This document shows positions 1 through 64,000 of a DNA stretch of 64,000 nt, piece by piece; position 1 is the stretch's first letter; each line of letters starts with the position of its first letter. The position numbers and the translations under genes were made by a program. The notes under the pieces were generated by a model. The model worked only from the letters and a program-made list of their open reading frames with translations. It did not search any database and was not told where the DNA came from. Origin of the DNA: Theodoxus fluviatilis (taxonomy: Eukaryota > Mollusca > Gastropoda > Cycloneritida > Neritidae). The DNA lies in assembly GCA_034096865.1 (NCBI GenBank), contig JAWQFJ010002855.1:32501-96500 (forward strand), in the 5' to 3' direction.

Positions 1-1026
1 AAATTGCCTGATCTCCGTGCAGTCGAGGTACTGTTCCTTCCGCCAAATGCGACATCGAAACTCCAGCCCCTTGATGCGGGCATCATTCACAATTTCAAAG
101 TGAAGTACAGGAGGTCCATGTGTTTGAACCATCTCGCCTGCACTGAGGGCGGAGGAGGTACCTACCAGCCAACTCTTCTTGATGCCATACACATAACGAC
201 GCAGTCATGGGAAAAGGTCACTACAGACACCATTGCCCACTGCTTTCGCAACGCTGGCTTCCGTCATTCCTCAGATGACCAGACAACATCAGATTCAGAA
301 CCCTGCCTTGAGAAAGACCTGCAGGAAGTGGAGCCGCTCCTTTCTCGCCTGTTTCAGGAGTGGAACGTCCCCCCATCTGATTACTTCATTGTTGATGAGG
401 AAGTGCTCACCGAGGATCCAACAGCTGCACCGGATGTAGCAACAGAACCGTGCACTTCCAGAATCCCAGATTCCGATGCATCTTCAGAGGAAGAAGACGA
501 AGAAATGCCCCAGGTGTCATCAAGAGAGGCTATGGCGTCCGCAACGGTCATAAGCAACTTTTGTATGCTGACAGGAAAGACGGAACTGATCAAGTGCTTC
601 AATGGGTCCAAAGAGATGCTCTTACGCCACATTGAGGATTCCAAAAAACAGACACGTGTTTCAGATTTTTTTAAAGAGACAGTGGCATTGGAAGAGAGGA
701 AGAAGGAAGTTCCGTGGGAGGAGAGGGAGGAGGAAGTGGCATGGGAGGAGGAGGAGGAAGTGGCATGGGAGGAGGAAGTGGCGGGAGTGGAAGGGGAGGA
801 GGAAGTGCCCTGGGAGGAGAGGAAGGAGGAAGTGCCCTTGGAGGAGAGGAAGAAGAAAGTGCCCTGGGAGGAGAGGAAGGAGGAAATGCCCTTGGAGGAG
901 AGGAAGAAGGAAGTGCCCTGGGAGGAGAAGAAGGAAGAAGTGGCCTGGGAGGAGAGGAAGGAAGTGGCCTGGGAGGAGAGGAAGGAGGAAGTGCCCTGGG
1001 AGGAGAGGGAGGAGGAAGTGGCATGA
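1..1026 (+). pseudogene. pogo/Tigger-type DDE transposase, C-terminal part (5' end outside window)
   Basis: The frame is already open at base 1, so this is the 3' part of a longer gene. Residues 12-28 of the visible part carry the DDE_1 signature LPPNATSKLQPLDAGI; the Asp in QPLDAG (about residue 24) is the usual third catalytic acid of pogo/Tigger transposases, which cut and paste DNA at TA sites. The helical segment with Trp and the TIAHCFRNAGF motif that usually follow are present. An acidic Ser-rich stretch leads to QTRVSDFF (bases 649-672), a PCNA-interacting (PIP) box. From about base 690 the protein is an array of EERKEEVPW-type repeats encoded by purine-rich DNA, ending at a stop at 1024-1026. 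The HTH and the first two acidic residues lie upstream and cannot be judged. It could be a live element or a domesticated CENPB/TIGD-like gene; the runaway repeat tail favours a decaying element. Confidence 0.85.
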
Positions 1027-1030
1027 GTGG
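690..1030 (+). repeat. Purine-rich coding minisatellite (GAGGAGAGGAAG-type units)
   Basis: Imperfect short repeats of gaggagaggaagg and ggaagtgccctgg encode the EE-R-KEEVPWEE tail of the Tigger ORF. The strand asymmetry leaves the opposite strand open as well, which yields meaningless Ser/Pro/Leu-rich minus-strand ORFs. Confidence 0.8.
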
Positions 1031-1103
1031 AAGGCAAGGTGGAAGGGGCATGGAAAGAGAGGAGACGAGACAGAGTGGGAAACAGACAGGAGAAAGAGGG
1101 ACT

Positions 1104-1400
1104 TGGGATGACTTTGGAAAGCAAACACGGGTGTAAGACTTTTTTGAAACAGACAGTGGAATAGGAGGAGAGGGAGAAGGGAGTTGCGTGAGAGGAGAGC
1201 GGACGAGAGAGAGGGGAAAGGAGAGTGGAGAAAGAGGGACTTGGGATGAGACGGGAGACACAGGGGGGAGGAGAAAGGAGAGAAAGGAGTTTGGAAGGAC
1301 ATGGGAAAGCGAAGGGAGTGAGAGGGACTTGGGAAGAGAGGAGAGGGAGGGGGTAAGAGAGGGCGGAGACCGGGGCAGTTGTAGCGGAAAGAAAAGAAAA
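1104..1400 (+). repeat. Second, stop-containing copy of the PIP-box segment plus purine-rich repeats
   Basis: Bases 1116-1160 repeat bases 643-690 at about 80% by eye. In frame they read KQTRV, a TAA stop at 1134-1136, then DFF. A local duplication therefore copied the PIP-box codons, and the second copy decayed. The rest is GA-rich low-complexity sequence with further partial copies. Confidence 0.65.
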
Positions 1401-1508
1401 CTGGAAGACGGGGAAGAAGGAGAAGTAAAATTTTGTGGTGCACACGAGGGGCAGCCGCTAGCCTTTCACCCCACTAATGTGGAATGAAGGGTTCGCCAGT
1501 GTGCAAGA

Positions 1509-1979
1509 TTGGGCCTTTCGGGCCCTTTGTTTTTGCCCGAACGGTGTCCAACCCAAGATCTTGGGGTCCCTTCGGAGTTAAACCACATTGTAGGGGATGG
1601 GAACTGCCTGCACCGTGCCATAAGCCTTGACTTATGTGGTAGCCAGGCCGAGCACATGGTTGTCCGAGAAAAAATAATCAACATCATATGCAGGAATCAC
1701 CAGGCTTTCTCTGCATACGTGGATGGAGATGTAGGTGATTATCTCGCTCACAACACCCTCCGACCCCGTTCATGGGGGTCGGATGTAGAGATATTCGCGG
1801 CTGCCACCCTCCTTCAAACCACCATTGTGGTGTACACAGCCACTTCCGAATGCTCGCGGAGATGGCTGCCACACCCACCCCTTTTCCCGATGAAGGGGGT
1901 AGACAGGTCCGAGGAGAACATTTACCTCCGAAATGTCTGTGGCCAATTTGAGCGGGTGGTGTCCACAAAGGTAGTCTAA
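1509..1979 (+). CDS. OTU-like cysteine protease ORF, catalytic His position substituted
   Basis: Residues about 28-45 read VGDGNCLHRAI, the OTU motif with the Asp and nucleophilic Cys (DGNC). GDYLAHNTLRPRSWGSDVEIFAAA matches the central OTU block, and ENIYLRNVCGQFERVV matches the C-terminal block, where OTU enzymes normally have a His before an aromatic residue. Here that position is Gln (codon caa), so deubiquitinase activity is doubtful. The frame is open upstream of the ATG, so the true start may lie in an earlier exon or be fused to transposon sequence. OTU domains occur in many animal transposons and this ORF lies just downstream of a Tigger transposase; whether both belong to one element cannot be shown here. 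Confidence 0.7.
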   Translation: MGLSGPLFLPERCPTQDLGVPSELNHIVGDGNCLHRAISLDLCGSQAEHMVVREKIINIICRNHQAFSAYVDGDVGDYLAHNTLRPRSWGSDVEIFAAATLLQTTIVVYTATSECSRRWLPHPPLFPMKGVDRSEENIYLRNVCGQFERVVSTKVV

Positions 1980-2046
1980 ATGAGGATGCCCTGAAAACTT
2001 CCCCACCAACTGATTTTTATCCAGATTCTATAGCTGTAAATGAGTT

Positions 2047-2500
2047 AGTCTGTTTAATTTTTTGTCCATTCAGTCATTTTTTTAACATGTTATAAATTCG
2101 TCACGAAAACCCATAACAGCCCAGAAGGCATTTTGGTTACATTTATAACCAGAGACATTGGTCATGGATGTGAATCAGTTGTTATCTTTTTATGTTCTTT
2201 TTATGTTGTTGTATTTTATGTTGTTGTATTATGTTATGTTGTTTTTTATGATCTTGTTGTTGTTGTTGATTTTATCCATTAAACAGATTTTATGTTTAAC
2301 TCCATTAATAATCTGTTTCGTTTGTCTATTCAGTCATTTTAACCTGTTATAAATTTGTCATGACTGAAGAGCCATAATAGCCCAGGAAGGCATTTTTTGT
2401 ACAATAAAAACCAGAGGCATTGGTCGTGGGTGTGACTCAGTTGTTGTTTTTTATGTTGTTGTTGTTTTTATCCATTAAACTGGTTTTAAGTTTAACTCGC
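2047..2500 (+). repeat. Imperfect tandem duplication (about 260 bp and 190 bp copies)
   Basis: Copy 1 is about 2047-2310 and copy 2 about 2311-2500. Shared landmarks are cattcagtcattttt, cataacagcccagaaggc, ccagagacattggtc and ttttatccattaaac. TTG/TTA-rich and non-coding. Confidence 0.75.
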
Positions 2501-2552
2501 TTTTTTGTATCCAGTGCGCGCGCGCGTGTGTGTGCTATAAATGTGTGCGTTT

Positions 2553-2554
<2 letters not shown>

Positions 2555-2640
<86 letters not shown>
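2555..2640 (+). repeat. (GA)n microsatellite
   Basis: Uninterrupted GA dinucleotides over about 85 bp; ORFs across it are artefacts. Confidence 0.98.
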
Positions 2641-2646
<6 letters not shown>

Positions 2647-3040
2647 AAATTTGTATTTGCTACGCCAACGGTCCTTACAAAGCTTTCACGACCAAAAACA
2701 TCGTCAAAAGCGCAAAAGGGTTCTGGAGGGAACACACACAATACAGTTGTGCCACACACAAACACACGGACGCACGTACGCGCGCACACATATACAGAGA
2801 GAAAGAGGGGGGCGGAGAGTGCACGGTACATGCAAATCAGAACAGTTCCTTACACAAACAGTTGCTCTTTCTCCCGGTTGTCCTGATTGTGTGTATGTAA
2901 GTACGTGTACTTTCCACTTGTTATTCACAAACCTTTTCTTCTAACTAGGATATGTATCAAAACATTTAAACATTAAAACCCCCCAAATAAAAACAAAAAT
3001 GATATGAAAAAACTACTTTTATCAAGTAAAAGATGCGTGG

Positions 3041-3154
3041 CCGGATGTATGAAAGTCGATCCTCAATATTTTCATACATCCGGTTAACCGGATTTAGTAA
3101 AGACCGGATGTATGAAAGACAAAAATTGGGTCCCGACGACTTTCTTACATCCGG
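3041..3154. repeat. Four alternating copies of a 15-bp CCGGATGTATGAAAG motif
   Basis: CCGGATGTATGAAAG lies at 3041-3055 and 3104-3118 on plus, and its complement at 3071-3083 and 3140-3154, so neighbouring copies can pair into hairpins. The second copy is followed by GGTTAACCGG, itself palindromic. Probably a small foldback or MITE remnant next to a SINE-like copy. Confidence 0.7.
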
Positions 3155-3167
3155 TCTCGACTGTAAT

Positions 3168-3292
3168 CACTAGAACAGTTGAGAGTAAACGCAAATCAAG
3201 TCACGGTGTCCCTAGTTATTCGATCGCCTCTTACGAATCCCGCAGGGAGACGCGGTGGGTCAATTCTTACCCCTAACCCACAGGGTAAGATC
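3168..3292 (-). repeat. SINE-like interspersed repeat (gtaagaattgacccaccgcg family)
   Basis: The reverse complement carries the family's core: a GGGTAAGAATTGACCCAC-type segment, TACGAATCCC..GTAAGAGG, ataactagggacaccgtgac and ttgcgtttactctcaact. Other copies are at 7745-8075, 38985-39165, 45672-45776, 48130-48310, 53290-53475, 55284-55440, and one split at 57570-57655 plus 60886-60935. No RNA polymerase III boxes were recognised, so SINE is a working label. Confidence 0.75.
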
Positions 3293-3524
3293 TTGAAGAG
3301 CTAGGGTCTTTTTGCTGAATGACAAGTTGCTTGGAAAACTTCTTGGTAAATTTTAGGAATGTTTTGTTGCGCCATCTGCAATTAAGGTCACGCAAATTTG
3401 GGGTGTGGGGGTTGATTATTGAACATCAGAGTGTGTACAGCCCTGCATTATAGTGTACCATGGGGATACCTGTTGAACTCAAGTGCCATAAGACCAAAAT
3501 GAGCCGGCTATTAGCGCATAGCTG

Positions 3525-3573
3525 GGTAGTGCTAAAGTGCGGAATCCACCGGAATCCGCACTTTAGCACTACC
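3525..3573. repeat. Near-perfect hairpin, 23-bp arms, 3-nt loop
   Basis: TAGTGCTAAAGTGCGGAATCC at 3527-3547 is followed by acc and its exact complement at 3551-3571; two further base pairs extend the stem to 3525-3573. Confidence 0.85.
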
Positions 3574-3799
3574 GGTGCATAGCTCGATGTATCGTATGCC
3601 TCATATGCTTCCATTTATCTCAGGCCTTGGTGAAAAGAATTATTTGTGGAGTCAATGTACGGAATTTGAAAACTCGATCAGTGTTTACTTATACATCTCT
3701 TTCAAGAACTAGCTGCTTAATTAATCAGTTAATGCATTTAAAAGATTCTCTGAACATATCTTTCTAAGCATACACACCACATTCTGTCCATGTGTGTGC

Positions 3800-3803
3800 A
3801 CAA

Positions 3804-3835
<32 letters not shown>

Positions 3836-3880
3836 CATATGCATGTGTGTGTGTGTGTGTATGTGTGTGTGTGTGAGACA
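3800..3880 (+). repeat. (TG)n microsatellite with GCATA interruptions, then (GGCA)n
   Basis: Interrupted TG dinucleotides followed by caggcagacaggcaag-type tetranucleotides to about 3918. Confidence 0.9.
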
Positions 3881-3919
3881 GACAGGCAGACACAGGCAAG
3901 CAGGCAGGCAGGCAGATAA

Positions 3920-5730
3920 GACATATCCAACATTCCATCATAAATAAAATTAAGGAATATCGGTCTTGAACAATATTAGCAAATTTCAAACAAACTGTTG
4001 TATAAAAATTTATTGCTACATACAAAAATGCAATAAAAATGATCATATCATCTGCAAGGATTCTCTCCTGGAAAGTAATATATAAAAGAAGCATTTTCAA
4101 GGATAGTTCATACATGTGGAATGACTTTTCAGAGCTACAAGTGTTACATGTAAAATGCAAAAGTTCTCCATATACACAAATACATTCTTTCAACTCATTC
4201 AGCTGGAAAATGAGCACATTATGAGAGCTGATATCACAGAAATAACTTCCTGTGATATAATGTGGATTAATAACAGGTTTTAAGAGGTTAAAGTATGTAT
4301 TCTCTTTTCTTGACAATCTTTTCCACGAGTAAATCCACTTTTCTCCAACTGTTCTGATTACAAACATATTCAATGCATTAAAGTTACAATCAATTAAAGT
4401 TGTTACCTGTTAAAATTTCATAAATGTATTATTTATTCCAAAGCTGGAGAATGATATGCTTTAAAAAAACTTTTACTTTGCAGTTGAATTTTGTTTCCCA
4501 ATTCTTTAATGATTTCTGTAATATACAATCAAGTGTTAATTTAAGAAATAATGAATCCTGGCCAATCTCCATCTTTTCTTTAACATGTAGCTAAATATAT
4601 TTAGGTAATATCACACGTTGAAATCAAAGCCTGCTAACAATGAACTATGCAAAATTGTAATTCACTTATGAACTTTTGAAAGTATCATTTCACTGTCTTG
4701 TGGTCTTTGTCCTCATCAAGTCAATCATGTTACTACTAGTGCCACAATTCTGCAGTTAGCACACATTCAATGAAATGAAATCAGTCTATTGTCCATTCAA
4801 ATGAAGGCTTAGGACTACTGATTAATTTAAATGTCATTCTATTCTGTTCATTTATCATCTAACCTTGGCTTTATTTACAGCTACAGAGCATTTTTTGAAG
4901 GTATATTTACAAAATGTACACTTTTCTCAGTCCATTTTATACAAAAGCATGTTAACAGCATAATCATATAATATGACAATTTTCCCATTTTACTTACAAC
5001 AATTACAGTATAAAAATTTGCCCCAAAACCCTGAAAAAAATTGTTTGTGATTTTCTATCTCTAGTTATGGATGAACTTCTCAATATCAATGCCTCTGTCC
5101 CATTAAACAAATTGCTGAAGGCACAGTTGCATTCATGGATGGTAGCTCTGATAGCATGCAATATGACACTGACATGGTAGGCAATATTCTTCACCCAGAT
5201 TGGATTTTTAAAATGTCTTATGCACATGCATGACATGACTGCTAAATAAGTAGGGAATGTAACAAGATACTTATTTTTGTCACATCTTGGAAATGTTCAG
5301 TAAAACAAAGCAAGGATGCAAGGAATAGAATTTGAGAGCTGTAGTTTAAGTTGTACTCTCCACATTGAAATGGTTTCATGAAGCCTTAGAGCACTGGGGG
5401 GAAAAAACAAACAAACCAATTCTTCTCTTGTAAAAATATTTACTCTCATCAGATCATTATGGGTCATGTAGGTTCCTATCAATATGGCATCATCCAAGCT
5501 CTACCCATCCTTCTTCCTGGAAGCCGAAGGGAAAACCCTTTCAGAAATCAGATTATTATGTCGTTATATTTTCAAAGAAGCCATTCATTAAACCATAACT
5601 GCTGCCCCTTGGAATACAGCAGTTGTCTACTTGTCTTCCGGTGGTACTTTACGATGCATCTCTACAGTCCAAAGCCAGGGCCAGATGTTGACTTCAGTTC
5701 ACATCTCTGAAGATGAAGCCTGTAATCTTC
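3920..5730. other. AT-rich stretch without a recognisable gene
   Basis: No conserved ORF, splice-flanked exon or TIR element seen. Its position just downstream (in the minus direction) of the Ly6-type gene means part of it may be that gene's 3' UTR. Confidence 0.5.
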
Positions 5731-5736
5731 TCATCT

Positions 5737-5981
5737 TCACGACCGTAGGCAGGCCAGAAGCCACAGAGTCACTATGCCAACAAAGAAAGCCACGCCTGTT
5801 GTTTCGTTGTGCTGGTCAGGGGCGCCATTGCACCCATCCTGGTTGTCACAGTGGCAGTAGCGAACTTTGACCTTCCAGGTGCCACTGCGTTCCTTGCAGA
5901 CACGGCCTTCGAAGTCACCAACCTCGCCCTCTCTGGCACACTGTCGGATGTATCGCACATCCCACTGGTTGTCGTAGAAGG
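5737..5981 (-). CDS. Ly6-type gene exon 3 with stop
   Basis: Acceptor cttgcag. Encodes FYDNQWDVRYIRQC through the last cysteines and the hydrophobic GPI signal; stop TGA at 5737-5739. Confidence 0.85.
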
Positions 5982-8074
5982 CTGCAAGCAAAGCACAGAA
6001 GATGTGATGGATGCATAGAAAAGCATGTAGAAGGGCTTGAATGTTTATATATGGATGGGTTTCATGTCCCTTTTTTCAACCCAAGAAATCAGGGCATATT
6101 CAGAATACACACGTCGTGCTTCTAAGCTGCATGATAATCATTTAGCAAAAATCAGTGAATTATTCAAGATTTGGTAAAACTGATAAACACTTTCCATGTC
6201 TGATAACTAAAAGATCGAAGGTCTGGAACTCCTACAAAAAATGGGTTACCCTTAACAACTCTGAACCAAGGCTGCTAATTGCTTGGGAGTAGTCATGCAT
6301 AAGCAGGTGTTCAGGCGTGAGCACTCTCAAGAGGAAGTCTACTTTCCCATCATTTCCAGTATTGTTTCTGCCTCCAAAATACTCCTCTGCTTCAGGAAAA
6401 GAGCTTCATGTTGCATCATGCACCAGGACACTCAAGCTAATGCATCTATGTTTCAGGTGGACATTTCCATTTTATTCTCTTATTTTTTTAAATCTATGTT
6501 CAGGTGGACATTTTTTCAGTAATTAGATTCTGATAAGTCACACTTTCCATCCAGTTAAACCTTTTCAAAATGTACAATGACATAGACATCAGTTTTTCAC
6601 CAAACACACTGTAATTGATCCCTTCATTAATGTGCAGTTCATGAAAACGGTGGAATAAATAGATTAATTTATCTACTTTCTTCCAAGATCATCAGAGATA
6701 AACCACATTGAGTCTAGTTTGCAACAGAATTGTATCCAGATATGATTTCTATACCATAAGAACATATCTCAGTGACACCATACACACACATACATGCACT
6801 CAAACACACATGCATTCACATACACATGTATACACACGCAAACACACACACTTAAACACAAACACACACACACATACACACACACACATGCATTCACCAC
6901 CTATGCATCTACACTAGAATTTGCTTTCATGTGCATTCAAGCATGTGCGTGCAGAAGCATCACACACACAACACACATAAATAACCCATTTTTGCACATA
7001 CAATTCTGTGCACCTCATGATATTTATGAGACCTATTGGTTTGCATGTCTTCTTGAAAGATTGCTATTGTACACATGTCCATGCTAATACATGCTGACTA
7101 TTATGTTTGCAAACAAGGTCAATATATCACAAGATCATTAATTCACAATGACTATCAGACCTACCTTCTTGAACAACTTTTCTGCACATGTCGTAGCCAG
7201 GTTGGCACTGCGTGAGATGTTGGGTGACGTTGTCAAACCAGTCAGCACAGTCTTGCTGATGGTAGGAATTGCACACGAAGCATTTGATGGCCAGACCTGT
7301 GTCAAATAAAATGACACTTATCAACACCAAGTACAGCAGAATATCACAGCAAAGCATGATGTCACAGGACAACTGCCGTCATTACAGTAATCATATTTCA
7401 CTCAGTGTCAGCTGCTGGATAACTCTCTTATCATCATGGGAAACATATGTGCACGAAATATGACTAATTGCATGAGAAAGCCAGACTAACATGTCAAGAA
7501 TTATACAAAATTTAAGATAGTAAAACCATAACATTATTCCGTTTTTAACCAACATTCTTGGGGGGTGGGGGTGGGGGGTGGGGGGAAGCATGTCTACAGC
7601 CCATGTACATAGCTTAGTTCTTAAAGTGTGCAGTGCTACACACAACTTCACTGGAGACTTTGCTCTAAAAACTGTTTCAGAGATTTTTACCTAGCTGCAA
7701 CATATGGTCACACTTTACAAAAATGTCAAATATGTTATATTTGAATGAATGGATGAGTGAAGGGATGAATGGATTTTTATGGCCTATCACAGCCATGTAG
7801 GCAGGCTATCACAGCCGTGTAGGCAGGCTATCACAGCCATGTAGGCAGGCTATCACAGCCATGTAGGCAGGCTATCACAGCCATGTAGGCAGGCTATCAC
7901 AGCCATGTAGGCAGGCTATCACAGCCATGTAGGCTATCATGTAATGCCACTAACCATGAAAATCACAAGAACTGGTTATGGTAGGAACAAGTCAAGTCCA
8001 GTTACTCTGGCTATTTGCCTTTTACTATGAATCTTGTAGGGAGATGAGGTGAGCCTATTCTTACTCCCAACACA

Positions 8075-8151
<77 letters not shown>

Positions 8152-9265
8152 CATGCGTGTGTGTGTGCATGTGTGCGTGTGTGTGCATGCAAGTGTGCAT
8201 GAGTGTGTGACATATGAATAACACACCCAGCATCCCAACCATTGCACTATGAAATCTTCCAACTTAGTTAACATCTGAAATTGATTCAACACATGTTACA
8301 GCATTGGAATCCATCAACTCAGCCGTTTCCATTGAGCCTCAAATCAACTTTCATCATGAAGATGAAAAGAATTATATGTTTGTCTGATCCACCTTTTCAA
8401 TGGATATATATATTTCTGTTGCTGAACTCTATGAATCACATCTGACTTGGTAGGAATGCTGACCAGTTCAGTTCCACCAGAAGAAATTATCACACAATAT
8501 AGCAAAAATAACAGTGCCAGAACAACATGCTCGATTGCATGCTATGTTCACATAAGAAATAATGAAGCTTTGCTAACTTCTATATGAAATCCGACAGCTT
8601 CGAAGCACGGTGCCCTAATTTAAATCAATTGCAGTATATGTCTCAATATATGTAACACCTCTGCAGGACGCAAGACAGCGAGTTTATCTGGCACTCAATT
8701 CTGCTTCGACAAAATACTCTACAAATGCATGGCTTACGTAGGATGGAGCTCTCTGTGAAAGAAAGTCGACACTTTTGCAGGACCATCGCCGATCGCAGCA
8801 TTTTACAACTGTTGTAATTAAAATATGAGCGTCTGTTCCGCACGACAACGTACATGCAATGTACATGTATTTATTATATACAGGAAGAAAAGGACGACAG
8901 AACTTCGTGAAGTTGACATCTCGCACACGGCAAGACAGTCACACGTACGTAACGATCCACGCTCACATCACGGGAGCAGGTAATCAGAGGTCAACAGAGA
9001 CATTTTTTGGAGTCCGACAGGGTTTCGGCTCGTTGAACAACACCGAATTCTCTGCATCTTCCACCCGTATACAAGTACGCAGTATCCAAAATGGCCGCGA
9101 CGCGCCAGTCATTTCCGTATTGCCACCAGGTGAGACACCTGCGTCCAGGTGAGTGGTGCTACAGGTGTAAAAAGGACGAAAATGGAAGACGAAAGAAAAC
9201 TTGCCTGATTCCATGACCAGAAAGGCGGCCACGGCCACCGCCAGGACAATCGCCACAGACTTCAT
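5737..9265 (-). CDS. Ly6/UPAR three-finger GPI-anchored protein (quiver/crooked type), 3 exons
   Basis: Exons on minus: 9265-9205, 7296-7165 and 5981-5737, giving 438 nt and 145 residues with matching phases (1, then 1). The start MKSVAIVLAVAVAAFLV is a signal peptide; an upstream in-frame ATG at 9298 would put charged residues before it. The mature part has ten cysteines, starting AIKCFVCNS and ending YCHCDNQDGCNG, the Ly6 C-terminal CN signature. The last 20 or so residues are hydrophobic (VAFFVGIVTLWLLACL), as expected for GPI attachment after the NET/DQ region. Insect quiver/sleepless and crooked are of this size and layout; they act at the cell surface on channels or septate junctions. 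Which orthologue this is cannot be decided by eye. Intron 1 has a GC donor and hosts a SINE-like copy. Confidence 0.85.
6781..6900 (+). repeat. Interrupted (CA)n repeat in Ly6-type gene intron 2
   Basis: CACACA runs mixed with cacatgca units. Confidence 0.85.
7165..7296 (-). CDS. Ly6-type gene exon 2
   Basis: Acceptor ttgacacag at the high end, donor GTAGGT at the low end. Encodes the first five cysteines, from LAIKCFVCN to CRKVVQE. Confidence 0.85.
7745..8075 (-). repeat. SINE-like copy with expanded tail minisatellite
   Basis: Reverse complement: gggagtaagaataggctcacc, caagattcatag, acttgacttg, then tail sequence gcctacatggctg. That tail is repeated seven times (see 7795-7935) before a degenerate (TGGA)n end. 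Confidence 0.7.
7795..7935 (+). repeat. 22-bp minisatellite (aggctatcacagccatgtaggc)
   Basis: About seven near-identical units. The unit equals the tail segment atagcctacacaggctgatag of the SINE-like family, so the array looks like an expansion within a repeat copy. Confidence 0.85.
8076..8190 (+). repeat. (TG)n microsatellite
   Basis: About 70 bp of pure TG, then interrupted tgtgcatg units. Confidence 0.97.
9205..9265 (-). CDS. Ly6-type gene exon 1 (signal peptide), GC 5' splice site
   Basis: The exon ends CAG followed by GCAAGT, a GC-AG donor in good context. The phase is confirmed because the next exon's first two bases complete the Gly codon. Confidence 0.8.
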
Positions 9266-9299
9266 CGTGGCATGGGTACGAGCGTCCCGACAGTTCAAA

Positions 9300-10090
9300 C
9301 TGCCTACCCCACCTCGGATCGCAAACAGGTCGTCGACTGCGTGATTGCCGCTCGAGTCTCGCGAGGACTGAGGCCCTGCGGGGGTTGCGTGCCTGCTCGC
9401 TCAGGGTGAGCTACAGAGTGAGGTCATAAGCCTGCTGCTGGAGTCTCCGACAGCGCAGCTCTGGTTTTGGAAAAAGATTCTACTTGCTTGCATCGGTCAT
9501 GCTGGTGATACTGTGGCGATAATGTATATGGAACGACATGAAGGCCAACGTGTCATTAGGATCGCCTTCTCAGAACTCGCTTCGATCGCTTTGACGATGA
9601 CTTATCTAGTTATCATTGTCTATATGCTCGTGCAGCATGCAGATCAGTTTATTTTTGTAAGACTGCTGGATCAATTCAATGTGGTATATAAATCTGCACC
9701 ACAAAACTGCACGAATTTCAAACAGGGTCTTCTTCGAGAACAGTAAAAATTATTGTCACCGTTTTTACTCGTCTCGTAATTAAGGCAATATATACTATAG
9801 CGATGGTATTCGTCAAGTCGTCCTTGCATGTTGTTAATTTTATCATCATCGTCGTCGTCACTATATAGTCATCACCGTTATTTTTCACCTTAATTTTTGT
9901 CATGCAACTGTAATTCTCTTTTTCTATTTAAACATTGTTTTGAAGTTACGTTGGTGTTCAGTTAATGATACAGCGAATACTTTTTTCCAAATACACACGT
10001 TTGTTCTGGAAGGATCTCTGGAACGATTATATTGATTACCCTGTTTGTCTACTTTCAGTTTAGCTGTGATACTGCAGAAGGAGCGCACAT
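9300..10090. other. Upstream region of the Ly6-type gene; no gene seen
   Basis: 9270-9480 is relatively CpG-rich and may hold the minus-strand promoter; no TATA element was recognised. The rest shows no coding or repeat structure. Confidence 0.4.
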
Positions 10091-10095
10091 ACATG

Positions 10096-10360
10096 GCTGA
10101 AATGGTCGTTATGGGCAACATTTCCGGACACTGTACCTGAGGTACTCTGTCCGATAATTTATAAGCGCTTTAAAGCCACACTCCCTTGATTTGATTTTCG
10201 TATTTTGGCTCCAAAGTCATCTTCATCCATGCACAAACCATCCCAGAAAATATGAAACTTATAAATGTTACCGAAGTATTTCAAAATCATTTTTTAATCT
10301 ATCGGACAGAGTACCTCAGGTACAGTGTCCGGAAATGTTGCCCATAACGACCATTTCAGC
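10096..10360. mobile_element. Foldback/MITE candidate with perfect 61-bp inverted repeats
   Basis: Bases 10096-10156 and 10300-10360 are exact reverse complements over 61 nt, separated by 143 nt with no coding potential. Outer ends begin GCTGAAATGGTCG. No convincing target-site duplication was found. Identity of the arms implies recent origin or gene conversion. Confidence 0.7.
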
Positions 10361-11079
10361 GATAGCATGGCATTCGAGAACAATTAAGATTTTCTTTAGC
10401 TCCGGTGCCTTCGATACAGCATGCTCTGCTAAACACTCGTAATGTATAGGCTATTTGACGCTGCAAATAGAGCTCAGCCATCCGCGTTTGAAGAGAAAAT
10501 AGTCTCGTACGTGACCATTGCCAAATGCCCAAAATTACGTAGAGCATTGTCTGCTTTGTTTTAAATTACTTATTTTTGATGCTGTTGAGAGATACGCGCG
10601 TCTAAATGCAGGGCGTACCCAAGGGGCGCGTTTTTCAGGCAAGAAATCTCGAGATAATCTCGAGGGCTAGGCGTTGCCTACGTCGTCTCGCTCACAAGGA
10701 GGCACTCGCTGTAAAGGAGGTTGGCAGGTAGCTAGGTCCCTCGCTGCGTCTCGCTGCAGAGGCCTGGATGAACAAATTGGCAGAGACCGTGCTAATCGGG
10801 TTGCTGCTGATAGTCGGCAGTGCCTGTAATGTGCTTCTAACTGTCCGAGAATGGAAAAGTGAACGTACCGGCTGTTCGATTGTTTATTGTGTATTTTGAG
10901 GAGTAGCTGTTTAGGTTATTTCTGGACACTGTCGAAATTAATTTTGTCGTTTGCATACATGAAGCACCGTAGGCTACCTGTCCACTCTCTGATTTATGAC
11001 CCTTGAATCACGGACTCTATAGAGCGTGCTTGAATTGATCGAAGTGTAGCGAGGCACAACGTTTTCGACAAAATTGTTT

Positions 11080-11720
11080 TTGAGAATTCAAACGTTTTTA
11101 TTCATGCAGAATACATTCAAACGTGCACAAACGACGTCTGTGGCAAAGAAACCTCTTTCCTAGCGACATTACTGTTAATGTTCGCATCTAGAGCATCACA
11201 CATACAGTATAATGAGTATTCAAACGTATCCAAGCGGCTAAACAATCAAAATCGCAATTCAACTGTGCAAATTAATCTCTGAAAAAACAGTGATGCTACA
11301 GAAACGCATACAATCAAAAGTTTGAGCAGCAGTCGAAAGGCAAAAGGAACGCTAGAAAGGGTTCTGTCAAAGAGTTCTGGGAGCACAGGGCAGCCGTTGT
11401 GCTGCAGATAACCGAATAAATAAAACACGAACAATGTGGATCAGTCACAAAATTGTCTACAATTGAACCCCGGTTGCTTTCTTTTCTTTGAAGTGTATCG
11501 TAGATCGTTGGAGAGACGCACTCTCAATCTTTGCTCGACATGAAATTGGTAAATAAATACTTCGAAGTGGAGTGAGCATTCCATCAACAAAAAGTTAAGT
11601 CGACTTGTTTATCCCATGCGAACTGCATTTTTCGTGATTTTTCGTATGGAGAGGTTAGCCTCGAATTTCAGCACCATATGCCTCCCACCGTTGCTTCAAC
11701 CGGTCAAATTCATGATTAGG
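11080..11720 (+). repeat. Dispersed repeat block, second copy at 31560-32350
   Basis: Long stretches match, for example the segment beginning cacaaacgacgtctgtggca, the cagtcgaaaggcaaaaggaa region, and aattggtaaataaatacttc further on. In the second copy the block is interrupted by a candidate first exon and its upstream sequence (31860-32110). Confidence 0.8.
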
Positions 11721-11884
11721 CTCCGACAACTGTAGGCCTATCTCGGCCACACTTGGCTCTACAAATGGAATCAAGTAACTGCTCTATTGACTATAATTGA
11801 GTATATAATTGCTGCTCATTCCTCAAATTGTTTATTTCCTTAATTACGCAAACGCATTTTCTAATACGCTCTAAAATTAAAATT

Positions 11885-11885
<1 letters not shown>

Positions 11886-11965
<80 letters not shown>

Positions 11966-11977
11966 ACACACACACAT
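11886..11977 (+). repeat. (CA)n microsatellite
   Basis: About 80 bp of pure CA. Confidence 0.97.
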
Positions 11978-12027
11978 ACTAAGGAAAAGGATAACACAAT
12001 TTATTTATGATGCGAGATTAAAAATGT

Positions 12028-12074
12028 AAGAGCACAGCGTTCGTCTCTTGCCAAGAGACGAACGCTGTGCTCTT
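12028..12074. repeat. Perfect hairpin, 22-bp arms, 3-nt loop
   Basis: AAGAGCACAGCGTTCGTCTC continues to 12049; gcc is the loop; the complement runs 12053-12074. Confidence 0.9.
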
Positions 12075-12559
12075 GTCTTGGATATGTTAAAACTATCAAA
12101 CTAATTTCATTTAAGGAAGCAAGAGTCTGCAGATAAAAATCAAACATTTGACAAGAAACTTTTTTCCCATTTTATTTTTCAAATACAGAAAGCAATTAGG
12201 AATGGCATTCGCTGGCATGACATACATGCATTTCACTGTCTTCTGATAGAGGTAACATACAACGAGCCGTATGTGATTTGTATATTAGCTGTGTCAAGTA
12301 TCTAAATAATCGCGCTTTTGTCAATCAATACACGGGAATTCTGATTATGATGCACATCTTCCAAGAAGCATTTGCCCTGGAGTACTCTCCTGAGGCCTAC
12401 TGGTCAAAACAGAAATTCTTACCTCTGGGCACACAGCCATCTCAGGACACTGAATCCCAGGGGGTTGCTGATGGGGAAGGAGAGGGGAAAACAGTTAATC
12501 CAGAGTGTGTACACTAAGAGGACAAGTGAGGACAAGTACTCTCTTACATACTGCCATGC

Positions 12560-13292
12560 CTTTTCCTCTCTCTGGATCACCTTCATCACCAACTCAGACG
12601 AATCCAAACACATTGCCGAAATTGACCTTCTCGCCAAGTGGTGCAGCGACAATCGTCTTGATCTCAATGTCAAGAAAACTAAAGAACTTATCATCGACTT
12701 CAGGAAAGCTCATACCCATGTTCCTGTACACGTCAGCGATGAAAAAGTCGAGCAGGTCAAGGAATTTCGTTACCTTGGTATCACCATCGACAACCGTCTC
12801 ACCTGGACCACCTATATGACCTGTGTCTTGCGCAAAGTCCATCAGTGCCTCAACCTTCTTCGGAAACTCAACTGCTTTGGTGTCGAGAAGGAAGCCCTTC
12901 GTACTTTCTATAGAGCTGTGGTGGAAAGCTGCATGGCGTTCGGTGCGTATGGGTGGTCGGCGGTGCGACACAAGAAGACAAAGACTCAACAGAGTCTGTC
13001 GTAGTGCCGTAGTGCCGTTCGCATCGTCGGCTGACCCTTGCTGACCGTCGAGGAATTAGGCAGTGCCAAGATCAGGAAGAACGCAGCTGGCATCCTGAAA
13101 GATATCTCTCATCCCCTCCACCAGCTGTTCGAGACACTACCCTCAGGACGTCGACTTCGTGCAGCCCGAGCGAGAACAACACGCATGACAAACTCTTTTG
13201 TTCCAACTGCTATAACGTTGCTTAATCTGGAGAAGGTGCTACCAAATAGAAATAAAAAAACAAGAAATGAGAAGGAAAAGGAACTGATGTAG
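12560..13292 (+). pseudogene. Non-LTR retrotransposon reverse transcriptase, 3' fragment
   Basis: The frame of 12372-13004 reads DLLAKWCSDNRLDLNVKKTK, FRYLGITIDNRLTW and LNLLRKLNCFGV, the post-catalytic thumb region of CR1/L2/Rex-like LINE reverse transcriptases. A frame change near 13005-13040 leads into 13038-13292, with HPLHQLFETLPSGRRLR and MTNSFVPTAITLLN, the usual C-terminus of these proteins. The YADD catalytic motif is missing, so the copy is 5'-truncated as typical for LINEs. Flanking A-rich sequence follows the stop. Not functional. Confidence 0.8.
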
Positions 13293-13383
13293 CGACTGAT
13301 GTGAGAGAGGGAAAGTGAAGAAGTGAGGTGTTCTTTGAAAGGGGTGGGTGGGGGTGGGGGGTGGGGGAGGAGAGCAGGGAGAG

Positions 13384-14068
13384 CAAAGATTATAGGTTAC
13401 ACAAAGATAGTTCATTAGCTCATTCTCGTGAGGATCGAGACACGTTGCGCCCCAAGCGGCTAGCACCAAAGGAGATGCCTATAGTCCGTTTCAACATTGC
13501 ACTGTATTTAGTCACATGATTATAGGATTTAGTGGAGACTTCGCATAAACATGGTGGAAAAACACAGGTTTGCGAGTGACCACTAATTCTAAAATTTCCG
13601 ATAACGTCATCAACTACCAAGGTTGAAGAACGAGTGACGTCACTATTTGACCCATTTGAAGAATAATAATTTTTAACACAGAGAAAACAGGGTCACCAAA
13701 CGTTGCAATCACGCCGACCCGTGCACACGTGGTTCTGCGAGTGACCTGCATTTCGATTGTTAAAAAGTAGGAGCTTTCAATACCTTTTGATGCATTCAAC
13801 ATACAGCTTTGATAAATTAATGCTGTTCATGGTTTACATTTTCTTTGGATGGGGTTTCTAGTGTCCCCAAATTCAGCTTTTTCTGCGCGAAGCGAGACTA
13901 TGTCCACCATTTTAAATGTGCAATGTTGAAACGGACTACAATATCACGCACATGCGCAGAAGCTAACCCTTCGGTGCTAGCCGCTTGGGGCGCTACAATT
14001 TGAGCTGCTTGTAACTTCAAAGAGCAAAAGCTCGGCATGAACTATCTTTGTGTAACCTATAATCTTTG
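13384..14068. mobile_element. P-like MITE with long imperfect TIRs and 7-bp TSD
   Basis: Ends start CAAAGATTATAGGTTACACA and are inverted over about 40 bp at the tips, with more inverted similarity to about 13505 and from 13915 (gcgccccaagcgg on both sides). GGGAGAG at 13377-13383 is repeated at 14069-14075 as the target-site duplication. The tip pattern CAAAGA..TACA.AAGAT.GTTCAT and the gcgccccaagcgg motif are shared with the THAP-bearing palindrome at 57656-60878, which places both in one family. Non-coding. Confidence 0.8.
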
Positions 14069-14133
14069 GGGAGAGGGAGGAAGAGGAGAGGGCAGGAGAG
14101 GAGATGAGGTATGTTTCTGTGATGTGTTTGCAC

Positions 14134-14135
<2 letters not shown>

Positions 14136-14197
<62 letters not shown>
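14136..14197 (+). repeat. (TG)n microsatellite
   Basis: About 60 bp of pure TG, just beyond the MITE. Confidence 0.97.
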
Positions 14198-14200
<3 letters not shown>

Positions 14201-14620
14201 ACACGGAGTTATGGATATGTAGATGTAAACGCGCCAGTGCGCGGATTTTTCTAAACTATTTTTTACTCATTACGAAATTTTTATCTTCAATGAAAAGCAT
14301 GTTTCTATGATGTAAATGTAATGCACTGCTTTTAAAGGCTCCGACAGAATTTTTTTCTCCAAAATGTAAACAATAACGTAGGGGAGAGCGGGGCTGGTTG
14401 TAACATTTTTAAAATTATGACTCATCACGCATTACATGCTTAACATTTAAGCAACTTTAATCAAGCAAGCAAAACTTAAAACATTCGTTTTAACGTTGAA
14501 ACTGAAACAATTGTTCAAATCTGCACCGTTTGTCTCCAAGGGGAACAAAACTGACGTAACCCTACTTGTTACAACTTGCCCCACATGTGGGGTAGGTTGT
14601 AACAAGCCGTGGGGCTGGTT

Positions 14621-16313
14621 TTAACACAATGATATTGGACATAAAAAAGACTTTATGGTATTCCACGGCATGTACTTGCACACACAAAGCAAACACACGT
14701 GTAAATGTGCCAGTGACATAATCAGCACATCAATCTGAGTCATCTGATTCACAGTTTTGACAGATGTAACTGGGTTTTTCTGTGAACATTCTTCATGAGA
14801 CCAATTCTTGCATCTCACACACTGAACCCATTTTTCGTTTGGCATGCTGTTTGAATAGGGTTCACAACAAACCAAACAAAAATCCTCCTCAGAGTCTGTG
14901 GAAACAGAGTCAGAATTTTTGTACCTGAATGTTTTGCTCGACTTTTCTTTCCCTTTCTGTTTCGGCAGTGTGTTTCTACCTCCTGTTCTAATAGGTGCAC
15001 GTTTTCTGTTAGGGTTTTTTTCCGGCTCAGCTTGTTCTTTTCTGGGGTGTCGGTTAAAATTGCTGTCTGTCTACGTTTCCTTCCTCGTGATCCGACCTGC
15101 CTTGGAGCTGCTTTGGGGAAAGGCCTCACTTGTTGCGGGGAGAAGTCGTCACCAGCGTTCAAGGGAAGCTCTGTTGCCTCTATGGAGTTCAGCTGGGTGT
15201 CTGGTGCAAATGTTGGCTTCTGAACAGGCACAATTGCATCATAGTGAGCCCCCGCCTGTTCCTCAGAAAACAGGAGATGGACACTGCCAGTAGAAGTGGC
15301 TCCAGGTCGACCAGGGTTCAACACCGTCTCCAGGTGGTTCCCATGTCTGACCTGGTGAATGACTGCACTGATGCCAAATGCACTGGACAATGCGGACACC
15401 ATTAGATATGACGTGTCATTGTTGTATTGTTTATCTGTGATGTATCTCTGTAGCTCTTCCTCTAAATTTGTGTCTTTTGTGCCAAACTGTTCATAAAAAA
15501 CTTGTGGTCCTGCACTTCTTTTGTTAACTTTACACAGAGGTCATCGGTAGAGAAGACTGCAATTCTTTCTGACTCCAAGCATGTCTGAAAAGCGTAAAGA
15601 AGACAATGCCCATCCCCACGCACCCTTTTCACCTCTTTGTTCTTTTCCAAAAGGTCTCTGTCCATTGGATTCTGAATGTCTGTTCTGTTCGTTGGTTGGG
15701 ACCCTCGCTGAGTCATATGCCCATCTGTGGTTGCCAAACCTGTAGCTTGCATCTGTTGAAGTGGCTGTGTTGCTGGGTTTGATACCAAGTCTTCAGAAGT
15801 GCTCCCAGAAGGTTCGGTTAGCTGAGTCATCTGCCCATCTGTGGTAGCCAAGCCTGTAGCTTGCATCTGTTGAAGTGGCTGTGCTGCTGGGTTTGATACC
15901 AAGTCTTCAGAAGTGCTCCCAGAAGGTTCGGAGCCCTTGGGGGCAGGCCTGTCAGTCACTGCAGATGGTTGGAACTCCACATCTTGGAATATGTCAGGAT
16001 CATTTGGGCAGATACCAAACACTCTAAACCCGTTCATGATGTTAGTGGGTACGGCTGCCCGTGGCCATGCATCACGAATCTGCCCTGGGAGGTCATAGAT
16101 AGTCATGCACTTTTGGTCGTAACACAAGTGGGGCTGGTTGTAACATGTTACAACTAGCCCCTTCTGGTGTGTTACAACTAGCCCCATCCCACTGTTGATC
16201 ACCGGCCCTAACCCATCAGCCAACGCAGGAAACGAGAAGCAGAATTTGATGGTATGATAACATTGATAAAGCAACAAGCTTTCTTGAACCGTTTCTGGCA
16301 GTATTCTAAGCAT
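14621..16313 (-). pseudogene. pogo-type transposase C-terminus with inserted OTU protease and PHD-like finger, frame broken
   Basis: Read in order on minus: MTIYDLPGQIRDAWPRAA and NGFRVFGICPNDPDIF (near 16100-15990), typical of pogo/Tigger C-terminal regions; a 37-residue linker repeated twice (111-bp period, 15934-15713); GDGHCLLYAF (OTU Asp/Cys) near 15615; a frame slip in a T run near 15500; an OTU helix region; AGAHYDAIV with the OTU His near 15240; then VRPFPKAAPR and GRKRRQTAILTDTPEKN, again transposon-typical; and finally a Cys/His-rich finger (VQCVRCKNWSHEEC). A second frame change separates the finger. The OTU domain is thus embedded in the transposase. Catalytic DDE residues are absent. 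OTU function in the element is unknown. Confidence 0.75.
15713..15934 (-). repeat. Two tandem 111-bp units in the OTU-transposase linker
   Basis: cccatctgtggt..ccagaaggttcggt occurs twice, period 111 bp (37 codons), reading-frame neutral. Confidence 0.85.
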
Positions 16314-16555
16314 TAGTGATTTAGAGATACAAGATAATCTTTACAAATTGCAAAAAGTTACTCACCTGCCTGAATTTCGAACTCTTTGATCCCATTCACA
16401 CATGCGTGGATTTCATCCCATCATTTTTTCTTGGGAAATGGCCAATGGGTAAAGGGAGGCAACTGTCTTAGTCTCAGCAGAAAACTCATAAACAGTGAGG
16501 AGTAATTTACCTTGTTACTTCCAACCCGTGTTACTTTTAACCCCGCTCTCCCCTA

Positions 16556-16740
16556 CAGTAGTCGCCGCTTATTAAAAACACATTGGGACCGAACCATAGT
16601 GTTTTTAATAAGCGGCGTTTTTATTAACCGTTTGCGTGTTGAACATGTCCATCAGTAACGATGTAAATCCGGACCGGACAAACTGTTTTTCAAAAACGGC
16701 TGTTTTTATTAACCGCGTGTTTTATAAGCGGCGACTACTG
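16556..16740. mobile_element. Tigger-family MITE
   Basis: Ends CAGTAGTCGCCGCTTATTA and complement GCGGCGACTACTG, flanked by TA on both sides (16554-16555, 16741-16742). Internal inverted copies of the same end (aataagcggcg, ttaaccgcgtg) are present. It abuts the larger pogo/Tigger element and shares its TA. Confidence 0.9.
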
Positions 16741-16829
16741 TATTCCATATTATCACTCAGCCCTCACCCACTCCCTCCCTCTCTTTGTGTGTGTGGACAT
16801 TGCGATACAATTATGACAAGATATACCTA

Positions 16830-17235
16830 AATCAACAATGAACCTGAAGATTCCTTCAAAGTCTTAGTGATGTACAGTTTGATGTGAACAGTTTCACTAT
16901 GAATTACACACAGCCTATACATGTACTACACTTATACCTCCCTCATCAGCTGGATTGCTGCGGTCTTTGTGCTTTTGGGAACTGCTCCAGTAGCGCTCAT
17001 ATGGCAGGTCCCAAGCAAAACACACACATAGGCTACCTTTGGGAGGCATCATGTAACTGATAGGCAGAAGACATCAAGTGCACCCAGGCTTTTCAGCAAC
17101 CCAACCATCTCACTTCAACCGGGAACATGTCATGCCCAACCCTTTGCTCTGTTACTCAATATCTCTCACTACTGTGCAGCTGTATGTTTTGCAAACACCT
17201 CACTGTGAACAATGTGACTTATGTATGTATAAGAG
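16830..17235 (+). repeat. Dispersed repeat block P, second copy at 32365-32765
   Basis: Shared segments include acaatgaacctgaagat, agctg.attgctgc.gtct, tagc.ctcatatggcagg and cacttcaa..ggga. No conserved ORF. In both places a Harbinger-like element lies a few hundred bases downstream. Confidence 0.75.
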
Positions 17236-17266
17236 GACTGCCTCCCTGACTGCTGTACGATATATT

Positions 17267-17297
17267 GACCATAGGAATATCCTGGCCAAGGAAGATT
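17267..17297 (+). repeat. 30-bp copy of the acceptor and start of the 30176-30352 exon
   Basis: accataggaatatcctggcc (17270 onward) continues to aaggaa and matches the reverse complement of 30330-30357, including the intron side. Confidence 0.6.
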
Positions 17298-17461
17298 AAT
17301 TTTATGAATGTTTCATGGAATTTTCTGATATTCCTTTCGCAGAAAAGGGGGTGAGAGTCGGTGCCTAAAAAGCTGTAGCCATTAGGCAGCCTCTGTTCGT
17401 TTGAGTACTTGGAGTCTTCCAATTTATGGCTGAAAGGATGTCGACCTTAGGTAAAAGATTA

Positions 17462-18327
17462 GGCCAAAAAAAAAGAATGTGTGGTTAAGGTAACATAGCC
17501 AAATAAAATAGGGTAGGTAGGTCGGCAATAACTTTTTTTTTTTCTTGTGGAAACCAAATTAAACCTACTTGACTTGGAAATAAGTGTGCGAACAGACAGC
17601 GAATATTCCCATTGAACAATTTTGACTCAACTTCTCTTGGAATTAGGTAAAGAAAAGCATTGACTTACCAGTGAAGATATGGCTGATATGAGATTGTCTG
17701 TCCTTCTAGTGTCAGTATCATGTGACCAACCATCGGTGCCCCTAAAGTGAACCAGATGTAATTGAAATGCATCAGGAACTTGTGCTGCATGTTGATCATC
17801 CTCTTCTTCTTCACTCTCGGCTTGCAAAACTTCAGTCCAAACGTGTCCCCGACCTCTCCAACAGTCAAACCCCAAGCCAACTTAAACCCATCCCCACCTG
17901 CTTTGCATCAATGCATGCAGTCACATCACCGTAGCCACGAGCGACTACCCCATATTTTTTCATGGTCAATTCGGGATGAATGTTAAGAAAAACTTCCGTC
18001 ATCGATGCCGTCTCTGGATATGCGGAAATCTGCTTCTTGTCGTCACATTTTGAGGTAACAGTCGCCACCAAACGTTTGCGGCACGCCTTTTTTGTTTGTT
18101 TTCAGAACGAGGCTTGAGGAATGAGGTAAGTTACTTCCCTTTGCGCCCTGCGTCGTCTGTAACTACACAGGTTGTTTCCTGAGACTGAACGATCGATCTC
18201 TCCCTCAACCCACAACTTTGATATATATTAAAAAAACTTCAACATTTTAAATAAAAAGATGTAGGGTCGGCGCCCCAGAATAGGGTAGGTCGGGTTACCG
18301 TAACCACACCATATTTTTTTGTTGGCC
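17462..18327. mobile_element. Harbinger-like non-autonomous element with 3-bp TSD (TTA)
   Basis: Ends GGCCAAAAAAAAAGAA and GTTACCGTAACCACACC..GTTGGCC with related subterminal sequence GTGGTTAAGGTAAC; TTA flanks both ends (17459-17461, 18328-18330). 3-bp TNA duplications and GG-initial ends fit PIF-Harbinger. The interior has splice-site-like sequences and an open minus-strand segment (17665-17880) that may derive from a captured gene; I do not recognise it. A second copy is at 33102-35094. Confidence 0.7.
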
Positions 18328-18748
18328 TTAGACGAGGTGCGGTCAGAGTTGTGTTAAATGTAGGTAAAAGGTAAACCCGAGATTATAACACCTCCCAGCG
18401 ATCTTTGTGATCACTATTTATGATGTCGACCTTAATGCTTAATCCTTCAAAAGGGGAGAGAGAGAGACAGTCACACACACCACCACCACACAAAGAGAAC
18501 GAATAAACCAACAAACGAATGAAACATTTTATTGCTTAGGCCTCGAGCCTGTTTCAATTACAATCGCGCGAGAAACATTAAAGATGAAACACTTTACAAA
18601 ACTGGTAGCCCGTCTTGTTTTGGTCACAGAACACAAAACAGAACCAGAGTCTCAAGCAAAGCACCACAAATCTATTTTCCGTTCTGCCTACCTTGGTGTT
18701 GCTGTCTCATGGTTGGTCTTTCCCCTCCCACTGATGCTGTGCCCTGGG

Positions 18749-18924
<176 letters not shown>

Positions 18925-19035
18925 GATTTGTAAACTTTTCTCCTCTGCTGGGCAATCAAACCTTAAGTTTCTCTTCTTTACCCTAACACTGGACTGAAAA
19001 CTATCAGCATCTCATGTACACTGATAACCAGCAGA

Positions 19036-21030
19036 GGATGCTTCAATCCATAAGTATCACCAAATCATAGGCAAGAAGCTCAGCTGTCACATGAACAATA
19101 CTCAACCCTCAGTTCCACCAAATCATAGGCAAGAAGCTCAGCTGTCACATGAACAATACTCAACCCTCAGTTCCACCAAATCATAGGCAAGAAGCTCAGC
19201 TGTCACATGAACAATACTCAACCCTCAGTTCCACCAAATCATAGGCAAGAAGCTCAGCTGTCACATGAACAATACTCAACCCTCAGTTCCACCAAATCAT
19301 AAGCAAGCAGCTTAGCAGTCACATGAACAATACTCAACCCTCAGTTCCACCAAATCATAAGCAAGCAGCTTAGTAGTCACATGAACAATACTCAACCCTC
19401 AGTTCCACCAAATCATAGGCAAGCAGCTTAGCAGTCACATGAACAATACTCAACCCTCAGTTCCACCAAATCATAAGCAAGCAGCTTAGCAGTCACATGA
19501 ACAATACTCAACCCTCAGTTCCACCAAATCAAAAGCAAGCAGCTTAGCAGTCACATGAACAATACTCAACCCTCAGTTCCACCAAATCATAAGCAAGCAG
19601 CTTAGTAGTCACATGAACAATACTCAACCCTCAGTTCCACCAAATCAGAAGCAAGCAGCTTAGTAGTCACATGAACAATACTCAACCCTCAGTTCCACCA
19701 AATCAGAAGCAAGCAGCTTAGTAGTCACATGAACAATACTCAACCCTCAGTTCCACCAAATCAGAAACAAGCAGCTTAGCAGTCACATGAACAATACTCA
19801 ACCCTCAGTTCCACCAAATCATAAGCAAGCAGTTTAGCAGTCACATGAACAATACTCAACCCTCAGTTCCACCAAATCAGAAACAAGCAGCTTAGCAGAT
19901 ACATGAACAATACTCAACCCTCAGTTCCACCAAATCATAGGCAAGCAGCTTAGTAGTCACATGAACAATACTCAACCCTCAGTTCCACCAAATCATAAGC
20001 AAGCAGTTTAGTAGTCACATGAACAATACTCAACCAGACCTGCCAACCCACCACCATGCCAAAGAGTAGCATCCAGAGCTATTTGGAGTAGCATGGAAGG
20101 AACAGGCGTAGCGGGGGTGGGGGGGTGAGGGGTTGGGAGAGATAAAGCTGTGATAAGCTGACCCGGTGGCGTGAAAGCGGGGGGGGGGGGGGGGGGGGGG
20201 GGGGGGAGATAAGGCTGTGAAGGCGGCGAGATAAGCTGCACTGGCGGCGTGAAAGGGGGGGGGGGGGGGGGATTCTCCATCGCGGTCAAAAGTTCAAGCA
20301 GGCAGGGAAAGCGTAGTTTTTATGAAAAAGCGTAGCAGCGTAGCAAGCATGTCGAAAGCGTAGTATGCTACGCCTAAAGCGTAGCATTTGGCAGGTCTGC
20401 TCAACCCTCAGTTCCACCAAATCATAGGCAAGAAGCTCAGCTGTCACATGAACAATACTCAACCCTCAGTTCCACCAAATCATAGGCAAGCAGCTTAGTA
20501 GTCACATGAACAATACTCAACCCTCAGTTCCACTAAATCATAGGCACGCAGCTTAGCAGACACATGAATAATACTCAACCCTCAGTTCCACCAAATCATA
20601 GGCAAGCAGCTTAGTAGTCACATGAACAATACTCAACCCTCAGTTCCACCAAATCAGAAACAAGCAGCTTAGCAGACACATGAACAATACTCAACCCTCA
20701 GTTCCACCAAATCAGAAACAAGCAGTTTAGCAGTCACATGAACAATACTCAACCCTCAGTTCCACCAAATCATAGGCAAGCAGCTTAGTAGTCACATGAA
20801 CAATACTCAACCCTCAGTTCCACCAAATCATAGGCAAGAAGCTCAGCTGTCACATGAACAATACTCAACCCTCAGTTCCACCAAATCATAGGCAAGCAGC
20901 TTAGTAGTCACATGAACAATACTCAACCCTCAGTTCCACCAAATCATAGGCAAGCAGTTTATCACTAGCAGACACATGAAGTTGAACAATACTTAACCCT
21001 CAGTTCCACCAAATCATAGGCATATACAAC
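19036..21030 (+). repeat. 58-bp satellite array, about 28 copies
   Basis: The unit contains gaacaatactcaaccctcag, ttccaccaaatcat and caagcagcttag..gtcacat; starts at 19093 and 19151 give the 58-bp period. Two subtypes exist: gaagctcagctgtcacat and cagcttagYagtcacat. A MITE splits the array at 20035-20399. No unique spacers, so not CRISPR-like. Confidence 0.95.
20035..20399. mobile_element. CAGACCTG-ended MITE with 6-bp TSD (CTCAAC) inside the satellite
   Basis: Ends CAGACCTGCCAA and TTGGCAGGTCTG. The satellite sequence CTCAAC is duplicated at 20029-20034 and 20400-20405. The interior has repeated gcgtagc motifs and two long poly-G tracts. Related elements: 25875-26039, 33338-34402, 34674-34971. 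Confidence 0.85.
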
Positions 21031-21716
21031 ACTGGACCCTCAGTTCTCACAACTCACAAGGTTTTCACAAAATTTGTAGAAAAATTTCCCATGGGGAAGT
21101 ACAACCTGGTTTTCGGCTCTTCCAAAAGAATGTAAGTTTCCCAACAAGAACAATTTGAAACAGTAGGAATAGTAACAGAATATTATAAACATTCTCATTT
21201 GAACGATAATGGAAAATGGTGCCGCTGAGGCATTCACTTCAAGCACACTTGAAGCAAGCACTTATTGTGTCCACAGAAAGCAGAGAGTGTTCTTGTCAAT
21301 ATCACTGTCAGATCCCCCCTCATAAGCAGCACAGCACAATAATGGTGATTTTATAATAGTCATAACAAAACTTGGAAAAGTACACTCCAGCTGCCACTCA
21401 TGTATTGACAGGATTTTAAGGTAAATGCTATTCACTGACACCATTTTAATTTTTCCCACTAGCATTAACATAGACAATAGTGGCCATTCAGCTCTCACAT
21501 CTCAAAAGCAAGCAGTTTGCAGTTCAAGGCAAATGTTTCTTCCTACTGTGGAGGCTTTGTGCGTTGTTTTCAATGCTTTAATCTACTTCTTGGTCACAGG
21601 CAACATGGATCAAGCATTTATATGAATCACTCTGGAACCAGTACACTTCAAACTCATTAGCTTTATCATCAGCAAAATTACAAATTGCTCAAAGATCGAC
21701 AGATTGGACTGAGAGG

Positions 21717-24700
21717 TCATTTATTGTTTTCTTCACATCTGAAAGATTTGTTTTTTTCCAAGCCTGTCTCAGATTTTAATCTTTTTCTCTTAGTTGAAAA
21801 TAAACGTCTTTGCTCTGCACGCTTTTTGTTTGATGGCAATTTGTTTTTAATTTCTTTTCTCTTTTTCATTTCAACCTGTTGCATTTCATGTCCAATTTTG
21901 AGTGTTGCCTGTCCAATCTGAATAAGACTTTGGAGAGTTCCCACATCATCTGTAGCATTTGCTAGGTTGACAATGTCACTGCATACAGTAGAGAGGGCTA
22001 ATCTGAGATCTTCAACATTAGCAGATCTCTCTGAAATTGACTGGGAAGGTAGTGTTTTGAAAATATCCTGATTGGATACATCATCATCAAAATCACTTTC
22101 ATGGAAATCCATTGGTTCTGCATGCAGGCCTCCACACAAGTGAGCAGCATGCCCATCATCCTGGTGCTTCTGAACGCATGATATATTGTACTGTGTTTTA
22201 ATGTTATATACATCCTTCCTGGTTACTAATGAGTCCCTGCTGTATACAGTTATACTGTCTCTTATGTCATCAAGCACTCTGGCAGGTTCAATGCCAATGG
22301 CAAGTTTCCCAGCAATTGATGTCCTAATCTCGTCTGAAAGCGGTAAATGTTCGAGTTCACAGGAGTGACCCAAATGATTTAAGCAGTACTCTACAGTCAC
22401 AGTGCCAGTAGCAAGAGATTTACTTACTGTCATAAAAGAAACACAGTTCATACCAATTTTACATGAACCCTTTGATTTTGGGAGACGTTTCATTCCTGCT
22501 ACCACCTTATGTTTCCCAGATCGTCTGCAGTAATAATACATTGTCTTGCATTCCCTTGATAAGCGAGACCCAGTTCGTTTTACATACTTTGAGTGTGTGT
22601 CTTTCTCCGTCTGGCTCTTCCACAGGAAAAAGTCTGCCACATTTTTGAAAGTTTTCTGCTCAGTTGTAATCTCTTGTGAGTGCTCCTTGCAGTAGTGGTC
22701 AATGAGATCTTTAAGTCTGATGCAGGTGAATGAACACATGCAACACTGACAGAGTGAGTTTCTGTGAATATGTGAAGACGTTTTTGTGTGGGGGTTTGTC
22801 TCCTGAGGCGTTATCCTGGCTGGTTTGGGTGTCTGTTTGTCTGTTGGTGCCCGATCATCTGCTGTGCTGGATGCCTGTTCGGTGGGTGTGTCACAAAGTG
22901 TCTGATGCTTTCTCTTCCTGTGTGTGAATAGTGTTTGTCTGGACGACAGAACACAGCTACAAATCGGGCAAATGTACCGCTTCCTGATGCACTGATTGTC
23001 TGCTGTGCTGGATGCCTGTTTGGCGGGCGTGTCACAAAGTGTCTGATGCTTTCTCTTCCTGTGTTTGGATAGTGTTTGTCTGCACGACAGAGTAATGCTA
23101 CAAATCGGGCAAATGTATCGCTTCTTGCTGCTGTGATTGTCTGCTGTGGAGGAGGATACCTGACATGTGTTGGGCGTCATCCCAACTGGTTTGAGTGTCT
23201 CTGTTGGTGCATGTTCGTCTGTTGGTGTCTCTTTGTCTGTTGGTGTCTGTTCGTCTGTTGGTGTCTGTTCGTCTGTTGGTGCATGTTCGTCTCTTGGTGC
23301 CTGTTCGTCTGCTGGCGTCTGTTTGTCTGTTGGTGCCAGATCATCAGCTGAGCTGGATGCCTCTTCGGTGGGTGTGTCACAAAGTGTCTCATGCTTTCTC
23401 TTCTTGTGTTTGTTTAGTGCTTGTCTGCACGACACAGTAATGCTACAAATCGGGCAAATGTACTGCTTCTTGCTGCACTGATTGTCTGCTGTGGAGGAGG
23501 AAGCCCGACTAGTGTTGGGCGTCATCCCAACTGGTTTGAGTGTCTCTGTTGGTGCATGTTGGACTGTTGGCGTCTGTTTGTCTCTTGGTGCCTGTTCGTC
23601 TGCTGGCGTCTGTTTGTCTGTTGGTGCCAGATCATCTGCTGTGCTGGAAGCCTCTTCGGTGGGTGTGTCACAAAGTGTCTCATGCTTTCTCTTCTTGTGT
23701 TTGTTTAGTGCTTGTCTGCACGACACAGTAATGCTACAAATCGGGCAAATGTACTGCTTCTTGCTGCACTGATTGTCTGCTGTGGAGGAGGAAGCCCAAC
23801 TAGTGTTGGGCGTCATCCCAACTGGTTTGAGTGTCTCTGTTGGTGCATGTTGGACTGTTGGCGTCTGTCTGTCTGTTGGTGTCTGTTCGTCTCTTGGTGC
23901 CTGTTCGTCTGCTGTGCTGGATGCCTCTTCGGTGGGTGTGTCACAAAGTGTCTCATGCTTTCTCTTCTTGTGTTTGTTTAGTGATTGCCTGCACGACACA
24001 GTAATGCTACAAATCGAGCAAATGTACTGCTTCTTGCTGCACTGATTGTCTGCTGTGGAGGAGGAAGCCCGACTAGTGTTGGGCGTCATCCCAACTGGTT
24101 TGAGTGTCTCTGTTGGTGCATGTTGGACTGTTGGCGTCTGTTTGTCTGTTGGTGCCTGTTCGTCTGCTGGTGTCTGTTTGTCTGTTGGTGCCTGTTCATC
24201 TGTTGATGCCTGTTTGTTAGTTGGTGCCTGATTGTCTGTTGCATTGGGGGAATGTTTTGGGGGCGTTTCATATGGTGTGTTGTGTTTTCTCTTCTTGTGT
24301 CTGTGTAATGATTGTCTGCAAGACAGAATACAGTCACACTGTGGGCAAATGTACTGCATTTTGCTGGCATGCATCTGCTTGTCAGTTGTGGATGAGGGTG
24401 CCTGTTTGTTTGTTGTGTTGGGTGCCATCTTGACTGTTTTGGGTGCCTCTGTTGGAGAGTGCTTGTCTGTCTGTATCTGCTTGTGTGTTGGTGCATAATC
24501 ATCTGTTGGAGCCTGCTTGAAAGTTGGAGACTGCTTGCCTGTTGTGTTGGGTGCCTGTTTGTTGGATGTATCAGAAGGTGTCTGATGTTTTCTGTGCATA
24601 TGTTTGAATAGTGCATGTCTGGAAGACAGAGTACAGTCACACTCTGGGCAAATGTACATCTTCCTGATGGTAGGTGTCTGTCTGTCTGCTGTGCAAGAGG

Positions 24701-25459
24701 GTGCCTGTTTCCTTGCAGTGTTGGGTGCCATGTTGCCTGCAGAAGTGGGCGGGACTATCTCAGGCTGCTGCTGCTGCAGAAGGGAAGTCTCCACTGCACC
24801 ATTCATGAACCAACATATCAGAACCCTTCGAAGGTACCTTTCATATTTTGTTGGGTAATGGAGAAACAACCTAGGTTCAGATTGGCAAGCTGTTATGCTG
24901 CTGAAAAGGTTGTCATCTAAGGCTGCCACAACAGCATTTATAGCAGCCACTACCCCACAAACATTAACACATGATTGCAAAGGATAGTTGAGGCATTCTG
25001 CCATACACACATGCTGACCTTCATTTGATGACGAAACATGAGCCAGCTGAACAGTGGCAGAACTGAGGGATACCCCAAAACACTCGGTGTAAGTTGACAG
25101 CACTTCCAAAAGGTCAGGTGGGGCTTCCCAACCCAGACTGTCACAGTACAGAACTGAGGGTTGATCCTTCGCGTCCACTTTGACTAACACCCAGTGGCTT
25201 CCTCCCTTCTTTTCATTCCCAACATACACATGCACACTCCTATCACTGCTCCGACCAACATTCACAACAAACACAAACTTTCTCACGTCCATGGGTGGCC
25301 TGGATTGCAGATGCTCTGGTCCTTGGCCTGGAACACAGAGGCAGACTGCAGCGGACTGGGCCTCATTAGCCCTGTCCAGCACCCAGCTGATGTGACCGTT
25401 GGTCAGCCAGCCAGCCATCCCTTGTCCACACAGGGCAGCCATCTCGTTTGCTGTTAAAT
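21717..25459 (-). CDS. Ulp1-like protease + eight C2H2 fingers + transposon-type DNA-binding domain (large exon)
   Basis: A 1256-codon open frame reaches 25487, but an acceptor (gcttatgtgcag) suggests the exon starts at 25459 in phase 1, so upstream exons are likely; the first internal Met is near 25442. Numbered from 25487: residues 12-225 resemble Ulp1/SENP (C48) peptidases, with GGSHWVLVKV (His98), YCDSLGW (Asp116), Gln171 and VCGVVAAINA (Cys177). Residues 277-900 carry seven YICP.C..LSCRQ.L.KHKKRKH fingers and an eighth divergent one, joined by TPTDEQAPTDKQ linkers. Residues about 936-1092 match Cys/His domains of MULE-type or CARF-like proteins (YYYCRRSG, KGSCKIG.NC, CLNHLGHSCELEHLPLS). 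A basic, possibly coiled-coil tail ends it. No DDE core is seen: either a transposon accessory protein or a domesticated gene. Confidence 0.75.
22950..24110 (-). repeat. Tandem finger-plus-linker coding units, about 0.3 kb each
   Basis: Fingers 3-5 and their linkers are nearly identical at DNA level (recurrent tgctacaaatcgggcaaatg and gtgttgggcgtcatcccaac), showing recent tandem duplication or gene conversion within the exon. Confidence 0.85.
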
Positions 25460-25543
25460 CTGCACATAAGCAAAGCAACAGTAACAACCATGGCCACAGT
25501 GCTAATAATGAAATGTATCAATCTATACATCTGTAAAGGTGAA

Positions 25544-25544
<1 letters not shown>

Positions 25545-25593
<49 letters not shown>

Positions 25594-25595
25594 CG
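25545..25595 (+). repeat. (TG)n microsatellite
   Basis: About 46 bp of pure TG, upstream of the Ulp1/C2H2 exon. Confidence 0.95.
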
Positions 25596-25874
25596 TGTGC
25601 GTGCGTGTGTGTGCATGTTTATTCATTCATTTGTTTTGTTGTAGGCTTTATATTCCAAAATCACATCCCCTACAGCAATGAATCTTGTCACACATAGTAG
25701 GTGCGGCAAAATTAGCATTACATAACTGGTGCTCTATGCAACAGCGATTTGCACATGATGATTGCTCATGCCTGTGCCCCTGCACAGGTACAGGACCCAG
25801 ATGCAGTTTAAAGCCATAACTGGGAATCAGCTGCAGCACAGTTGCCATGCAGCAGGCGAAACGTGAACTTGTTG

Positions 25875-26039
25875 CAGACCTGCCTACCCCCCCAAAGGCC
25901 AATTAGGGAGATTCTGAAAAACAGGCCAGGGTTCAGGGGCCATCAAGGCCCAGGTGGGGTCCAGGGGAAACGCCCTGGTGGGAAGAAACAGCCCTAAATC
26001 GAGAGTCTCCCGAATTTTTCGGGAGAATAAGCAGGTCTG
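25875..26039. mobile_element. CAGACCTG-ended MITE, 165 bp, 6-bp TSD (TTGTTG)
   Basis: Ends CAGACCTGCCTACC and AAGCAGGTCTG; TTGTTG at 25869-25874 and 26040-26045. The interior holds gggagattctg and gagtctcccgaatt..cgggag inverted segments. Non-coding. Confidence 0.85.
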
Positions 26040-27937
26040 TTGTTGCTGAGCGCCTCCGCACGGGCGAGTCGACAGCCCAGATCTGTGCAGTTTGCGTGTT
26101 AGCAAAATGCAGATCAAGCAAGTCGGGACATGCTGGATGAGCATGGCAATGTTGAGCTCAAGGCAGGATAAGGAAGGAAGCGGGAGAAGAGAACAGAAGA
26201 GGTGGCTGTGACTGTGAAGGCTTTGGTTGAACTTCGTCATCGGCAGTCCACCAGGAAGCTGGCAAAGCAGTTTGGCATGCATGAGCGCACCATGCATCAC
26301 GTGATCAGAGATGACCTGCACATGAAGTCTAGGGCAGTGGTCACCAAAAACAGGATCACGGAGGTGCAGAAGATCACGAGAGTAGACCATGCCAGGAAGA
26401 TTCTGAACTGGATGAAGAAGCCAGAAAATGCCAAGAAGGTGTGCATTTTCTCTGATGAAAAGCGGTTCTGTGTGGATTCAGTTCTGAATTGTCACAACTC
26501 CAGATGCATATCGGCTGAGAGAGAGGAGGATGTGCGCAGCCCAGCAACCAAGAATCCTCGGGAGGTCATGATGCTGGGGGTCATCAGCAGTGATGGGAAA
26601 ACATGCCCCCCCGATCTTCATCAACAGCAGCGAGAGGATCAATGCGGAGCACTACTGCCAGCTGCAGAGTGAACATGTGATTCCCTGGGTCAAGGCCACG
26701 TACAAGGACACCTTTGTGTTCCAGCAGAATGGCGCAGCTGCTTATACTAGGTACTGGCAGCCGCAGCCAGTTTTGCTGGGAAAGGTGCCTGCAGGCTAAA
26801 AATTGATGATTTACCCCGTGATGTTTATATATTTAAATTGAAAATTTTCGCACCAAAACTATGTGCAAAATAAAGTTTCAACCTTCATCTGTCGTTCTGT
26901 GTTGTTTTTTTATGTTGTCTGTGATCTGTGGTACTTGTGCGAATGCACTAAAAGTACTAGATGAAACACAAAATACGCTTCGCGTCATCAGTCTGAATGG
27001 CGTCTTTCACCAAGCATATTTACAGTGTGTTAGAAACATTACCTTTCGCGCCGTCAAGAAACCCATTCCAAGTATGCGAATTACTGAGTCAGCAAGACGA
27101 AGCTCCACAGTTTATTCTCGTATAAATATTTTTCCAAAATAAAGCGATTAAGTTAAAGAAAATTCTATCTGAAAATATGTCTAATTTTCAAAAGCTCATA
27201 TCTCTGGAACTACTCAACGGATTATATACAATAAAGATGGAAATTAAAGCTCATTTTATGCCGAATTTAACGATATATGAAACGTGTCGGACAAATGAAT
27301 GCTCGCGCAGCGCGAGCCAAACGGAGACGAGTACTCTCCGCGCACTGGTAGTGGAACGCATCATGGCGGACTACGCATCTACGAGCGGTTGTGGCAAATC
27401 GGAGTTATTTGTTTGCAGCATCAAGTCTAGTCTTGATAAGTAGCCTAATTCGATGTCTAAACTCATTAAGTTACCAGTACTGCAAGTTATTAAAGCTATT
27501 TTTTGCTATTCATGGCAAAGTTTACGCAGAATTAACAGCAAATGTTTGCCACGTGACCGGGTCAAAGTTGTGTGTTGTGTATATGTGCATTCGAAGTGTA
27601 GGCCTATCGTATTTTTCTTTCTGCTGATTGTTATCATCAAAATATTATGACAGGAATGTCTGTATGTTATAAACAACATAAATAAGTGTTTTGTTGAATT
27701 TTAGCAGGGTGTTCGAAAACAAAAATCGATGTCTATCATAGACCGAAGTGCGATCCCATATCGAATAGTCATGTGTTTGGATGTATACACACACGTGCCA
27801 ATAACATCTGATTCTCATCTCTGAGGTACGCAGCCAAACTGCTGACATGTTAAAAAAATATTAATGACCTTTTATAGAAATGCAATGCTATTTTATTTTT
27901 CTGTTTTATTTTAGACTATGCACAATTCCAGCGTCCG

Positions 27938-28172
<235 letters not shown>

Positions 28173-28382
28173 CACTTGAAACGAAGGTCCAATTTCTATT
28201 TCAGCAAACTAGAGTTTCTTCTTGGACAGCTATGGAGCAAGAGCATTTCATCCAAAGGAAGAGTAGAAGAGGGACATTGTGTCATAAACATGCCAAATAA
28301 ATGAAACACTTTCCAAATTAAACATCCACATGAAAAAAATCATCAATACAATACTAATAGGCACATATTTCAAGGTTTTCTT

Positions 28383-28466
28383 GGATGGATGGATGATTGG
28401 ATGCATGAATAGGTGGATGGATGGATGAATGGATGGTTGGTTGGATGGATGGATGGATGGATGTAT
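28383..28466 (+). repeat. (GGAT)n repeat next to SINE-like tail
   Basis: ggatggat units followed by ttatggcctatcag, the same combination seen at the minus-oriented SINE-like copy near 7745-7790. Confidence 0.7.
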
Positions 28467-29701
28467 GTTATGGCCTATCAGACTTCCTATGCTATATCTA
28501 TTGTCCACAGAGCCGCAATGTTTTTTTAATAAAAATTAATTAGCAAGATATTTTGTTAACCTATATTTTAAATCTATGTTAATTTGCAAAGTTCAAACTA
28601 TTACTGAGCCACATGCAATATTTCATGCTGGTAACTGATATAGTTTTTTAGATAGGAAGATTTTCAGTGAGCCATGCCCCCGCAGAATCACGCCTTATTT
28701 GTTACTAAAAATAGACTGGCTAAAAACTATATGCACTTTTCTGGTAAATTTCAGTTCATTTGCAAAGGTAAAACTATAACAAAGCCAGACACCAAATTTT
28801 ATGCAAGTATCTCATATAGTTTTTGAGATAATAAGCTTTTCAGTCAAGTACCCTCATAATTTCACTTTTTTCCATCACGCAAATCGGGGTTTTCCTCAAA
28901 TTGATAACACAATATCTTGAACTGTAAGCTTTTTTGTATCTTGGAAAAAAATAGTGTCAAATTATATGATATAGTCTTCTGGTATAATAAGTCTGATAGG
29001 GCTCACTTCAATGGTTTTTGTTCAGCAGGCCTTCAAATATGGTCCTCGGTGATGTTTTGCACGTTGAAAATTCTTATTTTGGGCCATATTCAGCACCCTG
29101 TTGTACTGGAACTGCATTAAAGAATGGCTTCATTTTGCTTACATGAACTGCCTACAATATATTGATTTGGAATTAGGCAATATATGCTGTGTACCTTGTA
29201 TGATTAGAGGACTGTTAGGCTGCAAAGTTTGGAAAATATTTAGTATTACTCTACGTTTCGCGTTTCCATATACAATAAATGCTGTATCTCCAGAACGAAT
29301 CAAGATAGACACTTCATTTTTGTTTTATTTTAATTCTTTCATCAAGTAGTAAAAGCACAACACATAAAAACAAAACAATCTCTGAGTCAAAATTTTGGCT
29401 GCCAGTACCTACTTATACTGCCAAGAAAACACATCAGCTGCTGATGAAGGAATTCGGCAGCTTCTGGCCCATGGACATGTGGCCGCCATTGTCTCCGGAC
29501 CTCAGCCCGCTTGACTATACCATATGGGAGCGTGTGGAGTCCGAGGCCTGTGCAAGTAGCCACCCAAATGTGAATAGCCTGCGAGCAGCAGTCACAACAC
29601 AGTGGGCGGATATGTCCAAAGACTATGCCCAAGCAGTGTGCGGCTCCTTCCTGAAGCGCCTGGACGCAGTTGTGAAGGTTGGTGGTGACTACATTGAATA
29701 A

Positions 29702-29828
29702 ACTGCTGCTTGCTTGTCTGAACTGTTGTATGTTGTTGAACAATACATTTAATATATATGTGAACTCAGAGAAATGCATTATTTTTAAATGTCATACTCA
29801 CGCATAATGATAATTTCGCCGCACCCTG
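29702..29828 (+). mobile_element. mariner 3' UTR and 3' TIR
   Basis: From the transposase stop to cgccgcaccctg, followed by TA at 29829-29830. Confidence 0.65.
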
Positions 29829-30175
29829 TACATAGAAGGAGACATAGGCTACCCAGTTGCATAATTAGTGGCCAGAATGACCTCTTGAGACCCGTGTTGT
29901 AAGAATGGTGAGTTTCATGACATCATTACTAAGCTCCTGTTAATGATGTCAATGTAAACTTGATAATATTCAAGCCGACTGCAATGTATGCACGGATCCA
30001 TATTTCAAATAAAGAAACTTTTAAGACTCTTTCAAAGGATTTGTTCACAATTAAATATATATGGTAACAAAGGGACTCAAACATGAGTTAATACAAACTC
30101 TCATCACGAGCACTTTAAAGAGCCTCATGATTTGCTAACATGACAGAAACAGCAAAGGTAGAAGCAGATTATTAC

Positions 30176-30352
30176 CATACTGAGGAATGAGGTCTAAGCC
30201 TGGGGCACTCCATATGAGGTCTTTGAAGGCCTCCATCTCATGTACCCTCTCCGTGCCCTGCACATCACTGGGCATCAGGAAAGGTGTCTCCAGCCAGGCC
30301 CGCTCCCTCATGTATACGTCTGGATTGGACAGGTTCCTTGGCCAGGATATTC
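30176..30352 (-). CDS. Conserved-looking internal exon of an unrecognised gene
   Basis: Acceptor accatag, donor GTAATA, 177 nt, phase 1 at both ends. Encodes ISWPRNLSNPDVYMRERAW, LETPFLMPSDVQGTERV and FKDLIWSAPGLDLIPQY, with codon-like composition unlike the AT-rich surroundings. I cannot name the family. Four upstream ATG exons on the same strand (31238-31244, 31864-31879, 33019-33025, 35232-35247) all end in phase 1 and could splice to it. No downstream exon was found below 30176. Confidence 0.5.
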
Positions 30353-30399
30353 CTATGGTTAAAATATCATTCAACGATGAGGCAGTCAGTTCTCTTAGT

Positions 30400-31190
30400 T
30401 ATATGTACAAAAGTCACATAGTTCAAAGTGAAGTGTGCAAAATGCAGCATACAGCTGCACAGTAGTGAGAGATCCAGTGATAATGTCCATATTATACTTT
30501 ACCAGAGCCACAAACTACCACTTCAGAGCCATCATCAACTTCGTTGTTTCTCATAATTTGGTCACAATGCACAAGTACAAGATCAACACTTAAAAATCCT
30601 CTACTAATGTACATCAAGCATATGTGTAATTATTTGCATTCTGTGTTTTTGTACTTGTAGTGGCAAGATCTTTTGGTTACTAGCAAGGAATTTATTATGA
30701 AACTTTTATATTATAGAGTTAATCACCTTCTGTTGTAGTGCTATTAGACTGACATTTAAGAGGAAAAAAAAAAAAGCTGATACTACTTTGCTATTATGTC
30801 AGGATCCCTTTTTCCTCCATCCTCTCTCTGTAGGTAAACTTTTAGAACAAAGTGTGTTGTATTGCCTAATAACTTACTTTTCTGGAAATGCAAGCAAAAA
30901 TATAATCTGAGACCTTAACAATTAAGAAAGATAATTTTGCACCATGGTGTTTCTCTCTTCAAACCCTTTTTAGTGCTACATATAGTAGTAGCACCAAGTA
31001 CCTTTGAGAAAACATGATGCTTCATGTAGTCAGAGTGGTAAAGCTTTCCAAAACCAGTATCAATGTTTAGAGGCTGCCACACACAATTACAATTACCCAC
31101 TATTACTTACGTCAGATTCCAGAGCAAAGCTTGCAAAGGCAAAAGTTCAAACAAACATAAGCAATTATTGTGCACACAATTCAGCACTTT
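30400..31190. other. AT-rich stretch, no feature recognised
   Basis: Probably intron of the minus-strand gene; no ORF, TIR or repeat seen. Confidence 0.4.
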
Positions 31191-31237
31191 CCTTTTTAAA
31201 ATATTAAATACAAAACAAAGCTCATAAACTAAGTTAC

Positions 31238-31244
31238 CTTCCAT
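31238..31244 (-). CDS. Candidate tiny first exon a (Met-Glu, phase 1)
   Basis: ATGGAAG followed by donor GTAACT. The sequence on the 5' side (31245-31365) matches that upstream of candidate exon c at 33025. Confidence 0.35.
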
Positions 31245-31559
31245 ATTGACAGTCGAATTTCATACCAAAGTACATTATTTCTTTAGTAGGAGTGTATTAT
31301 CTAATTATGGCAATATTGTAATTTGTACATGCAGTTTCCTTTTTAAATACTTCCCGCCACGGAATTATTTCGAAGCAGACTTTGTAAATCATGTATAATA
31401 ATAATGATAATGTAATGTTAAAATCTCGATGCTAGAACTAGTAGAACTAGAAGTAGAATATCCCACAATATAATATTCTGTAAAATCCCTTTTAAATATA
31501 AAAGAGAGCTCATAAATACTATTTTTTATTTTATTTTTTTTTTTACCATTCGGTACTTT

Positions 31560-32350
31560 ATTCATCAGTCGAACAGCTTCAAATATTCAAACGTGCACAA
31601 ACGATGTCTGTGGCAAAGAAACCTCTTTCCTAGCGAGTAGCGTCATTACTGTTAATGTTCGCAACTAGAGCATCACACATACAGTATTCAAATGCATCCA
31701 AGCGGCTAAACAATCAAAATCGCAATTCAACTGCGCAAACCAATCTTCTCCGAAGAAACGGCGACGTCACCGAAACGCATACAATCAAAAGTTTGAGCAG
31801 CAGTCGAAAGGCAAAAGGAACGCTAGAAAGGGTTCTGTCAAAATACTATTAAATCTAAATTACCGTCCATCCTGTCCATTTTGATCCCAAAATACAAGGA
31901 GAACGGCGAGAATGCAAGTAGAACGGCGAGAACACTTGCTACAGCTCCGCTTTCACGAAAAAGCTTTTCAGCAAAGTGCAAGTGAAAGTTTCCAACAAGG
32001 TGTGAAAACTAGCTTCTCATAACTTTCGGATGACGGATATACGCGTCTAAATGTTGGGCGTCATCACAGCTGGTCATCCGTCATCTTTCCGCCGGAAGTG
32101 GATCCAAGAGAACGTAACTCTGCGAGTAATAGCCAATCAATCGTAGATCTATACTCTCAACCTTTGCTCGATATGAAATTGGTAAATAAATACTTAGAAG
32201 TGGAGTGATTATTCTCCCAACGATAATTTAAGTCGTAAATACAATTCAAACTATTTTCGTGATTTTACGTATGGAGAGCTCAGCCTCAGCCTCGATTTTC
32301 CGCACGACAACGGACAAGCATCCTACCGTTGCTTCATGCCTTCAACAGGT
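31560..32350 (+). repeat. Dispersed repeat block, copy 2 (copy 1 at 11080-11720)
   Basis: Matches copy 1 in two pieces (31570-31850 and 32130-32350) separated by the exon-b segment. Confidence 0.8.
31864..31879 (-). CDS. Candidate tiny first exon b (phase 1)
   Basis: ATGGACAGGATGGACG then GTAATT. Upstream sequence 31880-32110 resembles that of exon d (35248-35440), including cggcgagaa and ccggcgg/ccgccgg ETS-like sites. Confidence 0.35.
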
Positions 32351-32364
32351 CCCATCCCATATCA

Positions 32365-32765
32365 ACAAATAACAATGAACCTGAAGATGGCTTCAAAGTC
32401 TTTGTGGCTCTTGTACAGTTTGACATGAACAGTGTCACTATGAATCAGCTCATCAGCTGCATTGCTGCAGTCTTTGTGCTTTTCAGGACTGCTCCCGTAG
32501 CACTCATATGGCAGGCCCCAAGCAACACACACGTTCAATTGGGGGGTATCTTGCAGCTAATAGGTAGAAGACATCAACCCTGTTGGGGCCGTATGTGCCT
32601 TCTCCAGGCTTCAAAGCAACCCAACCATGACAAAGTCCTACATCCCACTTCAAATGGGAGGACTAGCCATGCCCAGCCCTCTGCCCTACTAAATATTTCT
32701 CACTATCATGCAGAAGTTCATAAGGCAGACGAACAGCAGGGCAAACATTTACTGGTTTGCATTCA
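32365..32765 (+). repeat. Dispersed repeat block P, copy 2
   Basis: See 16830-17235; somewhat diverged, same orientation. Confidence 0.75.
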
Positions 32766-33018
32766 CATACATACCAACTTATAGTTATATATAACACTGT
32801 ACTCGTCCCCTGAAATTAATGTACAAAATGAGGAACGAAATGCCACATACATAAAAAAATAATAGGCAACGACACGATCTACTCAATTCAAGCAGAGCAA
32901 TCCTTCCCTGGACAGAATTATTTAGCAGTAGAATGAGATGTTAAAATCTCGACGATTGAGTATCACACAATATTCGAATCTTTTCTTTTGAAATACAAAA
33001 CAAAACTCATAAACTTAC

Positions 33019-33025
33019 CAGCCAT
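33019..33025 (-). CDS. Candidate tiny first exon c (Met-Ala, phase 1)
   Basis: ATGGCTG followed by a consensus donor GTAAGT. Confidence 0.35.
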
Positions 33026-33337
33026 CTCGATGCTCCAATTAGCAAGCCTTATAGAGTATTATGACAATATTGTACAAAATCATTTTTGAATACTTCACTG
33101 AGGCCAAAAAAAAAATTGGTGTGGTTAAGGTAACATAGCCAAAAAAAATAGGGTAGGTAGGTCGGCAATAATTTTTTTTTTTAATAACTTTTTATTTCTC
33201 GTGGAAACCAAATTAAACCTACTCGACTTGGAAATAAGTGTGCTAACAGACAGCGGATATTCCCTTTGAACAATTTTGACTTAACTTCTCTTGGAATTAT
33301 GTAAAGAAAAGCATTGACTTACCAGTGAAGATATGGC

Positions 33338-34402
<1,065 letters not shown>

Positions 34403-34673
34403 TATGGCTGATATGAGATTGTCTGTCCTGCTAGTGTCAGTATCATGTGACCAACCATCGGTGCCCCTAACGTGAACCAGATGTAATTGAAATGCATCAT
34501 GAACTTGTGCTGCATGTTGATCATCCTCATCATCTTCCTCACTCTCGGCTTGCAAAACTTCACATTTGAAATGTATCGTCTTCAGTTCAAAAACGTGTCC
34601 CCGACCTCTCCAACAGTCAAACCCCAAGCCAACTCAAACCCAACCCCAACTGCTTTGCACGTGGTCACATCAA

Positions 34674-34804
34674 CAGAGCTGCCAAGTGCTACGATTTAGG
34701 CGTGCTTGCTACGATGCTACGATTGTCAGGGAAAAACTATGATTTTTCAAAGCCTGGAACTGAACTTTTGACCGTCACGAAGAAACACCCCTCCCCCCCC
34801 CCCC

Positions 34805-34835
<31 letters not shown>

Positions 34836-34971
34836 ACCCCGCTTTATGCTGGCGGTTCAGCGCTGAGCGTCGAACTGAACTTTTGACCGTCACGTAGAAC
34901 ACCCCACCCCCCCCCCCCCCCCCCCCCAGCTTCACGTCGGCGGCTCATCGCTCAGGGACTTGACAGCCCAG
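34674..34971. mobile_element. Degenerate CAGACCTG-family MITE
   Basis: CAGAGCTGCCAAGTGCTACG start matches the inverted 20035-20399 element (ctgccaaatgctacgcttta); the end is ACTTGACAGCCCAG. gaacttttgaccgtcac followed by poly-C occurs twice. No clear TSD. Confidence 0.65.
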
Positions 34972-35231
34972 CCCTCAACCCACAACATTGATATTAAAAA
35001 AAACTTCAACATTTTCAATAAAAAGATGTAGGGTCGGCGCCCCAGAATAGGGTAGGTCGGGTTACCGTAACCACACCATTTTTTTTTTTTGGCCTGATGG
35101 AATTATTTCGCAGCAGAATAAATCAGGTATGAACTATGATGTAATGTTAAAAATCTCAACGCCAGGGTTACCTACAATATTTTGTTATTTTCATTTTGGA
35201 GACAAAAGAAAGTTCATAAATACCATCTTAC

Positions 35232-35247
35232 CGACCAACTTGTTCAT
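35232..35247 (-). CDS. Candidate tiny first exon d (phase 1), divergent from ZNF207
   Basis: ATGAACAAGTTGGTCG followed by donor GTAAGA, about 530 bp upstream of the ZNF207 start on the opposite strand. Confidence 0.4.
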
Positions 35248-35329
35248 TTTGAGCCAAAATGCAGCGAGAGTGGCGACGAGTAGAGCGGCGAGAAGCGTCT
35301 GCTTTCACTCAGGAAGAAACTTTTCTGCA

Positions 35330-35777
35330 CACTAGTGAAGCGCTTTTCCAAAAGGCGCGAAATCTAAATCGGCGCGAAAACCAGCGAGAGAGATTTACCT
35401 CCGATCTCAGAGAGCTACTTCCGGCGGAAAGATGACGGATGACATGACGAGAAATGCGTCAACAAAGGGAGGTAATTCATCGTGCACTAGTTTCTCCATT
35501 CAAATGGTTCGTTCTAGCATGGATAATGTCCATGGTTCTAGAATACCATAAAAAATGGAGTGGAAAAATCAAATCAAAATATAATATTGTGCTGTGTTTG
35601 TGTGCAAAAAGATATTTTCTAGGGGCTTGGATTAGAATTAGACTGGAGTTTATCCAATTAAACTTTCTGGATGAATTCACTACCGAGCATCCGGATAGTC
35701 ACGTGATAAAACACGCCATTTTGGCTGCCTGAGCCGAACATAAGTCCTCCCCAGCCAATTTCATACAGAATCACAGA
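35330..35777. promoter_or_regulatory. Putative bidirectional promoter of ZNF207 and the minus-strand gene
   Basis: Two E2F-type GGCGCGAAA sites (35354-35362, 35371-35379), an ETS-type ACTTCCGG (35417-35424) and a YY1-like gccattttggctg near 35715; no TATA box noticed. Such sites fit a cell-cycle gene, but binding is inference. Confidence 0.45.
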
Positions 35778-52380
<16,603 letters not shown>

Positions 52381-52651
52381 TCCCTTCCAAAGGAAAAGAC
52401 CTCCACCACCAAGCATGTGTTTGGCACAGGCCTCTCGTTCCAATATCAGGGAAGACTATCGCACTGTGCATGCCATGTTTTATTTTCAGTCTAGCAGTTA
52501 TGATTTTTGTTTTTATCATCCAAGGTAAGGGCCTTTTGTGGGCTTTCACTTCAAGAATAGCATCGTGCGGTAAGTGTTGCTGTTTCATCGTTGGAGTCAT
52601 CATGCTATGTAGCTGTCATTATGTGAAGAGGAACCATGTAAAGTGAAATCA

Positions 52652-52657
52652 AATAAA
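52652..52657 (+). terminator. ZNF207: ZNF207 polyadenylation signal AATAAA
   Basis: First AATAAA after the stop, 272 bp downstream, in an AT-rich context. Confidence 0.6.
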
Positions 52658-53289
52658 AGTTGGGAAATCATTTTTAATCTCTGTGTTGTCAGCTTGAATG
52701 TTCACTAGAGTCAGTCTAGTGTGTCCCTTGTAATCTTTGAGTTTTGTGGCAGCGCAGAATTGTTGTAGTTGATGTCATCATGGGTGCAAGTTGCAGGCAA
52801 GAAAAAACAACCCTTTGAAATCTGTTATTTTCTGTCTTGGTGAAACTTGTCTAAATCCCAGTGCTTAAGCTGTGAAGTTTTCCTTTTTGCTGGGATGTTT
52901 TGTGTGTGGACTGCCCCATGTAAGAAAGAAACCCAAATCCAGCAGTTTTATTATGTTTGTGCATGTTTGCTACTTGCAATATTTAGCTCTGCTGCAACAT
53001 TGCACCAGATTCATAGGGGGAGACATGGTGGAAGAGTAATATTGCTCACACCCCACCTGATAGACATCTGCCAGACTGAAAAGAGTAGCAGACACATGCA
53101 TGTTTATATCTCACTTATTCGCTGTTTCAAATGATACAAATGAGAACAGCTAAAAACTTGGTCTATCTTGTAAACTACAGTATATAGCAACTACATGTCG
53201 GCTTTGAAGTAGAATTAATCATGCCACACATGATAGACATCCATGAGTCTTTGCAAAATGATCAAGGAAACATGTAAGTTTGTCTCGCT

Positions 53290-53475
53290 TGTATATAAGT
53301 CGAAGCAGAAGACCCACTGCGTTTCCCTACGCGTTTTGTAAGAGGTGAATAACTAGGGACACCGTGACTTGTTTGCGTTTACTCTAAACTGTTGTAGTGA
53401 TTTTCGTGCTCAATGGCCTTACATAGCCTACACAGGCTGATAGGCAGTAAAACACCATGCATCCATCCATCCATT
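53290..53475 (+). repeat. SINE-like copy with (CCAT)n tail
   Basis: cgttttgtaagaggtgaata, actagggacaccgtgact, tagcctacacaggctgatag and a catccatccatcc end. Confidence 0.85.
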
Positions 53476-53799
53476 GAAGCAGAATTAAGGAGATCTGGCA
53501 ACTTGCAAAATAGTAGATTTTCGCGCTCGGCTTAGTAATGGAAAATTGAATTTCTCTTGCAACTGGTGCTTATCGCTGTTCTTGGACATGCACATCTGAA
53601 TACTTTTTTTTTAATGAGAGAAAAATTCACCCTGTGCGACTATCATGTCTCCCCTTCATTTCATAGTGCTCCATGAGAAGTCTTGCTTGCATGTAGTGGC
53701 TGTGTAAATCAAAAGATTTCATTTGATTTTGTATGTGCTCCACGAAATTGCTGCTGCTTGCTTTGCTGGGCTGTGTGAGATGGTGAGATGTGCACCGCG

Positions 53800-54140
53800 C
53801 AGGCAAGTGCAACATCACAGCAGTCTGCTGCTGTTGGGCCGCTGGGCCCCCAACTGTGGTTGGCGATGTTTTTTCCCTCCCTCCTCCCTGGCGCTCGGTA
53901 GTGCACAGCCTGGACAATCGCCACGGACAGGCACTAGTCAGGCAAGTGAACGTCACAGCAGTTGTGCTGTTGGGCTCTCTGTGGAGCCCCCAACTGACGT
54001 TGGCGATGTTTCTCCTCTCTTGCTCCTCATTTGGGCTAGGCTAAGTGGACACTGGCTTCTAACAAGGCAAGTCTGGTCACAGCGGGCAGTCTCGCTGTTG
54101 GGCTTCCAGCCCCCAACAGACGTTGGCGACACTTTCTTAT
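53800..54140 (+). repeat. Three tandem about 130-bp units, each with a conserved hairpin
   Basis: Units at 53809-53880, 53941-54012 and 54068-54140 share caggcaagtg..tcacagc, ctgttgggc..gcccccaac and gttggcga. The inner stem GTTGGGC/GCCCCCAAC is kept in all three while loops vary, and outer segments (aacatc/gatgtt, aacgtc/gacgtt) can pair with compensatory change. Confidence 0.6.
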
Positions 54141-54306
54141 GGTCATTCATTGTTGATGATTGTTACTGTTCCCCACTTCATCCACATTACCTACTAAATC
54201 TGTACTGGTGATTGACCATTTGCTAAGAAAGTTGTCTTGCCTGCTGCTGCCTTGTATACAGTAGGGTTCCAACTGCTGAATGGGCTCTTTTTCTCCATCT
54301 TTCCAG

Positions 54307-54354
54307 TTGCCAGTCGCTAAGTTAGATAAGTTGCGGAAGCGAGACGTCGGTCTG
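54307..54354 (+). CDS. Possible 48-nt exon of an unknown gene
   Basis: ctttccag acceptor, GTGAGT donor, phase 0, encodes LPVAKLDKLRKRDVGL. Only splice signals support it. Confidence 0.25.
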
Positions 54355-55283
54355 GTGAGTACCTAGTGGTAGGTACTTCACACTGTCTGGATGGTGATTT
54401 GGTGGAGCTTTTGCAGTTTTTCTTTCTTTCTTTTTTGTTTGTTTGTAGCCAATAGCCAAATAGCTTTCTTCCAGTGTAAGCTGCAGTTTAAAAAGGGAGT
54501 GTGTGATCCTGTTTCATGTAGTTTAATAATGGGGTTTGATGTTCCTCAGTGACAAACATCATTCAGTAACAGTTTAGACTGAAAAACCAGCCACATGTAT
54601 CTTATCTAAGTGGCCCGAACCACTGAGGAAATTGTTCTAACCTTTGCTTGTAACTTCATGTTAGAGGCGTGTGACTTTATTTTTGTTTTTAACTTGTGGG
54701 CTGTCCTGTCAGTTGGTGTCTTGGGTGAGGGTGGGATGGCGAACTTGGGCGTGGGAGGGGTGTCCACTGAATAAACTTTTCACTTTGGCAGCTGCTCTCC
54801 AGGCTTCTTGGTGGAATTTCCAGTGTTGATGACTTGGATGGCCAAAGGTGAGGAGATGGTAGTGTCTGGGCATGTCTCTCTAAATCCTTGTGACACAACT
54901 GTAACTGCACTTGTTTGTTGGATGAGGGGAAATGCACCCTCCTACAGCAGGGCTTTTTGGTAGGGAATGGGGTTGGGGGGGAGGGAGTCCACTACGAAGT
55001 TGAAGCAGGGTCCAAGCAAAGGATCATTTTCCATAGGTTGTTTATACTATGTGTACTGTCGGTACTCTTGCGAGAAGAAATGTGCATGTGTACTTCCTCG
55101 GTACTTGTTTACAGTAATACGCATGGATGTGTGTTACCATTGTATTGTGTGGAAAATTAAATGATCCAACTTCGTTGTGGCCTACAAAATGTAATAAAAA
55201 ATTTAAATGTCACTGTTTGGATTTTTTTTTCTGTACCTGTTGGTTTTGAGTCTTGATGAGAGGAAATGGCTCAGTGTGATGAA

Positions 55284-55440
55284 CCTCCCTGTGGGTTTGG
55301 GGTAAGAATTGACCCACCGCGTCTCTACGCGATTCTTAAGAGGTGAATAGGGATACCAGGACTTGATTTGCATTTAAACTCTTCTAGTGATCATCATGCT
55401 TAATGACCTTGTGTAGCCTACAATGGCTGATGAGAGAAGT
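55284..55440 (+). repeat. SINE-like copy
   Basis: gtgggtttggggtaagaatt, cgattcttaagaggtgaata and the tail tagcctacaatggctgat. Confidence 0.88.
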
Positions 55441-55449
55441 GGTTGGTTG

Positions 55450-56900
55450 TGGGATGACGACACTGCATGCTGCCTATCCTTAGCCACGGAGAATCCCTCC
55501 TTCAGTGGCATTGGCGTTTTTTGTCCAGGTGGAAGGAGTTGGCCGAAAAGGCACTACCCTCCTTGAGGGCAAGTCAAGAGCAAGGCAAGCATCGAAAGAA
55601 CATCTAAGTAACATCTAGACAATCTTGTCCACAATGTGTGCCTTGATACATCAATTCAAGGGACATAATTCAGAGTGGACATGGATGATGATTTAGAAAT
55701 AAGCTATACACACAAAATATGCAAATGAACAGCAATTACTTCCATGTAGTACACTTTTCCATTTTAAGTGAGAAGCACATTGCAGGTACTCCCGTCTATC
55801 AGTGGCAAACCAATTGGATTGTCTCTGCTATTTTGGATTATCTGGGCCTCTGCAGCTAGACACGGCGAGGTATCTCCAGAGCTTGGCCACCCTCCACTGC
55901 AAGTGCTTCCTTGTGAACGAGATCCCATAAGCTGTGCCTAGCCTTAGAGTTCTGCGAGATTCCTCATCTAAGAAACGCGCCCCATGTTGCTATCCGACTA
56001 GGATTTTGAGAGGGTAGACGTAGTAGTGAGCAGGAATGGACTACAGAGTGCCCCAAGAGGCAATTGGCAGTCTTGATTTCTGTGAAAGACCTTGATAAAG
56101 GAACTTGACATGTATGCTAAGCTCAGCTGTGGCAATTTCCTTTGCAAGCAGGAAGCTAGGGCTGGAGAGCTGAAATTGTTACTGATCCCGACACCAACTT
56201 GAGCTCTATGAGTAGCTCCGGAGTGACTGGTCAAGAACTCCTGCATTTGCATCAGTTTGAACATGGCATTAATATGCATATCATAATGAATAGTGCCTCC
56301 TAGTGAGTTTTTTTACTGCCTTGGTGCCACCTTAGGCTAAGCAATGGAGCAGACCCTGAAAACCCAGTAGCTAGGGGTTCCAGCTGCCGAGGTGTACAGT
56401 GAACAGCTGTAGGTGCATGTCTGTATTTTAGGTATGTCAGTCATAAACTGGATATTTTGGTCTTGGTTAACAATTACAAGAAATTCAGACAGTCTGCAAT
56501 TGCTTGCATACTCCTTCCCTGGTGGCCTCCTTGCCCCCCACCTTCCACAATGGAATTTACCTTGCAGGTGTGGTGGCTGGAGCTTGCATGGCCAGTTCTT
56601 GGCAGATTGCAGTTTCATATCTTACGTTGCCCTCAATGTTTCCAAGAAATGTATCCATTTCAGACTAGCCATTTGCTCAACAATGGCTCAGGCAATGATA
56701 ATAATCATGCATCTATTAAACATTTGTTTTTCACGTGTTGCAACATTTTCTGGTCAGACTTGCATACAAAACAAATCTCGAGGCACGTGCACTTGACCAG
56801 TAGAGCTGGGTAGACCATGTACTGATCTATGAAATTGGTCATCCTTCCATGGCTAAAATCCTATGTACTCGTTTCATTTGTTTTAATACACATTTTTACT
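55450..56900. other. No recognisable gene or element
   Basis: Unique-looking sequence; ORFs here show no family signature. Confidence 0.4.
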
Positions 56901-56921
56901 ATGCCAATTTACTGCTTGGAT

Positions 56922-56999
56922 ATATCTAAGTGCCGGGGTCGGTTGCTTGTCTTCTACTCTTCTTTTCAGTAACTGCAACCGACCCCGGCACTTAGATAT
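56922..56999. repeat. Perfect 25-bp inverted repeat with 28-nt loop
   Basis: ATATCTAAGTGCCGGGGTCG.. (56922-56946) and its exact complement (56975-56999). The loop segment ttgtcttctactcttctttt recurs at 57031-57050, and caatttactgcttg occurs on both sides (56905, 57051). Confidence 0.85.
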
Positions 57000-57569
57000 C
57001 AGACATGCTCATGAAAGAAACAGTCGGTTGCTTGTCTTCCACTCTTCTTTTCAATTTACTGCTTGCACACTCTTCAATTCACTAAGATTACTGCAGGGAT
57101 AAAAACATGCATTGGAAATGGCTACATCATGGCTGCAACCATTTGTATCTTAGACCAATGCTGAGAGAGCAAGTGCTAATATTGTTAGGAACACCTAATC
57201 TCAAAACCTAAAATTGACTAATGGTTTCCCAAGGAATTGTGCAAATAATTTGTTTTTAGTCAAACAAACTTTCTGTCTAGTTTACTTTCATGAGACTTAA
57301 TGCTGCCAACATATCAAAATCTTCCCACTGTCAAAGCCAATGTCCCTTCTAAGTTCTAGTGGAATGCACGCACAGTGCATTCCTTGCACCAACACAGTTC
57401 TTCACATGACTGAGTTTTCAGAGATTGGCTCTCTTGAGATTTGTGAATTCTAGAGAGATTTGTCAATTGACTTAAAAAAAAAACTGGTGTCTCATCAACT
57501 ATTGACTTATCAAAGGTCACACAGCAGTTTGCACACAGCAGATCCCTCTGAGTTCAAGAGAAGTAAATG

Positions 57570-57655
57570 CCCCACCCAAATCCTGTACAATTCGTAGGTG
57601 AAGAATTGGGGAACTTATGGCTTGACTTAATGGCTTGTCTTGCCCTTACTCTAAC
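57570..57655 (+). repeat. SINE-like copy, 5' part, interrupted by the palindromic element
   Basis: cccaaatc..caattcgtaggtgaa..gcccttactctaac; continues at 60886 after the inserted element. Confidence 0.7.
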
Positions 57656-58099
57656 CAAAGACCGTCTACAATAAGATGGTTCATCCGGCACTCGGCCTAT
57701 ATAAAACATGATGACGGCGCCGACCGTGGCGCCCCAAGCGGAAACGGTGTCCCTCGAGTCCAGGAAGACAACTTCCACATACCGCGTCAGCATAACAATT
57801 TACAGTGGATCGTGGAATCCTCTTATTGTGAACTTCAATTGAGGGACAGGAAAAAATGTTCACACTAAGCGGAATGTCACATTAAGAGGGTTGATTTCAG
57901 TCATACGATGAACTGAAGGGAAATTAAAAGGTTGTGGCTATTTCAGACACTGACTATACTCTATAGAGCGAGCGCACTGCTTAATATTACATTACTCGTT
58001 CGTCGTACCTCGAGCTTTTTCTGAACTCATCTTGAACAATTTTTATGCGAGATTTTAAATCAGACAAACATGAAAACCTTACTCCAACTAACTTTCAAA

Positions 58100-58170
58100 G
58101 GCAAGGAGGTGACCATTGCAGTGCGAATAACTGTGTTAACTCGCGCTATGCCTGTCCACAGAAGTCGTAG
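58100..58170 (+). pseudogene. Decayed duplicate of the THAP codons, left arm
   Basis: About 70 bp repeat of the exon 114 bp upstream of it: GDHCSANNCVNSRYACPQKS followed by TAG. Mirror copy at about 60376-60446 on minus. Confidence 0.7.
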
Positions 58171-58190
58171 TCGTGATTAGCCGGTCAAAA

Positions 58191-58315
58191 ATGTCGACCA
58201 CGAAGAAGAAATCAAGGCAAGGAGGTGTCCATTGCAGTGCGATTAACTGTGTTAACTCGCGCTATGCCTGTCCACAGAAGTCGTTTTTTAGTTTTCCGTG
58301 GAAAAATAAAGAGAG
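58191..58315 (+). CDS. THAP-domain first exon, left arm
   Basis: ATG at 58191; encodes MSTTKKKSRQGG, then HCSAINCVNSRYACPQKS and FFSFPWKNKER, the N-terminal half of a THAP zinc finger (first two Cys and the SFF.FP core). Ends AGAG at donor GTAAGT, phase 2. The His/Cys pair and AVPTIF-type end would be in a later exon, which is absent. A truncated gene remnant carried by the foldback element. Confidence 0.75.
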
Positions 58316-59111
58316 GTAAGTAATGATTATATAAATGTGTTTTGAGCTAAGCGCAATAAAATACAGAACTTGAAGTGTAATCTAAATCTGCTGAACTGGT
58401 TGAGGAAGCTTGTGGCTTTTGCTTTTGTAGGTGTGCCGATATTTGTTTTCGAAAATCTGCTGATTTAGTCACGTCAGCACCTCAGCAAATCAGCAGTCTT
58501 GATAATGAATGATTCACGTTACATGATAAATATCGCCTTGAGGCTTGATCACAATTGAGTGATTCTGAATCAGAGTTGAAGAGTTTTGGCAACTCTTGCC
58601 TTGGTCATCTCTTGAAAAAATATTTGTTCATACGCTGATGTTGTAATGCATGAAAACAGAATTCATTCAGTGTGAGTGTAACTAGCATTTTCCTTTATCT
58701 TGATAGGATTTTTTTTCAGCTCGTGGTTGGGTTTTTTTCCATTGTGCTTATTGGTTGTTGATGGGGGGAACTTCAATTACTTCAACAGAAACTAAATTCC
58801 AGTAAACTGTTCAACAAATGCACTTTTGCTGATTTATTCTGGTTCATAACACATCCAAAATAAATTCTATGGCCAAGAACAATCCACAAACAGACTTGAA
58901 AGGAATACTTACATACAAAATCTTCCAATTAATATTATATTACATACAAGAATACTTAAGTTAATGATTTTCTTATCATGAAAGCAAGGCAAATCAAGTC
59001 AGCATCTTCATAACTGGCAAGTAAATGGCTCACATGATACAGTTGCTCCATACATAAAAGAAGACTATTAGTTCTTTGCACAATCTTTCTATAAATGCCT
59101 TAGCTTAATGC

Positions 59112-59434
59112 TATGAGAATTTGTGATTCTTAACTTCAAGTTATACAGAGCTTTGAAATATCACAGTGACACACACATGGGCAGATCATGCCCTGCTATT
59201 GAATATAAATGAGTGTTTTTGAAGTTGCTGAAGTTTGAAAAAAAAGGTGAAAGCACTGATGATTTGTTTTTATTAATGACATTAATGTACTTGGGTAACT
59301 TCTAGTCTGTATTATTTTCTTCTCCGGATTGCATAGTTCACAGCAATTTCCTCAATCTTTGTTTCATGATCATGGTAATGGAAATTTTTTTAATGATCGG
59401 TCAGTGATTACCTACACCACCAGACATGCAGAGG
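59112..59434. other. Unique centre (spacer) of the palindrome
   Basis: 323 bp, AT-rich, no ORF; not inverted. Confidence 0.8.
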
Positions 59435-60230
59435 GCATTAAGCTAAGGCATTTATAGAAAGATTGTGCAAAGAACTAATAGTCTTCTTTTATGTATGGAG
59501 CAACTGTATCATGTGAGCCATTTACTTGCCAGTTATGAAGATGCTGACTTGATTTGCCTTGCTTTCATGATAAGAAAATCATTAACTTAAGTATTCTTGT
59601 ATGTAATATAATATTAATTGGAAGATTTTGTATGTAAGTATTCCTTTCAAGTCTGTTTGTGGATTGTTCTTGGCCATAGAATTTATTTTGGATGTGTTAT
59701 GAACCAGAATAAATCAGCAAAAGTGCATTTGTTGAACAGTTTACTGGAATTTAGTTTCTGTTGAAGTAATTGAAGTTCCCCCCATCAACAACCAATAAGC
59801 ACAATGGAAAAAAACCCAACCACGAGCTGAAAAAAAATCCTATCAAGATAAAGGAAAATGCTAGTTACACTCACACTGAATGAATTCTATTTTCATGCAT
59901 TACAACATCAGCATATGAACAAATATTTTTTCAAGAGATGACCAAGGCAAGAGTTGCCAAAACTCTTCAACTCTGATTCAGAATCACTCAATTGTGATCA
60001 AGCCTCAAGGCGATATTTATCATGTAACGTGAATCATTCATTATCAAGACTGCTGATTTGCTGAGGTGCTGACGTGACTAAATCAGCAGATTTTCGAAAA
60101 CAAATATCGGCACACCTACAAAAGCAAAAGCCACAAGCTTCCTCAACCAGTTCAGCAGATTTAGATTACACTTCAAGTTCTGTATTTTATTGCGCTTAGC
60201 TCAAAACACATTTATATAATCATTACTTAC

Positions 60231-60355
60231 CTCTCTTTATTTTTCCACGGAAAACTAAAAAACGACTTCTGTGGACAGGCATAGCGCGAGTTAACACAGT
60301 TAATCGCACTGCAATGGACACCTCCTTGCCTTGATTTCTTCTTCGTGGTCGACAT
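60231..60355 (-). CDS. THAP-domain first exon, right arm (mirror copy)
   Basis: Exact mirror of 58191-58315, including ATG and GTAAGT donor; both would be transcribed towards the centre. Confidence 0.75.
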
Positions 60356-60375
60356 TTTTGACCGGCTAATCACGA

Positions 60376-60446
60376 CTACGACTTCTGTGGACAGGCATAG
60401 CGCGAGTTAACACAGTTATTCGCACTGCAATGGTCACCTCCTTGCC
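60376..60446 (-). pseudogene. Decayed duplicate of the THAP codons, right arm
   Basis: Mirror of 58100-58170 with the same substitutions, so the duplication predates arm duplication or was spread by conversion. Confidence 0.7.
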
Positions 60447-60885
60447 TTTGAAAGTTAGTTGGAGTAAGGGTTTCATGTTTGTCTGATTTAAAATCTCGCA
60501 TAAAAATTGTTCAAGATGAGTTCAGAAAAAGCTCGAGGTACGACGAACGAGTAATGTAATATTAAGCAGTGCGCTCGCTCTATAGAGTATAGTCAGTGTC
60601 TGAAATAGCCACAACCTTTTAATTTCCCTTCAGTTCATCGTATGACTGAAATCAACCCTCTTAATGTGACATTCCGCTTAGTGTGAACATTTTTTCCTGT
60701 CCCTCAATTGAAGTTCACAATAAGAGGATTCCACGATCCACTGTAAATTGTTATGCTGACGCGGTATGTGGAAGTTGTCTTCCTTGACTCGAGCGTCACC
60801 GTTTCCGCTTGGTGGCGCGCGTGACCCTAATTTCGCCGGAAGTGACCGGATGAACCATCTTATTGTAGACGGTCTTTGCTCTAAC

Positions 60886-60935
60886 TAGCTCATGTGAAAA
60901 ACCCCACAAAGGCTGATAGGCAAAAAAACTCCATC
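60886..60935 (+). repeat. SINE-like copy, 3' part
   Basis: ccccacaaaggctgataggc, the family tail, directly after the TSD. Confidence 0.75.
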
Positions 60936-61369
60936 TTGCACAGGATATGCAAACTGTTGAACCTTTTCAATACTTTTTTCGCAAAAGCCAATGAACATCT
61001 ATGACATGTTTTTGTTGGTGGAAAACTCCATTGCCTGTAATCCCCTCTGTGGAAAAGCAGTCAAATTTGCTTACTGTCGCTGCATACATAAGAATACATT
61101 CAGCATGCCCTGATATTTACCCTGGAAAAACTCCTGACAACTAAATCAAACAACACAACCTTCTGACTTAAGTGCATTTAATGACTTAAAAACAGATCAA
61201 TTTTATTTGTAACACTGGAATGAGGATTAACTCCAAACAATGCATTCTGCACTGGGAAACGTAAAAGAAAAATGCTTCATCCACTCTGCAGTTATTGAAT
61301 TCCATGTACACACATGCAAGCATGCACGCACACAGATCTTCATCCTCTCTCACTGCCATGAATGTCACA

Positions 61370-61538
61370 AATACAGGACGTTTCGCACCCTAGATGTTTC
61401 GTACCCTGGCCGCAACTTACCCTGGTCGTTGTGTACCTCATTTAGTTGATACCCTAACCCTAACCCCTAACCCTAAGTCGTTTCGTACCCTAATCGACTA
61501 GGTACGAAACATCCAGGGTACGAAACGACCTGCACCCA
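61370..61538. mobile_element. Small foldback element containing telomere-like repeats
   Basis: AGGACGTTTCGCACCCTAGA and the complement of gtttcgtaccctggatgttt form about 30-bp inverted ends; AATGTCACA occurs on both sides (61361-61369, 61539-61547), a possible 9-bp TSD. Between the ends is ccctaaccctaacccctaacc. Confidence 0.6.
61451..61476 (+). repeat. Interstitial telomere-like (CCCTAA)n
   Basis: Four units, one with an extra C; matches the metazoan TTAGGG telomere repeat. Confidence 0.85.
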
Positions 61539-62289
61539 AATGTCACACCATCAATGACATGAGCATTAAAAATGGAAAGAAAATAACAAATGAAAGATCA
61601 GGCAATTGATGTAGTCAGTTTCCAGCTTTTTGAAGCTGGGGAAGATGACTTACACTTTATATAATTATATACTCTTGTGAAGAAGATTTAAAAAGTGGAA
61701 ACACAATAAACGTTGCATATTTCAACAAATCTGTGCAAATGGTTCAGTGTACAATTAAGGGGGGATACGGCAGTGCAAACTCACTATTTTCTTGATTTTC
61801 GTCGATGTTGGGATTATTGCAGATTTGAGTTGCATAACCATCCTACTAACCAGCGCCGGTCTTTATAAGTGTGAAATGTGCTCGAAAATATTTATAAAAT
61901 ATTAAAACGTACACTACCTGTCACCGAAATAAATTGTTTCTTTGCTTTTTGGGGCTGACGGTGTCATTGTTTTCCACTTGACAACATACACGATCGAAGC
62001 TTGAATGCCGACATGTTTGGTATCATTTTGTAGCTCTTTCCATTAGGAGAATGCTGCAAGGGAGAGAACTCCTCTATACTAACTTATGATAGAGTGGTTG
62101 ACCTCAATAGGAGAGCCTATTTTGCGGGAGAACAAAGGAAATGGTCACGTGGGCCAATCAGAAGCTTAGGATTCCTCCCACAATTCTCCACTGCATGACG
62201 ACAACATGGCGCCTCAGGTTGATTGCAGAATCTACTCGTAACTCTTCGCGTGTATTATTATTGTGATTTTGGTGCACTGAAGAAGCCAA

Positions 62290-63399
62290 ATGCCGAGGAA
62301 AGGAAAACTAGTTAGAAGCAGGCAGAGAAGCTGCCAGGGCTGCAAAACGGCAGGATCTACCTCCTGCACCGATGTCAACGGATTCTCCGCGGCACGATCG
62401 ATCGGTTATTTCGACTCCTGCACCGATGTCAACTGATTCTCCACGGCACGAGCAATCAGTTATTTCACCTCCTGCACCGATGTCAACAACAGATTCTCCA
62501 GTCCCATCCACTTCGTCGACTGATTGTGCAACTCAAGAACCGTTTCCATCCACTTCCCAAGCTGGAATTAGTGAATCAACTTCGGTTTCTGCATCTCGGA
62601 AGAAATTGGACATAGCAGCAAGCAGAAGTGCAGACACTGCCTGTGGAGATGCTCAGTCTCAGAAGTGGCTGATTTCCCACGTGGATCAGTTGACGAAACT
62701 GCTGGCACAAGTTCCTTGCCCAGAATGTTTTGAAAATGAACTGGAAGTAGGCATCTGTGAAGGTGGAAATCAAGGATTTTCCACAAAATTGGAGCTCCTG
62801 TGTCACAAATGCGGCTTCAGAGCCGATGAACTGAGTTCTCCAAGAGTGGGAGGGTCCACAAAGAAGAACGTGGCATTTGAAGTCAACAGACTGATGACTC
62901 TGTTTAGTCATGAGGTTGGGACAGGCCATCGGGTTCTAGAGAAATTCAGCACCATCTTCGGATTGCCAGGAATGCACAAGAAGACCTTCCAGCGCCACGA
63001 CCGGCTACTGACAGGTAAGAAAAACAATCATCTTGCTCAATTAAATTCCTTACATTGATCTGTGTATAATTATTGGTATTTTGTCGCGTTCTGACATGAT
63101 TCTAAATCCATGAATACTGCTTCCTATGAATTGATTATTGCAGTCATCTAAGCTTTGTTTTCAGTTAGTATTTATGAATATGATCATATATTTAGTCCAT
63201 GTCTTGCAATTTGCAGAAGTTGAAGTTCAGGAGGGTGCAGAGGTCCTGGAGCGTGCTGCTGCTGCTGTCAGAGAGGCCTACTCAGCAACTGATGCAGACC
63301 TTCAGGAGAGCCTTGGTGGAGGAGAGATTCCCATCATAGACATTAGTGTATCTTATGATGGGACCTGGCACAAAAGAGTCATTGTGCTGATAAGCATTT
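62290..63399 (+). CDS. Mutator-like transposase gene, 5' part (runs past the window)
   Basis: Exon 1 ends at 63014 (donor GTAAGA), exon 2 starts at 63217 (acceptor ttgcag), phase 1. The long frame has its first ATG at 62372, but a better N-terminus (MPRKGKLVRSRQ, ATG 62290) lies one frame off, so a 1-nt indel near 62325 is likely. Numbered from 62372: three 18-residue repeats (PAPMSTDSPRH), a Ser/Thr-rich linker, a zinc ribbon (Cys116, 119, 144, 147), then NRLMTLFSHEVGTGHRVLEK and, in exon 2, PIIDISVSYDGTWHKR, the first catalytic Asp block of Mutator-like (Pfam Mutator) transposases. The conserved frame is lost soon after KR, where a duplicated intron-like segment begins; later exons are outside. 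Transposon or domesticated gene. Confidence 0.7.
62363..62495 (+). repeat. Three 54-bp coding repeats
   Basis: cctgcaccgatgtcaac occurs three times at about 54-bp spacing (18 codons). Confidence 0.9.
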
Positions 63400-64000
63400 A
63401 GTTTGCATTTTGTCCAACTCGGTTTTGAAGTGTCTGTAATTTTTTATAAATAGTTTCAGGAAAGATTTTGTCTAGATATTAGCTGTGGAGGTTGTTCAAG
63501 TTTCATAATGAGGGGCCAGCAATGCCATATGACTGGAGAAGTTTGATTATTGAATACTAGGACATTGAATCTTTTTCCCTTGATTTCTCAAAATACGGTT
63601 TTTGCTATATTTGAAAATACAAGGGAAAAAAGGGGACATGATACAGCCCTGAAATTTACAGGTCTTATTCTTTCTTATGTTTCCTTCATTATTACAGAAT
63701 AATATTGAGACTTTCATGCATGAATCTGCTGTAGTTATTCATCCAGTTGATTTCTTCAGTCTAATCAGTCATTGTGCTGATAAGCATTTATTTTGCGTTT
63801 TGTCCAACTCGGTTTTATAGTGTCTGTAATTTTTTATAAATAGTTTCAGGAAAGATTTTGTCTAGATATTAGCTGTGGAGGTTGTTCATATGTTTCAAAA
63901 TGAGGGGCCAGCAATGCCATATGACTGAGGAAGTTTGATTATTGAATACTAAGACATTGAATCTTGTTTTCCTTGATTTCTCAAAATACGGTTTTTGCTA
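63376..64000 (+). repeat. Tandem duplication, period about 390 bp, running past the end
   Basis: 63376-63609 and 63766-64000 match at about 95% by eye, starting agtcattgtgctgataagca. The first copy begins right at the end of the conserved coding frame. Confidence 0.9.

Follow-up and report, generated by a model that had tools for sequence, protein, structure and literature searches.

A palindromic foldback element with mirrored half-THAP exons in Theodoxus fluviatilis, probably a Galileo-like form of a P-type transposon

How does a transposable element come to be a near-complete palindrome, and why does it carry the same exon twice? The locus that raises this question is a palindromic element of 3,223 bp at positions 57656-60878 of a 64,000-nucleotide stretch of Theodoxus fluviatilis DNA (the window, to which all coordinates without a locus name refer). 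Its two exon copies both have an open frame and are oriented towards each other. Our answer is that it probably belongs to the P superfamily, as a cut-and-paste transposon that is itself non-autonomous, with a Galileo-like foldback structure and with a P-type transposase, supplied in trans, to mobilise it. This agrees with the initial annotation in deriving a foldback form with two convergent THAP exons from a P-like element, a derivation supported by the match of the exon to THAP, the 7-bp duplications, the foldback arms and a distinct right end.

Architecture of the element and its relatives

In Table 1, we report the features of the element. The perfect terminal inverted repeats (TIRs), the CTCTAAC duplication and the inverted arms of about 1.45 kb that had been described at this locus are all there. 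The arms including the tips measure 1,456 and 1,444 bp with 98.0% identity. The gapless arms within them, 99.6% alike by BLAST and listed as 100% complementary in another comparison, are separated by 323 bp, the length given before for the centre. We use the left 1,783 bp of the window element as a ruler for all copies. The right arm meets the centre at GCAT (59435-59438), and the edge of the centre near ruler 1783 recurs at several junction types. The innermost left-arm sequence is present in both arms of two other copies, L011 and L027. What had been called a decayed duplicate of the exon is a partial copy (97%), which lies upstream of the exon in each arm.

Table 1. Coordinates of the element in the window
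Feature	Position	Strand	Basis
Target-site duplication, left copy CTCTAAC (7 bp)	57649-57655	.	sequence reading
Left TIR, 33 bp, begins CAAAGACCG	57656-57688	+	perfect match to right TIR
L-type subterminal sequence, left end only, 45 bp	57689-57733	+	comparison of ends
Shared motif CCAAGCGG, position 79 of left end; gapless arm starts here	57734-57741	+	
Left arm, gapless inverted repeat, 1,378 bp	57734-59111	+	
71-bp partial duplicate of THAP exon	58098-58168	+	self-comparison
THAP first exon, 41 codons + 2 bases, GTAAGT donor after	58191-58315	+	similarity to P transposase
Innermost left-arm sequence, ruler 1457-1519; no mirror copy in the right arm	59112-59174	+	
Centre, single copy in the element, ruler 1520-1783	59175-59438	+	
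Right arm, copy of the left arm in inverse orientation, 1,378 bp	59435-60812	-	
Mirror THAP exon, identical, GTAAGT donor after	60231-60355	-	sequence comparison
71-bp partial duplicate of THAP exon, mirror copy	60378-60448	-	self-comparison
Shared motif CCAAGCGG, position 67 of right end	60805-60812	-	
R-type subterminal sequence, right end only, 33 bp	60813-60845	-	comparison of ends
Right TIR, 33 bp	60846-60878	-	perfect match to left TIR
Target-site duplication, right copy CTCTAAC	60879-60885	.	sequence reading

The first 20 bp of the tip, allowing up to 3 mismatches, match twice in the window where 0.02 matches are expected. Between 57656 and 60878, Tandem Repeats Finder (score 100) lists no tandem array. 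Elsewhere the window has large arrays at 39569-40432, 45774-47909 and 19058-20961, with units of 32, 49/102 and 58 bp respectively, and at 26172-26672 and 12351-13004 it has frames that by eye resemble fragments of a Tc1/mariner-type transposase and of a LINE reverse transcriptase. A host SINE-like copy that rejoins when the element is removed, as the initial annotation had it, was not found by searching the joined flanks in the window and in the genome. Joined flanks of 400 + 400 bp have no other match in the window. Against the genome, joined flanks of 170 + 170 bp match nothing besides the two halves themselves and one further place, over 47 bp of the right flank, in a search that skips very common words and that a very abundant repeat could escape.

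The element belongs to a family with a few hundred relatives in the same genome. In the 965 Mb searched (19,668 contigs), the 24-bp tip with at most 2 mismatches is found at 567 places (287 + 280), and its reversed control at none (0 + 0). The sequences that we read are the window and 26 fetched stretches, 27 in all, and most of the fetched ones are the best 40 scored of 720 left-end candidates, so that the sample is biased to copies like that of the window. A complete pair of tips is present in 23 of them; the stretches without one are L019, L022, L023 and L059. Perfect 7-bp duplications flank 20 of the 23 complete copies, as compared to 0.8 for shuffled pairings, and 8-bp duplications flank none. 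The exceptions are L012, with one mismatch, and L018 and L027, which have no duplication. The same tips with the same length of duplication are thus present at other loci, as had been anticipated. Across 18 complete copies, the arms are between about 113 and about 1,530 bp long.

Different ends, a shared motif and the probable copying of arms

Two types of tip, L and R, are combined in 21 of the 23 complete copies, the remaining two being L009 (L/L) and L018 (R/R). Past the TIR of an R end come 33 bp of R-specific sequence and then CCAAGCGG. This motif sits at position 67 in 24 of 25 R ends and at position 79 in 22 of 25 L ends, an offset of 12 bp. After it, left-arm sequence follows in 23 of 25 R ends. 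The R ends with other sequence at this point belong to L063 and L064, which are short (340 and 280 bp). In L063 the motif is followed by 26 bp resembling left positions 512-537 (92%), a stretch that L064 does not have, and L063 may itself be rearranged. Because R ends keep their own sequence as far as the motif and then run into left-arm sequence, we read the right arm as 66 bp of right end grafted at CCAAGCGG onto an inverted left half. The best reading of the two ends is that they were originally different, and we propose CCAAGCGG as a putative template-switch and transposase-binding site.

The palindrome could also have arisen by the fold-back of one broken left half, or by the joining of two left halves. 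The microhomology found at the joins (see below) is in keeping with such an origin, and so is one copy, L009 (G000:C993, 2080-3655), a palindrome of ruler 1-811 that ends in an L tip on both sides and is flanked by a perfect CTTGGGG duplication, which may have been made by this different route, fold-back or dimer. But a left half that snaps back would not yield an R tip, and the R tip is kept up to CCAAGCGG in 21 of the 23 complete copies, which makes this origin unlikely for the family. A separate case is L018 (G000:C14733, element at 2043-4634), which has R tips at both ends, lacks a target duplication and looks like the outcome of ectopic recombination between two copies; such products are reported at inversion breakpoints for Galileo.

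The ruler also locates the joins. For 17 of 20 elements, ruler pieces, plus and then minus, account for everything but the R-specific tip and gaps of a few bases. The elements that do not resolve in this way are L060 (X, described below, and 63 bp more), L017 (about 875 extra bp) and L059, whose left tip falls outside the fetched stretch. Several joins recur: 1783|1456 in the window, L014 and L017, and mirrored in L016; 1783|1524 in L011, L027 and L060, with related joins in L012 and L013; and 1777|1272 in L010, L024, L025, L026 and L059. The joins 1783|1033 and 1782|846 are those of L015 and L018, and L009, L020, L021 and L028 have others. Six of the eight joins that we read have microhomology of 2-7 bp; another has two extra bases, and in the last the join is hidden by N. 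We had considered ruler 1783 as the end of the parental 5' half, and dropped this when L060 showed that 1783 is the edge of the single-copy centre.

The family also includes non-palindromic copies. In one arm of L060, L061 and L062, where the palindromes have the second exon and intron, there is instead an interior sequence of up to 727 bp that we call X. It spans 727 bp at L062:467-1193, with no long open frame, and is interrupted in L061. The exon and intron are in both arms of the palindromes and in one arm of L060 and L062. The X-bearing class is apparently the commoner class of the family; a genome search with X gives 309 first-look candidates, of which 40 were scored, all at 99-100%. L061 (G000:C605, 408-4950, about 4.5 kb) is a family copy nested in another copy, with duplication TCACAAT; it is interrupted by foreign DNA and contains a frame that looks Harbinger-like by eye. 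The simplest order of the forms, which we favour as plausible and not as proven, would lead from short ends to arms of about 445 bp to full palindromes; the reverse order is possible.

Variants within elements bear on what happens to arms once they exist. A 7-bp insertion is present in both arms of the window element and in none of the 42 other arms where the site was found. Across 46 arms, at sites covered by at least 12 arms, 16 alleles occur exactly twice. In 11 of these cases (10 events, as two form one indel) the two occurrences are in both arms of one element, and in the other 5 they are in two elements; random pairing would place about 1 in 45 in the same element. The window and L017 have the 1783|1456 join in common and private paired variants in each, which suggests that copying between arms went on after the join had formed. 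Arms of one element therefore seem to copy each other. Homogenisation would be partial, because differences within elements are only somewhat below those between elements (means of 1.7 and 3.4 within versus 3.5 and 4.9 between, in two regions) and because few partner arms are nearest to each other: strictly so in the window element alone, 1 of 11 elements in each of the two regions. For four elements (L013, L024, L025 and L026) the nearest arm clearly belongs to another element, and in the last three of these the two arms of the element differ more from each other than from arms elsewhere.

In the reading that we favour, these forms come from a repair cycle. After excision, the repair strand of the right end would anneal to the left end at CCAAGCGG, perhaps a site bound by the transposase. 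Synthesis would then run inwards over the left half, taking in THAP exon 1, and the copied strand would be end-joined to the centre. Repeated rounds would lengthen, shorten and homogenise the arms.

The mirrored exons

The exon has a counterpart in a P-type transposase of the same genome, L030. The exon peptide is identical to the THAP of L030 at 18 of 31 residues (E 2e-11). L030 in turn is similar to the P transposase of solved structure, 6p5a (E 8e-39), and its domains are THAP, HTH, RNase H and GTP-binding. Likeness to the exon is seen in 7 of 120 listed relatives, with P0037 the best, and the best named relatives of the P transposase are from the snail Batillaria. The peptide includes CxxxxC and FxFP, which we take to be THAP-domain motifs. 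With the 41-residue half domain alone, Pfam and PDB searches gave nothing useful (Pfam made no call), and a protein search with the exon gave no match. In the genome, a THAP family search has 2,305 first-look candidates; 150 were scored, and all listed ones are above the curated cut-off.

By these comparisons, the exon reads as coding for a P-transposase-type THAP domain, first half only. The earlier description of a THAP first exon in each arm is correct as to the exon, its open frame and its GTAAGT donor, and has to be narrowed to the N-terminal half of the domain. The other half of the finger would sit in a later exon, absent from the element. The peptide alone should not form a DNA-binding finger, because the exon ends halfway through THAP and has one C..C pair only.

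Do the mirrored exons have a function of their own? A peptide consisting of THAP only could be made from them and block the ends, or the arms could give a hairpin or convergent transcript feeding small-RNA silencing of the P-type family. Of 43 arm copies of the exon, 32 retain the start codon, the frame and the donor; the exon has somewhat fewer substitutions per aligned base (0.006) than the sequence outside it (0.010); and long arms would be expected to fold if transcribed. But 7 of the 43 copies are frame-broken (in L024, L025, L026, L028, L061, twice, and L062) and 4 could not be parsed, the exon covers only half of THAP, and it has no fewer variable sites than its surroundings: 10 in its 125 bp against a mean of 8.1 in arm stretches of the same size, of which 71% have 10 or fewer. 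These counts give no clear sign of extra constraint on the exon relative to the arm around it. The peptide repressor suggested in the initial annotation is thus unsupported, as the exon stops halfway through THAP and has no clear extra conservation, and we consider a function of either kind very improbable. In our preferred account of arm copying, the exon would be a passenger, carried because it sits in the 5' half that is copied, with no product needed. The family seems to be young, and intact exons would reflect that youth. Finally, that the palindrome is a foldback artefact of assembly is hardly credible: inverted repeats are a general risk in a gapped assembly, and several loci do contain N runs, but many loci have the structure with different flanks, 7-bp duplications and arm depths, the centre is single-copy, and L and R tips differ.

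The presumed mobilising transposase and comparison with known systems

The family would be mobilised in trans by a P-type transposase, and the search for this partner was negative in the places covered. P-type RNase H matches number 111 in the genome. When 30 P-transposase loci were scanned with up to 1.5 kb on either side, no tip was seen at 5 edits or fewer, nor was one in the sequence flanking two transposase families on the 3' side (311 and 701 bp). Comparison by eye of the listed tips (100 of 567, and 32 of 32 in a second listing) with all 111 of these matches shows no more than two contigs in common, C839 and C1251, where tip and RNase H lie about 300 kb and about 84 kb apart. A full-length relative with THAP and transposase inside these tips, for which the initial annotation had proposed a search, is not among the 30 P-transposase loci, the scored THAP and X candidates (150 of 2,305 and 40 of 309), the two 3' flanks, the C605 copy or the listed tips. 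An autonomous parent could lie at one of the tip places beyond those listed, be missing from the assembly, or not exist in this genome.

The features that link the element to the P superfamily are the half THAP domain of P-transposase type and the 7-bp duplications; the element itself carries the half-THAP exon only. Kolobok elements are also THAP-bearing transposons, with a TTAA target duplication, whereas the duplications here are 7 bp long and varied. Drosophila Foldback (FB) has arms made of short tandem repeats, unlike the window element, in which no tandem array was found; FB and Tetris have the foldback architecture in common with it. The Drosophila P element has an N-terminal THAP and TIRs of similar length. 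Between its TIR and the one here we find a weak likeness, equalled in 186 of 5,000 shuffles. Ordinary deletion derivatives of the P element are not known to be palindromic.

Deletion derivatives as such are a point of likeness to the P element. A further possible one is the position of the subterminal sites: according to PMC3688188, the P-element THAP sites are at 53-63 and 41-51 of the two ends, the same 12-bp offset as that of CCAAGCGG at 79 and 67 here, where binding is putative. The P element differs in its duplications, given as 8 bp in PMC10983969, versus 7 bp here. The same paper describes zebrafish Pdre2 / THAP9, likewise a P-type element outside flies, with TIRs of 13 bp versus 33 bp and duplications of 8 bp versus 7 bp (PMC10983969).

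The origin of the long arms of foldback transposons has mostly been argued from end states. This family seems to hold intermediates: short forms with their own right-end sequence, forms with arms of about 445 bp and a unique interior, and near-full palindromes. The proposed switch can be placed at one shared motif of 8 bp, and the variants within elements point to copying from arm to arm. In the literature searched we came across no earlier description of a P-type element that is palindromic and has its THAP exons mirrored, which is not proof that there is none. The closest comparison is Galileo, a P-superfamily transposon of Drosophila which has foldback-like long TIRs and duplications of 7 or 8 bp, and many non-autonomous copies consisting of two TIRs (PMC3573991; PMC4168063). 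There, the TIRs grow by recruiting internal sequence, pieces of the transposase ORF included, and the authors proposed that one TIR is repaired from the other (PMC3573991; PMC4168063). The likeness comprises the foldback architecture, long variable arms, 7-bp duplications and the recruitment of internal sequence, with the direction of change here being our reading. The differences are that the recruited piece here is the 5' THAP exon with its intron, that the arms start at a short subterminal motif and that they gave no tandem array; the comparison is one of architecture. By this analogy, the family appears to work like Galileo and is not assigned as Galileo. More tentatively, and with the balance of probability still against it, a self-reinforcing repair cycle at the binding motif of the transposase might both make and maintain foldback P elements. 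It might keep the 5' half, with the THAP exon, preserved and homogenised in the absence of selection on any product, and might have acted on separate occasions in flies and in an animal outside the flies. If our main reading of the family is right, arm growth of the Galileo type would be a general behaviour of P-type elements.
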